Source of the DNA: Anaerophaga thermohalophila DSM 12881
GTDB lineage: Bacteria > Bacteroidota > Bacteroidia > Bacteroidales > Marinilabiliaceae
Direction of reading: 5' to 3'
DNA length: 64,000 bases
NCBI RefSeq assembly: GCF_000191885.1
Contig: NZ_AEWI01000013.1
Span: 62,001 to 126,000, forward strand
Below the pieces are notes generated by a model. The model saw only the letters and a program-made list of their open reading frames with translations, was not told the origin of the DNA and did not search any database. Shown here piece after piece: positions 1-64,000 of this stretch (position 1 is the stretch's first letter; each line of letters starts with the position of its first letter). The translations under genes and the position numbers were made by a program.

Positions 1-1956
1 ACTGTCGTCCAACTCAAAAATTTTATTCAGCCCGGGTTTTCTCATGTCGAATCCAAGCAGGATGGTCTTTTTCCCGGAATAAGCAAAAACTCCGGCCAGA
101 TTAAGTGCACAAAAAGTTTTTCCTTCGCCCGGCATGGAGCTGGAAACCGCGATAACAGGAGTTTTGGTTTCGGCCGTCAGATATTCGAGTCTGGTCCTTA
201 CTCTCCTGAAAGTTTCGGTAATAACAGAGCGTGGATGATCGACTATAATATTCGCGATGCCTTTGTAGCTGTGCATGATATGTCCGATAACGGGTTTATT
301 GGAAAGTCGCTCGAGTTCTTCCGAGGTTGAAATTTTGTTATTCAATAATTGCCGGAGTATCAAAAAAGCCAGCGGAACAAGTATGCCTGCAAAAAGAGCT
401 TTTTGGCGATTGGCCGATTTCCGGGGGGATACAATACCTGCAAACCGGGGAGTTTCCAGAACCGAATGGTCGGAAGTGTTGGATGCTTTCTGAATCTGAG
501 CTTCAGATCTTTTCCTGAGCAAAAATGTATAAACCTCACTGTTGAGGTCAAACTGCCGTTCAATGCCCAAAAGTTTTCTTTCTTTTTCGGGAAGCTGATA
601 AAGCTGCCTGGTCACCACCATTTTTTCATTCCGAAGTCGCTGAATGGATTCCTTAATAATGTTTTTTTGGTTGATGATGGCTTCAATTAACGTGTTCCTG
701 GCTACAATGATTTGTTTATCCAGTTCCTTTTTGTAAGGGTTTGATTGTCCGTCCAGTGTAAGTCGTTCGTTGTTTAAATCGATTATTTTTGATATCTGTC
801 CGGCGATGATCGGGTTATCTATTTCGAAAACTGCAGGAGCCAGCCGTTTTTCAAGAATACTGTCTGTTGAAAAATAATCTCCCAGATAGTTGTAATAGTT
901 CAGTGTCAGATTTTTCTCTGATATTCGTGTATTAAGTTCCTGAATTTGTGTAAAAAGATGTTCTGCTTCGGAACTGATATCCTGAATCTGATGTTCGGTA
1001 CGGAATGTACTGAGCTGACTTCCTTTCCTGGCAAGGGAATCGGAGATTATTAAAAGCTGTTCTTCAATGAATCTTATGGTATTGGTTGCAATTTCATTTT
1101 TCTTTTCCAGGTTTGCATTGATAAAGGTTTCGGAAAGTTTTTTGAGAAATGCAATATTTTTTTGATGGTTCGGACCGGTCACGGACAAATTAACAATGGT
1201 ACTGTTTTCGCCGGCCTTCTGAGCCTGAAGAATACGGTAATAATTGGAAACAAGACTTTCGGGATGATTAAAAACAAAATAATATGATTTTTCCCCGGAA
1301 CTTCCCATACTTTTATTTTCTATACGCGCTGTAAGCCAGGGAGTATGAATCCATTCACCAAAATTATATACTTCACTAAAATCAATTCTACCGTTGTGTC
1401 CCGAAGTACTTTCAGTTTTATAGATCAATGTAGCGTAATTATCGGCTTTAACCGAAAGTTCAAACCTGTTTTCGTCAAGAACGGTTATATACAATGGCAC
1501 GTTGATGATTTGAGAAGCTGCCGGATCGTAGTGAACAACAAATCCCGGATTGGGATATATTTCAGTATCCTTAAGCCTTCCGGCAGCAAAATAGCTGATA
1601 TGAAAATCTAACTGGTCGATGGTTTTCCTGATGATATCGCGGGATGTCAGCACAGCAATCTGATTATCAAGATTTCTTTGGCCGGGCGTAAGGCCAAATC
1701 CTTCCATCATGTCTTCTTTTGCCCTGTCAGCCCCTCTTTCTTCCATCAGAATAGACATAGAAGCTTTATAGGTGGGGGTGGAATAGCGGTGAATGACAAA
1801 AACCACCCCGAAAGACAGAAGAATGGCAACGGCGAAGAGCCACCAAAACTGCAGCAGATCATACAATAGCTTTCTGTAGTCGAGCATGAACTGAGGTGAA
1901 CCTTCTGAATCGTGTCCGTGGTGGAAATTGTTTGTGCGAATCGTTGTCTTGTTCAT
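1..1956 (-). CDS. Wzc-like polysaccharide co-polymerase/tyrosine kinase, 3'-truncated by window edge
   Basis: A 652-codon frame starts at ATG 1956 and is still open at the left edge, so the C-terminus is missing. Visible in order: an N-terminal membrane helix (about residues 35-57), a Wzz-type periplasmic region, a long coiled-coil stretch (about 270-480) containing the family-typical LPEKERKLLGIERQF segment, a second membrane helix near 515, and a cytoplasmic kinase domain. The kinase shows the Walker A variant SSSMPGEGKT and then LLGFDMRKP. By family knowledge such proteins set exopolysaccharide chain length and autophosphorylate a Tyr-rich tail. The tail would lie outside the window. The gene follows the Wza-like lipoprotein gene by 31 bp on the same strand, so they form an export operon. 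It is a paralogue of the complete protein at 5599-7992, with nearly the same order of segments. Confidence 0.85.
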   Translation of the reverse strand, partial: MNKTTIRTNNFHHGHDSEGSPQFMLDYRKLLYDLLQFWWLFAVAILLSFGVVFVIHRYSTPTYKASMSILMEERGADRAKEDMMEGFGLTPGQRNLDNQIAVLTSRDIIRKTIDQLDFHISYFAAGRLKDTEIYPNPGFVVHYDPAASQIINVPLYITVLDENRFELSVKADNYATLIYKTESTSGHNGRIDFSEVYNFGEWIHTPWLTARIENKSMGSSGEKSYYFVFNHPESLVSNYYRILQAQKAGENSTIVNLSVTGPNHQKNIAFLKKLSETFINANLEKKNEIATNTIRFIEEQLLIISDSLARKGSQLSTFRTEHQIQDISSEAEHLFTQIQELNTRISEKNLTLNYYNYLGDYFSTDSILEKRLAPAVFEIDNPIIAGQISKIIDLNNERLTLDGQSNPYKKELDKQIIVARNTLIEAIINQKNIIKESIQRLRNEKMVVTRQLYQLPEKERKLLGIERQFDLNSEVYTFLLRKRSEAQIQKASNTSDHSVLETPRFAGIVSPRKSANRQKALFAGILVPLAFLILRQLLNNKISTSEELERLSNKPVIGHIMHSYKGIANIIVDHPRSVITETFRRVRTRLEYLTAETKTPVIAVSSSMPGEGKTFCALNLAGVFAYSGKKTILLGFDMRKPGLNKIFELDDS

Positions 1957-1987
1957 TAAATTGCCGCTTTTCCTTGTTTCCTTTAAG

Positions 1988-2800
1988 TTATTGAGTTATT
2001 GCTGTGATGGAAAGATAAATGGCAAGTACTGAACTGATCATACCGAATGAGAATGACTCGCCAATACCAAAACTTTTGGCCTTCATAGGTCTCACGTAAA
2101 TAAGGTCATTAGGATAAATGTAATATTCATCCGATCCTACAATATTTTTATCGGTAATGTCAACGAAAAAAGTTTTGTATCCTTCACCTTCAGGCCGGAT
2201 AATTTTAACCTGCTTTCTTTTACCGAAAGTTTTTATATCGCCGGCCAAAGCAATTGCCTCATAAATGGTGATCTGTTCTTTGCCCATTTCAATACGTCCG
2301 GGCTTACCCACTTCGCCAAGTATAACAAACGCATCATTGGCCAGTCGTATTTTTACGTGTGCATCACTGACCATGGGTTCAAGAACTTTTTCCATTCTTT
2401 CACGGGCTTGCTGCAGCGTGCATCCTCCGAGGTCAACTTTTCCGACGAAGGGAAAATCAATTTGCATACTGTCGTCGATCAGATACGTGTATAACGACTG
2501 ATTGAGTTGATTATTTCCACCTGAAGAACGGGTAGGATTAAAAAATTCCGATAGCTTTGGATTGCTTGTATTAACCTGGATATATAGCAGATCATTTGGT
2601 CGTAGAACATAACGCTCGGTAATCGTTGTAAGTTCGTTGTAAGGATTCTCATAATCCTTCCTGTCATCCTGATCCTGAAGATAGACTGTTTCTTTTTGTG
2701 GAATACAGCCGGTAGTCAGCAATACAAGCAACACCAAATACAATACAAATCGCATAAGAGGATGGTTTGGTTTTAAAGGAAAACTAAAATATTTCTGCAT
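1988..2800 (-). CDS. Wza-like polysaccharide export lipoprotein
   Basis: A 270-residue protein with a hydrophobic N-terminus ending in a lipobox (LVLLTTGC), so it is probably an outer-membrane lipoprotein. The body has the Poly_export motif region (YVLRPNDLLYIQVNTSNP, about residues 64-81) and then an SLBB-type beta-grasp region (DAFVILGEVGKPGRIEMGKEQ). A hydrophobic C-terminal helix follows (FSFGMISSVLAIYLSITAI), as in Bacteroidetes Wza homologues. By family it forms the outer-membrane channel for exopolysaccharide, working with the Wzc-like kinase encoded 31 bp downstream. The first ATG is at 2800. An internal ATG at 2755 gives a more compact signal peptide starting MRFVLYLVLL and is a plausible true start. 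It diverges from the WecA-like gene at 3032. Confidence 0.85.
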   Translation of the reverse strand: MQKYFSFPLKPNHPLMRFVLYLVLLVLLTTGCIPQKETVYLQDQDDRKDYENPYNELTTITERYVLRPNDLLYIQVNTSNPKLSEFFNPTRSSGGNNQLNQSLYTYLIDDSMQIDFPFVGKVDLGGCTLQQARERMEKVLEPMVSDAHVKIRLANDAFVILGEVGKPGRIEMGKEQITIYEAIALAGDIKTFGKRKQVKIIRPEGEGYKTFFVDITDKNIVGSDEYYIYPNDLIYVRPMKAKSFGIGESFSFGMISSVLAIYLSITAITQ

Positions 2801-3031
2801 GACATCTGAAAATCTAAGGATCTGTTCCTGCTTTCTGACGGGAAATATAAAAACAAAATACTAAAAACAAAGGTATTAACGTTGGTTATTTACTGATTTT
2901 GGATAATGACCTTCATTTTCACGGCCAAATTTATGGTTTTCTTTTAAAAATTTAAACATTCATAAATTTAAGTTTTTCAAAAGGGTTTCATAAATTTGCA
3001 GCGAATAAACTTTCTGGTTCATAACAATTCT

Positions 3032-4171
3032 ATGACCGATTATACGACAATTTTAACAATAACATGTGCTGCTCTGATGTCGTTTTTACTTGTGTTTTTG
3101 TCTGTACCGACAATACTCAGAGTGGCTTATTACAAGAATCTGTTTGACGAGCCTGGTAAGCGCCATATCCATAAAAAGAAAGTTCCCAACCTTGGTGGTT
3201 TAGGGATATTTATTGGATTTTTGTTTACCTACACGTTTTTTCTCAACTGGTTCGATTTCGATTCTGTTCCTTTTCTCATTCCTTCTTTGCTGGTAATTTT
3301 TTCAATAGGTATTAAAGATGATATTCTTGTAACAGCTCCCATGATGAAGCTTTTGGGACAAATTCTTGCCGCGTTCATTGTCGTTGGGTTTGGCGATATA
3401 CGAATTACAGATTTTCACGGATTCTTCGGCCTTCAGCCCGATTATTTTACCAGTTTGGGAGTGTCTATTTTACTCATTATTTTTATTGTAAACGGGTTTA
3501 ATCTTATTGACGGGGTTGATGGTCTGGCAGGCATCAGCGGAGTTATTTCCACGTTAAGTTTTTCCGTATGGTTTTTTCTGAATAATGATATGCATGCAAC
3601 CATTATCGGGGTTATTGTAATTGGTTCGCTGCTGGCTTTTCTGTATTACAATGTCTTTTCAAAAACGCAGAAAATATTTATGGGGGATTCAGGCTCAATG
3701 GTCATTGGTTTTATTCTTGCCGTCCTGGCCATTCGTTTTATGGAAGCCAATGCCAGTGCTGTAAGGGATAATTTAAATATACCCATGACATCGGCACCTG
3801 CTGTTGCCGTGGGCATTCTGATTGTTCCCGTCATCGACACCATTCGTGTTTTTTTTCTCAGGTTATCGCGCGGAAACTCACCTTTTGTAGCCGATAAGAA
3901 TCATATCCATCACCGGTTGCTGACATTAGGGTTCTCACACATTCAGGTAGCGCTTATTCTTGGATTGGTTAATATCCTTTTTATTGCCATTTCCTTTTTA
4001 CTGAAAGACTTTGGAATGTTGAAACTTATGGCACTGAATCTCGTATTGGGATTTGTTGTGTTCTACATTCCGGCCATTTTTATCAGGAGGAAAGCAAAAA
4101 AAAATACGCAATTTGTGATGCAGCCGCGATTAGTTGGGAAACCGGTATATTTTAACACTTGTATCCGATGA
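3032..4171 (+). CDS. WecA/MraY-family undecaprenyl-phosphate glycosyl-1-phosphate transferase
   Basis: A polytopic membrane protein of 379 residues with about ten hydrophobic segments. It carries the family signatures: KRHIHKKKVPNLGGLGIF near residue 45, the metal-binding NGFNLIDGVDGLAG near 165, FMGDSGSM near 220, and the basic loop NHIHHRLL near 300. Known role of the family: transfer of a sugar-1-phosphate from a UDP-sugar to undecaprenyl phosphate, which starts an O-antigen or exopolysaccharide unit. The frame is open from a TTG at 2996, but ATG 3032 is preferred because it begins a normal N-terminus (MTDYTTIL). The stop overlaps the next gene's ATG (ATGA), so the two are translationally coupled. 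The linkage to Wza/Wzc genes supports an exopolysaccharide role over peptidoglycan. Confidence 0.88.
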   Translation: MTDYTTILTITCAALMSFLLVFLSVPTILRVAYYKNLFDEPGKRHIHKKKVPNLGGLGIFIGFLFTYTFFLNWFDFDSVPFLIPSLLVIFSIGIKDDILVTAPMMKLLGQILAAFIVVGFGDIRITDFHGFFGLQPDYFTSLGVSILLIIFIVNGFNLIDGVDGLAGISGVISTLSFSVWFFLNNDMHATIIGVIVIGSLLAFLYYNVFSKTQKIFMGDSGSMVIGFILAVLAIRFMEANASAVRDNLNIPMTSAPAVAVGILIVPVIDTIRVFFLRLSRGNSPFVADKNHIHHRLLTLGFSHIQVALILGLVNILFIAISFLLKDFGMLKLMALNLVLGFVVFYIPAIFIRRKAKKNTQFVMQPRLVGKPVYFNTCIR

Positions 4172-4923
4172 GCAAAAAAATATCGCTGATAACAGTAACC
4201 TACCAGTCGGCCAGGACGCTAAAAGCCACCATTGACTCGGTTCGTCTTCAAAAAAATGCCGATTTTGAGTATATAGTCGTTGACGGCGGGTCTGACGATA
4301 CTACAGCGGATATCCTGGAAAACAGCTCCGACATTATTGACAAGTGGATAAGTGAACCTGACAGAGGCATTTACGATGCCATGAATAAAGGTATCAAAAT
4401 GGCCGAAGGAGAGATTATCGGGTTTATTCATGCCGATGATGTGCTGGCTACCACGGGTGTATTGAATCAGGTAAGTGAAAGATTTGATGAATCTGAATTT
4501 CATTTGCTTTACGGAGATTTGGAATATGTGAGTGCAACCGATCCACAAAAAGTGGTACGCTACTGGCGAAGCGGTTCATTCCGGCAGCAACGACTGCAAC
4601 GTGGCTGGATGCCACCCCATCCCACTGTTTACTTTAGTCGTGAACTACTCAGAAAGGTAGGATTATACAATGTTGAATACCGGATTTCGGCCGATTATGA
4701 ATGGCTTCTGAGGGCGCTCTCCGTACCATCGGTAAGAGTTGAATATTTGCCTGAAGTAATGGTTCGTATGAGATTGGGAGGTCTTAGTAACGGTGCTTTG
4801 AGAAATGTCATAGCAAAATCGAGTGAAGATCTCAGGGCTTTGCGGGAAAATAACGTGGGTGGAATACGTACTCTGTTTTTAAAGAATGCCTCGAAATTGA
4901 CGCAGTTCGTTCGACGTAACTGA
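4168..4923 (+). CDS. family 2 glycosyltransferase (WcaE-like)
   Basis: A 251-residue GT-A glycosyltransferase. It opens with ISLITVTYQSARTLKATI, then the nucleotide-binding VVDGGSDDTT, then EPDRGIYDAMNKGI, then the FIHADD metal-binding motif near residue 90. A later motif is HPTVYFSRELLRKVG. This arrangement is typical of WcaE/WcaA-like enzymes that add sugars to lipid-linked repeat units at the cytoplasmic membrane. The substrate cannot be told from sequence. ATG 4168 overlaps the stop of the preceding transferase by 4 bp. A TTG three codons upstream is less likely. It is the last gene before a 675-bp repeat-filled gap. Confidence 0.85.
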   Translation: MSKKISLITVTYQSARTLKATIDSVRLQKNADFEYIVVDGGSDDTTADILENSSDIIDKWISEPDRGIYDAMNKGIKMAEGEIIGFIHADDVLATTGVLNQVSERFDESEFHLLYGDLEYVSATDPQKVVRYWRSGSFRQQRLQRGWMPPHPTVYFSRELLRKVGLYNVEYRISADYEWLLRALSVPSVRVEYLPEVMVRMRLGGLSNGALRNVIAKSSEDLRALRENNVGGIRTLFLKNASKLTQFVRRN

Positions 4924-4929
4924 TATAAT

Positions 4930-5074
4930 GAGTGAGTGCAGTATAAAAAGCCTTTTGACCCCTAAATCCCCTAAAGGGGACTTTTTCAAACTGCTGATTT
5001 TTAGCAGTTCCCTTTAGGGGTCAGGGGTAAAAATGGTAAAAATCAGCAGTTTGAAGGCTTTTTATTCTGCACTC
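4930..5074. repeat. family C MITE-like palindromic element, copy 1
   Basis: A 145-bp element bounded by imperfect terminal inverted repeats (GAGTGCAGTATAAAAAGCC at the left; the right end reads the same on the opposite strand with mismatches). Inside are two nested palindromes, one with CCCCTAAA/TTTAGGGG arms and one with AAACTGCTGATTTTTA arms. A second copy lies at 32837-32978. It has no coding capacity. Confidence 0.75.
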
Positions 5075-5129
5075 AAAAAATTAAAACAACAACGAGTTTG
5101 GCAACAAAGATACTTTTTAGACCAGACTC
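5075..5129 (-). repeat. truncated family B element
   Basis: About 55 bp that match one end of the family B repeat (the portion with CAACAACGAGTTTGGCAACA and a GAGTC-type terminus). They are joined directly to the right end of the family C element. The rest of the B copy is absent. Confidence 0.6.
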
Positions 5130-5170
5130 ATGAGTCCCTTTCTAAAAGTCTCTTTTTTTGCCAATATCAC

Positions 5171-5525
5171 CAGTATAAAATTAATCTAAGTTATTGGTCG
5201 AATGCAACTTGTCTCGACATATCGGAACTCCTCATCTTATCATACTTTATTTGATATTAGATGATTAGAGATTAGAGATTAGATTCTTCGCTCTGCTCAG
5301 AATGACAGACTGTCTAATGTCATTCTGAGTGACTCCCCCAAAAAATTTTGGGGCACAATGCATCTATGACAGAAATGTTAATTTACCGAAAGAGATAATT
5401 ATTAACGGCTTGTTTTTTATTTTATTACAAAAATCTGTCATTGGTAGCAGGTAACGACGAAGAATCTGTACCCTGTTTTTGGTTTCTTTCTTTAATGATT
5501 AGAGGTCAGATGGTGTTAATACATG
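5171..5525 (-). repeat. decayed long-form family A element
   Basis: Starts with the family A tail (CAGTATAAAATTAATCTAAG) and continues into the long form's inner palindrome (AGATTCTTCGC..CAGAATGACA and its inverse). It ends at ..GGTGTTAATACATG, short of the usual GCTCGTTTCATC terminus. Unrelated sequence of about 120 bp (5330-5450) splits the inner palindrome. Together with the C and B pieces this explains most of the gap 4924-5598. No gene is seen there. Confidence 0.6.
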
Positions 5526-5598
5526 AACCCGGTACTTCTTCGTTTTTTTAATTTCATTTTGTTGGCTATTTTAGCAATCCAAATTAAATAATTAAAGC

Positions 5599-7992
5599 AT
5601 GGTCATGCGCTCAACAGGAGCTTCTCCCACAAGGAATTATATTCCTTCCGGTAAAACCGACGGCTTTTCCGATATTAAGAAAATTGCCCGGTTGGCCTGG
5701 CGACACTGGGTATTATTTGCCATTAGTATTCCTCTTTTCCTGGGGGCCGTCTATCTCTATCATCGATATACTTCTCCTGTTTACAAAGGTTCGGTAACCA
5801 TGCTTTTCAAAAGTGACTCGGAAAAAATGCTCGACGAGATAAACCTGATGGAAGGATTTGGACTTTCGGCCGAGGTGCGAAACATCGAAAATCAGTCTTT
5901 CATCATCCGTTCTCAAAAAACCATCAGAGAGGTGATCGACCGGCTTGATTTCAGGGTTTCCTATTTTGCCGACGGACGCTTTAAAGACACAGAATTATAT
6001 CATTCTGCTCCATTTAAGATCGAAATAGAAGAGAGCCATCCACAGATATTAAGTGTTCCTGTTTATATAAACATCCTGCCGGGAGGAAACTACAAGGTTA
6101 CCTCTGCTTCAGAAGAAGGTATACTTCACAGATTTGACCTTTCGGAAGATGTTTCCAGAGCGGTACCCTTCTCTTTCGAACAAGAGGTGAAAGCGGGGGA
6201 ACTCGTTGAACATCCTAACTTCTCGTTCCGGATTATTAATGACAATCCAAACTTTCAACCATCTGTCAAAGAGTATTTTGTTGAGTTTAAATCGCATCAG
6301 CAACTCACTGCGCAGTATCGTTCACGAGTGGCAGTGAATAATTATCGCGAGGGTTCATCTATTGTTTTTATTACCGTGACGGGTCATAATCATCATAAAA
6401 TAATCCGTTTTCTGAATGTTTTATCGGAAGTGATTGTCGAAACCAATCTAAAACGGAAGAACGATATGGCTACCCGTTCGCTCGAATTTATTCAGAAACA
6501 ATTGAAAAATGTTGAAGACACCCTGAATCAGACACAGGAACAGTTGATGGATTTCCGTAAACAAAACCGTTTTATGGTGCCGTCGGAATTTGCAAATCGT
6601 CTGGCGGATGATTTTCTCGAAAAGGAAAAAGAGATACGGTTGCTGAAACTAAGGTACGATTATCTGTCACAATTAAAAGACAGGCTGTTGAATGGCAGGA
6701 TGGAAGAGGATTATCTTCTCACCGCTTTTGCAGAAGACGAAGCAGGCCTTGTAAACCAACTGGTCGGAAAATACATGGAAATCTGGTCGGAGATGAAGGC
6801 TTTGAAAAATTCTGCCGGAACAGATAATCCTTACTATTCACAACTTAACGATGAACTGGGGGTGATTAGTGAAACCCTCCTGCAGGCAATTGACAAACTG
6901 ATGGAGACCATTGTGATACGACAAAACGAAATTCGTGAGCAAATCAGCGACTTGTCGGTCAGAATGGATCACCTTCCGGAGCTGGAAAAGAAATACCTGG
7001 AGTTGGAAAGAGCTTTTAAACTGAACGATGCTATTTATACATTTCTTCTTCAGAAAAATTCCGAAACCCAGATCGCCAAAGCATCCAATACACCTGACAA
7101 TGAAGTTCTTGATCAGGCTACCATCACAGGCATTGTTGCTCCGGATAAAAAGGGTAATTACGGAAAGGCATTTCTTTTGGCACTGATTATCCCTGCTGCT
7201 ATAATCGGTCTGCGGGAAGTACTCAATAACAGAATACGCGACCGGGAGGAAATGGAGGCAATTGCCGGCGAAATACCCTTAATGGGAACCATTGTCAGAA
7301 ATAATACGACCCACGAAAATATCATTACACAAATGCCCAATTCGTTGCTGGCAGAGTCTTTCCGGTCGCTCAGAACAAAAATTAAATTTATGTCGCCCGA
7401 CAACGACAGCCTTGTAATACTTGTTACTTCTACAAATACCGGTGAAGGAAAAACTTTTTGTGCTTTAAACCTGGCCTCTGTTTTTGCAATATCCGGTAAA
7501 AAGGTCGCTTTACTGGGGTTCGATATGCGAAAACCCCGCCTTTCTGAGATATTTGACAAACAACAGAAGGCAGGAATATCAAACTTTCTGATAGGGCAGA
7601 GCAATTTGGATGAAATAGTGTATCCTTCGGAGTTGAAAAATCTCTGGCTGGTGCCTTCGGGGGTTACCCCCCCAAATCCTTCGGAGTTGATAACCGGTGA
7701 AAAGACTAAAAAATTGTTTGAACATTTCAGAAGCCGTTTCGACGTGATTGTTGTGGATACACCACCTGTTGGATTGGTTGCCGATGCCCGCATTTTGATG
7801 CAATATGCCGATTGCCGTTTATTCATCGTCAGAGCAGGGTTGACGCATAAAGAGCATTTTGCATCAACTATTGAAGACCTGAAGAATGAAGAGATCAATC
7901 ATCTGGGACTGGTATTGAACGATGTTAATCCGTCTGACAAAAGATACGGCTATTACAACACAGGCTATTACGGACATCCGTACGACAGTTGA
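5599..7992 (+). CDS. Wzc-like polysaccharide co-polymerase/tyrosine kinase
   Basis: A complete 797-residue BY-kinase. N-terminal membrane helix near residues 40-60 (HWVLFAISIPLFLGAVYLYH), Wzz-type periplasmic domain, coiled coil about 285-470 ending LPELEKKYLELERAFKLND, second helix near 520 (AFLLALIIPAAIIGL), then a cytoplasmic kinase domain. Kinase motifs seen: TNTGEGKT (Walker A), LLGFDMRKPR (A'), VIVVDTPP (Walker B). The C-terminus is a tyrosine cluster (RYGYYNTGYYGHPYDS), the usual autophosphorylation tail. By family it regulates exopolysaccharide polymerisation and export. It closely parallels the truncated paralogue at 1-1956, so the locus either carries two systems or has a duplicated kinase. 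murB follows 30 bp downstream. Confidence 0.9.
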   Translation: MVMRSTGASPTRNYIPSGKTDGFSDIKKIARLAWRHWVLFAISIPLFLGAVYLYHRYTSPVYKGSVTMLFKSDSEKMLDEINLMEGFGLSAEVRNIENQSFIIRSQKTIREVIDRLDFRVSYFADGRFKDTELYHSAPFKIEIEESHPQILSVPVYINILPGGNYKVTSASEEGILHRFDLSEDVSRAVPFSFEQEVKAGELVEHPNFSFRIINDNPNFQPSVKEYFVEFKSHQQLTAQYRSRVAVNNYREGSSIVFITVTGHNHHKIIRFLNVLSEVIVETNLKRKNDMATRSLEFIQKQLKNVEDTLNQTQEQLMDFRKQNRFMVPSEFANRLADDFLEKEKEIRLLKLRYDYLSQLKDRLLNGRMEEDYLLTAFAEDEAGLVNQLVGKYMEIWSEMKALKNSAGTDNPYYSQLNDELGVISETLLQAIDKLMETIVIRQNEIREQISDLSVRMDHLPELEKKYLELERAFKLNDAIYTFLLQKNSETQIAKASNTPDNEVLDQATITGIVAPDKKGNYGKAFLLALIIPAAIIGLREVLNNRIRDREEMEAIAGEIPLMGTIVRNNTTHENIITQMPNSLLAESFRSLRTKIKFMSPDNDSLVILVTSTNTGEGKTFCALNLASVFAISGKKVALLGFDMRKPRLSEIFDKQQKAGISNFLIGQSNLDEIVYPSELKNLWLVPSGVTPPNPSELITGEKTKKLFEHFRSRFDVIVVDTPPVGLVADARILMQYADCRLFIVRAGLTHKEHFASTIEDLKNEEINHLGLVLNDVNPSDKRYGYYNTGYYGHPYDS

Positions 7993-8022
7993 ACCAGGAT
8001 TGTTTTAATTGACAATAATTTA

Positions 8023-9033
8023 ATGGATTATTATACCGATTATTCTCTTGAGGAATATACAACGTTCGGGGTAGCAGCTCAGGCAGCCCGGTTTTTCAGA
8101 TTTGATACCGAAGATGAATTAAAAAAATGGATTCGCGACGAAAGCCCTAATCATCCTGAGAAGCTGGTATTGGGAGGCGGCAGTAATCTGTTGTTTACCG
8201 GAAATTTTGATGGTACGGTATTATATCCTGCTTTTAAAGGAATAGAAATCACCCGGGAAGAGGGGGATTCAGTTTTGGTGCGCATGGCGGCAGGAGAAGC
8301 GTGGGATCGTTGTGTTGAATGGTGCGTGGAAAAAGGTTTGGGAGGCATCGAAAACCTCTCTTTTATTCCGGGACATGCCGGCGCTGCCGCGGTTCAGAAT
8401 ATTGGTGCTTATGGCGTCGAACTTTCCGATGTACTGGCGGAGGCACACGGGTATTATTTGGATAGCGGTGAAGCATTCAGTCTGGACTGCCGGGATTGTG
8501 ATTACGATTACCGGTACAGCATTTTTAAAGGACCGTTGAAGAACAAAGCAGTTATTACTTCTGTCGTATTGCGATTGTCGAGGGTACCACGGTTTAATTT
8601 GAGTTACGGACAGGTACAAGAGGCTGTTAAAAAACGGGGAACTATAAATCTGAGAAACATCAGAAATGCCATTATTGATATCCGGAAAGAAAAACTACCC
8701 GATCCGGCTGTCTTTGGGAATGGTGGTAGTTTTTTCAAAAATCCGGTGGTAGACAGAGCCGATTTTGAAAGGCTGAAACATGCCCATCCCGGAATTGTGG
8801 GCTATCCTTTGGAAAATAACAAAGTTAAAATTGCCGCGGGATGGCTGATTGAAAAAGCCGGATGGAAGGGGAGAAGCTCAGGAAAAGCCGCCGTGCACGA
8901 AAAACAAGCGCTTGTGCTGATAAACAAGGGGGGAGCCAGCGGAAAAGAAATTGCCCGACTGGCGTATGAAATTCAGTCCGATATCCGACAAAAATTCGGG
9001 ATAATGCTGGAACCGGAAGTGAATATCATTTGA
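8023..9033 (+). CDS. murB: UDP-N-acetylmuramate dehydrogenase MurB
   Basis: A 336-residue protein of the E. coli-type (type I) MurB family. It starts with the usual SLEEYTTFGV N-terminus. The FAD-binding motif LVLGGGSNLLF is near residue 48 and IPGHAGAAAVQNIGAYGVE near 115. The substrate-domain YRYSIFKG stretch and the C-terminal GNGGSFFKNPVV are also present. It reduces UDP-GlcNAc-enolpyruvate to UDP-MurNAc with NADPH in the cytoplasm. The length is normal. The short gap after the Wzc-like gene suggests possible co-transcription, although the functions are unrelated. It is convergent with mltG, with 13 bp between the stops. Confidence 0.95.
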   Translation: MDYYTDYSLEEYTTFGVAAQAARFFRFDTEDELKKWIRDESPNHPEKLVLGGGSNLLFTGNFDGTVLYPAFKGIEITREEGDSVLVRMAAGEAWDRCVEWCVEKGLGGIENLSFIPGHAGAAAVQNIGAYGVELSDVLAEAHGYYLDSGEAFSLDCRDCDYDYRYSIFKGPLKNKAVITSVVLRLSRVPRFNLSYGQVQEAVKKRGTINLRNIRNAIIDIRKEKLPDPAVFGNGGSFFKNPVVDRADFERLKHAHPGIVGYPLENNKVKIAAGWLIEKAGWKGRSSGKAAVHEKQALVLINKGGASGKEIARLAYEIQSDIRQKFGIMLEPEVNII

Positions 9034-9046
9034 CGTTTTTTTTTTA

Positions 9047-10123
9047 TTACCGCCAAATACGACGCTCACGCAAAGCCCGACGGTACTTTTCGGCATTGAT
9101 ATTATGCTGCCGCAGCGTTTTGGCGAAATTATGATATCCCGAAAAATCGTCTCTGGCACACATGTACAGGTAATCGTGCTTTTCGTAGTTCAATACCGCC
9201 TGAATTCCCGAAACAGATGGAAACCGTATGGGGCCTGGCGGTAATCCTGAATAAATATAAGTATTATACGGCGAATCAATCTTCAGGTCGCGGGAAAGTA
9301 TCCTGTTAATTGAAAAATCACCTAAAACAAACTTGATGGTCGGGTCGGCCTGTAATCGCATGTTTCGTTTCAGTCGATTAATGTAAAGTCCGGCTACAGC
9401 AGGTTTTTCATCTTCTCTGACTGTTTCTTCATCTACAATACTTGCCAACGTGGCTACTTCAACAGGAGTCAGGCCTGCTTCGCGTGCTTTTTCTTTTCTT
9501 TTTTCGTCCCAGAAAATTTCATATTCCCGGTGCATCCGTTCCAGAAATTCATACGCATCTGTATTCCACCACATTTCATAAGTATTTGGAATAATCATGG
9601 CGTAAACAGTTGCAGTATCGAAGCCAAAATCTGCTAACACATTATTGTCATTAAGCAGATCAAGAATGGCAGAGGAGTCGGCTTCTATCGTATCTGAAAC
9701 TTTTCCGGCTAAATGTTGTTTTGTACGTACGTCGCTGAAGGTAAGGTGAACAGGTGTTTGGAGTCCGCCTCTCAGCATATTTACCAGCTCATTGTTGTTC
9801 ATTCCGTTCTTTAGCAGGTAATGGCCTGGTTTCACATTGCCCGGATACCCCTTTTTTTCAGCCAGCCATTTGAAGTTATCCAGATTCTTTATTGCACCCG
9901 AAATTTCAAGCAGACCTGTAACTTCTGTATAGGTTGCACCTGTGGGTATATAAAGACTTTGAGTTTCGCTGTTCGCTATCTCTACATTTGGTGAGAATAT
10001 TTTATTTCGAAAATGTAACAGAAAATATAATCCCACCCCCACAATAAATGCAGCAACAATAAAAAAACGCAAAAGATTGCGTCCGGTGTTTATGTTTCGT
10101 GTATACGTTCGTTTTATTGGCAT
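9047..10123 (-). CDS. mltG: endolytic murein transglycosylase MltG
   Basis: A 358-residue protein with one N-terminal membrane helix (about residues 17-36, LLRFFIVAAFIVGVGLYFLL) and a periplasmic YceG/MltG domain. Family hallmarks seen: VATLASIVDEET, AGLYINRLKRNMRLQADPTIKFVLG, SPYNTYIYSGLPPGPI, and the C-terminal HNFAKTLRQHN. MltG cleaves nascent glycan strands and is thought to end peptidoglycan polymerisation. The first Glu of the usual IVEKET active-site strip is Asp here, while the second is kept. It is monocistronic by appearance, with the stop facing murB. Confidence 0.93.
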   Translation of the reverse strand: MPIKRTYTRNINTGRNLLRFFIVAAFIVGVGLYFLLHFRNKIFSPNVEIANSETQSLYIPTGATYTEVTGLLEISGAIKNLDNFKWLAEKKGYPGNVKPGHYLLKNGMNNNELVNMLRGGLQTPVHLTFSDVRTKQHLAGKVSDTIEADSSAILDLLNDNNVLADFGFDTATVYAMIIPNTYEMWWNTDAYEFLERMHREYEIFWDEKRKEKAREAGLTPVEVATLASIVDEETVREDEKPAVAGLYINRLKRNMRLQADPTIKFVLGDFSINRILSRDLKIDSPYNTYIYSGLPPGPIRFPSVSGIQAVLNYEKHDYLYMCARDDFSGYHNFAKTLRQHNINAEKYRRALRERRIWR

Positions 10124-10355
10124 GAATATTTTTAAGCTGATTTTTAATATTACTCACAGTTCAGAGGGTGTTTAGTCCAGAGCAATAGTGGGACAAAAAC
10201 AGGGCCTCTGATCCGCGTTATCGAAAAATTCGGGTTTTATCTGTCAGACGACAAAAATAGGTTTTTCTTGTCAATGACAACACCATCTTTTTTATTTGAT
10301 TCCACTGATTTTTTTTGCAATTTTGGTGCCGTTTCCTGAAACCTAATTTTATACG
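10124..10355. other. intergenic stretch upstream of mltG, nothing recognised
   Basis: Divergent promoter region between mltG and the SPOR lipoprotein gene. I see no gene. The right end (CCTAATTTTATACG, 10342-10355) is the tail of a family A repeat unit lying immediately before a full unit. Confidence 0.5.
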
Positions 10356-10459
10356 GATGAAACGAGCATGGCAAAGATTGTCACAATAAGAATATGTATA
10401 AGTTCTTGCATGCGAGTTCCATCAGGCCAATGACTTAGACTAATTTTATACGGATGAAA
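10356..10459 (+). repeat. family A hairpin element abutting the SPOR gene start codon
   Basis: A 97-bp unit (10356-10452) followed by a second GATGAAA (10453-10459). The first 68 nt form an imperfect hairpin with arms GATGAAACGAGCATGGCAA and GATGGAACTCGCATGCAA (the latter on the opposite strand). A 29-nt tail ending TTTTATACG follows. The second GATGAAA contains the ATG of the gene at 10454. A 14-bp copy of the tail before the first GATGAAA suggests an older tandem unit. Confidence 0.85.
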
Positions 10460-10933
10460 AAAATACTCATATCATTACTAACCATGATGCTGGTGGCCTC
10501 ATGTGGTTCTTTGCGGAAGGGATCAACCAGGATGAATGAGTCGCCCTATGCCGATGGCGTGAAAAATGAGGGCATTGAGGTTCGTGAAGACCAAATGCCG
10601 GCAGCAGAAAAGACGGAAGAAAAAACGAAAGAGCCTGAGATAGTTGTCAGGGAGGAAAAGGTGAGGTCGGTCGATGTGACGGAAACAACTGAAAATATTC
10701 ATCGCTACTATGTCATTATTGGTTCTTTCCGGTATCTCGATAATGCCAGAAACTACAAAAACAGGCTCATTGAGGAGGGTTTTGTCCCGGCAATTCTTGA
10801 AAATGAAAACGGCTTGTTTCGGGTGTCGGTGGCTGCATATAATAATGAAGAACCGGCTCGCCGTAATATTGCCTCGATACGTCGAAACTACCCGAAATAT
10901 AGCGATGTATGGCTGTTAATCAGAAAACAATAA
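10454..10933 (+). CDS. SPOR-domain lipoprotein
   Basis: A 159-residue protein with a lipoprotein signal (MKKILISLLTMMLVASC, Cys 17). A charged low-complexity linker follows (about residues 30-75, rich in Glu and Lys). A C-terminal SPOR domain begins at about residue 84 (YYVIIGSFRYLDNARNYKNRL..). SPOR domains bind denuded septal peptidoglycan, so a periplasmic cell-wall or division role is likely. The start codon is the ATG inside the terminal GATGAAA of the family A repeat, so the whole upstream leader is repeat-derived. The flavodiiron gene follows 19 bp downstream and may be co-transcribed. Confidence 0.85.
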   Translation: MKKILISLLTMMLVASCGSLRKGSTRMNESPYADGVKNEGIEVREDQMPAAEKTEEKTKEPEIVVREEKVRSVDVTETTENIHRYYVIIGSFRYLDNARNYKNRLIEEGFVPAILENENGLFRVSVAAYNNEEPARRNIASIRRNYPKYSDVWLLIRKQ

Positions 10934-10952
10934 CAATAAAATAAAAAATAAC

Positions 10953-12152
10953 ATGTATCAACCCGTTCATTTATCCGATGATATTTATTATGTAGGCGTT
11001 AACGATCGCCGCACCGGACTTTTCGAGAATATATGGCCTTTGCCACGTGGTGTTGCCTACAACTCATACCTGATCAACGACGAAAAGGTGGCCCTTATCG
11101 ATACAGTAGAAATAGGACAGGTAGAGAAATTTCTAAAAAAAATACACGCCATAATCGGGGATAAGGCCATTGATTACTTGATAATTAATCACATGGAACC
11201 CGATCATGCCGGGGCTGTTAGTATTATTCGCGAACTGTATCCGCAGATCAGGATCGTTGGAAACAAGAAGACGCTGCCAATGGTTGAAGGTTTTTTCAGT
11301 ATTAACGACAATACCATCGAAGTAAAGGAAGGTGATGAATTGGACCTTGGAAAACACAAGCTCCAGTTCTATATGGCGCCTATGGTGCACTGGCCCGAAA
11401 CCATGATGACTTATGAGGCTTCCCGGAAAATACTGTTTTCGGCGGATGCCTTTGGAAGTTTCGGCACATTGGATGGTGGTATATTCGATGATGAGATGGA
11501 TTTTTCATATTTCTCAGATGAAATGCGCCGTTATTATTCCAATATTGTGGGTAAATACGGAAATCCGGTTCAGAAAGTCCTCGGAAAAATTAAAGAACTT
11601 TCTGTCAACATAATAGCATCTGCACATGGCCCCGTTATCCGCAGTCATATAAACGAGGTGACTGAATGGTATGATCGCTGGAGTCGTTTTGATACAGATG
11701 AAGGTGTTGTTTTGGCTTTTGCTTCAATGTATGGAAATACAGAAGAGATGGTTGAAGTAACAGCACGTGCTCTGGCTGAAGAAGGCATCAAAGAAATCAG
11801 GATATATGATGTTTCCCAAACACATTCTTCTTTTATAATTTCCGATATTTTTAAATATAAAGGTGTTGTTTTGGCAAGCCCGACTTACAACGGCAAGTTA
11901 CATCCCAAAATGGAAGCACTGGTCAACGAACTTTTGCACATTGGGGTAAAGAATCGCTATCTCGGCATCCTGGGGTCTTTTACGTGGGCCGGAACAGCCG
12001 CGAAACAACTCAAAGAATCCGGCGAATCACTTAACTGGGAGTTAGTTGGACAGCCGGTTGAAGAAAAGCATGCTTTAAAGAAACAAAAATACGATGAATG
12101 CCGTATACTGGGCAAGCATTTAGCTGATAAGCTGATAAGTGAAAGAAAGTAA
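10953..12152 (+). CDS. flavodiiron protein (FprA-type oxygen/NO reductase)
   Basis: A 399-residue A-type flavodiiron protein. The N-terminal metallo-beta-lactamase-like domain has the diiron ligands in NHMEPDHAG (near residue 80), MVHWPETM, SADAFGSFG and SAHGPV. The C-terminal flavodoxin domain begins at about residue 250 with the FMN phosphate loop ASMYGNTEEM and includes SPTYNGKLHPKM and GSFTWAG. Known function: four-electron reduction of O2 to water, or of NO to N2O, in the cytoplasm. This protects anaerobes. The electron donor (rubredoxin or similar) is not encoded nearby. No rubredoxin or NADH oxidase extension is present. Confidence 0.92.
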   Translation: MYQPVHLSDDIYYVGVNDRRTGLFENIWPLPRGVAYNSYLINDEKVALIDTVEIGQVEKFLKKIHAIIGDKAIDYLIINHMEPDHAGAVSIIRELYPQIRIVGNKKTLPMVEGFFSINDNTIEVKEGDELDLGKHKLQFYMAPMVHWPETMMTYEASRKILFSADAFGSFGTLDGGIFDDEMDFSYFSDEMRRYYSNIVGKYGNPVQKVLGKIKELSVNIIASAHGPVIRSHINEVTEWYDRWSRFDTDEGVVLAFASMYGNTEEMVEVTARALAEEGIKEIRIYDVSQTHSSFIISDIFKYKGVVLASPTYNGKLHPKMEALVNELLHIGVKNRYLGILGSFTWAGTAAKQLKESGESLNWELVGQPVEEKHALKKQKYDECRILGKHLADKLISERK

Positions 12153-12183
12153 AAAGAGCTTCTTTTCCTTTCCTTTAAGACCG

Positions 12184-12218
12184 AGGCTGTCCCTGCATTA
12201 TTGGGGATGGCCTTTTTC
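12184..12218 (+). terminator. rho-independent terminator after the flavodiiron gene
   Basis: GGCTGTCCC pairs with GGGGATGGCC across an 8-nt loop and is followed by TTTTT, 32 nt after the flavodiiron stop codon. Confidence 0.75.
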
Positions 12219-12237
12219 TTTAACCAGCAACCGGTAA

Positions 12238-12762
12238 CTACCGCAACCCTATTTCTTCTATATTTTTATGCAGACTGTTAAGCGCTTTTCGAACAGCATG
12301 GTTGGCGGATTCACCGGCATCTTCAATAATACGCCTTCCAAGTTCAAACGATGGAACACCTGGAGGCACCTGTGTTGCAGTGGTGTTAATAAGTCTGGCA
12401 ACTTCTTCGCGGGCCTGACGAATCAGTTCCCATGTGTCGGAAGGAATGTAGATTTGCATAGCCATGTTGTGATTAAACTCATTGCGAATGCTTTTTAAAA
12501 GGTGATTTTGAAGCTGAAAAGCGTTCATCTCTTTTCTTTGTTCTCTTAAGACCAATGATTCGGGCGAAATTCTTTGCAGGAACAAAGCGAACCGTTCAAA
12601 GGCCTGGAGCTTTTGCTTAAGAATGGTTTCTCCGCTTCTCATCAGGAATTCCTGCTTTCTTCGACGTGATTCCTGGTTAAGAAACCACCTGACCAAAATC
12701 AGGGTAAATGCAGCTATAACAATTGAAGGAGCCAAAATCCAAACGATTTCTGTTGTTTCCAT
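12238..12762 (-). CDS. membrane-anchored DUF7935-like hypothetical protein
   Basis: A 174-residue protein with one N-terminal membrane helix (about residues 7-25) and a cytoplasmic helical, highly charged body. Segments such as LKQKLQAFERFALFLQRISPESLVLR and IRNEFNHNMAMQIYIPS match my memory of the Bacteroidetes-only DUF7935 family, whose function is unknown. It is monocistronic and convergent with the flavodiiron gene, whose terminator lies between them. The family name is from memory and not checked. Confidence 0.7.
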   Translation of the reverse strand: METTEIVWILAPSIVIAAFTLILVRWFLNQESRRRKQEFLMRSGETILKQKLQAFERFALFLQRISPESLVLREQRKEMNAFQLQNHLLKSIRNEFNHNMAMQIYIPSDTWELIRQAREEVARLINTTATQVPPGVPSFELGRRIIEDAGESANHAVRKALNSLHKNIEEIGLR

Positions 12763-13040
12763 ATCTCTTATTTTGTTTCAAAGGTTCCATAGATCAGGTT
12801 AGACAAAACTAATCAACCTTTGTTTTCCAAAGGTCTTTTTCTGAAGTTTTTTTGAATGTCTGACTCACTAATCTTTTACCAAAACATAATCCAGGCACTT
12901 GCCACCACTGAAAAAAAGCCTATTTTTGAGCTTTCTTTTTTAACCGGCTTTATGCATAATATTTTCTGTTACGATGCTCAACACCAGGTAGCATACAAGC
13001 ATCCTCAAGAATATTGACCTGAAAATAAAATATTGTACGA

Positions 13041-14237
13041 ATGAGAACCTATTTATCTGAACGACTATCCCGTTTGCCTGAATCAGAGACCATTGCCATG
13101 TCGCAACGGAGTCGCGAATTGCAAAGCCAGGGGGTCGACATTATTAATCTGAGTGTCGGGGAACCGGATTTTCCCACCCCGCTCCACATAAAAGAAGCGG
13201 GAAAGCAGGCCATTGATGACAATTTTACACATTATCCGCCTGTTCCCGGAATTCCCGAGTTAAGAGAGGCTATTGCACGAAAATTCAAAAGAGACAATGA
13301 CCTGACATATACCCCTTCACAAATAGTTGTATCAACGGGAGGGAAGCAGGCGTTGGCCAATGCCATCTACTCACTTGTAGATGAGGGGGATGAAGTAATT
13401 GTTCCGGCCCCTTACTGGGTGAGTTACCCGGCGATGGTCCAATTGGCGGGGGGAAAGCCCGTTTTCGTGAGTGCTGGTATAGACAGTGATTTCAAAATCA
13501 CCCCTGAACAATTGGAGGAGACCATCACTCCACGTACCAAGGTGTTATTGATAAACAGCCCCTCAAATCCGACCGGAAGTGTATATTCCTATAACGAATT
13601 AAAAGGTCTGGCAGAAGTTTTATCCCGTCATCCCGGGGTTTTTGTCATATCCGACGAAATTTACGAATACATAAACTATGAAGATAAACATCATACGCTT
13701 GCTTCTTTTCCGGGAATGCAGGAGCGGGTGGTTATTGTGAATGGCGTTTCGAAAGGGTATGCCATGACCGGCTGGCGTTTGGGCTATATTGCTGCTCCCG
13801 AATGGATTGCATCGGCCTGTTCGCGTTTGCAGGGACAGTATACATCCGGCACCAGTACCATTTCTCAAAAAGCAGCTTTGGCAGCCATAAACGGACCACA
13901 GGACGATACCCGTAAAATGGTGGAAGCCTTCAGACGCCGTCGCGATCTTGTTGTCAAACTGGCCAATGAAATTCCCGGTCTGAAAAATAATAACCCGGAG
14001 GGGGCGTTTTATTTGTTTCCCGATATCAGCTCATTTTTCGGGAAAAGCTATAAGAATAAGACGATAAATAATTCGAGCGACCTTTGTTTTTATCTTCTCG
14101 AAGAAGTCCATGTAGCAACAGTTACAGGAACGGCTTTCGGCTGCGATACGTGCATTCGCTTTTCGTATGCCAGTAGTGATGAAATACTCAGGGAAGCCAT
14201 GAAAAGAATTAAAGAAGGACTGGCCAGACTAAAATAA
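13041..14237 (+). CDS. class I/II PLP-dependent aminotransferase (aspartate aminotransferase type)
   Basis: A 398-residue fold-type I aminotransferase. It begins with the SERLSRLPESETIAMSQRSREL segment and NLSVGEPDFPTP typical of the Ib aspartate aminotransferases. Other motifs: substrate-site VPAPYWVSYP, SPSNPTGSVY, and the PLP-lysine motif VSKGYAMTGWRLGY near residue 238. It likely transfers the amino group between aspartate (or an aromatic or prephenate substrate) and 2-oxoglutarate in the cytoplasm. The exact substrate is not resolved from sequence. The ftsE-like gene follows about 100 bp downstream. Confidence 0.9.
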   Translation: MRTYLSERLSRLPESETIAMSQRSRELQSQGVDIINLSVGEPDFPTPLHIKEAGKQAIDDNFTHYPPVPGIPELREAIARKFKRDNDLTYTPSQIVVSTGGKQALANAIYSLVDEGDEVIVPAPYWVSYPAMVQLAGGKPVFVSAGIDSDFKITPEQLEETITPRTKVLLINSPSNPTGSVYSYNELKGLAEVLSRHPGVFVISDEIYEYINYEDKHHTLASFPGMQERVVIVNGVSKGYAMTGWRLGYIAAPEWIASACSRLQGQYTSGTSTISQKAALAAINGPQDDTRKMVEAFRRRRDLVVKLANEIPGLKNNNPEGAFYLFPDISSFFGKSYKNKTINNSSDLCFYLLEEVHVATVTGTAFGCDTCIRFSYASSDEILREAMKRIKEGLARLK

Positions 14238-14340
14238 TTTCAACCTGGGTTTTTGCTTGCAGGAATTTGGGTTCAAGGTTTTTGATAAGTCATATACAGG
14301 TCTTATCTTTACCTCTCTCATTAATGGAGATTTTGCTACC

Positions 14341-15075
14341 ATGGGAAAAGAAACACTTCCGGTTGTAAACAGCCACGGCAATATTATAGAGATAAACGAC
14401 GGACTGGTTCGTCAGAGAGAACACATTATTCTCCGGGATGTAAACCTTCATATAAAACCCGGTGAATTTGTTTACCTCATTGGCCGTGTAGGAAGCGGTA
14501 AATCAAGCCTGTTAAAAACCTTTTATGGTGATTTGCCTTTTAATGACGGATATGGATTTGTGGCAGGCTATCGTCTGAAGAGCCTCAAGAACCGTGAATT
14601 GCCATATCTGAGACGTCGAATGGGGATTGTTTTTCAGGATTTTCAGTTGTTGACAGACCGGAATGTTTATGATAATCTGCTTTTCGTGTTGAAAGCCACC
14701 GGCTGGAAGAATCAGAAAGAAATGGATCATCAGGTCAGGGATGTGCTCTCGAAAGTAGATATGGTGCACAAAGGCTACAAAATGCCTCATCAGCTTTCCG
14801 GAGGCGAACAACAACGCGTGGGAATTGCAAGAGCTTTGCTCAATCAACCCGACCTTATATTGGCCGATGAGCCTACCGGAAACCTTGATCCCGATACTTC
14901 AGATGATTTGCTGGAACTTCTTCATTCCATCTGCCGTGATGGAAAAACCGTTGTTATGGCAACCCACAATTACGGGTTAATCAAAAAATTTCCGGGAAGA
15001 ACCATTCGGTGCGAAAATACCCGGTTATCCGAGTCGGCCACAGAAGAAATTGATTTCGACCAGTTGATTGAGTGA
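14341..15075 (+). CDS. ftsE: FtsE-like ABC transporter ATPase
   Basis: A 244-residue ABC ATPase: Walker A GRVGSGKSS, Q-loop VFQDFQLL, signature LSGGEQQRVGIARALL, Walker B LILADEPTGNLDPDT, H-loop ATHNYG. Its size and short C-terminus fit FtsE, which with FtsX activates septal peptidoglycan hydrolases at the inner membrane. The frame is open from a TTG at 14257, but ATG 14341 is chosen because GGAG lies just upstream and the TTG would add an atypical extension. No ftsX-like permease is adjacent, which is common in Bacteroidetes. A LolD-type role cannot be excluded. Confidence 0.8.
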   Translation: MGKETLPVVNSHGNIIEINDGLVRQREHIILRDVNLHIKPGEFVYLIGRVGSGKSSLLKTFYGDLPFNDGYGFVAGYRLKSLKNRELPYLRRRMGIVFQDFQLLTDRNVYDNLLFVLKATGWKNQKEMDHQVRDVLSKVDMVHKGYKMPHQLSGGEQQRVGIARALLNQPDLILADEPTGNLDPDTSDDLLELLHSICRDGKTVVMATHNYGLIKKFPGRTIRCENTRLSESATEEIDFDQLIE

Positions 15076-15202
15076 CGATTAAAAGAAGCGGAAGTAAAAT
15101 AATTCTGATTCGATAACTTCAGGCATTTGGTGCAGGGTGTGCCGTTGTTAACTAAGTGGTTGACTATTTCCCGGAACCGTTTATAATTTTTTAAGTCATG
15201 GA

Positions 15203-15234
15203 TTTGATTTAGAGTCAAAATCTCTGTTACTTTG
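15203..15234 (+). promoter_or_regulatory. Bacteroidetes-type promoter upstream of the FKBP gene
   Basis: A TTTG at 15203-15206 and TTACTTTG at 15227-15234 are separated by 20 nt. This approximates the -33 TTTG / -7 TAnnTTTG consensus, with one mismatch in the second box. It lies 40 nt before the start codon at 15275. Confidence 0.45.
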
Positions 15235-15274
15235 CAACTCAATCAAAACAAAACAAAACAAAAAGTTAGTCAGA

Positions 15275-15799
15275 ATGGAAATTGCAAGAAACAAATTTGT
15301 ATCGCTTTCATATCAATTGCGTCTCAATGGTGCCGAAGGTGATTTAATTGAGGAAACCGGCGAAAGCAATCCACTTCAATTCGTTTTTGGAACCGGTAAA
15401 ATGATTGAGATGTTCGAAAACAAGCTGGAAGGCCTCAAAGAAGGCGACAACTTCGATTTTGAGCTTAAATCTCATGAGGCTTATGGTGAAGTTAATACCG
15501 ATGCTATTGTTGATCTACCGAAGAATATTTTTGAAGTCAACGGGCAGATTGATGAATCGCTGCTTAAGACAGGTAATATGGTTCCTATGCAGGATGCCAA
15601 TGGTAACCGGCTGAACGGAATAGTACTCGAAGTTACCGATGATGCCGTGAAGATGGATTTTAATCATCCCCTTGCAGGAGATGACCTCCATTTCTCCGGT
15701 CAGGTACTTGAAGTGCGTGATGCCACAGAGCAGGAACTGGTTGAAGCCGTCGGAGGCGGATGCAGTTCAGGCAATTGCGGTGATGGTTGCAGTTGCTGA
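15275..15799 (+). CDS. slyD: SlyD-like FKBP-type peptidyl-prolyl isomerase
   Basis: A 174-residue SlyD-type protein. An FKBP domain is split by an insert-in-flap domain. Motifs: SLSYQLRLNGAEGDLIEE, FVFGTGKMIEMFENKLEGLKEGD, FDFELKSHEAYGEV, and DFNHPLAGDDLHFSGQVLEVRDAT. The C-terminus is a short Cys/Gly cluster (GGGCSSGNCGDGCSC), a likely Ni/Zn-binding tail as in SlyD. It acts as a proline isomerase and chaperone and possibly delivers metal in the cytoplasm. It is monocistronic, and a long-form family A repeat starts 18 nt past the stop. Confidence 0.88.
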   Translation: MEIARNKFVSLSYQLRLNGAEGDLIEETGESNPLQFVFGTGKMIEMFENKLEGLKEGDNFDFELKSHEAYGEVNTDAIVDLPKNIFEVNGQIDESLLKTGNMVPMQDANGNRLNGIVLEVTDDAVKMDFNHPLAGDDLHFSGQVLEVRDATEQELVEAVGGGCSSGNCGDGCSC

Positions 15800-15817
15800 C
15801 AAAACAAGATAATTCGA

Positions 15818-16066
15818 ATGAAACGAGCATGGCAAAGATTGTCACAAAAGAATATGTATAAACACCATCTAACCTCTAATCATCAAAAAAACCAAAAACA
15901 GCGAACAGATTCTTCGTCGTTACTTCCTCAGAATGACATAAAGCAGCCTGTCATTCTGACCGAAGCGAAGAATCTGGCATCAATTAGAGTATGATAAGAT
16001 GAGTCCCGATAAGCCGGGACGAGTTGCATCAGACCAATAATTTAGATGAATTTTATACGAATAAAA
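15818..16066 (+). repeat. long-form family A element
   Basis: Begins ATGAAACGAGCATGGCAAAG and follows the short form up to TATAA. It then carries about 150 bp with an inner palindrome (ACAGATTCTTCGTCGTTA.., CAGAATGACA and inverse) and a small hairpin GTCCCGATAAGCCGGGAC, and ends with the normal tail TTTTATACG. It stops at AATAAAA, which is the A-run of the terminator at 16068. Most of the gap 15800-16161 is this element. Confidence 0.75.
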
Positions 16067-16067
16067 A

Positions 16068-16102
16068 GGTGCTTCACTGGTGATGAAGCACCTTTTTTTT
16101 TG
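16068..16102. terminator. rho-independent terminator after the FKBP gene
   Basis: GGTGCTTCA and TGAAGCACC arms flank a short loop, with T9 on the right and A5 on the left, so it could work in both directions. It is displaced about 250 bp from the FKBP gene by the inserted family A element. Confidence 0.8.
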
Positions 16103-16161
16103 CTCATGTTTGTCTGATCAGCTATTTTTACCGGTCTATTGGACATTAAAAAATAATAAAG

Positions 16162-17232
16162 ATGGCAGGAAATACTTTCGGCAGCTTATTTAAGCTAACT
16201 TCATTCGGTGAATCTCATGGAAAAGGCATCGGCGGTATCATCGAAGGTGTCAGGCCAGGACTGGTGCTCGACATGAATTTTATTCAGCATGAGTTGGATC
16301 GACGTCGACCCGGTCAATCGAAAATAACCACGCCACGTGACGAAAAAGACCAGGTGGAATTCTTGTCCGGCGTTTTTGATGGCAGGACAACCGGAACCCC
16401 TCTTGCGTTTGCCATCTGGAACAAAGATCAGAAATCGGGCGATTACGACAACCTGAAAAATTTGTATCGCCCTTCGCACGCCGATTATACTTATGATGCC
16501 AAATATGGTATTCGCGATCACCGCGGCGGCGGGAGAGCTTCGGCAAGAGAAACCATAGCAAGAGTGGTTGCAGGAGCCGTGGCCAAACTGATGCTGCGTG
16601 AAACCGGACTTGAGGTTACAGCTTTCGTATCGCAGGTTGGCGAGATAGAACTAACCGAAATACCATCCGATCTATCTTCCATTGAATCAACACCGGTCCG
16701 CTGTCCCGATCAAACGATTGCCCGGCAAATGATTGAATACATCGATAATATCCGGAAAGAGAAAGATTCTGTTGGTGGAGTTGTAAGTTGCATTATTAAA
16801 AATGTTCCTGCCGGGCTCGGAGACCCGGTTTTTGATAAACTTCATGCCAAACTGGGACAGGCGATGCTATCGATAAATGCAGTAAAAGGATTTGAATATG
16901 GCATGGGCTTCCAGGCAGCTTCGATGCGCGGATCGCAGCACAATGATGAATTTATTAACGAAAACGGACAAATAAAGGCAGAAACGAACCGATCGGGAGG
17001 CATACAGGGCGGCATTTCAAACGGTGAAGATATTGTATTCAGAGTAGCATTTAAGCCTGTTGCTACTATTCTGAAAGACCAGAAAACGGTTGATAAAAGT
17101 GGTAACGAGGTGGTTATGAAGGCACGGGGACGTCACGATCCATGCGTTGTGCCACGTGCCGTACCGATTGTTGAGGCCATGGCTGCCATGGTTTTGGCAG
17201 ATGCATGGTTGATGAACAAAACCTATAAATAG
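16162..17232 (+). CDS. aroC: chorismate synthase
   Basis: A 356-residue protein. It opens [27 protein letters not shown], which is the first AroC signature. [26 protein letters not shown] and the FMN/substrate motif [17 protein letters not shown] follow. The C-terminal [21 protein letters not shown] is also present. It converts EPSP to chorismate using reduced FMN, the last step of the shikimate pathway. The length is normal. It stands alone; its stop is convergent with the histidine kinase stop 39 bp away, with no clear terminator between. Confidence 0.96.
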
Positions 17233-17271
17233 GGTGTCCATAAAATGCCATCAGAACTGAGTGGCGTCAGA

Positions 17272-18636
17272 TTAATTTTGACGGAATGATGTTTCTGTTT
17301 CGCTCAAAAGCTCATAGTTTTCCTCCCTGAAACACTGATTGCTGTGAAATTTAAGTATCGTCACCGAAAAGGAAAACAGGAATGTTGATCCTTTATTTTC
17401 ATCCGAATAGAGCGTTAATTCTCCGCCCAATAATTTTACAATAGCTTTGCAAATAGAGAGGCCTAATCCAACTCCGTCGGTCGTGTTTCGGGATGAATGA
17501 CTGTTATTAAGCTGGCTGAAACGCTCGAAAATCTTTTTTTGTTGTTCTTTCGGAATGCCGGGTCCCGTGTCGAAGACAAAAAAGCTGAGCTTGTCTTTTT
17601 TCCTGCGAACTCCGAATCTCACCTCGCCTTCGGAAGTTACTTTCAGCGCGTTGGTAATAAGGTTGGAAAAAACTTCAAACAGCAATGTCCGGTCGGTTTC
17701 TATAACCGCTGTTCTTAAATCGTCGGGCAGGTCTTTTTCCAGGTAAATACCTTTCTTCCGGGCCTGGTTGATATGAGCATTGTAAACCTGAGTAAAAAGA
17801 GAGTTCAGACAAAATTTTGCCGGTTTTATAGTGATCAGGTTTGCTTCCAGTTTGGAAAGATCAAGAATGTTGTTGATCATATTAAGGAGCAGCTCGCTGT
17901 TTTGCTGTATAATATAAATATATTCCTGTTGTTCTTCCTTTTCTGTTTCGGGATGTTGTAAAAGTTCGGCAAAACCCACAATGGCATTCATTGGTGTACG
18001 TATTTCATGGCTCATATTGGCAAGGTAGGCTGATTTTTTCTGATTATCCCTTTCTGCCTGTTCCTTTTCATTTATGATAACTTTCCTGACATAGGCTAAA
18101 GCAGGAATGGCTGTGGTGAAAAGAAAAGCCATGACAATTATATGATCCAAAATTCTTTGTTTATCTGAGAAATATGGTTGTATCAGTTGAGGATATTTCC
18201 ATTCGATCAGAAGTAATATAACAATGTTTATCCCGGTCAAAACAGAGATAACGTTAGCACCGGGTTTGGGATTAAGATAAACAATAAGGGCCATGAAAAC
18301 TACAAAAATGGCTGGGGTAGGACTCATTGAGCCTCCGTTAGAAACCCAGAGTGCATTAAGTGCGGCAATAGAAGAAAGAAAGAAGAGTATTCTTCCCAAA
18401 AACCGAAGCTTTTTGTTATTCTGTTTATAAAGTAAAAGAACAATAAGAAATATTAAAGCAACCCCGCCACTCAAAAAAGAGACTTCTTTGGAGATGCCAA
18501 TCAGTAAATTACCGATGGTAACAACACAAGCAAAACAGAAGGAAAGACAAACAACTAAACAGAAGAAATGGTCTGCATAGTTGCTTTCCTTCAGTAATAA
18601 CTTTTGGATTAGTTTGTGAGTATAACTTTTTAGCAT
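17272..18636 (-). CDS. membrane sensor histidine kinase
   Basis: A 454-residue protein with about five or six membrane helices in residues 24-185. A HisKA domain has the phospho-acceptor motif SHEIRTPMNAIVGFAELL (His near 210). A HATPase_c domain has an N-box near SNLITNALKV, G1 DTGPGIP and G2 DGVGLGLSI. There is no PAS, receiver or HPt domain. The N-terminal membrane region resembles unclassified sensor regions, so the signal is unknown. No response regulator is adjacent, so it is an orphan kinase. The stop faces aroC. Upstream is tRNA-Pro on the other strand. Confidence 0.88.
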   Translation of the reverse strand: MLKSYTHKLIQKLLLKESNYADHFFCLVVCLSFCFACVVTIGNLLIGISKEVSFLSGGVALIFLIVLLLYKQNNKKLRFLGRILFFLSSIAALNALWVSNGGSMSPTPAIFVVFMALIVYLNPKPGANVISVLTGINIVILLLIEWKYPQLIQPYFSDKQRILDHIIVMAFLFTTAIPALAYVRKVIINEKEQAERDNQKKSAYLANMSHEIRTPMNAIVGFAELLQHPETEKEEQQEYIYIIQQNSELLLNMINNILDLSKLEANLITIKPAKFCLNSLFTQVYNAHINQARKKGIYLEKDLPDDLRTAVIETDRTLLFEVFSNLITNALKVTSEGEVRFGVRRKKDKLSFFVFDTGPGIPKEQQKKIFERFSQLNNSHSSRNTTDGVGLGLSICKAIVKLLGGELTLYSDENKGSTFLFSFSVTILKFHSNQCFREENYELLSETETSFRQN

Positions 18637-18747
18637 ACAGTGCTAAAGATTTATCTCGCACAAATTTCCAAAAATATATTAACAATGTAAAGGCATTTTT
18701 GTAAAAAAAAACCATATTTTTGTGCCCGAATCCGAAACAGAGGAACA

Positions 18748-18821
18748 CGGGGTGTAGCGCAGGCCGGTAGCGCGCGTCGTTCGGGACGACGAGGTCGTGG
18801 GTTCGAATCCCGCCACCCCGA
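18748..18821 (+). tRNA. tRNA-Pro(CGG)
   Basis: A 74-nt cloverleaf: acceptor arms CGGGGTG/CACCCCG, anticodon stem CGTCG/CGACG with loop TTCGGGA (anticodon CGG), T-arm with GTTCGAATCC, and discriminator A. CCA is not encoded. Confidence 0.95.
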
Positions 18822-18851
18822 CTGGTCAGAGTTTTAAAACCTGAAGACAAT

Positions 18852-18896
18852 GCAAAAGCCGCATGAACACCAATATTCATGCGGCTTTTGCATGAA
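18852..18896. terminator. strong hairpin after tRNA-Pro
   Basis: GCAAAAGCCGCATGAA pairs perfectly with its complement across an 8-nt loop. It lies about 30 nt past the tRNA. The T-run is inside the stem (GGCTTTTGC), so termination is plausible in either direction. Confidence 0.7.
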
Positions 18897-19009
18897 AAAT
18901 CATCTGTAAATCTTCATCTCAAAAGAAAAATCTCAAAGCAGCTTTTCTGTTCTATTTCCTCAAATTGTTGTTAATTTGCATATAGTAAAAAGAGTACCAT
19001 AAGACGTGT

Positions 19010-19942
19010 ATGATAGAAAAGCTAATTTATCTTGAATCGGTTGACCTGATTGAGTTTTTGGGCGTGAAAAACGCTAAGCTCGACCTGATTAAATCCCGAT
19101 TCCCAAAACTGAGGATTGTCGCAAGAGGCAATTGGTTAAAAGCGATGGGGGATGCCGAAGAAGTGGCGGATTTTGAAGAAAAGATCAATCAACTGCTTGA
19201 ACATTATGAGCGATATAATGTATTAACTGAGGATTCGATCAATAATATTTTATCCGGTAAAAAAGTTGCTCAGCCCGGGAATCCCGATGATATTATTCTG
19301 TTTGGTGTAAACGGAAAACCAATAAAGGCACGTACGGAGAATCAGCGTAAACTGGTGGAGGCCTATGAAAACAACGACCTGATGTTTGCTGTCGGCCCTG
19401 CGGGATCAGGAAAAACATATACTGCCATTGCGCTTGCTGTCAGGGCTTTGAAAAACAGAGTGGTGCGTCGTATTATACTTAGTCGCCCTGCAGTCGAGGC
19501 CGGCGAAAAGCTGGGATTTCTGCCGGGTGATATGAAAGAGAAGATAGACCCTTATCTTCAGCCGTTGTATGATGCCCTTCAGGATATGATCCCGGCCGTG
19601 AAGCTGAAGGAGTATATGGAGAACGGTACCATACAGATAGCTCCCCTGGCATACATGAGAGGAAGAACACTTAACAATGCTTTTGTAATCCTGGATGAGG
19701 CACAGAATACAACCACCAATCAGTTGAAAATGTTCCTCACCAGAATGGGAACAAGCGCCAAATTTGTGGTTACCGGCGACATCACGCAGATTGATCTTCC
19801 CAACCCATTGACTTCAGGACTGGTGCAGGCAATGCGAATACTGAAAGGCATTGATGGTATTGAGCGCATCAAATTTACAGTCAAAGATATTGTTCGTCAC
19901 CGGTTGGTGCAGGACATTGTCGAAGCTTACGAAAAAGAATAA
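19010..19942 (+). CDS. phoH: PhoH-like ATPase
   Basis: A 310-residue PhoH-family protein. A short N-terminal KH-like region (about residues 1-85) precedes the P-loop domain with GPAGSGKTYTAIA (near 130), LSRPAVEAGEKLGFLPGDM, AYMRGRTLNNAFVILDEAQN (Walker B) and TGDITQIDLP. The family binds RNA and has been linked to ribosome assembly and RNA decay together with YbeY in many bacteria; the role here is inferred. purC starts 17 bp downstream, so the two are probably co-transcribed. Confidence 0.93.
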   Translation: MIEKLIYLESVDLIEFLGVKNAKLDLIKSRFPKLRIVARGNWLKAMGDAEEVADFEEKINQLLEHYERYNVLTEDSINNILSGKKVAQPGNPDDIILFGVNGKPIKARTENQRKLVEAYENNDLMFAVGPAGSGKTYTAIALAVRALKNRVVRRIILSRPAVEAGEKLGFLPGDMKEKIDPYLQPLYDALQDMIPAVKLKEYMENGTIQIAPLAYMRGRTLNNAFVILDEAQNTTTNQLKMFLTRMGTSAKFVVTGDITQIDLPNPLTSGLVQAMRILKGIDGIERIKFTVKDIVRHRLVQDIVEAYEKE

Positions 19943-19959
19943 CCATATATTTTTGATCT

Positions 19960-20910
19960 ATGCAAAACGCTATTGTAGAAACCAATTTCAGTTTTCCACG
20001 TCAAAAAGACGTTTACAAAGGGAAAGTTCGCGATGTTTACAACATTGATGACGAGTTTTTGGTCATGATTGTCTCCGACCGCATCTCGGCCTTCGATGTT
20101 GTATTGCCCAGAGGAATACCTTTTAAAGGGCAGGTGCTGAACCAGATTGCCTCGAAATTTCTGGATGCCACTGCCGATATTGTTCCCAACTGGAAAGTGG
20201 CCACTCCCGATCCTATGGCAACTGTCGGATATTATTGTGAGCCCTTCAAGGTAGAGATGGTTATACGCGGTTATCTGACGGGGCATGCGTGGCGGGAATA
20301 CAAAGCAGGAAAACGTGAGTTGTGCGGAAATCCTTTGCCCGAAGGGATGGTGGAAAACCAAAAGTTTGAAGAACCGCTTATCACACCTACCACCAAGGCT
20401 GTTGTGGGTCACGATGAAGATATTTCCCGGGAGGAAATATTGAGGCAGGGTTTGGTGAGTGAAGAGGACTACATTCAGTTGGAAAGGTATACTAAAGCCC
20501 TGTTTAAGCGAGGCACCGAAATGGCTGCTGAAAAAGGACTTATCCTGGTCGATACAAAATATGAATTTGGTAAAAAAGACGGCAAAATTTACCTGATCGA
20601 TGAAATTCATACCCCCGATTCATCGCGTTATTTTTATGCCGATGGCTACGAAAACCGTCTGAGAAACGGTGAACCCCAGCGTCAGCTGTCCAAAGAGTTT
20701 GTTCGCCAGTGGCTAATCGAAAATGGTTTCCAGGGTAAGGAAGGACAGAAAGTGCCTGAAATGACCGATGATTATATTGCCAGAGTATCGGAACGTTACA
20801 TCGAACTTTATGAAAAAATTACCGGAGAAACCTTCCAAAAAGCCAAAGCAGAAGATGTTGCCAGCCGGATTGAGAAAAATGTGACCGAATATCTGAATCG
20901 TATTTTATAA
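19960..20910 (+). CDS. purC: phosphoribosylaminoimidazole-succinocarboxamide synthase
   Basis: A 316-residue SAICAR synthetase of the longer Bacteroidetes form. The N-terminus shows [46 protein letters not shown] and [29 protein letters not shown] follow, all ATP- and CAIR-site signatures. It catalyses ATP-dependent ligation of aspartate to CAIR in purine synthesis. It is downstream of phoH with a 17-bp gap. Repeat DNA starts within 10 bp of its stop. Confidence 0.96.
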
Positions 20911-20915
20911 TAAAT

Positions 20916-21388
20916 GAGTGTGCTATATAAAGCATATTTTTGTCAAAATCACGGCGTTTTAAATTTTTGTACCGGAGTTACCTGTTGTTAATTGAGAATT
21001 CATCAGTATATAATTAGTCTAAGTTATTGGCCTGATGGAACTCGCATGATTGAGTTTTATACATGTCCTTTTGTGACAAACGTTGCCATGCTCGTTTCAT
21101 CCGTATAAAATTTAATTATTACGGCCGGATGGAACTCGCATGCAAGAACTTATACATATTCTGATTGTGACAAAATTTGTCATGCTCGTTTCATCAGTAT
21201 ATAATTAGTCTAAGTTATTAGCCTGATGGAACTCGCATGATTGGGTTTTATACATATTCTTTTGTGACAAACCTTGTCATGCTCGTTTCATTCCTTTTTG
21301 AAAATTTAGCCCACCAAAATTCATGTTCGTTTCAAAAATTTGAATCAACAATGAATCTGGCAACAAAGATGCTTTTTAGAGCGGACTC
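20916..21388 (-). repeat. family B element split by a family A array
   Basis: The left part (20916-20997) starts GAGTGTGCTATATAAAGC and matches one end of the B consensus. The right part (21333-21388) resumes CAAAAATTTGAATCAACAAT and ends in a GGACTC terminus. Between them lie three family A units and about 40 bp with a further A-like scrap (TTCATGTTCGTTTCA). The B copy therefore was in place before the A insertion. This accounts for the gap 20911-21499. Confidence 0.7.
20998..21292 (-). repeat. three head-to-tail family A units
   Basis: TTCATC-type junctions at 20998, 21095, 21189 and 21286 define units of 97, 94 and 97 bp, all in one orientation. Each has the tail (GTATAAAATT or GTATATAATT), the GGAACTCGCATG arm and the CATGCTCGTTTCAT terminus. 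Differences between units (ATTAGTCTAAG versus TTAATTATTACGG) show two sequence subtypes. Confidence 0.85.
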
Positions 21389-21499
21389 ATAAATTTATTA
21401 CAACACATTAACACAAAGATATAAAGAACCGAATACGAGCCACATGTGCCAAGTTGTTGGATTAAGAGGTTATTGTGCTTTTTCGGGTTTTGCTTTCTT

Positions 21500-22618
21500 A
21501 TGAGAATCTTAAAATCTTCCACAAAAAGAAAACTTGCCCTGGCAGGGAAATTACTGCCGGGCATGCTGCCATTGATACTTTTTGTCATTGTAGAACTGAT
21601 GTGGGGAACCACTGCAGGTTTAGCTTCAGCACTGGCACTGGGTATTATACAATTGTTATGGTTCTGGTTTCGCGAAAAGCGGGTCGATAAGTTTGTTCTT
21701 GCTGACATCGGGTTTCTTATTGTTTTGGGTGGGCTGGCTCTTCTTTTTGACAATGCATTGCTGTTTAAATTAAAGCCGGTATTCATAGGAGCTGCTATAT
21801 TACTACTAATTGGTTATTCTGCTTTTTCAGATCACAACCTGGTTATGCTGATGAGTCAGCGATATTTCAAGGGATTCATTGTCGGTCCTTTTGAGTCGTG
21901 GCTGATGCAGCAAATGCTTAAAGTCTTTTTCTGGTTGATGGCTGCGCATACTTTAATGACACTGGCTTCAGCTCTCTGGCTGTCACATGCCTGGTGGGCT
22001 GCCATTAGCGGACCCGGTTTCTATGTAGTTGTTGCTCTAATGTTTGTGGTTTCATGGCTGGGAAACAGGCAGCGTAAAGAAAGGTGGAGTCGGGAAGAGT
22101 GGTTGCCCATCGTTGATGAAGAGGGAAAAGTGCAGGGACATGCACCACGAAGTGTGGTACATAGTGGGAAAACCAACTGGCTTCATCCGGTGGTTCATCT
22201 TCAGGTTATTACCCCTGATGGCTTATGGCTTCAAAAGCGACCTTTGCACAAAGCTGTTCAACCCGGAAAATGGGATACTGCTGTCGGCGGACACGTATCA
22301 AAAGGAGAAGACATACCAACAGCGCTTAGGAAAGAGGCAATGGAAGAGATTGGGATTAAACCTGATAACGCGATTTTTTTAGGACGTTATCTTTGGCGAA
22401 GTGAAATTGAACGTGAACTGGTTTTCGTTTTTGCTTTATGGTATGATAAGGTGATTACCCCCAATTTTAAAGAACTTGACGGTGGAAAGGTGTGGACATT
22501 CCCTGATCTGGAAGCAGCAATGGGAAAAGATGTGCTGACACCTGATTTCGAAGAAGAATACCGGAGGTATGGCAATGCCCTGAAAAGCATGTATAAAGAA
22601 CAAAAGGCAGTTTTTTGA
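21500..22618 (+). CDS. fusion of a YciB-like membrane domain and a Nudix hydrolase
   Basis: A 372-residue protein from ATG 21500 (the frame is open from GTG 21446, less likely). The N-terminal 190 residues hold about six membrane helices and resemble the YciB/IspZ intracellular septation family (GKLLPGMLPLILFVIVELMWG, QRYFKGFIVGPFESWLMQQMLK). The C-terminal 165 residues form a Nudix domain: LHPVVHLQVITPDGLWLQKR and the Nudix box GGHVSKGEDIPTALRKEAMEEIG. That box fits GX5EX7REUXEEXGU with Lys in place of the Arg of REU. The domain resembles IPP-isomerase-like Nudix proteins. Function is unknown; a membrane-tethered pyrophosphohydrolase acting on a lipid or isoprenoid pyrophosphate is an inference only. 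Confidence 0.78.
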   Translation: MRILKSSTKRKLALAGKLLPGMLPLILFVIVELMWGTTAGLASALALGIIQLLWFWFREKRVDKFVLADIGFLIVLGGLALLFDNALLFKLKPVFIGAAILLLIGYSAFSDHNLVMLMSQRYFKGFIVGPFESWLMQQMLKVFFWLMAAHTLMTLASALWLSHAWWAAISGPGFYVVVALMFVVSWLGNRQRKERWSREEWLPIVDEEGKVQGHAPRSVVHSGKTNWLHPVVHLQVITPDGLWLQKRPLHKAVQPGKWDTAVGGHVSKGEDIPTALRKEAMEEIGIKPDNAIFLGRYLWRSEIERELVFVFALWYDKVITPNFKELDGGKVWTFPDLEAAMGKDVLTPDFEEEYRRYGNALKSMYKEQKAVF

Positions 22619-22647
22619 TTGCCATTTTTCAAACGGCCAAACAAAAC

Positions 22648-23352
22648 TTATCCCTGTAACAGAAACATAGTTGGTTTCTTATGCAAATCGGGGAGTTTAC
22701 CTTTCCATTCCGAAACAGGCCGGGTTTCTATAAATTCATCAGGCAGTGTGATGTTACAGGCGATGCAAAGTAAAGTGGCGGAACGGCAATAATTTAGTAT
22801 GTCTTTGGCCATGGCATTGTTCCGATAGGGAGCTTCAATGAATAGTTGCGTCTGATTTTCTTTTATACTGAGGCTTTCCAATTGTTTCAAAGCTTTTGAA
22901 CGCTCATTTTTTTCGATGGGAAGGTACCCGTTGAAGGCAAAATTTTGTCCGTTCAACCCTGATGCCATAAGGGCTAAAAGGATGGAGGAGGGGCCGGTCA
23001 ATGGTACTATTTTAATACCTTTTTGATGAGCCATTTTAACGATTTCGGCCCCGGGATCTGCCACGCCCGGACATCCTGCTTCTGAGATGATGCCGGTATC
23101 GTGTCCCTGCATAATTGGTTTCAGAAATGAAGCATATTCTTTAGTTCCTGTATGTTTATCAAGCACAAAAAATGTAGAATTGTCAATGTCCATTTTGGGG
23201 TCAAGCAGTCTGAGATAACGTCGTGCCGTTCGTAAATTTTCCACAATAAAATGGCGCAACCTGCAGGTCAGCATCGCCACATCAGAAGGTATGGTAAAGT
23301 TAGTTTGTTCATTACCGAGATGATTCGGTACCAGATAAAGTTTTCCTTGCAT
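22648..23352 (-). CDS. RsmI-like SAM-dependent methyltransferase (tetrapyrrole methylase fold)
   Basis: A 234-residue protein with the LYLVPNHLGN start, GIISEAGCPGVADPGAEIVKMAHQKGIKIVPLTGPSSILLALMASGLNGQNFAFNGYLP, and IEAPYRNNAM. These are the tetrapyrrole-methylase signatures of the RsmI family (2'-O-methylation of 16S rRNA C1402). It lacks the C-terminal extension of E. coli RsmI and matches the shorter Bacteroidetes paralogue, so the rRNA target is a family-level guess. It is convergent with the Nudix fusion gene and stands alone. Confidence 0.85.
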   Translation of the reverse strand: MQGKLYLVPNHLGNEQTNFTIPSDVAMLTCRLRHFIVENLRTARRYLRLLDPKMDIDNSTFFVLDKHTGTKEYASFLKPIMQGHDTGIISEAGCPGVADPGAEIVKMAHQKGIKIVPLTGPSSILLALMASGLNGQNFAFNGYLPIEKNERSKALKQLESLSIKENQTQLFIEAPYRNNAMAKDILNYCRSATLLCIACNITLPDEFIETRPVSEWKGKLPDLHKKPTMFLLQG

Positions 23353-23470
23353 CGGTCATTGGATTTTCTGCAAAAGTAGGAAATTTGAGAGAGAAAAGCA
23401 TAGGACAGAGAGCATGAAGCGTGGGGTGGAAAGGTTAGACGGTGAGAAGGTGAAAAAGTAAAAGGGTCGA

Positions 23471-23610
23471 AGTGGGAAAGGTTGGATGGGAAACGGCATT
23501 CATTCATTCAATCAATCATTCAATCATTTCTCATTACTTCAGCAGAGTTAATCAAACCGATCACTGAATGAGAGAGATGGTTGCTCATTAATTCACCGGT
23601 TCATCGGATG
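23471..23610 (+). repeat. family D repeat, copy 1
   Basis: About 140 bp (GTGGGAAAGGTTGGATGG.. TTCAGCAGAGTTAA.. AGAGATGGTTGCTCAT.. CACCGGTTCATCG) that reappears in inverted orientation at 51297-51427 with about 80 percent identity by eye. It contains a short (ATTC) tract. No coding potential. Confidence 0.65.
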
Positions 23611-23616
23611 CTTGGT

Positions 23617-23704
23617 GAGATTCTTCGCTTCGCTCAGAATGACACAGTTTACTCACCAGTTCATCAGTGATTTGATGAGATGCTTCGCAAGACTCAGAAT
23701 GATA
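23617..23704. repeat. two degenerate copies of the GATTCTTCG..CAGAATGAC motif
   Basis: GAGATTCTTCGCTTCGCTC AGAATGACAC (23617-23645) and a diverged copy (23676-23704) are direct repeats separated by TTCATCAGTGATTTGAT-type sequence. The same motif forms the inner palindrome of the long-form A elements. Confidence 0.55.
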
Positions 23705-23750
23705 CTTTTGACTTGCCAGGTCATCACTCACCATATATTGCAGATTAATC

Positions 23751-23781
23751 TTTACATTATCGGGGAAAAAATGTAATTTTG
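23751..23781 (+). promoter_or_regulatory. probable pyrBI promoter
   Basis: A perfect TAnnTTTG box (TAATTTTG, 23774-23781) lies 19 nt after TTTA (23751-23754). The expected start of transcription is about 23786-23789, at or just before the leader ORF start codon. Confidence 0.5.
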
Positions 23782-23788
23782 TCCCGAT

Positions 23789-23890
23789 ATGTTAGCACAT
23801 CAGGAAATAGGGAATCCACATAATACAGGTGAAAAGCGAAGAATCACTTTTCAAACATGCAGGTTTTTCCGTTATTCAAAATATTTTTAA
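23789..23890 (+). CDS. candidate pyrBI leader peptide (33 residues)
   Basis: A short open frame beginning MLAHQEIGNPHNTGEKRR. Its last codons are U-rich (TTT TTC CGT TAT TCA AAA TAT TTT TAA). The stop codon TAA (23888-23890) touches the base of the terminator hairpin. This is the geometry of UTP-sensitive pyrL/pyrBI attenuation in enterobacteria. There, RNA polymerase pauses at U-runs when UTP is low, so the translating ribosome catches up and blocks the hairpin. The ORF is very close to the predicted transcription start, so translation would be nearly leaderless. Evidence is positional only; the frame could be chance. Confidence 0.45.
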   Translation: MLAHQEIGNPHNTGEKRRITFQTCRFFRYSKYF

Positions 23891-23922
23891 GACCTGGCTT
23901 TTTATTGGCCGGGTCTTTTTTT
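23890..23922 (+). terminator. attenuator hairpin upstream of pyrB
   Basis: AGACCTGGC pairs with GGCCGGGTCT across a short T-rich loop and is followed by T7. It lies 57 nt before pyrB and right after the candidate leader peptide stop. Confidence 0.75.
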
Positions 23923-23978
23923 GTGCCTTGATTTAAAAAATGTTACCATATTTTTTAAACCACACATAAAAATAACCC

Positions 23979-24896
23979 ATGCTTCAGATGAAAAACCGGA
24001 GTCTTATCTCCATCAATGATTTCAGTCGCGAGGAAATTCTTCATGTATTGGATGTTGCTGAAGAATTTGAGTCGGACACCAATCAGTCCTTACTTGAAGG
24101 GAAGGTGGTTGGTAGTCTTTTTTTTGAACCGTCGACCCGGACAAGATTGAGTTTCGAAACCGCTATCAATCGTTTGGGTGGCAGAGTGGTCGGATTTTCT
24201 GACTCAGCATCCTCTTCAACCACTAAAGGAGAGAGCCTGAAAGATACCATCCAGATGGTGAGTCGTTATGCCGATCTGATTGTTATGCGACATCCGCTCG
24301 AAGGCAGCGCACGGTATGCCTCTGAGCAATCATCCGTGCCGGTTATCAATGCCGGGGACGGTGCCAATCAGCATCCGACACAAACCATGCTTGATCTTTA
24401 CTCGATCAGGAAAACACAAGGCAAACTGGAAAATCTGGATATTTTTCTTGTGGGAGACTTGAAGTATGGCCGCACTGTCCATTCTTTGCTAATGGCAATG
24501 TCAAATTTTAATCCTACGTTCCATTTTGTTTCTCCCGAGGAACTCCGAATGCCAAGAGAATACAAACTTTTCCTGGAAGAACATGGCATCACTTACTATG
24601 AGCATGGTGAATTATCAGAAATTATTGATGAGGCCGATGTCATATATATGACGCGTGTTCAAAAAGAACGTTTTTCCGATCCCATGGAATATGAAAGAGT
24701 AAAAAATGCGTATGTGTTGAGGAAAAGCATGCTTAATAACACCAAAGATAATCTGCGTGTGCTGCATCCACTTCCCCGGGTTAACGAAATCCACACCGAT
24801 GTTGACAGCAGTCCTAAAGCTTATTATTTCGAGCAGGCCAGAAACGGCGTCTTTACACGAATGGCGCTTATTGCTGTTGTGATGGGATACAAATAG
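23979..24896 (+). CDS. pyrB: aspartate carbamoyltransferase catalytic subunit
   Basis: A 305-residue protein of the E. coli PyrB type. Carbamoyl-phosphate motif [14 protein letters not shown] (near residue 55), [38 protein letters not shown], and the C-terminal [15 protein letters not shown]. It condenses carbamoyl phosphate and aspartate in pyrimidine synthesis. The partner regulatory subunit gene pyrI lies 142 bp downstream, so a catalytic-regulatory holoenzyme is expected. ATG 23988 (MKNRSLISI) is an equally good or better start by homology. Expression is probably controlled by the attenuator upstream. Confidence 0.96.
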
Positions 24897-24956
24897 AGGG
24901 TTAAATGATGCCTAAACGCAAAGACGCGAAGGCGCAAAGGTGCAAAGTTTTTATTA

Positions 24957-25023
24957 ATGAAACGAGCATGGCAAGGTTTATCACAAAAGAACATGTATAT
25001 AATCAATCATGCGAGTTCCTTAA
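24957..25023 (+). repeat. truncated family A element between pyrB and pyrI
   Basis: AATGAAACGAGCATGGCAAG through GCATGCGAGTTCC-like sequence (ATCATGCGAGTTCCT). The hairpin part is kept and the TTTTATACG tail is missing. It separates pyrB from pyrI within the operon. Confidence 0.7.
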
Positions 25024-25038
25024 AAATAGAAGATAACC

Positions 25039-25503
25039 ATGGTGCACAATAAAGAATTGAAAGTGAGTGCGATCGAAAACGGGACGGTCATTGATCACAT
25101 TCCTTCGGATAACCTGTTTAAAGTAATAACCATCCTGGGACTCGATAAAATTACGACCCAGGTAACTTTCGGAGCCAACCTCGACAGCAAAAAACTGGGA
25201 CGAAAAGCCATAATAAAAGTTTCGGAGGTATTTTTTGAGGATAACGAAATAAATAAAATTTCACTGGTGGCTCCTCATGCCCGGCTGAATGTAATAAAAA
25301 ACTATGAGGTGGTTGAGAAAAGAGACGTAACCATTCCCGATACCATTGTGGGCATTGTGAAATGTTTTAACCCCAAATGTATTACAAACAACGAAGCCGT
25401 TACCACTCACTTTAAAGTTGTCAACAAAAAAGAGGTTGCCTTAAGATGCCACTATTGCGAAAAAATTACCACGCAGGAAGAACTAAGATTTGAAGCTTCG
25501 TGA
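25039..25503 (+). CDS. pyrI: aspartate carbamoyltransferase regulatory subunit
   Basis: A 154-residue PyrI. The N-terminal allosteric domain has VSAIENGTVIDHIPSDN and LGRKAIIKVSEVF. The C-terminal zinc domain has the four cysteines in CFNPKC and CHYC with the usual NNEAVTTHF spacing. It binds CTP/ATP and the PyrB trimers to give allosteric control. It is cotranscribed with pyrB by position, though a truncated repeat fills the gap. It is convergent with thiD, with 11 bp between stops. Confidence 0.95.
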   Translation: MVHNKELKVSAIENGTVIDHIPSDNLFKVITILGLDKITTQVTFGANLDSKKLGRKAIIKVSEVFFEDNEINKISLVAPHARLNVIKNYEVVEKRDVTIPDTIVGIVKCFNPKCITNNEAVTTHFKVVNKKEVALRCHYCEKITTQEELRFEAS

Positions 25504-25514
25504 AAGGGGCATTA

Positions 25515-26324
25515 CTATTTCCACCAATCATAAAAATGATGCACCGGGCCGTGACCATGTCCGATTTGATAATCAGCTCCGGCTTGAATGGCTTTTGTAA
25601 TGTAATTTTTTCCATTCCGGATGGCAGTCATAAGATCGTCACCCCGGGCAAGAAAGGATGCTATGGCCGATGAAAGCGTGCAACCCGTGCCATGTGTGTT
25701 TGGGGTCTGAACGCGCTGCGATTCCAGAGGGATTACTTCATCGTTTTCTGCATCAAAGAAGACATCTTTCAGTGCCTCATCGCTCAGGTGTCCTGCTTTC
25801 AGCATCACCGAAACCTTTTTGTTGTAAGACAGGCTTCGTGCCGCATGGGGTAGATCAGACTGACTTGTTATTGCCTTGCCAAACAGGATAGAGGCTTCGG
25901 GAATGTTTGGAGTGATAACCCTTGCTAACGGGAGCAGTATGGTTTTCAGGGCGCTGATGGCATCGTCCTGCAAAAGTTTATCACCCGATGTGGCCACCAT
26001 AACCGGGTCAATCACCAGATTTCTTATATTGTACTGCTTTATTTTAGCGGCAACAAGTTCAATAACTTCCGTTGAATGCAACATCCCGATTTTTACCGCA
26101 TCGGCACCAATATCAGTCATCACGGCATCCATTTGCTTCTCAATGGTCGATAATTGCACCGGAAAAATATCCGTAACGCCTGTTGTATTTTGAGCTGTAA
26201 CGGCAGTGATTACGGACATGCCATAACAGCCACATGCCGAAAATGTTTTCAGGTCGGCCTGTATGCCTGCTCCACCACTGCTGTCACTCCCGGCAATGGT
26301 TAGTGCTGTTTTATATTTTCTCAT
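25515..26324 (-). CDS. thiD: hydroxymethylpyrimidine/phosphomethylpyrimidine kinase
   Basis: A 269-residue ribokinase-fold protein. ALTIAGSDSSGGAGIQADLKTFSACGCYGMSVITAVTAQNT is the ThiD N-terminus. DPVMVATSGDKLL and the ATP-site NTHGTGCTLSSAIAS are also present. It phosphorylates HMP and HMP-P for thiamine synthesis. It is the last gene of thiM-thiE-thiD, overlapping thiE by 4 bp. Confidence 0.95.
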   Translation of the reverse strand: MRKYKTALTIAGSDSSGGAGIQADLKTFSACGCYGMSVITAVTAQNTTGVTDIFPVQLSTIEKQMDAVMTDIGADAVKIGMLHSTEVIELVAAKIKQYNIRNLVIDPVMVATSGDKLLQDDAISALKTILLPLARVITPNIPEASILFGKAITSQSDLPHAARSLSYNKKVSVMLKAGHLSDEALKDVFFDAENDEVIPLESQRVQTPNTHGTGCTLSSAIASFLARGDDLMTAIRNGKNYITKAIQAGADYQIGHGHGPVHHFYDWWK

Positions 26325-26962
26325 AAGCTTTTCTTTGTTGTGATGATTTCCAATAATTCACGGGAGGCCTTTTCAGGATCAGGTGCCGAACAAATTGCCG
26401 ATACTACCGATATTCCGTCAACACCTGTTTGCAGGACTTCCCGGGCGTTTTCCTGATTAATGCCGCCTATTGCAACAGCCGGATGCCTGGAAAGCTTTGC
26501 TATATGGGTCGTTTCGTTCAGGCCAAGACCTTTTGTCAGCTCTTTTTTGGTAGGTGTTGCAAAAACCGGGCTTATCCCGATATAATCAATATCCGCCGCA
26601 TTGGCCTCCTCAATCTGATCGGCAGACTCAACAGAGAGACCGATGATTTTATCAGGACCAAGGAGTCTTCTTGCCATTCGCCAGGGCATATCATTCTGTC
26701 CCAGATGAACGCCGTCAGCATCTGTTGCCAGAGCCACATCTACCCGGTCGTTGATGATTAGCGGCACATTGTATCTTTTCAGCAGTACTTTTATATTGAG
26801 CACTTCCCCTATAAATTCTCTTGTGGATGCCTCTTTTTCCCTTATCTGAACCATTGTGACACCCCCTTTCAGCGCCATTTCTAATACCTCTTTCAGCGAG
26901 CGGCCTAAAGATAATCCGCGATCGGTAACAAGATAAAGACTCAGATCAAATTCGTTTCTCAT
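26321..26962 (-). CDS. thiE: thiamine-phosphate synthase
   Basis: A 213-residue TIM-barrel ThiE. Motifs are VTMVQIREKEASTREF, IINDRVDVALATDADGVHLGQNDMPW, DYIGISPVFATPTK, and AIGGINQENAREVLQTGVDGISVVSAI. It joins HMP-PP and thiazole phosphate. It overlaps thiM by 4 bp and thiD by 4 bp, indicating translational coupling in one operon under the TPP riboswitch. Confidence 0.95.
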   Translation of the reverse strand: MRNEFDLSLYLVTDRGLSLGRSLKEVLEMALKGGVTMVQIREKEASTREFIGEVLNIKVLLKRYNVPLIINDRVDVALATDADGVHLGQNDMPWRMARRLLGPDKIIGLSVESADQIEEANAADIDYIGISPVFATPTKKELTKGLGLNETTHIAKLSRHPAVAIGGINQENAREVLQTGVDGISVVSAICSAPDPEKASRELLEIITTKKSL

Positions 26963-27753
26963 ATCTTCAAATATTTGGCAATATCACGATCATTCAAATT
27001 ATAGAGTGCGTCAAGAAAATATATTTGAAAAGTCCCCGGGCCCCGGGCCTTATCTTTAGCCATTTCACCTGCAACGGCCATTACAGCCATCGCCGTTGCA
27101 GCGGCCTGCATGCTGTCTTCACATACTGCAGCAAAAGCCCCTGTCAGAGTCGTGGCTGTACATCCCATACCGGTTACTTTCGGCATAAGGGGAATATGAT
27201 TTTTAATACTGATGACATGGTTTCCGTCAGTTATGTAATCAACAGGGCCGCTGATGCTGATAACAGCTCCGGTTTCATTGGCAAATGTTTTTGCCACTTC
27301 CAGGGCCTTATCGGACGATTCGGTACTGTCAACCCCTTTGGTTTTTACATCACTGTTGATAAGTGCCATTATTTCAGAAGCATTTCCCCTGATAATGGTT
27401 GGCTTGCATGCTTTAATCAGTTGATGACAGGTATCCGTCCGAAAAGGTGTTGCCCCGGCACCCACAGGGTCCAATATTACGGGTATGCCTCTCTTCGACG
27501 CTGCTTTTCCGGCAATCAGCATTCCCTCGATCCACTCTTTACTAAGCGTACCGATGTTAATAACCAGTGCCGAAGCATTGCCGGCCATGGCTTCCATTTC
27601 CTCGGGAGCATGAGCCATTACCGGACTGGCACCAACGGACAGTAATGCGTTGGCCGTGTTATTCATCACCACATAATTGGTAATGTTGTGTACCAGCGGC
27701 GCTTGTTCTTTCAGTTTTAACAGATCTTCCGCTACGCTTTGGGCTGTAATCAT
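26959..27753 (-). CDS. thiM: hydroxyethylthiazole kinase
   Basis: A 264-residue ThiM with APLVHNITNYVVMNNTANALLSVGASPVMAHAPEE at the N-terminus, VILDPVGAGATPFRT, IIRGNASEIMAL, and VTGMGCTATTLTGAFAAV near the C-terminus. It is a salvage kinase for the thiazole alcohol. It is the first gene of the thiMED operon. Presence of ThiM, ThiE and ThiD without thiC/thiG/thiH nearby suggests salvage here, though biosynthesis genes may be elsewhere. A family B repeat lies between its start codon and the riboswitch. Confidence 0.95.
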   Translation of the reverse strand: MITAQSVAEDLLKLKEQAPLVHNITNYVVMNNTANALLSVGASPVMAHAPEEMEAMAGNASALVINIGTLSKEWIEGMLIAGKAASKRGIPVILDPVGAGATPFRTDTCHQLIKACKPTIIRGNASEIMALINSDVKTKGVDSTESSDKALEVAKTFANETGAVISISGPVDYITDGNHVISIKNHIPLMPKVTGMGCTATTLTGAFAAVCEDSMQAAATAMAVMAVAGEMAKDKARGPGTFQIYFLDALYNLNDRDIAKYLKI

Positions 27754-27770
27754 AGTAATAAACCTTTTAT

Positions 27771-27912
27771 GAGCCCGTTCTAAAAAGCATCTTTGTTGCC
27801 AAACTCAGTGTTGTTATAAATTTTTGCATCCTCATTAACAATAAGTTAACTCCGTCACAAAAATTTAAAACGCCTTGATTTTGACAAAAATATGCTTTTT
27901 ATACCGCACTCT
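27771..27912 (+). repeat. family B element between the TPP riboswitch and thiM
   Basis: A 142-bp copy running from GAGCCCGTTCTAAAAAGC to GCTTTTTATACCGCACTC. The ends are imperfect inverted repeats. It is inserted 18 bp upstream of the thiM ATG, downstream of the riboswitch terminator. Confidence 0.8.
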
Positions 27913-27920
27913 TTTATGCT

Positions 27921-27957
27921 AAAAAAAAAGCTGTTCTGCAAGTAGCAAAACAGCTCT
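27921..27957 (-). terminator. expression-platform terminator of the TPP riboswitch
   Basis: On the minus strand AGCTGTTTTGC pairs with GCAGAACAGCT, followed by T9. It sits about 40 nt after the aptamer and before thiM, so ligand-dependent termination is the likely mode. Confidence 0.8.
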
Positions 27958-27997
27958 TAAATGATTTATTTCCTGGAAAATTTTATCTCATTTAACC

Positions 27998-28085
27998 AAC
28001 TGTTTCCCTACGCTGTTATTATACATCTCAGGTGCAAGGGTTTGTTCTCAGCCCCAAATTCGGAGCACCCCTAACAGTGTTCTAC
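27998..28085 (-). promoter_or_regulatory. TPP riboswitch (THI box)
   Basis: The minus strand shows all conserved THI-box parts in order: TTAGGGGTGCTCC, GGGCTGAGA, ACCCTTGCACCTGA, TATAATAACAGCGTAGGGAA. It is placed upstream of thiM-thiE-thiD, so the operon is switched off by thiamine pyrophosphate. Confidence 0.93.
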
Positions 28086-28111
28086 AAATTTAATAAATTA
28101 AATCAACAGCA

Positions 28112-28459
28112 TTACTCTAAATCGAGAACTATTGAAATATTTTCTTTTACCAAATCAGCCACTTCATCAGGTAATATACCGATCTTTTTGGTCAACCGTT
28201 TATTATCAATTGCCCTGATTTGGTCAATCATAATGTCGCACGCCTTATGGAGATTAGCCATTCCTTTTTTCAAATGTACTCTTAAAATATCCGAATCGTG
28301 TCGTACATTAGTAGTAATGGGACAAACAATGGTTGATGGATGTGGAATTTTATTGAGTAAATCTGTTTGAACAACTAAAACCGGTCTTGTTTTTCCCGGT
28401 TCAGTTCCAACCCGGGGGTTTAAATCTGCAATCCAGATTTCGAATTGTTTAATCGCCAT
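28112..28459 (-). CDS. MazF/PemK-type endoribonuclease toxin
   Basis: A 115-residue MazF-fold protein (start ATG 28459; a TTG two codons upstream is less likely). Seen: QFEIWIADLNPRVGTEPGKTRPVLVVQTDLLN, the core strand and loop of the family, then STIVCPITTNV and CDIMIDQIRAIDNKRL. By family it cleaves mRNA at short sequences and is blocked by the antitoxin encoded just upstream, whose gene overlaps it by 11 bp. Confidence 0.85.
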   Translation of the reverse strand: MAIKQFEIWIADLNPRVGTEPGKTRPVLVVQTDLLNKIPHPSTIVCPITTNVRHDSDILRVHLKKGMANLHKACDIMIDQIRAIDNKRLTKKIGILPDEVADLVKENISIVLDLE

Positions 28460-28679
28460 AGTCAATTTCCTCGAAATCTTTTAATACAGACATTGAATCA
28501 TTTTTTACTACTTCAGATTCTTTCTTAAGCTTCTCCTCAAGAATCTGTTTACGCTGCACTTTATTGTAATGCTCTATTGCTTCGTTGATGTAACGGTTAC
28601 GTGGCTTTTTAATCCTGGCAAGTATTTTTTCTGTTTCGCCGAAAATCGAGTCATCAATCTTTAAGGATACTGTTTTCAT
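28449..28679 (-). CDS. antitoxin of the MazF-type pair
   Basis: A 76-residue protein with an N-terminal ribbon-helix-helix-like segment (MKTVSLKIDDSIFGETEKILARI, then RNRYINEAIEHYNK) and an acidic C-terminal tail (VLKDFEEIDYGD) suited to wrapping the toxin. It is encoded upstream of and overlapping the toxin, the usual order. RHH antitoxins normally autoregulate the promoter. The assignment rests mostly on the neighbour. Confidence 0.75.
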   Translation of the reverse strand: MKTVSLKIDDSIFGETEKILARIKKPRNRYINEAIEHYNKVQRKQILEEKLKKESEVVKNDSMSVLKDFEEIDYGD

Positions 28680-28773
28680 GATATTCTATTGTTACATATT
28701 ACTGCTGAAAGTATATTACAAATATATATCTTTTTGGAGTATCATTCAAGTATAGTAAATATTGTTTGTAATT

Positions 28774-30732
28774 CTAAATCCACGAATGTTCTTTGGAATA
28801 TCGCATCATCTGCTCGGCATACCCTTCGCTGTAATCAGGTATTACATCCAAAATGTTTCCATCATTATCTTTTTCCAGCCTGTAAACAGGATTTACAAAT
28901 CCGCTGTAGGGGGCAAGATTAAGTTTTTTGTATCTTTCGAGGACTTCGGCATGAAGATTTCTGTCAATTTTTACACCGTAGTTTTCAACGAGTTGCCTGG
29001 CGGTTTCAAAATCCCCTTCCGATTTTACCCGCTGTATTTCAGCAAGTAATTGGGCAAATAGTTCACGCAAAGCCTGATAATTATTGATGGTGAAATAGGT
29101 TTTACCGTTTTTGACTTTCCTTTCAATTACATTATCGGCTTTACCTTTTTCGAAACACCACGATGCGATGAGCTGGCGGTTACGCATATGAGCCTCTTCA
29201 ATATTATCACCGGGTTGAATACGGGTGATCTGCGTCAGGAGTCCGTTCCTGATGTAATTGTCGTATTCGGCTTTAAAAGCCTCTTCATCGGGTAAAAGTC
29301 CCAATTCAACCAGTTTATTGTCGGCAATAAAATACAAAGCAAATAAGTCGGCGCGGGTTTCTTCAATAACAGCACCGTAAGCTTTCAATTCGTCGCCGGT
29401 AACCCCTTCCAGCAGTTGTCCCGAGCCATGCCCCAGGCACTCGTGTAAGTCAGTATGCAGGTTGCCGGCCATAAAACCATATTTATTGTGGCGTTCAATT
29501 TCTTCCTGTGAATAACAAAACGCTTCTAAAAAACCGGTTCCTTTGGCAGCCTCATCATAAGCATAAGTAATGTTTTCAATGGTTACCGACTTTGAGCCAT
29601 ACTCTTTACGGAGCCAATCGGCATTGGGGAGATTAATGCCGATAGGGGTGTGCGGATAACAGTCGCCGCCCAGCATAGCAACATTAATTACTTTGGCCGA
29701 AACGCCACGAATCTCTTTCTTTTTGAACCGCGGATCGGTTGGAGAATGATCTTCGAACCACCGGGCATGGGCACTGATTATCTCCGTTCGTCGCGAGGCT
29801 TCAATATTTTTGAAATTCACCACGCTTTCCCAGCTTGCCTTAATGCCAAGAGGATCACCATAGGTTTCTATGAAGCCGTTAATAAAGTCGATCCGCGATT
29901 CGTTATCCTTCAACCAGGCGATATTATAATCGTTAAAAACCCCCAAATCGCCGGTTTTGTAAAAATCGATGAGTAACGAAATAATTTCTCCCTGAGTTTT
30001 ATTTTCAACGACTGTCAGTGCTTTTTCAAGCCACCCGACTATTTTTTGGATTGCCGGGGAGTAAAGGCCTCCAATCTTCCAGACTTTTTCAACAAGCCGT
30101 CCGTTTTCTTTAACCAATTTTGAGTTCAATCCATGCGAAAGCGGCTTCTTTTCTTCCGGGCTTTTTTTGGATGCATAAAATGCTTCGGCTTCCTGCCGGG
30201 AAACACCTTCGTAATAATTATTGGCCGAAGTCGCAATCAGGTCTTCATGTTCGGCCTGGTTCACACGTTTTGCATCAACAGTGGGGTCAAAGAGGATGGG
30301 GATCAGTTTTTCAACAAGTTCCTTTTTTGTTTCTCCGTTGTTAAGGGGAAGTTTTTTATCATCAATATTTCCGATTGTCTGTTTAAAGAATTCAGGGCTA
30401 AACCCGGGCTCTAATTTGGCAGTAGAGTAATGGTGGTGAATACCGTTGGAAAACCATACCCGTTTAAGAAAAACTTCAAAAGACAGAAATTCGTCCGAAG
30501 AACGGTTGCCGTTAAAATTTTCATAAATAGCCTCCAGCGTCCTGCGAATAGTCAGATTATGTTTATAATTCTGGTCGAAAAGGATATCACGCCCTTCAAT
30601 GGCTGCCTGCGACAAATAATAAATCAGTTTCTTCTGTGGTAAAGTCAGTTCTTCAAACCCGGAAACAGGGTAACGAAGAATGCGTAAATCGGCAAATTGT
30701 TCTACAACGTATTGAAAATTATTGTTTTGCAT
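28774..30732 (-). CDS. M49-family dipeptidyl-peptidase III-like metallopeptidase
   Basis: A 652-residue protein with the M49 zinc motif HECLGH (HExxxGH in DPP III; near residue 425) and the second motif EETRADLFALYF near 455. It also has FCYSQEEIERHNKYG and ETYGDPLGIKASWE, typical of DPP III. There is no signal peptide, so it is probably cytoplasmic. It removes dipeptides from the N-terminus of short peptides. The size fits bacterial DPP III. It is monocistronic, upstream of the toxin-antitoxin pair on the same strand. Confidence 0.87.
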   Translation of the reverse strand: MQNNNFQYVVEQFADLRILRYPVSGFEELTLPQKKLIYYLSQAAIEGRDILFDQNYKHNLTIRRTLEAIYENFNGNRSSDEFLSFEVFLKRVWFSNGIHHHYSTAKLEPGFSPEFFKQTIGNIDDKKLPLNNGETKKELVEKLIPILFDPTVDAKRVNQAEHEDLIATSANNYYEGVSRQEAEAFYASKKSPEEKKPLSHGLNSKLVKENGRLVEKVWKIGGLYSPAIQKIVGWLEKALTVVENKTQGEIISLLIDFYKTGDLGVFNDYNIAWLKDNESRIDFINGFIETYGDPLGIKASWESVVNFKNIEASRRTEIISAHARWFEDHSPTDPRFKKKEIRGVSAKVINVAMLGGDCYPHTPIGINLPNADWLRKEYGSKSVTIENITYAYDEAAKGTGFLEAFCYSQEEIERHNKYGFMAGNLHTDLHECLGHGSGQLLEGVTGDELKAYGAVIEETRADLFALYFIADNKLVELGLLPDEEAFKAEYDNYIRNGLLTQITRIQPGDNIEEAHMRNRQLIASWCFEKGKADNVIERKVKNGKTYFTINNYQALRELFAQLLAEIQRVKSEGDFETARQLVENYGVKIDRNLHAEVLERYKKLNLAPYSGFVNPVYRLEKDNDGNILDVIPDYSEGYAEQMMRYSKEHSWI

Positions 30733-30812
30733 TATATTTGCTTTTGTGTGATATCTGGTTTTATTACAGTTAACTGTACGATACTTTCAGCATCGCATTT
30801 CAAAGCATTAAC

Positions 30813-31226
30813 CTATTGTAAATCAAAGTAGGGTTTAATAATATCAACCAGGTACTGAGGAATCCTGGTAGGGCGACGGGTTTGGCTATTCAGAAAGGCC
30901 AGCACCGTTTCGCCTGTCACCAGTAATTTTCCCGTTTCGTTGTAGATGTTGTATTTAAAGCGTATTCGTGCTGTCGGGAATTCTTCAACATAGGTCTCGA
31001 TGGTCAATTCTTCATCGTAAACAGCCGGGTGATGGTATTTGATATGAAGCTCGGAAAGCGGCAGGAGGATACCTTCCTGTTCTATTTTACTATAGGGCAG
31101 GCCCAGATTGCGAAACAATTCTGTCCGGCCCACCTCAAAATATCTGGAGTATACGGCATTATTGACGATACCCATTTGGTCGGTTTCACCGTACCTGACA
31201 CGTATTTTTGTAGTATGTTTAAGCAT
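30813..31226 (-). CDS. acyl-CoA thioesterase (4HBT, YbgC/FcbC type)
   Basis: A 137-residue hot-dog fold protein. The 4HBT motif is RVRYGETDQMGIVNNAVYSRYFEVGRTELFRNLG with the active Asp in ETDQMG. The C-terminal strand region TGETVLAFLNSQTRRPTRIP is typical of the family. It hydrolyses acyl-CoA thioesters; the substrate is unknown. It starts 6 bp after the end of the broken SDR gene on the same strand, suggesting a former operon. Confidence 0.88.
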   Translation of the reverse strand: MLKHTTKIRVRYGETDQMGIVNNAVYSRYFEVGRTELFRNLGLPYSKIEQEGILLPLSELHIKYHHPAVYDEELTIETYVEEFPTARIRFKYNIYNETGKLLVTGETVLAFLNSQTRRPTRIPQYLVDIIKPYFDLQ

Positions 31227-31232
31227 AAAAAA

Positions 31233-32043
31233 TTAGTTAAAAGGAGAATCCGGTTCTTTAGCCATGTGATTGTATGATAATTTTTCGATAAGTGACGGCC
31301 ACCATTTGTTAATAAAAACAGTTAATTTGCCTTCTTTAAAAGTCAGAACAAGGGTTCTTTTACGTTTTATTATAGCTTTGGCAAGATGTCGGGCCACCTC
31401 TTCGGCGGTCATCATTTTTTCTTCGGCACGAGGGGTTTCGCCCTGTTGACTTCCGTTGGCTGTCAGTGCCGATTTACGAACGTTGGTACCTGTAAACCCC
31501 GGAGCAGCAAGAAGGACATGAAGTCCGTTTTTCAGATTTTCTGTTCGCAGGGTTTGAAGAAAACCGTGCATGGCAAATTTGGACGCCGAATAACCTGTAC
31601 GTCCGGGTAATCCAATAAACCCTGCTATAGAAGAAATGCCAACCACCGAACCTTTGACCGCCAAAAGATAGGGCAGGGCATATTTTGTGCAATAAACAGT
31701 TCCCCAGAAATTGACATCCATAACTTTTTTCAGAACACTCAGGTCTGTATCGATAAAGAGGGCACGCATAGAAATGCCGGCATTGTTGACCAGTATATCA
31801 ATTTTTCCAAAAATGATTTACCGTTTTTTCTATCAGGTTTCTGCAATCTTCTTCTTTGCTCACATCGGTGGGAACGACCAGGACATCATGGCCCTGACCG
31901 GTCAATTCTTTTTCTATTTCCTGAAGTTTGCCGACATTGCGGGCAGCCAGCGATATTTTTGCTCCCCGTCGGGCAAATTCCCTGGCGCATGCCAGTCCTA
32001 TGCCCGATGATGCGCCGGTTATTATTATGACTTTGTCTTTCAT
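31233..32043 (-). pseudogene. short-chain dehydrogenase, disrupted by a one-base insertion
   Basis: Two frames make one SDR: the N-terminal part (32043 down to about 31810) has VIIITGASSGIGLA. The C-terminal part has GISSIAGFIGLPGRTGYSASKFA, the YxxxK catalytic motif. The break is at CATTTTTGG near 31812-31816. With four T instead of five, the text reads HFGKIDILVNNAG, the exact SDR motif. A single-T overcall or a real mutation would explain it. The intact protein would be about 270 residues. The start ATG is inside GATGAAA at a family A insertion. Function: NAD(P)-dependent oxidoreductase, substrate unknown. Confidence 0.8.
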
Positions 32044-32300
32044 CCGTATAAAATTAATCTAAGTCATTGGTCTGATGGAACTCGCATGCAAGAACTTATA
32101 CATATTCTTATTGTGACAATCTTTGCCATGCTCGTTTCATCCGTATAAAATTAGTCTAAGTCATTGGTCGAATGGAACTCGCATGATTGATTTATACATA
32201 TTCTTATTGTGGAAAACCTATCTGTGTTCATTTCATCTTAAATCTTATATCTAAAAATCTGATAATCTATTAAGGCAAACTTTGCCATGCTCGTTTCATC
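32038..32300 (-). repeat. family A array at the SDR start codon
   Basis: TTTCATC sites at 32038, 32135, 32231 and 32294 give spacings of 97, 96 and 63 bp. The first overlaps the SDR start codon. The first unit is canonical, the second decays in its distal arm (GTGGAAAACC..), and the third is only the terminal part (CAAACTTTGCCATGCTCG). Confidence 0.75.
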
Positions 32301-32836
32301 AGAGAAAAGCAATTGCAAAAATGATGTTTTTTGATGAAAGAAAGAAACAATTAAGTTGTTTACAATGGCAAAAAAGAACAGACAAGTATTGATTATCACT
32401 TAAGTTAAGCGATACGAGTTGTGCGAAGTATCGCTCGCTCCACTGCCAAAATGGTGGCCGAAGGGCCAAAATACACAGGCCTCCTTACGACTATGCGGGT
32501 GAATACATCGGCAAAGTAACCAGGAGAATTTTTTATCGTCAGCCGCCATCGCATGAAATCGTTTAAAAACTGGCCTGAACAAAAACGGTAATTTCTGAAA
32601 TAACTGTTGTAAAACACACATTTTTTCTTTCTGATTTTATAGTAATAGTGGTTTAATTCTGCTAATTTTGCGGAAAATTTTCTTTAAACACCTTTAATCG
32701 TTGGATTCTTAGATGAAGGATGTGAAATAATTCGTATACTTTTGATATACTGCATTTCAACAGTCAAAAGTCTTAAATCACGACCAATTGATTTGTATTT
32801 TATTGTATGTTTTTAATTATGTATTGTTTTTTATAT
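32301..32836. other. stretch without recognised gene
   Basis: No supported gene. Short open frames at 32400-32621 on the minus strand have no recognisable family and overlap in two frames. A GC-rich patch (32400-32590) differs from the AT-rich surroundings and could be a gene remnant. The right side is AT-rich. Confidence 0.3.
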
Positions 32837-32978
32837 GAGTGCAGTCTAAAAAGCCTTTTGACCCCTAAATCCTCTAAAGGGGACTTTTTCAAACTGCTGA
32901 TTTTTAGCACTTCCACTTTAGGGGTCAGGGGTAAAAACGGTAAAAATCAGCAGTTTGAAGGCTTTTTATACTACACTC
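32837..32978. repeat. family C MITE-like element, copy 2
   Basis: A 142-bp copy, near identical to 4930-5074, from GAGTGCAGTCTAAAAAGCC to GGCTTTTTATACTACACTC with the same two nested palindromes. Confidence 0.75.
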
Positions 32979-33085
32979 TTATATAATACAGAAACCTCTT
33001 TATTAGTCCGGCTTGATTTTCTGAGTGGAAAGGATGTAAATTGTTTGCAATAAAAAAAAATATGAAATAAAAATATATTTTTATT

Positions 33086-33493
33086 ATGAAACCAACGCAT
33101 ATTGAACACATCGGCATTGCCGTAAAAAGTCTTGATGAAGCAATACCCTTTTACGAAAAGGTTTTTGGATTGAAATGCTATGCAGTAGAAGAGGTAGCCG
33201 ACCAAAAGGTGAAAACCGCCTTTTTCAAGGTAGGAGATACCAAGATAGAGTTACTGGAATCAACAGATAGCGAAGGACCTATAGGTAAATTCATAGAAAA
33301 GAAGGGAGAAGGCATTCATCACATGGCCTTTGCAGTAGAAGACCTTGATACAAAGCTGAAGACCGCGGAAGAACAGGGCGTACGTTTGATTGATAAACAA
33401 CCCCGCAAAGGCGCCGAAGGACTTAACATTGCATTTTTACATCCAAAGTCAACCTTTGGCGTTTTGACTGAATTATGTGAAGCCCCGAAATAA
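33086..33493 (+). CDS. mce: methylmalonyl-CoA epimerase
   Basis: A 135-residue glyoxalase-fold protein. Start MKPTHIEHIGIAVKSLDEAIPFYEKVFGL, with metal ligands in HIEHIGIAV, VKTAFFKVGDTKIELLE and GEGIHHMAFAVEDL, and C-terminal HPKSTFGVLTELCE. It interconverts (2R)- and (2S)-methylmalonyl-CoA. It lies upstream of the decarboxylase cluster, so the two steps of the succinate-propionate pathway are adjacent. The gap to mmdA holds a terminator, so read-through is only partial. Confidence 0.93.
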   Translation: MKPTHIEHIGIAVKSLDEAIPFYEKVFGLKCYAVEEVADQKVKTAFFKVGDTKIELLESTDSEGPIGKFIEKKGEGIHHMAFAVEDLDTKLKTAEEQGVRLIDKQPRKGAEGLNIAFLHPKSTFGVLTELCEAPK

Positions 33494-33518
33494 GGACTGT
33501 CACAGTCCTTATTTTTTT
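33492..33518 (+). terminator. terminator between mce and mmdA
   Basis: AAGGACTGT and ACAGTCCTT arms with a minimal loop, followed by ATTTTTTT, directly at the mce stop codon. Confidence 0.7.
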
Positions 33519-33559
33519 GAATAAAATATGGAATTGTCATACAAACAAAATTTTTAAAT

Positions 33560-35119
33560 ATGTCAAATCAGGATAAAATAACACACTTAATTGAGTTGCG
33601 AAACCAGGCACGGCTTGGCGGCGGAGAAAAAAGAATTGAAGCTCAGCATAGCAAGGGAAAATTCACTGCCAGAGAGAGGATCGAGATGCTTCTTGACGAT
33701 GGTAGTTTTGAAGAATTTGACATGTTTGTTACACACCGCTGCACTAATTTTGGCATGGAAAAGAAAAAATTTTTGGGCGACGGTGTTGTTACGGGACATG
33801 GAACAATAGATGGTCGGGTTGTTTATGTTTTTGCACAGGATTTTACCGTGTTTGGTGGCTCATTGTCCGAAACGTTTGCACAAAAAATATGCAAAGTTAT
33901 GGATATGGCCATGAAAGTGGGTGCTCCCGTAATTGGAATTAACGACAGTGGAGGAGCCAGAATTCAGGAAGGTGTAACTTCACTGGCCGGATATGCCGAA
34001 ATTTTTGAGCGAAATATTCTTGCTTCCGGTGTTATTCCTCAAATATCAGCCATTTTCGGACCTTGTGCCGGAGGTGCTGTTTATTCACCTGCACTGACCG
34101 ATTTTGTCATGATGACCGAGCAAACCAGTTATATGTTTGTTACCGGACCTAAAGTGGTAAAAACCGTGACCGGAGAGGACATAACCGTTGAAGACCTTGG
34201 CGGAGCTCATGTTCATTCAACCAAGTCGGGTGTGTCCCATTTTGAACTGGAAAACGAGGAAGAAGGCATTATGCTGATACGGAAACTTCTGTCATATCTT
34301 CCTCAAAACAACCTGGAAGAACCGCCCCTGATTGATTCAAGCGATCCGATTGACCGGTTAGACGATAGTCTGAATACGATTATTCCGGACAACCCCAACC
34401 AACCGTACGATATGAAAGAAGTCATCTACACCATCATTGATGACGGTGAGTTTCTGGAAGTTCATCGCAATTATGCCAAAAATATTATTGTAGGCTTTTG
34501 CCGAATGGGGGGTGCCTCTGTAGGTCTCGTTGCCAATCAGCCGAATTTTCTGGCAGGGGTGCTTGATTCCGATGCTTCTCGTAAAGCTGCAAGGTTCGTG
34601 AGATTCTGCGATGCGTTCAACATCCCTATATTAACATTGGTTGATGTTCCCGGATTTCTGCCGGGTAGCGGTCAGGAATATGCCGGTATCATTTCTCACG
34701 GTGCTAAACTGATGTTTGCTTATGGAGAAGCCACTGTTCCCAAGGTGACTATTACACTGCGTAAATCTTACGGCGGTGCTCACGACGTGATGAGTTGTAA
34801 ACAACTTCGTGGCGATTTGAATTATGCATGGCCATCGGCTGAAATTGCTGTTATGGGTGCATCAGGTGCTATTGAAGTATTGGAAGGCCGTGCGGTTAAA
34901 GAAATAGAAGACCCCGAAGAAAAGAAAAAATACATCGCCAAAAAAGAAGAAGAATACAAAGAAGCATTTGCAAATCCCTACAAAGCAGCTTCTTACGGTT
35001 ATATCGACGATGTAATCGAGCCGCGCAATACACGATTCCGTATTATACGTGGCTTCCAGAGTCTGCAGACGAAAAAATTGACAAATCCGCCTAAAAAACA
35101 CAGCAATATACCATTGTAA
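33560..35119 (+). CDS. mmdA: methylmalonyl-CoA decarboxylase alpha subunit (carboxyltransferase)
   Basis: A 519-residue carboxyltransferase of the propionyl-CoA carboxylase beta / MmdA family: [49 protein letters not shown] (oxyanion loop), [35 protein letters not shown]. It transfers the carboxyl group of methylmalonyl-CoA to biotin. Followed by gamma, biotin carrier and beta genes with gaps of 2-14 bp, so it belongs to the Na+-pumping decarboxylase complex and not to an ATP-driven carboxylase; no biotin carboxylase gene is present. Confidence 0.92.
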
Positions 35120-35133
35120 AACCGGAAACACTT

Positions 35134-35499
35134 ATGATTCATATACTCGAAGCTGTCAACTGGACACAGATATGGGTAATTACTGCTGTCGGATATTCAG
35201 TAGTTTTTACTGCCCTGGTTCTTCTGATATTTGTTTTCAGGTTGGTGCCTAAGGTGCTCAATCTGCAAATGAAACGTAAACTGAAGAAAGAAGGAAAATA
35301 TGTAGAAAACCATGGAGAGGAAGAACAGTATATTGCCGGAGAAGTAAATGCCGCCATAGGCCTGGCACTTTCTCTCTATTTCAGTGAAATGCATGATGAC
35401 GAAAGCAAAATTATTACCATTAAAAGGGTGGAAAGAAGATACTCTCCGTGGAATTCGAAGATTTATAACATTAATAACATTTTACCAACAAGAAGATAG
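35134..35499 (+). CDS. sodium-pump decarboxylase gamma subunit (OadG-like)
   Basis: A 121-residue protein with one membrane helix (about residues 12-40, [23 protein letters not shown]). A charged linker follows, then a short region ([17 protein letters not shown]) as in Bacteroidetes OadG/MmdD-like subunits. It anchors the soluble carboxyltransferase to the membrane beta subunit. Identification is supported by position between mmdA and the biotin carrier gene. Confidence 0.85.
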
Positions 35500-35501
35500 C
35501 A

Positions 35502-35927
35502 ATGAAGAAATTTGACTTTTCCATAAACGGGAACAAATATCATGTCGATGTGAAGGACATTGATGATAATATTGCCACCGTAGAGATTAATGGAACGCCT
35601 TATACAGTAGAAATAGAGCAAGAGGTAAAAAAGGTAAAAACACCTAAGCTGGTAAGGCAGGAAGTAAAACCAAAACCGGGAGAAGGACATATTATCAAGA
35701 AACCATCCACAGGCGGACATCAGATTTTGGCGCCATTGCCGGGAAGTATTTTTAAAATTCTTGTAAAAGTAGGCGATGAAGTTAAAAAAGGTGATACCCT
35801 TATGATCATGGAGGCCATGAAAATGGAAAACAATGTAATGGCCGACAAAGAGGGTACCGTTAAAGAGATTAAAGTAAAAGAGGGTGATGCGGTACTTCAA
35901 AGCGATGTATTGATGGTGATTGAATAG
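35502..35927 (+). CDS. biotin carboxyl carrier subunit
   Basis: A 141-residue protein. The N-terminal half (1-50) is a variable barrel-like region, a short linker follows, and a biotinyl domain starts at about 74 ([24 protein letters not shown]). The biotin acceptor lysine is in MEAMKMEN (Lys 107). It shuttles carboxyl groups from MmdA to the membrane decarboxylase. The gene starts 2 bp after the gamma subunit stop. Confidence 0.92.
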
Positions 35928-35932
35928 CATAT

Positions 35933-37244
35933 TTGTTCCGATTGTTTAATCCCGGAGCTGTTTTAAGCTTCCTTCAAAGTTATTTTAACGTGAGAAAATT
36001 TGTAACAGTATTTACAGTATTGGGGCTGCTTTTCATGGTTTCGATATTGACCGGAGGCAACGCAACTGCACAGGATGTTTTGCCCGACAATGTTGAAAGC
36101 AGTAGTGCCCTTGTCAAAGGCCTGAAAACGTTCTGGCACTATACCGGTTTTTCTGGTGTTACCCTGGGAAACCTGATAATGATCGTGGTTGGACTTTTCT
36201 TTATTTTTCTGGCCATAAAATTTAATTATGAACCTCTTCTGCTGGTTCCCATCGGGACCGGTATTTTGCTCGGAAATATCCCGTTCGTTGAAGGATTCCA
36301 GATTGGGATATACGAAGAAGGTTCGGTTCTCAACTATTTATATTTTGGAGTGATGAAAGGAGTCTATCCGCCGCTAATATTTTTGGGGATAGGCGCAATG
36401 ACAGACTTTTCATCCCTGATATCCAATCCTCGTCTGATGATTTTGGGAGCTGCTGCCCAAATTGGTATTTTTGCAACATTTATTGGAGCAATGGCACTCG
36501 GATTTGAAATTCATCAGGCAGGAGCAATTTCTATTATTGGTGGTGCCGACGGGCCGACTGCCATTTTTGCTTCTTCCAAACTGGCACCTCAACTGATCGG
36601 GAGTATCGCCATTGCTGCTTATTCATACATGGCACTGGTACCTGTTATTCAGCCGCCTATTATTCGGCTGATGACATCAAAAAAAAGAGAGGTTGATAAG
36701 GATGAAGCCGCCCCGGGCTGTGTCAAAAACAGAGAAAATACTCTTTCCGTTAATCGGGTTGTTGCTTACGCTTTTCATCTCACCAACGGCGCTTCCACTA
36801 TTGGGAATGCTCTTCTTTGGAAACTTATTGAAAGAGTGTGGTGTTACCGAACGTTTGGCTGAAACTGCCCGAACCAAGATGATAGACATCGTTACTATAT
36901 TGCTGGGGCTAACAGTTGGAGCATCAACTCAGGCTAATGTATTCCTTACAGGAGAATCCATAATGATATTTGGATTGGGAGCCGCCTCATTCGTCGTTGC
37001 AACAGCCGGTGGTCTTTTGTTTGCCAAAATAATGAACCTGTTTTTAAGGAAGGATAATAAGATCAATCCGATGATTGGCGCAGCAGGCGTATCAGCAGTC
37101 CCCGATAGTGCCCGCGTTGTCCAGCACGAAGGGCTTAAAAACGATCCGTCTAACCACCTGCTCATGCATGCCATGGCCCCCAATGTTTCGGGCGTAATCG
37201 GTTCCGCCGTTGCAGCAGGGATGATGTTGAGTTTTCTTATGTAA
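35933..37244 (+). pseudogene. mmdB: decarboxylase beta subunit (OadB/MmdB), frameshifted at an A8 tract
   Basis: Two overlapping frames form one polytopic beta subunit: the first (TTG 35933, or GTG 35990 giving a signal-like start) runs through YTGFSGVTLGNLIMIVVGLFF, IGGADGPTAIFASSKLAP and VIQPPIIRLMTSKK. The second carries RMKPPRAVSKTEKILFPLIG through SAVPDSARVV. They meet at TC(A)8GAGAGG (36679-36686). With seven A the text reads TSKKERLIRMKPPR, the conserved family sequence. The subunit decarboxylates carboxybiotin and exports Na+. The one-base excess may be a sequencing error, a mutation or a slippage site. Type is given as pseudogene only for the visible break. Confidence 0.85.
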
Positions 37245-37322
37245 TGATGAGTCCGTTTCTGAAAGTTTCTTATAGAAACAGACTCAACAATATAATCCTG
37301 CTAGTAATTGGTTGATTGAAAA

Positions 37323-37353
37323 GGGGTCTCCACTGTTAGTGGAGGCCCTTTTT
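37323..37353 (+). terminator. terminator of the decarboxylase operon
   Basis: GGGTCTCCAC and GTGGAGGCCC arms around a TGTTA loop, followed by TTTTT, about 80 nt after the beta subunit stop. Confidence 0.85.
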
Positions 37354-37543
37354 AATTCTTTCCTAAGTGGTGTCTGTCCATAAATTGCCAAATTCTGTGT
37401 TACGCTTGCCGCCAATATTGAATTGTTGACACAATTAATAGCACAAACCACAACTCTCTCATAATAAAAACCTTGCGCCATTGCGTCACGGCGTTTAGAC
37501 TTTATTAAACTGACTAATTTATTTTCTGAACAGGCTCTACTTA

Positions 37544-37677
37544 AGGTCCGATGAAAAAGTCAGCAGGCCCTAAGCTGAATATCCGGAAAAATCCCCCCGT
37601 CACTGTGCCAATATTACATGACACACCGAAGAGGAGGCAGCAGACAGAAAACCGGGAATATAATATTCGACCTGCCA
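37544..37677 (+). promoter_or_regulatory. orphan cobalamin-riboswitch-like RNA
   Basis: On the plus strand the pieces of a cobalamin aptamer appear in order: AGGTCC at the 5' side, CTGAATATCCGGAAAAATCC (the GAAnnCCGGTGAAAATCC box with two bases missing), CCCCGTCACTGTG (CCCGCnACTGT box), and a 3' ACCGGGA..GACCTGCC in which a small extra hairpin is inserted. At about 134 nt it is shorter than typical. No plus-strand gene follows; its 3' end meets the stop of the DUF4340 gene on the other strand. It may be a decayed remnant. Confidence 0.5.
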
Positions 37678-37678
37678 G

Positions 37679-38665
37679 TTAATTATTCAGCAATAAACCC
37701 TTCGATACAAAAATCTTATCGAACAAATAATTGTTTTTATCAAGCGCCCAATTATCGGGATGTTGGCTTGACATAATCAACGTGGAATCTTTGTCAAATT
37801 CGGCTTCTATTACTGATATCAGTCCATTTCTGTCTTTTATGGTAAGTTTATGAGTAATATTTTCGGGTTTATTATTAGCAAACGATCTGACCTTCAGATT
37901 CCTGATATCTTTTAAATAGTCAGCCACAGCAGCAGAATCGGCCGGTACTTCACCAATCACCCATTGGCCGTCTGTTTGGGTAAGAACAAACGAGCTGTCA
38001 CCGGGAACTTTGAATGAAAGTTCAACGGGATATTTGAAGTCGTTTTGCAACGAAAAAAGTGATTTATCTCTGAAATGATTTACATCAGCTCTAATCAGGG
38101 AAGAAAGAAAACCTTCAACAGCAAACACTTCATCTTCCCCCTTTCTGCGGATATAAGTACTCATGGTGCCGGGATTCTGACGCATATAAGGATTACGTTG
38201 TCTCATCTGTGCAGCCATGGGCGACTGAATATAGGTGAAACGACCGATAATCAGGTCTGCCAGAACGTTGTCGTCATTGTAAAATGCTACCTCCATGCCG
38301 GCTGAGTCGGTCACTTCAAATTGTTCCCATCTGTCTCTGCTTTGTGTGGCCATCCGCATGGGCTTGAGCTGACTCATTGTCTTCAGGGTGCGCTTAATAG
38401 TGCTTGAATCGGCCATAAATTCTTTTTCGGAATTCTCGGATTTTACTATCCATTTGCCATTGGCCTCCTTACTCATGACAATGGCCGGATCATCATTTCC
38501 CCGTTGAGATATCACAATCTTGTCACATTCCTCCGGCACAAAAGAAACCAGGTTTTCGGGCAAATTACCAACACGTTTGGGTTCGGTAATTTTATGAATG
38601 GTAAAAACGACTAACAGAACGAAAAAGACAATTGATAATGTCCTTATATTCATTTTACTTAGCAT
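37679..38665 (-). CDS. DUF4340 protein of the Gld-type transporter operon
   Basis: A 328-residue protein with an N-terminal membrane anchor (about residues 7-24) and a periplasmic DUF4340-like body (repeated WRLDKNNYLF-like strands; DGQWVIGEVPAD, FDKIFVSKG). It is the last gene of gldA-gldF-gldG-DUF4340, overlapping gldG by 11 bp. Start ATG 38665 has a good GGAGG upstream, unusual in this window and decisive over ATG 38653. DUF4340 proteins are commonly next to GldG-like genes; function unknown. Confidence 0.8.
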   Translation of the reverse strand: MLSKMNIRTLSIVFFVLLVVFTIHKITEPKRVGNLPENLVSFVPEECDKIVISQRGNDDPAIVMSKEANGKWIVKSENSEKEFMADSSTIKRTLKTMSQLKPMRMATQSRDRWEQFEVTDSAGMEVAFYNDDNVLADLIIGRFTYIQSPMAAQMRQRNPYMRQNPGTMSTYIRRKGEDEVFAVEGFLSSLIRADVNHFRDKSLFSLQNDFKYPVELSFKVPGDSSFVLTQTDGQWVIGEVPADSAAVADYLKDIRNLKVRSFANNKPENITHKLTIKDRNGLISVIEAEFDKDSTLIMSSQHPDNWALDKNNYLFDKIFVSKGLLLNN

Positions 38666-40163
38666 AGCTCTCCTCCCTTCTTTTATTTCTGATGTTTATA
38701 TTTTTCTGATATCTGACTATCCCGATAATGATGACCAAAAGCAAGGGCAGCCCAAAATTCAGGATTTTAAGCCAGGTTTGTTTGCTTTCATTTATCTGGT
38801 CTAATGGACGATGTTTAACAGTTTTAGTTCTTAACTGCATCAAACCGGTATCATCATTCAAATAATCCACCGAATTGACAAACAATGAAATGTTATCGGG
38901 TTGTAATTGCCTTGCATTCTGACCTGTGCCATTGATGACGAAATCACCGTCGGTGAAAACAATAATGTTTCCGCCCTGCTTCCCGTTCTCAGGACTGACC
39001 AAAGCAGCTACAGGAATGCGGGAACGACTGAAATCCGACTCGCTCCATTCTTTTTCGAAATTGAAGAATACAGGAGCCGTCCTGACATCTGATTGTTTAC
39101 CTGAATAGGCCAGAGGAACAAAATTAACTGTAGTATCAGCCGGCTCAAGGGAGCTGGCAAATTGAAGCATAACAGCACTCAATCCTTTCACAACCGGATG
39201 ATCTGCAAATTCAGAAATAACGGGAAGAAAAGGAAAGGATACCGGGGTATTGATCATAAACGGACCTTGTTGTTGTCTGATGGTAACACTGCCGCAACTG
39301 GCATCAATAAGAAAGTCAGAGTTTATCTTTACACCCTTTTTTTCAAGCCAGTCACTCATCCCGGTATAAAGGTCTCTGCCCATTCCGGTTGAAAAATTGG
39401 CTTCAACCTTGTTTATTGCGACGACTACATTACCACCATTTTCAACGAACGTGTTAAGTTTTTCAAAATGAGCAGGAGGGATGGTATCGGCAGGACGAAC
39501 CCAAATCAAAGTTTTGTATTTGTCGAGGTTTACTGAATCTTCCAGTGTTATGGGTTCCGGGGTATAAAGAACCTGTAATTCGCTGGTTACTTCACTCATT
39601 TCCTCCAATGTTGGCTCTCCATGACCGGCTATTACACCAACAGGCTGTTTCTCAGGAATTGTCATCTTTTTTATGGCCATGGTCAGGGCATATTCCATCT
39701 GAGAACCGGGCTCCAGAAAAGGGATTACTTCGGTAGCTTCGCCATAGTTGATAACAGCGCCCATATAAGCCCTTTTCTGCACAGACTGGTTCTTTTCCCG
39801 TGAAGAGATCACCAATGGCTGAATGCCATTTTGCCGGGCTTCATTTTCCAATTCATCACTTTCGTTTGGATTAATGAAGGTGAAAACCACTTTATTATCC
39901 GACCGTGTTGCATACTCTTCAAGAAGATTCATGAAATCCTGACGCATACGGTCGAATTGCGGTTGCAGGTCTTCCGAAAAATAGGCTGTAACCGTAACCG
40001 GGTCCTGTAAATCTCCAATAATATCAAGCGTGCTTTGGCTAAGAGTGTATCGCTGATCTTCTGTGAAATCAAGACGTACAAAGAAGTCTGTGCTAATCAG
40101 GTTAATTAAAACTACAATACCTGATAGCAGTACCAATGTATATTTTAGCTTTGTTTTTGTCAT
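38655..40163 (-). CDS. gldG: GldG-like ABC transporter auxiliary protein
   Basis: A 502-residue membrane protein. An N-terminal helix (about residues 8-28) precedes a large periplasmic region with DLQDPVTVTAYFSEDLQPQFDRM, VIAGHGEPTL and VFTDGDFVINGTGQ, hallmarks of the GldG/ABC_transp_aux family. A C-terminal helix is near residue 475. In gliding Bacteroidetes GldA-GldF-GldG is an ABC transporter needed for motility in some species; it also occurs in non-gliders, so motility is not implied. The gene is 12 bp downstream of gldF. Confidence 0.87.
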   Translation of the reverse strand: MTKTKLKYTLVLLSGIVVLINLISTDFFVRLDFTEDQRYTLSQSTLDIIGDLQDPVTVTAYFSEDLQPQFDRMRQDFMNLLEEYATRSDNKVVFTFINPNESDELENEARQNGIQPLVISSREKNQSVQKRAYMGAVINYGEATEVIPFLEPGSQMEYALTMAIKKMTIPEKQPVGVIAGHGEPTLEEMSEVTSELQVLYTPEPITLEDSVNLDKYKTLIWVRPADTIPPAHFEKLNTFVENGGNVVVAINKVEANFSTGMGRDLYTGMSDWLEKKGVKINSDFLIDASCGSVTIRQQQGPFMINTPVSFPFLPVISEFADHPVVKGLSAVMLQFASSLEPADTTVNFVPLAYSGKQSDVRTAPVFFNFEKEWSESDFSRSRIPVAALVSPENGKQGGNIIVFTDGDFVINGTGQNARQLQPDNISLFVNSVDYLNDDTGLMQLRTKTVKHRPLDQINESKQTWLKILNFGLPLLLVIIIGIVRYQKNINIRNKRREESYAK

Positions 40164-40175
40164 TTTTTCAATACT

Positions 40176-40898
40176 TTAATTAAGGTTCTTCTTCAACAAT
40201 GAAGCTTCTGCACCGGTAAGCGCTAAAAATATAACAGACAGGAAATAAATCAAATCACGACTGTCAATAATGCCACGTGTTATATTGTCGTAATGGTTTC
40301 GAAGGTCGAGGTATCCGAAGATATCTCCGATAGTACCGTCAAAAACCGATGAGAGCATACTGAAAAGTATCTGGAAAAAGATTCCTGTTATCAATGCCAG
40401 CAAAAATGCTACAATCTGGTTTTGGGTGAGACTGCTGGTAAAGATGCCAATACTGATGTAAGCCCCGCTCATCAACAGGAGTCCCAGATACCCGGTAATG
40501 GCCGTACCATGATCAATCGGGCCTAAACTGGCGATGGTAACATACCAGGGTAATGTGAGAGCGAGACTAACCGCAACGAGCAACCATGTGGCAAGAAACT
40601 TCCCTGCAATAACCTGCCAGTAGGTGACAGGCTTGGTCAGAAGAAGTTCTATGGTACCTGTTTTCAGCTCTTCTGCAATATGTTTCATGGTAAGAGCCGG
40701 GATGAATAGGAACAGAGTCCAGTAGGCTGTCTGAAAAAATGGCCTCAGACTTGCAGTATTGATATAAAAAACATCCGTTCCGTAGAGCCATGTAAAGAAA
40801 CCTGTAAGTCCAAGAAAAACAAAAAGCATAATATAGGCCATCAGAGAATCGAAATAGCTTCGGAACTCTTTTGAAGTAATTATTAATGTCTTGTTCAT
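40176..40898 (-). CDS. gldF: GldF-like ABC-2 permease
   Basis: A 240-residue permease with six membrane helices of the ABC-2 type (SLMAYIMLFVFLGLTGFFTW, VIAGKFLATWLLVAVSLALTL, FLLALITGIFFQILFSML). The ELKTGTIELLLTKPVTYWQVIAGK loop is the ABC-2 signature. It partners the ATPase encoded 12 bp upstream. Confidence 0.88.
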   Translation of the reverse strand: MNKTLIITSKEFRSYFDSLMAYIMLFVFLGLTGFFTWLYGTDVFYINTASLRPFFQTAYWTLFLFIPALTMKHIAEELKTGTIELLLTKPVTYWQVIAGKFLATWLLVAVSLALTLPWYVTIASLGPIDHGTAITGYLGLLLMSGAYISIGIFTSSLTQNQIVAFLLALITGIFFQILFSMLSSVFDGTIGDIFGYLDLRNHYDNITRGIIDSRDLIYFLSVIFLALTGAEASLLKKNLN

Positions 40899-40910
40899 GG
40901 GGGATAAGTT

Positions 40911-41846
40911 TTAATGTTCTGTGGTTACTTCGCGGAAGATGTCTTCCAAATTCTTTTCAAAAGGAGTGAGTTCTGTCAGATACCAACCATTCTTCACGCA
41001 TAAGTCGAAAATGTCTTTGGTCGAACTTTCACCGGCTTTGCTTTGGATTTCAAAACCGCCCTTTTTATCGTTACGGAAATCGACAACAGCTACCTGTGGA
41101 AGTTCCTGCAAAGCTTTAAATACTTTATTATCATCGCTTTCTCCTTCAATGGAAACATGCAATATTTCATTGCCACGAGCTTGTTGCCTCAATTCCTCCG
41201 GTGTACCGTCAGCAACAAGCTGTCCTTTGTTGATGATGAGCACACGATCGCAGGTAGCTTCAACCTCGGCAAGAATATGAGAACTTAGTAATACGGTTTT
41301 TTCTTTACCTATCTGACGGATAAGTTCGCGTATCTCTATTATCTGATTGGGATCAAGGCCGGTTGTGGGCTCATCCAGTATCAACACTTGCGGGTCGTGG
41401 ACCAGTGCCTGTGCCAGCCCGACACGCTGACGAAATCCCTTTGAGAGTTCACCTATTTTCTTGTGTTTTTCCGAATCAATACCGCAAATCCGTATCATCT
41501 CCCTGACTCTTTCTCTTAGCTTTCTGCCATCGAGCCCCTGAAGTTTCCCGGCAAAAATAAGATAATCAATTACCGGCATATCGCCGTAAAGGGGATTGTT
41601 TTCGGGCAGATATCCAATGGTTTGTTTGGTTCTTTCCGGATTTTTAAATACACTGACGCCATCAATCAAAATATCTCCTTCCGAAGGCGTAAGGAAGCCT
41701 GTGATGGCCTTCATTGTAGTCGTTTTTCCGGCACCATTGGGTCCTAAAAAACCAAGAATTTCGCCCGTTCTCACTTTAAAAGTGAGGTGGTCGAGTGCTT
41801 TCTGAACACCGTAGAAATGACTCAATTCTTTTACTATGATTTCCAT
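40911..41846 (-). CDS. gldA: GldA-like ABC transporter ATPase
   Basis: A 311-residue ABC ATPase: Walker A GPNGAGKTTT, Q-loop YLPENNPLYG, signature LSKGFRQRVGLAQALVHD, Walker B VLILDEPTTGLDPNQ, H-loop SSHIL. A C-terminal domain of about 90 residues is present as in GldA/CcmA-type ATPases. It energises the GldF/GldG system at the inner membrane. It is the first gene of the operon, and a terminator-like hairpin lies just upstream. Confidence 0.87.
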   Translation of the reverse strand: MEIIVKELSHFYGVQKALDHLTFKVRTGEILGFLGPNGAGKTTTMKAITGFLTPSEGDILIDGVSVFKNPERTKQTIGYLPENNPLYGDMPVIDYLIFAGKLQGLDGRKLRERVREMIRICGIDSEKHKKIGELSKGFRQRVGLAQALVHDPQVLILDEPTTGLDPNQIIEIRELIRQIGKEKTVLLSSHILAEVEATCDRVLIINKGQLVADGTPEELRQQARGNEILHVSIEGESDDNKVFKALQELPQVAVVDFRNDKKGGFEIQSKAGESSTKDIFDLCVKNGWYLTELTPFEKNLEDIFREVTTEH

Positions 41847-41885
41847 TTTGTTTGTTTTGTTTGTTGATTACTTGCAAAAAAGACA

Positions 41886-41924
41886 TAAAAAAACCGGGTA
41901 ATAGAATTCCTCTAATACCCGGGT
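41886..41924 (-). terminator. terminator between lolA and gldA
   Basis: On the minus strand ACCCGGGTATTAGA and its pairing arm CTATTACCCGG lie around a short loop, followed by T7. It is 39 nt before the gldA start, so it ends lolA transcription or attenuates gldA. Confidence 0.75.
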
Positions 41925-42097
41925 GAAAATTTTATAGATATAGGTCTCTGTTAATATTGCAAACTACTGTAAAAAACTCAATCCCCGGGCAAAAAATCAT
42001 TGCATCAACCATGGAATTGACCCTGCAGTTATATGAACATCAGAATGACTGGTCAGCTACTGACTAACCACTACTGATTTTGCTTTTTATACCGCAC

Positions 42098-42745
42098 TCA
42101 TCTCATATCAATAATTTCTACATCAGGGTGTTTGTCAGGATCGAAAGTGAACATGCCTGACTCAAACGGGACATCTGTTTCCATGTTTGTAATATCAATA
42201 ATATAATTGGTACCGTCTTTACCGATTTGCGATATTTTTGTAATGTGATTGTTGGCCTTATTTACATAAACTTTAATTCTGGAATAAGGTTTGTCCCTGT
42301 CTTCGGGAAACATATCCACGATATTGATTTCCTCGCCATCGATGGTATCTTCGCCTGCAAAAATGTATCGAAATCCCTGCTTGTGGATGTTAAAGATACT
42401 GGAAGGACTTAACGTGGTTTCATCCATAGGATCGGGATTGGAGATATTAACTTCATCCACCTCTTTAAGGTAAGTCCAAAGCGTTGTTCCATCAAAATAA
42501 CTATCCACATTCATGACCGACGCCTTATATTTTTCCCCGGCTATCAGGATGGTTCCTTTATGAGTGTCGGTAACATCGGCCTGCTTATTTTCCATGGAAA
42601 AGGTAAAATCGGCCCTGATGGATTGGTGTGACTGAATAATTTCACTGACTTTATCAAGAATATTTCCGGCTTTGATCACTTCCGGACTTTGAGCCGGCAA
42701 AATTACCGGAATGAGCATCAGAATGGGGATGAATAATTTTTTCAT
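42098..42745 (-). CDS. lolA: LolA-like outer-membrane lipoprotein carrier
   Basis: A 215-residue secreted protein with a cleavable signal (MKKLFIPILMLIPVILPAQS). A LolA-fold body follows: SHQSIRADFTFSMENKQADVTDTHKGTILIAGEKYKASVMNVDSYFDGTTLWTYLKEVDEVNISNP. It ferries lipoproteins across the periplasm. The length and the strand pattern fit the family; Bacteroidetes have several such proteins. It is downstream of ftsK on the same strand, separated by a family B repeat. Confidence 0.85.
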   Translation of the reverse strand: MKKLFIPILMLIPVILPAQSPEVIKAGNILDKVSEIIQSHQSIRADFTFSMENKQADVTDTHKGTILIAGEKYKASVMNVDSYFDGTTLWTYLKEVDEVNISNPDPMDETTLSPSSIFNIHKQGFRYIFAGEDTIDGEEINIVDMFPEDRDKPYSRIKVYVNKANNHITKISQIGKDGTNYIIDITNMETDVPFESGMFTFDPDKHPDVEIIDMR

Positions 42746-42802
42746 TTCTGGTCTGTTTTATTTTGAAAGTGCTTATTCAATTATCGTTCCAAAGTCATCT
42801 AT

Positions 42803-42943
42803 GAGCCCGGTCTAAAAAGCATCTTTGTTGCCAGACTCGTTGTTGTTTTAAATTTTTGCATCCTCATTAACAACAAGTTAACTCCGGTACAAAAATTTAA
42901 AATGCCTTGATTTTGACAAAAATATGCTTTTTATACTGCACTC
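42803..42943 (+). repeat. family B element between ftsK and lolA
   Basis: A 141-bp copy from GAGCCCGGTCTAAAAAGC to GCTTTTTATACTGCACTC, with a near-consensus interior (TTTGTTGCCAGACTCGTTGT, CTTGATTTTGACAAAAATA). Confidence 0.85.
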
Positions 42944-42960
42944 ATCTATTCAGACCGCAC

Positions 42961-45402
42961 TCATCTTATAGAATCAAAAATTTTTTCCAGTTCATATTCA
43001 TCCTGAACCAGAACCTGTCTGGCTTTACTGCCTTCGAAGGGGCCTACAACTCCGGCGGCCTCCAGCTGATCAATAATACGGCCTGCCCTGTTGTAGCCAA
43101 TGGAAAAACGACGCTGAATAAGCGAAGTAGACCCTGACTGGTTGGCGACAACAACCCGGGCTGCTTCCTCAAATATGGGATCCCGTTTTGAAAGATCAAC
43201 TTCACCGGGCTCCGTTCCTTCACTCTCACTGCCGCTATATTCGGGCAACATCATGGCAGATGGATAACCCTGTTGTGCACCAATGTAATCATTGATTTTT
43301 TCAACTTCAGGGGTATCTACAAAAGCACATTGTACCCTTATCAGATCACTCCCTTGTGTGATAAGCATATCTCCCCGTCCAATAAGCTGGTTGGCGCCGG
43401 GAGAGTCGAGAATGGTACGGCTGTCAACCATTGACGCTACTTTGAATGCAACACGTGTCGGGAAGTTGGCTTTTATAACCCCGGTAATTATATTGGTCGA
43501 TGGCCGTTGGGTGGCAATAATCATGTGGATACCAACAGCCCTTGCCAGCTGGGCAATACGTGCAATAGGCATTTCAACATCCTTTCCGGCGGTCATAATC
43601 AGATCAGCAAACTCGTCGATGATAACAACAATGTAAGGCATAAAACGATGGCCTTTTTCCGGATTGAGCTGTCGCTTCACAAACTTGTGATTATATTCCT
43701 TCACATTCCTGGTATGGGCCTTTTTCAAAAGTTCATAACGCTCATCCATTTCAATGGTAAGCGAATGAAGCGTATTAACAACCCGCTGTACATCGGTAAT
43801 AATCGATTCTTCTTCATCGGGAAGCTTCGCCAGAAAGTGCTTTTCTATTTTGCTGTATATATTAAGCTCGACCTTTTTGGGATCGACCAGCACGAATTTT
43901 AATTGCGACGGATGTTTTTTGTATAGCAGAGAAGTAATAATTGCATTTAATCCTACCGATTTTCCCTGCCCTGTAGCTCCCGCCACCAGCATGTGTGGTG
44001 CCTTGGTCAAATCGAGCATAAAAGTTTCGTTGCTGATGGTTTTTCCGAAAGCAACAGGCAGTTCATATTTGCTGTTCTGGAATTTCTTTGATGTTATGAT
44101 CGATCGCATCGAAACAACCTCGGGTTCTGAGTTTGGCACCTCAATGCCAATGGTTCCACGGCCAGGTATCGGGGCAATGATACGAATGCCGAGGGCGGCA
44201 AGCGATAATGCAATATCATCTTCAAGGTTCTTGATTTTCGAGATGCGAACCCCGGGTGCCGGAACAATCTCGTAAAGGGTTATGGTTGGTCCAACCGTGG
44301 CTTTTATACTCCTGATTTCGATTTTGTAATCTTCAAGTGTCTTTACAATGCGGTTTTTATTGGAGATAAGCTCTTCTTCACCAACTTGTCCCGAATCGGA
44401 ACTATGATCATCGAGAAGATCAAAGGTGGGCAATTTATAGGATGGAAGATCAAGCGTGGGATCATAATCACCAAGGGGCTTCCCCTCGTTGTGATCCAGT
44501 ATTTCTTCGCGGGCAGCCTTCTCAATTTTCAGCTCAAGGTCATCATCTCCGGTATATTCAAGTGATTTATCCGTGTTTTCGGGTTGGAATTCCTTTTCAA
44601 CGGTTTCGTCCTGATGCAATGGCGGAGTTGCTTCTGCCATGTCAGGCCGGGATATATGAACTTCTTGTTTATGTTGTATTTCAGCGTCTTTTTCAGACTG
44701 ACAGGTTTCATTGTTTTGGGGATGATGGCTTTTCTGAAAGGCCGTTCCCGGCTTCTCACTTTCCGGAACACGAGAAGAACTCTTTCTGAATGGCTTTGAA
44801 ATTAAAGGAATAAACCAATCAAAACAAAAAGCGAGATAAGCCGTCAAAGATACCAGTATCAGAATTAAAGTTCCGGCCCACCCAATAGCGGCATTCAGCC
44901 ATTTACTGAGGAAAAAACCATGAGCTCCTCCCAGGAGAAGATACTGGTCGTTGACAGAATCGATAAAAAAGAAACCCAGGGTAACCGACAGCCAAATAGT
45001 GATTAACGCTGCATGTACAAAAGCATGCGAAAGTTTTATAATTTTAGCCCCCAGGAGCTTTATACCCGTCATAAACAACAGAATTATGATCGAGACCGAA
45101 GCTACTCCAAACCAGTCGTTAATAAGTGTGTCGGCCATCCATGCACCCAATTTACCCGTCCAGTTTTCAACTGTTATTTCTGCACTTCTGATGAAATTCC
45201 AAAAATCGATATCGAATTTGCTTCTGTCTGCAAAACCGGTAAAGAAAAACGACAGAAATGCCAGTGCCAGATAGAAGGAGAAAGCTATCAGAGTAAGCCC
45301 TGAAATGAACCGGAATTTAAAATTTTTAAAGTTGGTCTCCCATTTCGAAAGTCCAGACCTGCGTCTCTTTTTTCCTGTTCTGTTATTATTTCCGGTACTC
45401 AT
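42961..45402 (-). CDS. ftsK: FtsK/SpoIIIE DNA translocase
   Basis: An 813-residue protein. Four to five N-terminal membrane helices (residues about 35-205), an acidic, low-complexity linker (about 210-325), an alpha-beta motor domain and a C-terminal gamma winged helix. Motifs: GATGQGKSV (Walker A, near residue 480), IVVIIDEFADLIMTAGKDVEMPIARIAQLARAVGIHMIIATQRPS, and the gamma-domain SLIQRRFSIGYNRAGRIIDQLEAAGVVGP. It pumps DNA at the septum and activates XerCD. The size is as usual in Bacteroidetes. Confidence 0.95.
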   Translation of the reverse strand: MSTGNNNRTGKKRRRSGLSKWETNFKNFKFRFISGLTLIAFSFYLALAFLSFFFTGFADRSKFDIDFWNFIRSAEITVENWTGKLGAWMADTLINDWFGVASVSIIILLFMTGIKLLGAKIIKLSHAFVHAALITIWLSVTLGFFFIDSVNDQYLLLGGAHGFFLSKWLNAAIGWAGTLILILVSLTAYLAFCFDWFIPLISKPFRKSSSRVPESEKPGTAFQKSHHPQNNETCQSEKDAEIQHKQEVHISRPDMAEATPPLHQDETVEKEFQPENTDKSLEYTGDDDLELKIEKAAREEILDHNEGKPLGDYDPTLDLPSYKLPTFDLLDDHSSDSGQVGEEELISNKNRIVKTLEDYKIEIRSIKATVGPTITLYEIVPAPGVRISKIKNLEDDIALSLAALGIRIIAPIPGRGTIGIEVPNSEPEVVSMRSIITSKKFQNSKYELPVAFGKTISNETFMLDLTKAPHMLVAGATGQGKSVGLNAIITSLLYKKHPSQLKFVLVDPKKVELNIYSKIEKHFLAKLPDEEESIITDVQRVVNTLHSLTIEMDERYELLKKAHTRNVKEYNHKFVKRQLNPEKGHRFMPYIVVIIDEFADLIMTAGKDVEMPIARIAQLARAVGIHMIIATQRPSTNIITGVIKANFPTRVAFKVASMVDSRTILDSPGANQLIGRGDMLITQGSDLIRVQCAFVDTPEVEKINDYIGAQQGYPSAMMLPEYSGSESEGTEPGEVDLSKRDPIFEEAARVVVANQSGSTSLIQRRFSIGYNRAGRIIDQLEAAGVVGPFEGSKARQVLVQDEYELEKIFDSIR

Positions 45403-45563
45403 GATAATTGTTGATTGTATTTCTGCAAGGCTTTAAATACCTCATGCTCTTTCGTTAAGCTCACTGTGATGTCAATGAATAAAGCTTCAGGATTTAACCT
45501 GACTGCAAAATTAATAATTTGCACCACCTATTCGCTTATTGCAGCGTGATAAAATTAACAGCC

Positions 45564-46290
45564 TTAGCGGATAATTTCTGCAATGGTTCGCTCTATTTCC
45601 TCAATGGTAGTATGGCGGTAACCATCGGGAACAGCGAAAACTGAATCGGAAAGATCACTTTTTTCGATCGAAGATGATTTGAGTGTGAAAAGAACATTAT
45701 TATAATATATGGCAAACTCAAGCATAACGCCCGGAATTTTTGAGAAGGGAGTGTTTTTATTAATCGTAGCATTAGCTATTTGTGGTGTGTACCAAACTAT
45801 AATCTCTGTGTTGATCGGGTTGTTGAGATGGATAGTAGCCTTTTTTGCTTCATAACCCAGAATAGTGCGGGTTGTATCGTTGTCGAAACTTAACGAGCCG
45901 TTTTTCAGTTCCTGAAAAATAAAAAGTTTACGACTCTCGGAAGCCGGGACAAACATTTTTTTTGTTGACAATCTTTAAGAGAGTAGAGCTACTATCGTTG
46001 GTATGGTTCGATATAAAATCAAGATAATAGATACCAAGATCACCCTTAAACGATATTCGTTCCTGCCCGGGTCTGAAATAATATTTCATCTCCCCGGGCA
46101 ATAGAAACGAATACGACTTTTCCATTATGTCGGGGGTGTAAGAAATGGAATAATTTACAATGCCTTCGTCAATTACCGGATAGTCTTTTTTTTCTTTCCT
46201 GGAAACGCATCCGGCTATCAAAAATATCAAAACGGTAATGAGATAAAAACGAAAAGCTTCTGTAATTTCAATATTCAGGTATTTTTTCAT
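45564..46290 (-). pseudogene. GLPGLI-like lipoprotein, frameshifted at an A8 tract
   Basis: Two frames make one lipoprotein of about 240 residues. The first has a lipobox (LIFLIAGC) and VNYSISYTPDIMEKSYSFL; the second has TTRTILGYEAKKATIHLNNP, VWYTPQIANATINKNTPFSKIPGVMLEF. The latter is the GLPGLI-family region with KIPGVML at the name-giving site. They join at GTCAAC(A)8TGTTTG (45955-45962). With seven A it reads IVNKKMFVPASESRK without a break. Function is unknown; such proteins are cell-envelope proteins of Bacteroidetes. The same one-A excess occurs in mmdB. It may be a sequencing artefact. Confidence 0.7.
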
Positions 46291-46347
46291 AAACTCTGTT
46301 TATATAGAAGGGTACCAGTTACGGTCATTGTCAACCATGTTTATACT

Positions 46348-46565
46348 GATGAAACGAGCATGACAAAGATTGTCACAAAAGAACATGTATAATTAACCTT
46401 TAATCATCTAAGAAACCAAAAACAGGTAACAGATTCTTCGGCGTTACCCCCTCAGAATGACATTAGACAGTCTGTCATTCTGAGCGGAGCGAAGAATCTA
46501 ATATCAATTAAAGTATGATAAATTCCATCAGGCCAATAACTTAGACTAATTTTATACTGATGAAA
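46348..46565 (+). repeat. long-form family A element
   Basis: GATGAAA at 46348 and again at 46559 bound a 211-bp unit. The short-form start (CGAGCATGACAAAGATTGTC) is followed by the inner palindrome (AACAGATTCTTCGGCGTTAC.., TGTCATTCTGAGCGGAGCG..) and the normal tail (GACTAATTTTATACT). Confidence 0.8.
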
Positions 46566-47001
46566 TGACAATTCGAGCCCCCCTTTAAAGTCCTTTTTTA
46601 CCAATTTCATTGTTCCCGGCACAATTTTATTCTATCAAAACTAACAGAAAAAAATGAAAAGAGGTAATTCCTCGTCCTGACTTTTCATCTACTCGTCAAA
46701 AAACAGGCCAAATAGTGACTCTCCATAAAGAACCATTTGCCGGGTTACGCTTGAGCCGGCACTTTCTGAACAGACATATTGTGAAAATTTTTGCGCATTT
46801 ACAGACGTGTACTAAATGTACCGGCATTGAATTATATTTTACTTCTTCCAATGACAATGATCATAGGAAAAACAGCTTATTTTATCGATTATCGTGTCAT
46901 TATTTAATGGATATGCAGAGCATAGCAGAAAGATATCTGAATTACTATCTTATGTCTGATCATCTATTCACTTATATCTAAACGTCTAATTATCTGTAAA
47001 T
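46566..47001. other. upstream region of arcC, nothing recognised
   Basis: An AT-rich stretch with no supported gene. A short open frame at 46715-46981 has no recognisable domain or signal and is likely chance. The arcC promoter should lie here. Confidence 0.35.
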
Positions 47002-47979
47002 ATGAGTAAGCTTGCCGTAATAGCTCTTGGTGGAAATGCCTTGTTGCGCAACAATCAGGCCGGAACCATCGAAGAACAAGAGGCCAACACTACCGAAACC
47101 CTGGAAAATTTGATTTTTCTTGTAAAAGAGGGGTATAACCTTGTCTTTACCCATGGCAACGGTCCGCAGGTTGGAAATATTCTGATGCGTAACGATGCCG
47201 GCGAAAAACAATATGGTATCCCTCAAATGCCATTGGATATTTGTGTGGCCGACAGTCAGGGTGGTATCGGGTACATGATCGAACGATGTCTGATCAACGT
47301 GCTCCGCAGCCACAAACTGAACCGGAATGTGCTTACATTGATGACGCTTACCGAAGTTGATCCAAACGATGATGCGTTTCAAAATCCCACCAAACGCATC
47401 GGAAAAATCTTGTCAAAGGAGGAAGCCGACCGCTTGTCGGCCGAGAAAGGCTGGACATTTAAAGAAGACAAGAAAAGTCCAGGTGGATACAGGAGGGTGG
47501 TTGCATCTCCAGTGCCCAGGTCGGTTATGAATTGTGAAGTTGTTGAAAGTAATGCCAGGGCGGGAACTATTGTTATTGCCGCAGGGGGAGGAGGCATACC
47601 TGTTTATACCGACAAGGAAGGTATGGTCCGTCCATCGGAAGCAGTAGTAGATAAAGACCTTGCATCTTCGCTTCTGGCCACCCAGATCAAGGCAGATGAT
47701 TTTTATGTCCTGACCGATGTTCCGTTTGTTTATGCTAATTTTGGAGAGCCCAATCAGGAAAAACTCGAGTTTCTGAACTATGCCGATACATTGAAATACC
47801 TGGAAGCCGGCACTTTCGGGGAGGGAAGCATGGCTCCGAAAATTAAAGCCGCTCTGTCTTTCATAGAAAATGGCGGAAGACAAAGTATTATTACCGAATC
47901 AAAAAAACTGGAAGATAAATCCTACGGAACCAAGATTACTATGCATTACGATGAGAAAGATTTACATAAATACGAGTGA
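47002..47979 (+). CDS. arcC: carbamate kinase
   Basis: A 325-residue amino-acid-kinase-fold protein. LAVIALGGNALLRNNQAG at the N-terminus, FTHGNGPQVGNILMRND, KDKKSPGGYRRVVASPVPR, VIAAGGGGIPVY and DKDLASSLLATQIKADDFYVLTDVPFVYANFG are carbamate kinase motifs. It makes ATP from carbamoyl phosphate and ADP, releasing CO2 and ammonia. The next gene is a catabolic ornithine carbamoyltransferase, which supports citrulline/arginine fermentation; no arginine deiminase is in the window. Confidence 0.94.
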   Translation: MSKLAVIALGGNALLRNNQAGTIEEQEANTTETLENLIFLVKEGYNLVFTHGNGPQVGNILMRNDAGEKQYGIPQMPLDICVADSQGGIGYMIERCLINVLRSHKLNRNVLTLMTLTEVDPNDDAFQNPTKRIGKILSKEEADRLSAEKGWTFKEDKKSPGGYRRVVASPVPRSVMNCEVVESNARAGTIVIAAGGGGIPVYTDKEGMVRPSEAVVDKDLASSLLATQIKADDFYVLTDVPFVYANFGEPNQEKLEFLNYADTLKYLEAGTFGEGSMAPKIKAALSFIENGGRQSIITESKKLEDKSYGTKITMHYDEKDLHKYE

Positions 47980-47981
47980 TA

Positions 47982-48058
47982 GATAGATTGTTAGATTGTT
48001 AGATTGTTAGATAGTTAGATTGTTAGTTGTTAGGTTGTTAGTTGTTAGGTTGTTAAAT
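47982..48058 (+). repeat. microsatellite (TTAGATTG/TTAGTTG)n after arcC
   Basis: About 75 bp of degenerate 7-8 bp tandem repeats (GATTGTTA, GTTGTTAG) start just after the arcC stop codon. Confidence 0.75.
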
Positions 48059-48062
48059 GTTA

Positions 48063-48118
48063 CTAAAAACTATTGACTAAAAACTATTGACTAAAAACTA
48101 TTGACTAAAAACTAAAAA
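48063..48118 (+). repeat. 14-bp tandem repeats before arcB
   Basis: Three perfect copies of CTAAAAACTATTGA (48063-48104) and a partial fourth lie immediately before the arcB ATG at 48122. Copy number change would alter the length of the untranslated leader. Confidence 0.8.
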
Positions 48119-48121
48119 CAC

Positions 48122-49127
48122 ATGGCTTTTAATTTAAAAAACAGGTCATTCCTGAAACTGCTTGATTTTTCAACAAAAGAGATTGCATTTTTACTTGACC
48201 TTGCACGGGAACTCAAAGCTGCCAGGTATGCGGGGATTGAACAGCCAAGGCTTAAGGGTAAAAACATAGCCCTCATATTTGAAAAAACATCGACACGCAC
48301 CCGTTGTGCCTTTGAGGTGGCCGCATACGACCAGGGGGCACATGTTACTTATCTGGGGCCGTCCGGTTCGCAGATAGGCCATAAGGAGTCGATGAAAGAT
48401 ACAGCCAGGGTGCTGGGACGGATGTACGACGGGATAGAATACCGGGGATTCGGTCAGGAAGTGGTCGAAGAGCTGGCCAGATATGCCGGTGTCCCGGTCG
48501 TGGAACGGTCGTTACAGATAAATTTACATCCGACGCAGATACTTGTCCGATTTTATGACAATGCAGGAGCATTCAACCGTACCGCTCAATCAGATTTCGT
48601 TTGCCTATTTGGGAGACGCACGTAACAATATGGCCAACTCATTACTGGCAGGAGGTGCCAAAATGGGTATGGATGTGAGAATAATAGGGCCGGCTTCTTT
48701 GCAGCCCGATCCTTCCCTTGTTGAGCAATGTCACAAAATCGCTGCCGAAACGGGGGCTGTCATTACCATATCAGACGATGTAGAAAAGGGCGTGGCCGGA
48801 TGTGATTTCCTATATACCGATGTTTGGGTATCCATGGGCGAACCCGATGAAGTATGGAAAGAACGTATCAATCTGCTGAAACCTTTTCAAATTAATACCC
48901 GAACCATGGAGCTTACCGGTAATCCGGCCTGCAAATTTTTACACTGTCTGCCTGCTTTCCATAACAGGGAAACAAGAGTAGGAGAGGACATCTTCAATAA
49001 ATTTGGTCTTGATGGCATGGAAGTAACCGAAGAGGTTTTCGAGTCGCCCGCTTCCATCGTTTTCGACCAGGCGGAAAACCGGATGCATACGATTAAGGCC
49101 GTGATGGTAGCTACTTTGGGGCAATGA
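48122..49127 (+). pseudogene. arcB: ornithine carbamoyltransferase (catabolic type), frame broken by clustered insertions
   Basis: Two frames form one OTC of about 333 residues. Motifs: carbamoyl-phosphate motif [63 protein letters not shown], and [10 protein letters not shown]. The break lies at 48500-48560. Reading against the family ([26 protein letters not shown]), four separate single-base excesses fit: G in GTCGTGG, G in TCGTTAC, A in TTTACATC and T in TTGTCCG. The frame is restored for HPTQIL after the third. Paired with arcC 143 bp upstream, it splits citrulline to ornithine and carbamoyl phosphate. Likely low-quality sequence or a recent mutation cluster. Confidence 0.82.
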
Positions 49128-49487
49128 CCATATTTGTTTATCTTTAAACAAAGAAAAAGATAAAGCAATATATATTGCTGCAAATACATATAATCGCTGC
49201 TTAAGATGGTTTGTTTATAGAATTGTTGCAGCCTTTTCTACATCTTGGGTTGTTAATTTTTCACTTTGGTATCCGTGGAGTTATAGCGCTTCCCGGGCAT
49301 GATCCTGATGTTCGTTGCAATAATCCTGAGTGGTATTTGCTGTATTTGGAATGCTGTCCGGTAAATATGTAGCCAGACATAGGGCTAAAGTGATGGATTT
49401 ATTATCTGGTTCCACTTTGAATGAATGGTTGATGATTATTCCAAATTATCAAGAAATCATTAAATTTGAAGACAAAAACGAGACAAA
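49128..49487. other. gap before the methyltransferase gene, nothing recognised
   Basis: A 360-bp region without open frames of note, repeats of the window's families, or clear terminators. Confidence 0.3.
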
Positions 49488-50366
49488 ATGCAAATCAAAA
49501 CAGATATAATACACGGTGATTGTAGAGACGTTCTGAAAAAAATACCATCCGATTCTGTTGATTTGATTTTTACATCTCCTCCTTATGCCGATCAAAGAAA
49601 AACTACTTACGGGGGGATAAAACCTGAAGAATATGTAAACTGGTTCCTGCCTGTTTCGAAGGAGCTTTTAAGAGTATTGAAACCTTCAGGAACCTTCGTG
49701 CTTAATATCAAAGAAAAAGTTGTCAATGGAGAAAGAAGCACCTATGTAATGGAACTTATACTGGCTATGCGTAAACAAGGTTGGTTGTGGACAGAAGAAT
49801 TTATTTGGCATAAAAAAAACAGTTATCCGGGTAAATGGCCCAATCGTTTTAGGGATTCGTGGGAGAGGCTTCTTCAGTTTAATAAAAGCAGGAAATTTGC
49901 GATGTATCAGGAAGCTGTCATGGTGCCTATGGGTGATTGGGCAAAAAACAGGTTAAGAAAATTAAGTGACACCGATAAACGCAGAGATGAATCAAAGGTA
50001 GGCAGTGGGTTTGGTAAAAATATTTCGAATTGGCTCGCTCGTGAAAAAGCTTATCCAACCAATGTATTGCATTTATCAACAGAATGCAGTAATAAAAAGC
50101 ATAGTGCTGCTTTTCCCGAAGCACTGCCAGAATGGTTCATTAAACTATTTACCAAACCTGGCGACACGGTTCTCGATCCCTTTACAGGATCCGGAACGAC
50201 TAACTTTGTAGCGCAGAGAATGAACCGTCACTCTATAGGGATTGAACTATATAAAGAATATTTCGATTATATCAAAGAAAGAATTGAACCCACAAAGTTA
50301 GTTCTGTTTGAACCCAATACCGACTATGAATCAACTGAAATTAAAAGACGTAACCAAATACGTTGA
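49488..50366 (+). CDS. type II DNA methyltransferase (beta-class, SPPY type)
   Basis: A 292-residue methyltransferase with motif IV near the N-terminus (VDLIFTSPPYADQ, near residue 32) and motif I near the C-terminus (DTVLDPFTGSGTTNFVA, near 235), the beta-class order. The SPPY motif fits N4-cytosine methylation, though N6-adenine is possible. Central target-recognition region includes WHKKNSYPGKWPNRFRDSWERLLQF. It protects DNA from the nuclease encoded by the overlapping gene at 50326. With that nuclease gene broken it may now be an orphan methyltransferase. Confidence 0.88.
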   Translation: MQIKTDIIHGDCRDVLKKIPSDSVDLIFTSPPYADQRKTTYGGIKPEEYVNWFLPVSKELLRVLKPSGTFVLNIKEKVVNGERSTYVMELILAMRKQGWLWTEEFIWHKKNSYPGKWPNRFRDSWERLLQFNKSRKFAMYQEAVMVPMGDWAKNRLRKLSDTDKRRDESKVGSGFGKNISNWLAREKAYPTNVLHLSTECSNKKHSAAFPEALPEWFIKLFTKPGDTVLDPFTGSGTTNFVAQRMNRHSIGIELYKEYFDYIKERIEPTKLVLFEPNTDYESTEIKRRNQIR

Positions 50367-51160
50367 GGAAAATATCGGAACATTTCATCCGTATAAAATT
50401 TAATTATTAAGGTTGGATGGAACTCGCATGCAAGAGTTTTATACATGTTCTATTGTGACAAACTTTGTCATGCTCGTTTCATCAGAAAAGAATTGATGGA
50501 TTAAAGAAATTGGAGTTAAAAAGCGTTCTAAAGAGAAAGAATCCATACCTCTTTAAAGCTAAACATCTCCTTACCGCAGAAGAAATTATCCGAAAGCTTA
50601 CTGATGCATTTATTTCCTCAAATGAAGAAACTCTTTTTGGGGATTGGCTGGAAGGACTTGCCATTTTCATTAATCAAAAGGTTTATAATGGTTGGAAATC
50701 CGGAATACAAGGCATTGATCTGGAATTTGATAAAAATAATATTCGTTACATTGTTAATATTAAATCCGGACCAAATTGGGGAAACAGTAGTCAAATCGGG
50801 AAAATGAAAAGTGATTTCAATACTGCCAGGCGTACCCTCAGAACCAGCAATTCCGGCTTAATGGTAGTCGCTGTTAACGGATGCTGCTATGGAAGAGATA
50901 ATAATCCTGATAAAGGAAGCTATTTCAAATATTGTGGTCAGGATTTCTGGAGTTTTATTTCCGGAGAGGAGAATCTATATAAAGACATTGTTGAGCCGAT
51001 AGGTCATAAAGCAAAAGAAAAAAATGAAATGTTTTTGGCTTCTTATGCCAAAATGATCAACAAATTCACAAAAGAATTCGCAAATGATTTTTGTAATGAC
51101 AACGGTGAGATTAACTGGGAAAAACTTGTAGAATTTAATTCAGGCAAGGTTTCCACATAG
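50326..51160 (+). pseudogene. type II restriction endonuclease interrupted by a family A element
   Basis: The gene starts at ATG 50326, overlapping the methyltransferase end by 41 bp, and encodes MNQLKLKDVTKYVEENIGTFH before it runs into repeat DNA and a stop (TAA). The frame resumes at 50483 as QKRIDGLKKLELKSVLKRK.. to 51160. The two parts are in frames one base apart, and removal of the 94-bp unit joins them exactly at TTTCATCAG, giving 246 residues. The joined protein resembles PmeII-family restriction enzymes (from memory). Residues VNIKSGPNWGNSSQIGKM form a likely PD-(D/E)xK core. The nuclease is probably inactive unless a downstream start is used. Confidence 0.85.
50383..50483 (-). repeat. 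family A element inserted in the restriction endonuclease gene
   Basis: TTTCATC at 50383-50389 and at 50477-50483 are 94 bp apart. Between are the tail (CGTATAAAATTTAATTATT), the GGATGGAACTCGCATG arm, the TGTGACAAACTTTGTCATG arm and GCTCG. It is of the same subtype as the middle unit at 21095-21188. Confidence 0.92.
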
Positions 51161-51168
51161 CATTAAAC

Positions 51169-51294
51169 TTACATATCCTGCTTTTTTACTATCTCTTTTG
51201 CTCTGGATGCATTCACAAAGAGAATATTATCCAATTGGCTGTAGTCGTTAAAATAATTGGTTCCGTGTTTCTTTAATTTTTCAGTCTGTTTCAT
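51169..51294 (-). CDS. small hypothetical protein (41 residues)
   Basis: ATG 51294 to TAA 51169 encodes MKQTEKLKKHGTNYFNDYSQ followed by a lysine-rich end (RAKEIVKKQDM). It is polar with no signal or membrane helix. It is convergent with the restriction gene, 8 bp from its stop. The start lies directly beside the family D repeat. I recognise no family; it may be a real short gene or the N-terminal stump of a gene cut by the repeat. Confidence 0.3.
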   Translation of the reverse strand: MKQTEKLKKHGTNYFNDYSQLDNILFVNASRAKEIVKKQDM

Positions 51295-51296
51295 AC

Positions 51297-51427
51297 TCAA
51301 TCGATGAACCGGTGAAACAATGAGCAACCATCTCTTTCAGTGACTGGCCCTGTTAACTCTGCTGAAGTCATGAGAAATGAGTGAATGAATGGGAGAAGGC
51401 CGTCTACCATCCAACCTTTCCACCCTT
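51297..51427 (-). repeat. family D repeat, copy 2
   Basis: Inverted copy of 23471-23610: CGATGAACCGGTGAAACAAT, AACCATCTCTTTCAGTGA, TTAACTCTGCTGAAGTCAT and CATCCAACCTTTCCACC match the reverse strand of copy 1. Confidence 0.65.
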
Positions 51428-51458
51428 CTTACTTATGGCCCTTTTGCCCCTTTGTACC

Positions 51459-52238
51459 TCACTTTGCCGTTTTCGCTTCATTCCAGATTTCATCCATTTG
51501 GGCCAAAGTAAGGTCTTTGAGGTTAATACCCTGTTTTATAGTTTTTTGCTCAAGATAATTAAAGCGTTTAATGAATTTATGATTGGTACGTTCAAGTGCA
51601 TTTTCAGGGTTTACGCCATACAATCGAGCTGCATTGATTAGTGAAAAGAAAAGATCACCAAATTCATCTTCAATAGCGTCTTGTCTGCCTTTGAGCATTT
51701 CATCTTTCAACTCGGCCAATTCTTCCTGCACTTTTTCCCACACCTGGTCACGGTGTTCCCAGTCGAATCCGACACCACGTGCTTTATCCTGAATTCTATT
51801 GGCTTTTACCATGGCCGGCAATGATTTTGGGACTCCTGCCAAAACAGAACGATTTCCATTTTTTTCTTTCAATTTTAGTTGTTCCCAGTTTTGCTCTACC
51901 TCGGTGGCACTTTTTACTTTAGTTTCGCCAAAAATATGCGGATGACGATAGATGAGTTTCTCAATCAACGATTCAATAACATCCTCAATGGTAAAAGTCC
52001 CTTTTTCCTCACCTATTTTAGCATAAAAAACGATATGGAGTAGCAGATCGCCCAACTCTTTTTTTATGGCTTCATCCGAGTTTTCTATAATGGCATCGGC
52101 CAGTTCATAGGTTTCTTCTATTGTGAGTGTCCGTAATGATTCATTCGTTTGTTTACGATCCCACGGGCACTTTTCTCTTAGCTCATCCATTATTTTGAGC
52201 AATCGCCCGAATGCTTCTTTCTTTTCGTGCATTTTCAT
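51459..52238 (-). CDS. mazG: nucleoside triphosphate pyrophosphohydrolase MazG
   Basis: A 259-residue protein with two MazG repeats. The first has CPWDRKQTNESLRTLTIEETYELADAI and KKELGDLLLHIVFYAKI; the second has GFDWEHRDQVWEKVQEELAEL and EDEFGDLFFSLINAARLYGVNPENALERTN. Both carry the ExxE..ExxD metal motifs. It hydrolyses NTPs to NMP and PPi, a house-cleaning function. It is normal in length. The start ATG is part of the GATGAAA at which a family A element is inserted, so the leader is repeat-derived. Confidence 0.94.
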   Translation of the reverse strand: MKMHEKKEAFGRLLKIMDELREKCPWDRKQTNESLRTLTIEETYELADAIIENSDEAIKKELGDLLLHIVFYAKIGEEKGTFTIEDVIESLIEKLIYRHPHIFGETKVKSATEVEQNWEQLKLKEKNGNRSVLAGVPKSLPAMVKANRIQDKARGVGFDWEHRDQVWEKVQEELAELKDEMLKGRQDAIEDEFGDLFFSLINAARLYGVNPENALERTNHKFIKRFNYLEQKTIKQGINLKDLTLAQMDEIWNEAKTAK

Positions 52239-52335
52239 CAGTATATAATTTACTTAAGTTATTGGTCTGATGGAACTCGCATCAATGATTATATACATGT
52301 TCTTTTGTGACAAACCTTGTCATGCTCGTTTCATA
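52233..52335 (-). repeat. family A element at the mazG start codon
   Basis: TTTCATC at 52233 (containing the mazG start codon on the minus strand) and TTTCATA at 52329 are 96 bp apart, with the tail, both hairpin arms and the GCTCG end all present. Confidence 0.85.
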
Positions 52336-52557
52336 AGAAAAATTAGCCTAAGTTATTGGAATGATGTAACTTATCATACTTTAGTTGATGTCAGATTTTT
52401 CGCTTCGCTCAGAATGACAGGCTGCTTTATGTCATTCTGAGGAGGTAACGACGAAGAATCTGTTCCCTGTTTTTGGTTTCTTTGATGATTAGCGGTTAAA
52501 TGGTGTTTATACATATTCTTATTGTGACAACCGTTGCCATGCTCGATTCGATTCATC
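52336..52557 (-). repeat. long-form family A element next to the mazG copy
   Basis: AAAATTAGCCTAAGTTATTG, then the inner palindrome (TTTTTCGCTTCGCTCAGAAT.., GACGAAGAATCTG), then TGTGACAACCGTTGCCATGC and ATTCATC at 52551. It lies head to tail with the short unit before it. Together they fill 52239-52557; 52558-52671 shows nothing recognisable. Confidence 0.7.
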
Positions 52558-52671
52558 AGTATAAAATGGCTAAATGTTGTTTTGAGGTGCTGGTAAAATT
52601 TTTCACGCAAAAGCCGCAAAACATTATCACGCAAAGGACGCAAAAAAACGGCAGGGAGCAGTCAGATCAAT

Positions 52672-54117
52672 TTAATCCTTTTTCTGAAAGCACCTTATCC
52701 AGTCGATTTCCATAACGGCTGGTAAATCAGAATCTTTAGGTTCTTCGGGTAAAGTAGTACAAAAAGTGAGATACATGGGTTCTTCAGGAATATTGTGTGT
52801 TTGCCTGTAAACTTCCACGCCATTTATTCGCCACACCATCTCTTTTCCACTCCAGTCAAGTGAATAAATATAGAAATCCCTGGTGAAACGAGCCCCTTTT
52901 ATCCGTTTGGTCGACTCTTTAACAGTCTTTTTTGTGACGTCGGCTATTATTCCTGCTTCCAACAATCTCCCCCCGGGGTACATAGATTTGAAAACATCAA
53001 CATGCGGCACCATTTTTTCACCAACCATCCAGAAAGCATTAATAAAAGGATAGGCTTTGTTGAAGCGTACTTTGGCCTCAAATCTGCCGTACTGTTGCCG
53101 GAAACTCTGGCCGGTACTAATCAAACCGGATGTATAATCAAATTTTTCTTTCCTGAAGCCCCATGTGGGGTTCCATACTTTTCCTTCAATTTGTTCCTTT
53201 TGGGTAATTATCCGAAGAACAGAATCTCTTATCTCAATGTTATCGGCCGTATAATATTGTTTTTCTCCTTCCAGAGAATAAGTGTCGTTCATTAGAGCTT
53301 TGCCCCAGTAATAACCGGTTATCCACTTATTGGTGTCAAGCGATGCACCGTTAAAATTATCTTCGAAAGTCAGTTCCCATTTTTTGATCTCTTCGAATGG
53401 CTTTTCTTCTTTTTTCCGAAGAAACCAGATAATATCTTTATGCTTTTTGAGATCAGCAAATTCTTTCAGAAGAGCAGCTTCATCCGATTTTTTAAAACGA
53501 TGGCGATCTTCCATGTAAGTCTTAAAATCTTTAAATTCCTGAGATTCTACAATTGCCTTGAGTTCATAATACTCTGCAATACGGTCACTCTCTTCGAGTT
53601 TTTTGAAAGTCTTCCAGGCTTCAGATTTTTCAGTTTTTAACGCCCATCGGATGTCTTTATTCTTTTTGAGCTTCTTGAAAGCTTTGTATTTTTGATAAGC
53701 CTCCGACTTTTTAAAATCAGAACCCGATTTTTCTTTGTAAAATTCAGGAGAATTCAGGTATTTCTGCAGTTCTTTATATCTTTTAAAAGCATCCGATTCA
53801 AAAATCTCCTGCATTCTCTTGCCCTTACCGCTTCTGTAAAACTTCAGATACGTCTTAATTTCCTTGTTCTTGTTAAGCTCGTTAAAACGCTTCAGTTGCA
53901 GATATTCCTGTGTGTCTTTGAATTTCTTGTGCTTCAGATCGAGTACCTTTTTTTCAAAGTCACCGGAATGGATTTTCCTGTCTAACTCCTGGTATCTTTG
54001 ATACAATGATGAATTCTCCAGTTCCTGAAACCGGGCATAATCATTTCTCAACCGGGTCTGTTGATCTTCGTACTTCTGAGTGTTTGGAAATCCTTTACCA
54101 AATAATATACCAGCCAT
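52672..54117 (-). CDS. GH16-like (concanavalin fold) protein with helical N-terminal repeats, catalytic residues lost
   Basis: 481 residues from ATG 54117 (frame open from TTG 54138). Residues about 10-245 are a charged helical region of imperfect repeats (patterns such as SxEFKxYxELKKY, FKRYKELQKYLNSPEF, EFKDFKTYMED). From about 247 a GH16 jelly-roll domain follows: WELTFEDNFNGASLDTNKW, YTSGLISTGQSFRQQYGRFEAKVRFN, FINAFWMVG, DFYIYSLDWSGKEMVWRINGVEVYR, MEIDWIRCFQ. At the active-site strand, where GH16 enzymes have ExDxxE, this protein reads PHVDVFK, so both catalytic Glu are missing. It has no clear signal peptide. A non-catalytic glycan-binding or intracellular structural role is inferred. 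Confidence 0.75.
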   Translation of the reverse strand: MAGILFGKGFPNTQKYEDQQTRLRNDYARFQELENSSLYQRYQELDRKIHSGDFEKKVLDLKHKKFKDTQEYLQLKRFNELNKNKEIKTYLKFYRSGKGKRMQEIFESDAFKRYKELQKYLNSPEFYKEKSGSDFKKSEAYQKYKAFKKLKKNKDIRWALKTEKSEAWKTFKKLEESDRIAEYYELKAIVESQEFKDFKTYMEDRHRFKKSDEAALLKEFADLKKHKDIIWFLRKKEEKPFEEIKKWELTFEDNFNGASLDTNKWITGYYWGKALMNDTYSLEGEKQYYTADNIEIRDSVLRIITQKEQIEGKVWNPTWGFRKEKFDYTSGLISTGQSFRQQYGRFEAKVRFNKAYPFINAFWMVGEKMVPHVDVFKSMYPGGRLLEAGIIADVTKKTVKESTKRIKGARFTRDFYIYSLDWSGKEMVWRINGVEVYRQTHNIPEEPMYLTFCTTLPEEPKDSDLPAVMEIDWIRCFQKKD

Positions 54118-54313
54118 GGCCAATGATAGTTTTATCAAGTTTTTACTTAGGGTGTATGTTATATATTGTTAATCAGTAGACTGTGTTTGGTGAAATTGAA
54201 TAAACAGATGTTTTGATCCAGCCCGTGATTGTTGATAAAATTATTTTTTAAGCAAAACGAAGATAATATTTTGCTTTGTATTTTAAACGGTAAAGTGTGA
54301 TTTTTATATCATT

Positions 54314-54454
54314 GAGCCAAGTCTAAAAAGCATCTTTGTTGCCAAACTCGTTGTTGTTTTAAATTTTACATCCTCATTAACAATGAGTTAACTCCGATGC
54401 AAAAATTTAAAACGCCTGGACTTCGACAAAAGTATGCTTTTTTATACTGCACTC
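54314..54454 (+). repeat. family B element
   Basis: A 141-bp copy from GAGCCAAGTCTAAAAAGC to TTTTATACTGCACTC, upstream of the GH16-like gene. The rest of the gap 54455-54822 holds no gene I can recognise. Confidence 0.8.
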
Positions 54455-54822
54455 ATCATTTATTAAAATTTTGCCGGATGAGGATTTCTCCTGCGCCTGA
54501 TTAAACAACGGGCAATTTCTGGCGAAATTATATTCAATCTTTAAAAACAACTTGTTTTACAATTATTTATACTGAAAATCTGACAGATGGTTTCAGGAGT
54601 TAATTGTTTAATCCTGGATCAGTCATTTTGGATCAGGGGAAAAAATTCAGGAAGGCTTTTTATGGAGGGACACTACGTTTTTTCAGGACAAGCCTGAAAA
54701 AAAGCCCCTGTGCGGGATTTAGTCGACTTAAACAACATGGTGGTTAGTTTTCTGCCCTAAGCGCCTAAGTAAATTAACTTTGGATAGAAACCTTGCCTGG
54801 CTTCGTTGAGGCAATTATGCCA

Positions 54823-54925
54823 AATGAAACGAGCATGGCAAAGATTACCACAAAAGAACATGTATAAGTTCTTGCATGCGAGTTCCATCAGACCAATAAC
54901 TCAGGCTGATTTTATACTAATAAAA
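54823..54925 (+). repeat. family A element beside the tRNA terminator
   Basis: AATGAAACGAGCATGGCAAA at the left and TTTTATACT followed by AATAAAA at the right, 96 bp apart. The right junction is in the A-run of the terminator hairpin at 54922, as at 16066. Confidence 0.85.
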
Positions 54926-54968
54926 AACCGCAATTAATACCAAAAGGTAATTAATCGCGGTCTTTTTT
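54922..54968. terminator. bidirectional terminator after tRNA-Leu
   Basis: ACCGCAATTAAT pairs with ATTAATCGCGGT, allowing one bulge. A6 is on the left and T6 on the right. It serves the leftward tRNA genes. Confidence 0.75.
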
Positions 54969-54969
54969 G

Positions 54970-55055
54970 TGCCCAGAACAGGACTCGAACCTGCACGGCC
55001 TTTAACGGCCACCAGCCCCTCAAGCTGGCGTGTCTACCAATTCCACCATCTGGGC
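54970..55055 (-). tRNA. tRNA-Leu(GAG)
   Basis: An 86-nt class II tRNA on the minus strand: acceptor GCCCAGA/TCTGGGC, anticodon loop TTGAGGG (anticodon GAG), long variable arm GGCCGTTAAAGGCC, T-loop GGTTCGAGTCC, discriminator A. Confidence 0.95.
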
Positions 55056-55164
55056 GTTATTCTTTTCTCAATTTTCCGGTAACCCTTGTATTTTGTTCAT
55101 TACAAAAACCTAAAAACAGGATTTCCAGAATAATCGGGATTGACTTCCCGTTTCTTTTTCTATG

Positions 55165-55237
<73 letters not shown>

Positions 55238-55283
55238 ATTTAATAACTATCTTAAGAAATCTTTACTTAACTTTACTCATTCT

Positions 55284-55680
55284 CTAATCGCAAGTAACGC
55301 TGCATCCTTTGTTACAGCGAGTGCAAAGGTAAAAATTTTTCGTTTTCCCGAAATATTTTTTGAAAAAAAAGTATCCGGTGAACTCGCAAGCTTGTTTCTC
55401 AACAAAAAATGTTTTGTTTTTCTTCACTGGATTTGGCTGCAGCGATTCCAATCCCACCACATGGCACAGATATTCAAGACATTTGTCAATCCGGTCATAA
55501 ATAAAATTTTTAGTTAGTGCCAGCAAGAAAACTAAGGTTTTTTTAGTCTTTGATAAGAAAGCGCCAACTACAAGGCTTTCGAAGTTTTTGAATCTAAGGA
55601 GTTTACTCTTCGTAAATAACTGATTCAAAAACGAGAATAACGCAGTAGTTGGTGTTTTCTTGCAAAGACTAGTTATTTTC
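55284..55680. other. unrecognised stretch with an imperfect inverted repeat
   Basis: A 114-codon frame on the minus strand (55284-55628) has no family I recognise and a low-complexity composition; it may be chance. AGTCTTTGATAAGAAAGCG..CAACTAC (55545-55575) and its inverted counterpart GTAGTTGGTGTTTTCTTGCA..AGACT (55652-55680) form an inverted repeat of about 30 bp arms. Confidence 0.35.
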
Positions 55681-55706
55681 TCCTGACGCCAATGGTTATA
55701 AAATAC

Positions 55707-55741
55707 AAAAGGGTAGTTCTTTTCATAATTGAACTACCCTT
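55707..55741 (-). terminator. hairpin, possible leftward terminator
   Basis: AAGGGTAGTTC and GAACTACCCTT are perfect arms around an 11-nt loop. On the minus strand TTTTGTATTTT follows. No gene is assigned upstream of it. Confidence 0.5.
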
Positions 55742-56415
55742 CCTTTATTAGTGAGGAGCCGCACCAGTTGGATTATTTAAACTCCTGACGACAGGATTTG
55801 AGCACATCCGATAATCGGGGATCCTCCGTGTCCGAAGACAACCCGAAGGTTGAGGCCTGCCCTTTTAACGGATAGTTTCACTCGGTATGTTTGTAGTGTT
55901 GAGTTTAACAATCAATAATTCTGGTGCGGCATATCTTTATTCCATTATTTTATCATTATCAAGGCCTGATACCATTTGTATGAAGGAATTTATTCTTGTA
56001 TCCTTCATGACAAACCCTACATCTTCCATATTCATTTCAATGATCTTTCTGTTACCCCAAATTCTTGCAAGCAAGCGACGGAGCCGAGCGATGTAATTTT
56101 CGCACACCACAAAAAAAAAATTAAAAGTGTAAGCTTTTTACCTCACCCCTTCGGTGAAAATCTACAATTTCCCAGTCGGGGTTATACCTGAATAAAGCGT
56201 TTTTTCATTTCGTTCAAACAACTCAATTCAGGTATTACAAAAGTAGCTTAAACATTCAATGTTTGCAAGCTTTAATTGCTATTTTCTCATTTAATATGAA
56301 TGTTGCTGAATAACAGGGGACAAAGCCTTCCGAAATGTTCTATTATCCGGATTGAATAATTAAGAACCGGTCGCAACTTTGGATTTTGTGATTTTAGGGA
56401 TAAGAATGATGAACG
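55742..56415. other. stretch without recognised gene
   Basis: GC-rich patch 55755-55880 contains the short hairpin CAACCCGAAGGTTG, and a run of A10 is at 56111-56120. Frames on either strand are broken. It could be a decayed gene (minus strand segments such as RYNPDWEIVDF), but I cannot name one. Confidence 0.3.
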
Positions 56416-56442
56416 TTGAATAATTTGAATAATTTTGTAGTC

Positions 56443-57825
56443 ATGATAAGAAAAGTGCCCAGGTATTCGGTTGTCGACATAGAAACTACAGGAGGTAAAG
56501 CCGGACAAGGACGAATTACCGAAATAGCCATTTTCATAATGGAAGGGGAAAAGATTGTCGATGAATTTATATCACTGGTTAATCCGGAATCCCCAATACC
56601 ACCCTATATCAGCCGACTCACAGGTATAACAAATAAAATGGTGGAAGATGCACCCAAATTTTATGAAATTGCCCGGCGCATTGTTGAGATAACAGACGAC
56701 ACATTTTTCGTAGCCCACAATGCTTCATTTGATTACAATTTTATTAAAAAAGAATTTGAAAGTCTTGGATATGATTATGTCCGCGAGGTGATATGCACGC
56801 TGAAACTCGCCCGTAAAGTCATTCCGGGACATTCTTCTTACAGTCTCGGGCGACTGTGTGATGAATTGAATATCCCGCTTTCCAACCGGCACCGGGCGGG
56901 TGGTGATGCTCACGCCACAGCTCTCCTCCTGAAGCATCTGATAGTCAAAAACGGAAATTTTATTTATCCGAAGGAAGATTTTGATATTAAAGGTTTAAAT
57001 CCGGCGCTCGATCTTAAAAAAATACATACACTTCCGGAGGAGCCCGGAGTTTATTATTTTCATAACGCTGAAAAACAGGTCATTTATATCGGTAAAAGTC
57101 GAAATATTAAGAAAAAGGTATATTCCCATCTCTCTGCCAGGAATAAGCGTGCATTGAGGCTAAAAGAGAATCTGACCGATGTCAGCTATGAACTGACCGG
57201 AAGCGAACTGGTAGCATGGCTGCGCGAATCGGATGAGATTAAGCAACAGCGTCCCCTTTTCAATAAGGCCGACCGACATTCTCATTTCAATTGGGGTATT
57301 TATCACTTTGTTGACCAGCGTGGGTATGAAAGGTTTTTTATTGACCGGATAAAACAAAATATCAGTCAACCGCTTGACGCATTTTCCACAAAAGAACAAG
57401 CAATTCAAACCCTCTCTTCGTGGGTCGAAGCGTATAATCTTTGCCGTCGGTTGGCAGGGCTCGAAGATAGCAACGGCCCCTGTTTTAATCATCATGTACA
57501 CCAATGTAACGGCGCCTGCACAGGAAATGAAAAACCTGCTGACTATAACGCCCGGGTTTCAACAATGCTCAAAAAACTGAGCTTTTCATCATCAAACTTT
57601 ATTGTTTTTGATAAAGGACGTCATTCCGGGGAAAAATCTTTTGTTTGGGTTGAAAAAAACGTTTTACAAGGTTATGGCTGGCTAAACCAGGAAGATACCA
57701 TTACGCATCCTGCTCAACTCGAAGAATATATCTGTGGTGGGACAGACAACAGAGACACACGAAAGATCGTCCGTACATGGTTGAACAAAAAGAGTTCAAG
57801 TCAAATTAAAATACTGAAATACTGA
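56443..57825 (+). CDS. DnaQ-type 3'-5' exonuclease fused to a GIY-YIG nuclease domain
   Basis: 460 residues from ATG 56443 (frame open from TTG 56416). Residues 1-170 form a DEDDh exonuclease: VVDIETTGG (Exo I), VAHNASFDYNFI (Exo II) and NRHRAGGDAHATALL (Exo III). From about 195 a UvrC-like GIY-YIG domain follows: LPEEPGVYYFHNAEKQVIYIGKSRNIKKKVYSHLS, with Gly-Lys-Ser after YIG and Arg nearby. The remainder includes a Cys-His segment (GPCFNHHVHQCNGACTG), as in UvrC and Cho. The UvrC C-terminal nuclease domain is absent. This architecture is known (Cho-like with an epsilon exonuclease) and suggests a DNA repair role. TAATTTTG lies just 5 nt before the ATG, suggesting leaderless transcription. 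Confidence 0.85.
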   Translation: MIRKVPRYSVVDIETTGGKAGQGRITEIAIFIMEGEKIVDEFISLVNPESPIPPYISRLTGITNKMVEDAPKFYEIARRIVEITDDTFFVAHNASFDYNFIKKEFESLGYDYVREVICTLKLARKVIPGHSSYSLGRLCDELNIPLSNRHRAGGDAHATALLLKHLIVKNGNFIYPKEDFDIKGLNPALDLKKIHTLPEEPGVYYFHNAEKQVIYIGKSRNIKKKVYSHLSARNKRALRLKENLTDVSYELTGSELVAWLRESDEIKQQRPLFNKADRHSHFNWGIYHFVDQRGYERFFIDRIKQNISQPLDAFSTKEQAIQTLSSWVEAYNLCRRLAGLEDSNGPCFNHHVHQCNGACTGNEKPADYNARVSTMLKKLSFSSSNFIVFDKGRHSGEKSFVWVEKNVLQGYGWLNQEDTITHPAQLEEYICGGTDNRDTRKIVRTWLNKKSSSQIKILKY

Positions 57826-57832
57826 ACCAAGC

Positions 57833-58411
57833 TTATTTCCCCTTTCTCCATGGAAATTGATGAATGCCTCTGTCCGTACTTCGAACCGGGAAAACACCCT
57901 GATTGGCAAAGCGCACATCTTCAATGGTGTAAAAAGCTTTGGGGTTGTATTCTTTTATAAGGCTTGTGGCATGTTTGAAATCAGAACGCTTAATAACGCA
58001 ATAGATCACCGTTACTTCACCACGGGAGCCGTTCGCTTCGTGCCAGGTTACCCCGAATCCCTGGTCAGCTAACTTTTTAGCAAGTGTAATTCCGGGTTTT
58101 TGTGTGATAATCTGTAAATTAACATATCCCAATGCAAGTTTTTCTTCAATGAAGAGCCCAATGAAATTACCCGTGGCAAAACCTGCTGAGTAAGCAATGA
58201 AATAGAACCAATTGTCAAGATTCTGAAAAATTTTCGTCATGGCCAGCAGCCAGATGAATATTTCAAAAAAGCCAAGTATCGGGGCAATTATTTTTAATCC
58301 TTTGGAAATAAATACGATACGAATAGTTCCAATGGTTACGTCTGCTACCCTGGCGAAAAATATCAATGCCGGAATAAGTACCCAACTGTACCAAAAACCT
58401 TCTGTAATCAT
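57833..58411 (-). CDS. UPF0316/DUF2179 membrane protein
   Basis: A 192-residue protein with three membrane helices (residues about 8-30, 40-60, 68-95) and a C-terminal cytoplasmic DUF2179 domain (LAKKLADQGFGVTWHEANGSRGEVTVIYCVIKRSDFKHATSLIKEYNPKAFYTIEDVR). It matches the UPF0316 family, whose function is unknown. It is convergent with the exonuclease fusion gene, with 7 bp between stops. Confidence 0.87.
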   Translation of the reverse strand: MITEGFWYSWVLIPALIFFARVADVTIGTIRIVFISKGLKIIAPILGFFEIFIWLLAMTKIFQNLDNWFYFIAYSAGFATGNFIGLFIEEKLALGYVNLQIITQKPGITLAKKLADQGFGVTWHEANGSRGEVTVIYCVIKRSDFKHATSLIKEYNPKAFYTIEDVRFANQGVFPVRSTDRGIHQFPWRKGK

Positions 58412-58485
58412 CCTTCTTTAAAATTGAACGTTCTTAGTGTTGTCATTAGCTTACAGAAAAGAACGATGTTTTGTTTAAACAAAGT

Positions 58486-58626
58486 CGAACCCGGTCTAAA
58501 AAGCATCTTTGTTGCCAAACTCGTTGTTGTTTTAAATTTTGCATCCTCATTAACAACAAGTTAACTCCGGTACAAAAATTTAAAACGCCTTGATTTTGAC
58601 AAAAATATGCTTTTTATACTGCACTC
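58486..58626 (+). repeat. family B element
   Basis: A 141-bp copy from GAACCCGGTCTAAAAAGC to GCTTTTTATACTGCACTC between the UPF0316 and prfC genes. Confidence 0.85.
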
Positions 58627-58665
58627 AAAGTTAGTCTTAACAGGAAAAACTCAAAATACCTGGTA

Positions 58666-60240
58666 TTAAAATTCCGAAGTAAAATGAAATTTTATGTTTT
58701 TAAAATTTTCGCGGGCCATATCGAGCATATAGGCCGAATCGGCAAGAAAAACGTCACGACCAAATTTGTCTTTCGCCATATATTGGTTTTTCCTCTTTTT
58801 AAAATCTTCTAATTCTTCATCATCCTCAGATTCCAGCCAGCAGGCTTTGTACAAATTGATGGGTTCGTAACGGCATGAAGCACCGTATTCATGAAGCAAC
58901 CGATACTGGATAACTTCAAACTGCAACGCTCCCACAGTTCCGATTATTTTTCGGCCATTGAACTGATTAACAAACAACTGAGCTACGCCTTCGTCCATCA
59001 GCTGGTCGATTCCTTTTGCCAGTTGTTTCGATTTCATGGGGTCGGCATTTTCTATGTAACGGAAAAGCTCCGGAGAAAAGCTGGGTAATCCTTTAAAAAC
59101 CAAGTCATCTCCTTCACTCAGACTATCGCCGATCTTAAAATTTCCGGAGTCGGGAATTCCTATAATATCGCCGGGAAAAGCTTCATCAACAATGGATTTC
59201 TTTTCAGCCATAAAAGCGGTCGGGCTACTGAATTTCATCTGCTTTCCAAGGCGGACATGTTTATAGTTGGTATTTCTTTGAAAGTGTCCCGAGCAAATTT
59301 TTACGAAAGCAATACGGTTTCGGTGGTTCGGATCCATATTGGCATGGATTTTAAATACAAATCCGCTGAATTTTTCTTCATCCGGCTCTACTTTCCGTTG
59401 TTCGGCAACAGAGGGACGGGGAGGAGGCGCAATTTCCAGGAAACAATGCAACAACTCCCTGACACCAAAATTATTCAGTGCACTTCCGAAAAACACCGGG
59501 GCAAGTTTACCCTCTAAATAAGGTGTTTTGTCGAATTCGGGATAGACACCATTTACCAGCTCAAGCTCTTCACGCAAAATCACGGCCGAAGATTCACCTA
59601 TTTCTTCTTCCAGTCCCTTATCGGAAATATTGAGGCTGATACCTTCTTCAACCGTTTGCTTATTGGGCCTGAACAGATACAGGCTTTCTTCGAAAAGATT
59701 ATAAACGCCCTTAAAATCGGTACCGTTCCCTATGGGCCAGCTCAAAGGACGAACATCAATTTTCAGTTCTTCTTCTATTTCATCCAGTAATTCGAACGGG
59801 TCACGCGACGGCCGGTCCATTTTATTGACAAAAACAATGACGGGAGTGTGACGCATACGGCAGACTTCCATTAACTTACGGGTTTGAGCTTCCACGCCTT
59901 TAGCCGCGTCAATCACAATAATAACGCTGTCAACGGCTGTCAGCGTCCGGTAAGTATCTTCGGCAAAGTCCTGGTGACCTGGCGTATCAAGTATATTTAC
60001 TTTGTACCCGTTGTATTCAAATCCCATAACCGAAGTCGCCACCGAAATGCCACGCTGCTTTTCAATCTCCATAAAATCAGATGTGGCACTCTTTTTTATT
60101 TTGTTGGATTTAACAGCACCTGCAACATGGATAGCACCTCCAAACAAAAGAAACTTCTCGGTAAGAGTTGTTTTTCCAGCATCGGGGTGACTCACAATTC
60201 CAAATGTTCTGCGCCGCTTAATCTCTTCTTTAAATGTCAT
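58666..60240 (-). CDS. prfC: peptide chain release factor 3
   Basis: 524 residues from ATG 60240 (the frame runs to a TTG at 60264). A translational GTPase with [23 protein letters not shown] (G1), [12 protein letters not shown] (G2), [14 protein letters not shown] (G3), [12 protein letters not shown] (G4). RF3-specific stretches are [36 protein letters not shown] and [18 protein letters not shown]. It recycles RF1 and RF2 after peptide release. The size is as usual. It is monocistronic. Confidence 0.95.
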
Positions 60241-60451
60241 GTTCTTTAAATTTTCAGCCTGCAAAATTAGTCATTGTAATTGAACCCCAAAGCTATTTTT
60301 CCTGTTTTCTCTTATTGTTTTACATCCCGGAATTGTTTCTGCGTTCAGGCCTTTTATCGAACTATAAATTTTATACAGACCCTAATTAATGATTTGTTAA
60401 AGAATCAGTAGATCGTCAGATTTTTAAAGGTAAGATGATTCTTATATCATT

Positions 60452-60592
60452 GAGCCCGGTCTAAAAAGCATCTTTATTGCCAAACTCGTTGTTGTTTTTA
60501 ATTTTTGCATCCTCATTAACAACAAGTTAACTCCGGTACAAAATTTTAAAACGCCTTGATTTTGACAAAAATATGCTTTTTAGACTGCACTC
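60452..60592 (+). repeat. family B element upstream of thrA
   Basis: A 141-bp copy from GAGCCCGGTCTAAAAAGC to GCTTTTTAGACTGCACTC. The remaining gap (60593-61069) is AT-rich promoter sequence without a recognised leader peptide or attenuator. Confidence 0.85.
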
Positions 60593-61069
60593 ATCATTAA
60601 TATACACTATTGATAACAAACAATCCTATTTAGCTACAAACAATCGGTTTTCGGTGTATTGTAAAAGTTTAACGAAGTGTTGAGAACCAAACTTACGATT
60701 TAAAGGATTTTTTAGCAGATCGATAACATTTATCATGTTTTCACCTGTTTTTTTTCTACATTTGCTAATTTGAAATAATAAGCATTTAATTATTGGTCAA
60801 TACTGCCTTAAATTTTTACAAATGACTTGTAATTAATTATTTATTGAATCGAAAAGGTCAATCATAACTCTCTGCCAATAAAACTTTACGTCTTTCAGAA
60901 TCTATAGCATCAGAAAAGGATTGCTCTGTGTTTAGACTTTTTTTTAACGACTATTAATTGGTGATAGTTAAACCATATATTTTTATAAAATATTGATAAA
61001 GAAAATGGTAATCTTTGTCGTTTAAAGTTTTGAAATAAAAAAAGGAACAAAAAAAAGGAACAATTTTTT

Positions 61070-63505
61070 ATGAGAATATTGAAATTCGGGGGTACATCCG
61101 TCGGCTCAGCCGATAATATAGCCAAAGTTAAGAAAATTGTTGATGCCACAGAAGGTCAGATTGTTGTTGTAGTATCTGCGATCGGAGGGGTTACCGATCG
61201 ACTTATCAGTGCAGCACATAAGGCCGCCGAAGGTGACATTTCTTATGCCGCAGGAGTTGATAAGATAATCAACCAACATCAGCAAATCATCCATCAGCTT
61301 TTTCCTGACAGCAGATCGCGAGAGGCCATTCAGGAGAGTGTTGCTCCTGAGTATGATGAACTCAAGTCAATCAATAAAGGGGTATTTCTCATCCGCGAAT
61401 TGAGCGAAAAGAGTCTTGCCGGTATTTCAGGAATAGGTGAGAGGCTGGCGTCCAAAATAATTGCGGCATATCTTGATGCCCGTTGGTTCGACAGCCGGTT
61501 ATACATAAAATCCTATGTAGAATACGGACGTAACCAGGTCGATTTGCCGACTACCTATAAATTGCTACAGGAAGTACGTCCCCAACTTGGAAAACTTTCT
61601 CTTTTTCCGGGGTTCATAAGCAGCAATAAAAAAGGAGAAAATACAACGCTCGGGCGGGGTGGCTCAGATTATACCGCCTCTATTCTTGCTTCGGCATTTG
61701 ACGCTGAAATGCTGGAGATTTGGACCGATGTGGATGGATTTATGACAGCTGATCCCAAAGTCATAAGCAGAGCCTATTGTATAAATCACCTTAGCTATGC
61801 CGAAGCTATGGAGCTGTCGCATTTTGGTGCTAAGGTCATCTATCCACCCACAATTCTGCCTGTCTATCAAAAAAATATACCCGTAACCATTAAAAACACT
61901 TTTAATCCGCAGGCCCCCGGAACTGTGATCGACAAGGTGAAAGAAACTCCGGGCCCCCGTCAGATCAAGGGTATTTCCTCGATTAAAGATGTTTCCCTAC
62001 TCACCATTCAGGGAATTGGGATGGTGGGTGTCTCGGGCATTTCAATGCGCTTGTTCGCATCTCTGGCTGCCCGCGAAATTAATGTTATTCTTATTTCTCA
62101 GGCATCCTCCGAAAACAGCATCAGCATAGTGATAGATAGCCACCAAACCGAAAAAGCCAGGCAAGCTATCGAAAAAGAATTCAGCCGCGAACTTGCCGAC
62201 CGTCATATCAATAATATTATTGTGGATGACGAAATGGCTGTTGTAGCTATCGTGGGCGAGAATATGAAGCATACCACGGGCATAGCCGGGTTGTTGTTCA
62301 ACAGTGTTGGTAAGAACGGGGTCAATGTATATGCCATTGCTCAGGGAGCTTCAGAGCTCAATATTTCTTTTGTGATCAAAGAGAAAGACATCAAAAAAGC
62401 GCTGAATGTTATCCATGAGTCTTTCTTTCTTTCTGATTATTCGCGCCTTAACCTGTTTGTTGTCGGTAAAGGAACTGTTGGCAGCAAACTCATCCACAAA
62501 ATAGCGACACAAACCACGAAACTGATGAATGAAAACAGTTTAAAAATAAGGTTGGTAGGACTTGCAGGACGGCAATCAATGATTTTCGACAATGAAGGAC
62601 TGGATGCGGCATCGGTCGTTGAAAAGCTTGAAAAGGAAGGAATTCCGGGTAATGTCAAGGAGTTTCGCGACAGAATTATTGAAATGAATCTGGCCAACAG
62701 TGTTTTTGTGGATTGCACTGCAAGTGAAGAAGTTGCAGGGCTGTACCAGTCGTTACTGGAAGCCAATATTTCGGTGGTGACGGCCAATAAGATTGCCAGT
62801 TCTTCTTCGTTCGAAACTTATCACAAGCTTAAAGAAACCGCCCGTAAAAAAGGGGTTAAGTTTTTCTTTGAAACAAATGTGGGGGCGGGATTGCCAATTA
62901 TAGCACCAATTAATGACCTGGTAAGAAGCGGAGAAAAAATTGTCAGGCTCGAAGCGGTTCTTTCCGGAACCCTTAATTTTATTGTTAATACGCTGTCCGA
63001 AGATAAGCCTTTGTCCGAAGTTATCGTGGAGGCTAAAGAAAAAGGCTTTAGCGAACCCGATCCCAGGGTTGATCTAAGCGGAACCGACGTTGTCCGAAAG
63101 TCCCTCATCCTTGCAAGAGAAGCCGGTTACCCGCTTGAGGAATCGGATGTAGAGGTGGAACCTTTTGTTCCTCAGGATTATCTTGATTTGCCGTCTCTGG
63201 AAGAATTTATGGCGAAAATCAAGGAATTGGACCCGGTCTTCGAAAACAGAAGACAAAGAGCCGTTTCGGAAGGGAAAAGATTGCGCTATGCTGCCCGGAT
63301 GACCTCTGACGGAAAAGCAAAAGTGGGCTTGATGGAAGTTGATCAACATCATCCGTTTTATGATCTTGAAGGAAGCAATAATATTGTTTTAATCTGGTCG
63401 GAACACTATTTCGAGCATCCCATGCAAATCAAGGGGTATGGTGCCGGGGCCGATGTTACGGCAGCCGGGGTGTTTGCAGATATAATAAAAGTGGCTAATG
63501 TATAG
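61070..63505 (+). CDS. thrA: bifunctional aspartate kinase / homoserine dehydrogenase I
   Basis: An 811-residue fusion. Aspartokinase (1-about 290): LKFGGTSVGSADN, GERLASKIIAAYL, TLGRGGSDYTASILA, WTDVDGFMTADPKV. Two ACT domains follow (about 310-455): LLTIQGIGMVGVSGISMRLFASLA and VVAIVGENMKHTTGIAGLLFNSVGKNGVNVYAIAQGASELNISFVI. Homoserine dehydrogenase (465-811): FVVGKGTVGSKL, ANKIASSS, GLPIIAPINDL, LSGTLNFI, FSEPDPRVDLSGTDVVRK. Catalyses the first and third steps from aspartate to threonine; the ACT domains suggest threonine feedback inhibition. It is usually followed by thrB-thrC, but here a terminator and a tRNA follow. Confidence 0.96.
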   Translation: MRILKFGGTSVGSADNIAKVKKIVDATEGQIVVVVSAIGGVTDRLISAAHKAAEGDISYAAGVDKIINQHQQIIHQLFPDSRSREAIQESVAPEYDELKSINKGVFLIRELSEKSLAGISGIGERLASKIIAAYLDARWFDSRLYIKSYVEYGRNQVDLPTTYKLLQEVRPQLGKLSLFPGFISSNKKGENTTLGRGGSDYTASILASAFDAEMLEIWTDVDGFMTADPKVISRAYCINHLSYAEAMELSHFGAKVIYPPTILPVYQKNIPVTIKNTFNPQAPGTVIDKVKETPGPRQIKGISSIKDVSLLTIQGIGMVGVSGISMRLFASLAAREINVILISQASSENSISIVIDSHQTEKARQAIEKEFSRELADRHINNIIVDDEMAVVAIVGENMKHTTGIAGLLFNSVGKNGVNVYAIAQGASELNISFVIKEKDIKKALNVIHESFFLSDYSRLNLFVVGKGTVGSKLIHKIATQTTKLMNENSLKIRLVGLAGRQSMIFDNEGLDAASVVEKLEKEGIPGNVKEFRDRIIEMNLANSVFVDCTASEEVAGLYQSLLEANISVVTANKIASSSSFETYHKLKETARKKGVKFFFETNVGAGLPIIAPINDLVRSGEKIVRLEAVLSGTLNFIVNTLSEDKPLSEVIVEAKEKGFSEPDPRVDLSGTDVVRKSLILAREAGYPLEESDVEVEPFVPQDYLDLPSLEEFMAKIKELDPVFENRRQRAVSEGKRLRYAARMTSDGKAKVGLMEVDQHHPFYDLEGSNNIVLIWSEHYFEHPMQIKGYGAGADVTAAGVFADIIKVANV

Positions 63506-63547
63506 TAGAGGAACATTTTCAATCGTGACACAGTAAAAACAGATACT

Positions 63548-63577
63548 AAAAAAGGCCCGGAATTTCCGGGCCTTTTT
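63548..63577. terminator. bidirectional terminator between thrA and tRNA-Gly
   Basis: AAAAAGGCCCGGAA pairs perfectly with TTCCGGGCCTTTTT. The A- and T-runs on the two sides serve both convergent transcripts. Confidence 0.88.
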
Positions 63578-63587
63578 GTCTTTAATG

Positions 63588-63659
63588 AGCGGAAAACGGG
63601 AGTCGAACCCGCGACCCTCAGCTTGGGAAGCTGATGCTCTACCACTGAGCTATTTCCGC
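63588..63659 (-). tRNA. tRNA-Gly(CCC)
   Basis: A 72-nt tRNA on the minus strand: acceptor GCGGAAA/TTTCCGC, anticodon stem TCAGC/GCTGA with loop TTCCCAA (anticodon CCC), T-loop GGTTCGACTCC. The acceptor stem and T-arm are nearly identical to the Gly(GCC) tRNA at 55165. Confidence 0.95.
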
Positions 63660-63774
63660 AGATGTTAGTTCTGACCTTTTAGAAACAGACCTTTTTTCTG
63701 CCACAAAAATAGAAAAAATATTATTTTCTTCTCACAATTTTTCTTCTCTTTTCGGTTTCTGAAAACCAATTGCT

Positions 63775-64000
63775 TTAGTTATTCTTTTTCTGCTTCAGAG
63801 GAATTTCAAATCCGAAGGTACTTCCTTTTCCGATAGTACTTTCTACAATGAGCCTGCCACCATGTTGCTCTACGAATTCTCTTGAGATGGTGAGGCCAAG
63901 ACCGGAGCCTTTTTCTCCGTTTGTGCCTGGTTTGGGTGTTAAGAAACTTGAGCTTTTCAATTGTTCAACTTCTTCGGACGAAATACCGGCGCCAGTGTCA
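63775..64000 (-). CDS. histidine kinase C-terminus, 5'-truncated by window edge
   Basis: The final 74 residues of a HATPase_c domain: G1 box DTGAGIS, then KPGTNGEKGSGLGLTISREFVEQHGGRLIVESTIGKGSTFGFEIPL (G2 box with SGLGL). It ends at the stop codon at 63775. The sensory and HisKA parts lie beyond the window, so nothing can be said about the signal. Confidence 0.85.
   Translation of the reverse strand, partial: DTGAGISSEEVEQLKSSSFLTPKPGTNGEKGSGLGLTISREFVEQHGGRLIVESTIGKGSTFGFEIPLKQKKNN

What the first reader, a model, noticed from the sequence alone, without database searches (positions are those of the whole stretch)
50326..51160. A short repeat has inserted into a restriction endonuclease gene, and its removal restores the frame exactly
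The N-terminal 21 codons (MNQLKLKDVTKYVEENIGTFH) overlap the methyltransferase end in a different frame. The rest of the nuclease begins after a 94-bp family A unit bounded by TTTCATC on both sides. Frame positions differ by one base, 94 is 1 modulo 3, and the joint reads TTT CAT CAG AAA (FHQK), continuous with the family as I remember it. This shows that family A is an inserted unit and maps its ends to the base. It also suggests that the methyltransferase is now unopposed.
Basis: partly seen in the sequence, partly recalled or inferred. Interest (0 to 1): 0.88.

Follow-up and report, generated by a model that had tools for sequence, protein, structure and literature searches.

The report
Hairpin mobile element inside restriction gene
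A 94-base hairpin element, one of hundreds of copies in this bacterium, has inserted cleanly into a DNA-cutting defence gene and broken its reading frame; a sister strain still has the intact gene, and the element carries a short internal code that pairs with both of its ends, while the enzyme that moves it was not found.

Summary
Anaerophaga thermohalophila Valhall (same genus) has the empty site, with the nuclease frame open and TTTCATC once. In 78 of 79 homologue loci the frame is open across the joint. The nuclease is Pfam PF14511 (EcoO109I family). Two points change. TTTCATC is not the boundary: six independent empty sites put the join after WTTC, so the element is 50387-50480, without target duplication. 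And the nuclease shows no decay (dN/dS 0.03), so "methyltransferase unopposed" is unproven.

The element belongs to a large set: 290 exact cores in this genome, matches in 25 of 61 genomes, this one included. Copies read WTTC^N5...n5-GGAAC-TC-hairpin-TC-GTTTC; n5 covaries with N5, and GGAAC is complementary to the terminal GTTTC. This works like IS200/IS605 ends reduced to one hairpin with one guide. No Y1 locus examined has these ends, and no TnpB or Y2 match was found in this genome, so the enzyme is unknown. IS200/IS605 membership is not claimed. Verdict: new variant of a known kind.

The parts
49488..50366 (+). DNA methyltransferase of the R-M pair (PF01555 N6_N4_Mtase)
   Evidence: E 8.5e-49; also present in Valhall L001
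50326..50386 (+). 5' part of the restriction endonuclease gene, overlapping the methyltransferase end, up to the target tetranucleotide
50383..50386 (+). target tetranucleotide TTTC (consensus WTTC) left of the element
   Evidence: empty sites; searches left-flank counts
50387..50480 (+). inserted 94-bp element, ATCCG...GCTCGTTTC
   Evidence: empty site in Valhall and five other empty sites; copies
50387..50391 (+). N5: first five bases of the element (ATCCG), complementary to n5
50414..50418 (+). n5: left half of the internal guide (TGGAT), covaries with N5 across copies
50419..50423 (+). GGAAC: right half of the guide; complementary to the terminal GTTTC (one G-T pair) and to the target WTTC
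   Evidence: invariant by selection
50426..50473 (+). hairpin GCATG...CATGC, separated from guide and end by TC on both sides (symmetric internal loop)
50476..50480 (+). GTTTC: element-coded right end
50481..51160 (+). rest of the restriction endonuclease gene (PF14511 RE_EcoO109I), one base out of frame with the 5' part
20999..21291 (+). three tandem copies of the same element family
32039..32236 (+). two tandem copies
52234..52334 (+). another copy, 1.8 kb downstream
10357..10458 (-). another copy
54824..54921 (-). another copy
46349..46564 (-). 215-bp relative: same left and right ends with a longer middle

Best explanation
The 94-bp unit is a non-autonomous mobile element that moves as folded single-stranded DNA, in the manner of IS200/IS605 insertion sequences, with an enzyme supplied from elsewhere (or since lost). 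Shown: it inserts directly 3' of a (T/A)TTC tetranucleotide without duplicating the target; its own right end is also TTTC; its first five bases (N5) are complementary to n5, just before GGAAC; GGAAC is complementary to the terminal GTTTC; a hairpin with a symmetric TC/TC loop lies between; N5 and n5 covary across genera. Inferred: the ten-base guide n5-GGAAC holds the two sides of each cut. It would pair WTTC|N5 at the left junction and GTTTC|N5 in an excised circle, with the cut at the joint of its two halves; the WTTC part of a new target would be chosen by pairing with GGAA. In this copy the insertion split the EcoO109I-type nuclease gene just after codon 20. It is recent in evolutionary terms or tolerated, because the nuclease shows no decay.
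For: Empty site in Valhall; of 188 clusters 15 gave candidate empty sites; 8 rows are clean (window 50383; L145; L154; L146; L118; and L112, L147, L148, which share one place in another repeat and count as one event), so six events, all consistent with WTTC^. L146 (next target base C) and L118 (next base G, two units in tandem) fix the join after TTC. Left ends: T 44, A 16, C 1, G 0 of 61 at the W position; T 64, A 34, G 4, C 1 of 103 in the wider set. Right ends: T at that position in 51 of 51, so the right TTTC is element-coded. Covariation: 140 of 146 full units parsed, 662 of 700 possible N5-n5 pairs against a shuffled mean of 593 and a maximum of 614 in 2000; over 11 genomes 83 of 113 cores perfect (24 more with 4 of 5, 6 with fewer) against a null mean of 33 perfect, maximum 46 of 300 shuffles; types ATCCG/CGGAT, ATCAG/CTGAT, ATTCG/CGAAT, ATCTG/CAGAT, ATATG/CATAT, ATGTG/CACAT, TTCTG/CAGAA; covariation score 0.222 against shuffled 0.075, 0 of 500. 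Folding of this copy, top strand: z -2.8, 0 of 200 shuffles as good. Published IS200/IS605 logic (tetranucleotide flanking LE, guide 5' of the hairpin foot, final tetranucleotide of RE): passages of PMC6006769 and PMC8266576.
Against: No transposase with these ends was found. This genome has two Y1_Tnp matches: one IS200-like gene whose immediate flanks are other palindromes, and one Y1 domain inside a long methylase-like ORF; no TnpB match (PF07282), no Y2 match. Family-A copies do lie near that IS200-like gene: one full and two partial matches 277-576 bases upstream of it, on the opposite strand, so not as its ends; at about one cluster per 8 kb (102 in 833 kb) that is not surprising. None of the 29 Y1 loci L201-L229 had the element; they are 29 of more than 150 listed matches in 48 of 61 genomes, so most Y1 genes were not inspected. 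G008 has 10 cores and no Y1 match; G018 has 114 cores and one weak match. There is one hairpin, whereas IS200/IS605 elements have one at each end. Clusters lie on both strands within most contigs (102 clusters; 9 and 14 on C199, 2 and 8 on C211; smallest p 0.11). Three other copies fold only slightly better than shuffles (z -0.8, -1.6, -1.3) and the bottom strand of this one gives z -2.0. Two of the five measures are weak (35 and 28 of 500 shuffles reach them). The N5-n5 pairing is not, as far as I recall, a described feature of IS608-type ends.
Confidence: 0.6

Rival explanations
1. It is a REP-type element of a TnpA_REP (RAYT) system: hairpin plus foot recognised by a domesticated Y1 transposase, such as the Bacteroidetes subclass 2.6 with 'atypical secondary structures'.
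For: Size, hairpin with an internal loop and high copy number resemble REPs; E. coli REPs need a stem bulge (PMC8266576, passages); subclass 2.6 REPs lack GT[AG]G (PMC6006769, sections 12-13 and passages). A relative of the element sits inside two duplicated RAYT genes of G002.
Against: No GTAG foot. In the ten stretches L230-L239 fetched around weak, RAYT-like Y1 matches the only element hits are the two inside the G002 genes; the Valhall RAYT is flanked by another palindrome. This genome has no free-standing RAYT match.
Confidence: 0.2
2. It is an attC-like folded site moved by a tyrosine recombinase, as integron cassettes are.
For: Arm / short spacer / arm / loop layout, AAC...GTT at the arms, tandem arrays; a tyrosine recombinase that resembles IntI by my own reading is present in this genome (L135); a Xer-like recombinase gene has family-A copies on both sides in L133, and on one side in L134, which holds the same protein.
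Against: Integron exchange is at G^TT (recalled); here the base before the join is T or A, G in 0 of 61 or 4 of 103; no conserved recombinase arms in the target beyond WTTCAT. None of the 30 recombinase loci L250-L279 carries the element; relatives of the L135 protein occur in 59 of 61 genomes, with and without the element. Copies beside the Xer-like gene are expected at this density.
Confidence: 0.1
3. A new kind of self-guided element: one ten-base internal guide addresses both ends, and the enzyme is neither a Y1 nor a Y2 transposase.
For: Exact guide/end complementarity across genera and no matching transposase among the loci and families examined.
Against: Absence of evidence in draft genomes; only Pfam-detectable families were searched, and only part of the Y1 loci were inspected.
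Confidence: 0.1

Closest known systems
IS200/IS605 family insertion sequences (IS608, ISDra2)
   Same: insertion 3' of a short fixed tetranucleotide, no target duplication, element ends in a tetranucleotide, guide just 5' of the hairpin
   Different: no gene inside, one hairpin instead of two, one guide serving both ends, extra N5-n5 pairing, no strand bias seen, no cognate TnpA found
REP / REPIN elements with TnpA_REP (RAYT)
   Same: short, mostly outside genes, high-copy, single hairpin with a mismatched loop in the stem, some tandem
   Different: no GTAG foot; fixed left end mostly 31-36 bases upstream of the guide; defined insertion join with empty sites; not flanking the RAYT genes examined
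Integron attC sites / CALIN arrays
   Same: folded two-arm hairpin with an unpaired spacer and tandem units
   Different: join position, target preference and lack of gene cassettes
Classical MITEs with TIR and target duplication
   Same: non-autonomous, high copy
   Different: no target duplication; another repeat of this genome (window 42797-42946) looks like this type
PF14511 RE_EcoO109I restriction enzymes
   Same: profile match E 4.4e-87
   Different: the gene here is split by the element

Membership tests
IS200/IS605 | inserts 3' of a specific short target without target duplication | tested here: met
   six independent empty sites, all WTTC^
IS200/IS605 | element ends with a tetranucleotide read by a guide 5' of the hairpin foot | tested here: met
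   sequence only: GTTTC complementary to GGAAC; right-end T in 51 of 51; the reading itself is inferred
IS200/IS605 | subterminal hairpin at both ends | tested here: not met
   one hairpin only; the left end pairs with the shared guide
IS200/IS605 | Y1 transposase TnpA encoded, or a relative with the same ends encoding it | tested here: not met
   in the G000 and G001 stretches 26 LE-RE pairs: 24 span 395 bases or less, the 1664-base one has no open frame over 218 codons, the 3940-base one was not inspected; none of the 29 Y1 loci L201-L229 has these ends; most Y1 matches were not inspected
IS200/IS605 | orientation bias with replication | tested here: inconclusive
   mixed strands within most contigs; replichores not mapped
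IS200/IS605 | single-stranded circle intermediate, 5'-phosphotyrosine cleavage | not testable with these tools
   needs experiment
REP (TnpA_REP) | GT[AG]G foot at the hairpin | tested here: not met
   GGAAC + TC at the foot
REP (TnpA_REP) | copies flanking a RAYT gene | tested here: not met
   (stretches L230-L239 and L188); only an insertion inside two duplicated RAYT genes; other RAYT genes not examined
Integron attC | exchange at G^TT in GTTRRRY / RYYYAAC | tested here: not met
   the base before the join is T or A; motif recalled
IS91 / Y2 elements | Y2_Tnp helper present | tested here: not met
   no PF04986 match in G000, G001 or G018; 14 of 37 genomes searched have one
TIR/TSD MITE | target-site duplication | tested here: not met
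PF14511 restriction endonuclease | profile match over the gathering score | tested here: met
   291.4 bits against 22.5

The most novel reading that the evidence does not exclude
A self-guided single-stranded mobile element: one internal ten-base DNA guide recognises both element ends, and half of it the target, so that insertion and exact excision are read by the same code; it is driven by an enzyme outside the known Y1/Y2 transposases, and insertion in a conserved nuclease gene acts as a reversible off switch that lets the methyltransferase stay on.
Probability: 0.15. Interest if true: 0.85.

Novelty: new variant of a known kind. Interest (0 to 1): 0.62.

Why it matters
It is a minimal ssDNA-type element whose ends can be read from sequence: N5, n5 and GGAAC predict both joins, and the pairing holds across genera. 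Hundreds of natural copies with covarying guides are a ready-made mutational series for asking how guide pairing sets cleavage. The missing enzyme is a concrete target to look for. The nuclease case shows a clean break (or possible reversible switching) of a restriction gene with the methyltransferase gene left intact.

Tried and rejected
Assembly artefact: rejected, because both flanks are syntenic with Valhall and the join is at the family's target. TTTCATC as a true 7-base target or duplication: rejected by sites where the next target base is C or G, or A followed by A.

Target choice by the n5 half of the guide: the right-hand target bases do not follow the guide type (per-position pairing equals that of shuffled guides), so only the WTTC half plus a constant preference for AT is supported.

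The IS200-like TnpA of this genome (L131) as partner: its flanks are different palindromes, though family-A copies lie 277-576 bases away on the other strand. TnpB, Y2 and recombinase searches. Autonomous copy by pairing left and right ends: 26 pairs, 24 of them up to 395 bases, one of 1664 bases without a long frame, one of 3940 bases not inspected. Plasmid records: no match at E 0.01. PDB: no sequence hit for the nuclease piece at E 0.001. Rfam: no match on the element at gathering scores. Literature: one search found no paper with Anaerophaga, repeat and insertion sequence; one search was loose (6,820 papers with 3 of 5 terms, ten listed, none on this element by title); one search searched three 12-base stretches of the element and gave two unrelated papers; some searches gave listings on IS200/IS605, REP and MITE elements, of which only PMC6006769 (passages, sections 12 and 13) and PMC8266576 (passages) were opened; one search gave nothing of use. 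The library lacks most subscription journals, so "not described" is limited to those searches.

Selection effects: searches used the exact pattern GGAACTCG...CTCGTTTC, so these bases are invariant by construction; the best of all TTC sites 24-48 bases upstream was scored (the null does the same), and 4 of 117 cores had none; A1 took 48 of the 49 rows picked, each with at least 4 of 5 N5-n5 pairs and at most two per genome and guide type (L301 left out). One search kept 58 right ends, dropping those followed by another unit or by a recurrent downstream repeat or not ending in TTC. One search left 6 of 146 units unparsed. One search examined 79 of the 80 loci (L053, which matched from residue 4, was left out).

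Full report
What is there. The window holds an R-M pair: a PF01555 methyltransferase (49488-50366) and a PF14511 (EcoO109I-family) nuclease gene that starts at 50326 and ends at 51160. Just after codon 20 lies a 94-base unit. The two parts are one base out of frame, and the frame of the first part stops a few codons into the unit.

It is an insertion. Anaerophaga thermohalophila Valhall, the closest nuclease relative listed from the species collection (98% at the protein level), has the same two genes with the unit missing and the frame open. Valhall is also G001, the only same-genus genome listed: its contig has the same length, 15338 bp. Homologues align across the joint: 78 of 79 loci have at least 19 open residues upstream of FH, most with a motif like YVEENIG; the exception, L077, has a stop five residues upstream. 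This genome has no second PF14511 match. The nuclease is not decaying: dN/dS 0.031 at dS 0.30 against 0.047 for the methyltransferase. An in-frame TTG inside the element opens a 231-codon frame. So the gene is split, but the insertion is either young or tolerated.

Exact ends. In one search, 188 clusters of the family were compared with 833 kb of this genome, 739 kb of Valhall and 20 stretches of other relatives; 15 rows passed. Five of these are not empty sites (the compared place also holds element sequence), two are too diverged to read (L124, L159), and eight are clean, three of them at one place inside another repeat and counted once. The six events are window 50383, L145:8621, L154:1490, L146:734, L118:343 and the nested one. 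They share only (T/A)TTC. At L146 and L118 the target continues with C and G, while the element continues with A, so the element is ATC[CA]G...GCTCGTTTC and the join is 3' of WTTC. There is no target duplication. The left tetranucleotide varies at its first base (T 44, A 16, C 1 of 61) and the right one does not (T in 51 of 51), so the left belongs to the target and the right to the element. After the join the target prefers A (53 of 58) and T (45 of 58), then nothing clear. In G002 a relative sits in two duplicated RAYT genes with the same TTTC^ rule, read there from the coding frame rather than from an empty allele.

Architecture. The copies read WTTC^N5 - about 21-26 bases - n5 - GGAAC - TC - hairpin - TC - GTTTC^. 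N5 is complementary to n5. In 140 parsed units of 146, 662 of 700 pairs form, against 593 on average after shuffling and at most 614 in 2000 shuffles. Over 11 genomes 83 of 113 cores are perfect, 24 have 4 of 5 and 6 fewer; null mean 33 perfect, maximum 46. In the 48-row alignment the pair at columns 9/37 is C-G 23, A-U 15, U-A 8, U-G 1, other 1, and 7/38 is C-G 31, U-A 11, A-U 2, G-C 1, other 3. The hairpin arms also change together in a minority (A-U to C-G in 7 of 48 at columns 50/108), while the innermost pair counted fails in 9 of 48. GGAAC, TC and GTTTC are invariant there because the pattern demanded it. GGAAC is complementary to GTTTC with one G-T pair. Thus one internal ten-base guide can hold N5 and either the target WTTC (left junction) or the element's own GTTTC (right end, or the junction of an excised circle), and the join lies exactly between its two halves. 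This last sentence is inference from complementarity. Folding energy alone is modest: this copy z -2.8, three others -0.8 to -1.6.

Numbers and spread. The exact core GGAACTCG-N30-60-CTCGTTTC occurs 290 times in this genome (149 and 141 by strand), 114 in G018, 89 in Valhall, 76 in G023, 55 in G031, and in 25 of 61 genomes in all, this one included; 23 of the 25 belong to this family of bacteria, the others are G038 and G042; the pattern read backwards gave one hit in total. In this genome the elements avoid genes: 5 of 59 testable clusters lie inside a frame of 130 or more codons, against 826 of 1017 WTTCA control sites away from elements. Of the five, the window case lies 26 codons into a frame of 252 by that script's start choice; three others lie 15-20 codons from a frame's start and one (L121) 185 codons into 223. 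The nuclease is thus a rare, apparently dispensable, genic landing site. Two contigs of the viral collection hold one core each.

What moves it. Insertion beside a fixed tetranucleotide without duplication, with a guide 5' of a hairpin and a terminal tetranucleotide, is how IS200/IS605 ends are described (PMC6006769, passages; PMC8266576, passages). I therefore favour movement of a folded single strand by an HUH-type enzyme. Against it: the element has one hairpin, not two; clusters lie on both strands within most contigs (102 clusters); and no enzyme was found. This genome has two Y1 matches, one IS200-like gene with other palindromes as flanks and one Y1 domain inside a methylase-like ORF, no TnpB match and no Y2 match. 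Family-A copies lie 277-576 bases upstream of the IS200-like gene on the opposite strand; with about one cluster per 8 kb this is not surprising, but it keeps that gene a candidate. None of the 29 inspected Y1 loci L201-L229 carries the element, out of more than 150 listed matches; in L248 copies lie about 2.2 kb from a Y1 gene. Copy number does not follow Y1 content: G008 has 10 cores and no Y1 match, G018 has 114 and one weak match, G006 has 3 Y1 matches and no core. Relatives of a tyrosine recombinase found here are present in 59 of 61 genomes, with and without elements, and the 30 fetched loci lack the element; a Xer-like gene here does have copies beside it. So I say the element works like IS200/IS605 ends but do not file it there.

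Verdict. Finding confirmed; insertion proven by an empty site; boundary and enzyme family corrected; the biology is larger than one broken gene: a gene-less hairpin element, widespread in this family of bacteria, with a single internal guide and an unidentified enzyme. New variant of a known kind; interest 0.62.

Noticed in passing
window 42797-42946, 58480-58629, 27765-27914, 54308-54457, 60446-60595: A second repeat family of about 150 bp that, unlike family A, shows a short direct repeat of the target; two copies (42797, 58480) are absent at the same places in Valhall. Family A copies are nested inside it elsewhere (L112, L147, L148).
   Followed up: partly
L116, L122, L163, L167, L186 (G000/G001 stretches): A third repeat family with ends like TGTCTGTCCATAAAG and its complement and a variable middle (inserts of 83-309 bp), present or absent between this genome and Valhall.
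   Followed up: no
window 46349-46564, 15818-16063: Longer relatives of family A with the same ends and a longer middle: 24 of 26 left-right pairs in the G000 and G001 stretches span 212-395 bp.
   Followed up: partly
window 48122-49127: An ornithine carbamoyltransferase-like gene is split into two frames by several single-base differences within about 50 bases, while Valhall has one open frame; clustered like draft sequence errors.
   Followed up: partly
L132 (G000:C198:33727-34002): A Y1 (RAYT-like) domain lies in frame inside a long N6-methylase-like ORF with repeated SSLSENPP motifs; Y1 matches inside frames of 1295-1399 codons also appear in G001 and G023.
   Followed up: no
L276 (G001:C258) and similar loci: The recombinase of L135 matches in two blocks about 930 bases apart within one 720-codon open frame in Valhall; frames of 676-751 codons recur in relatives.
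   Followed up: no
L294, L297, L298 (G009): In three G009 copies an extra hairpin (TCCC...GGGA type) appears to be inserted inside the guide, between its two halves (read by eye).
   Followed up: no
L133 and L134 (G000:C74 and C183): The same Xer-like recombinase protein is encoded on two contigs, with family-A copies beside it on both; duplicated gene or overlapping contigs.
   Followed up: no
window 55751-55931 and 27988-28082: Bacteroidales-1 (6S-like) RNA and a TPP riboswitch.
   Followed up: no
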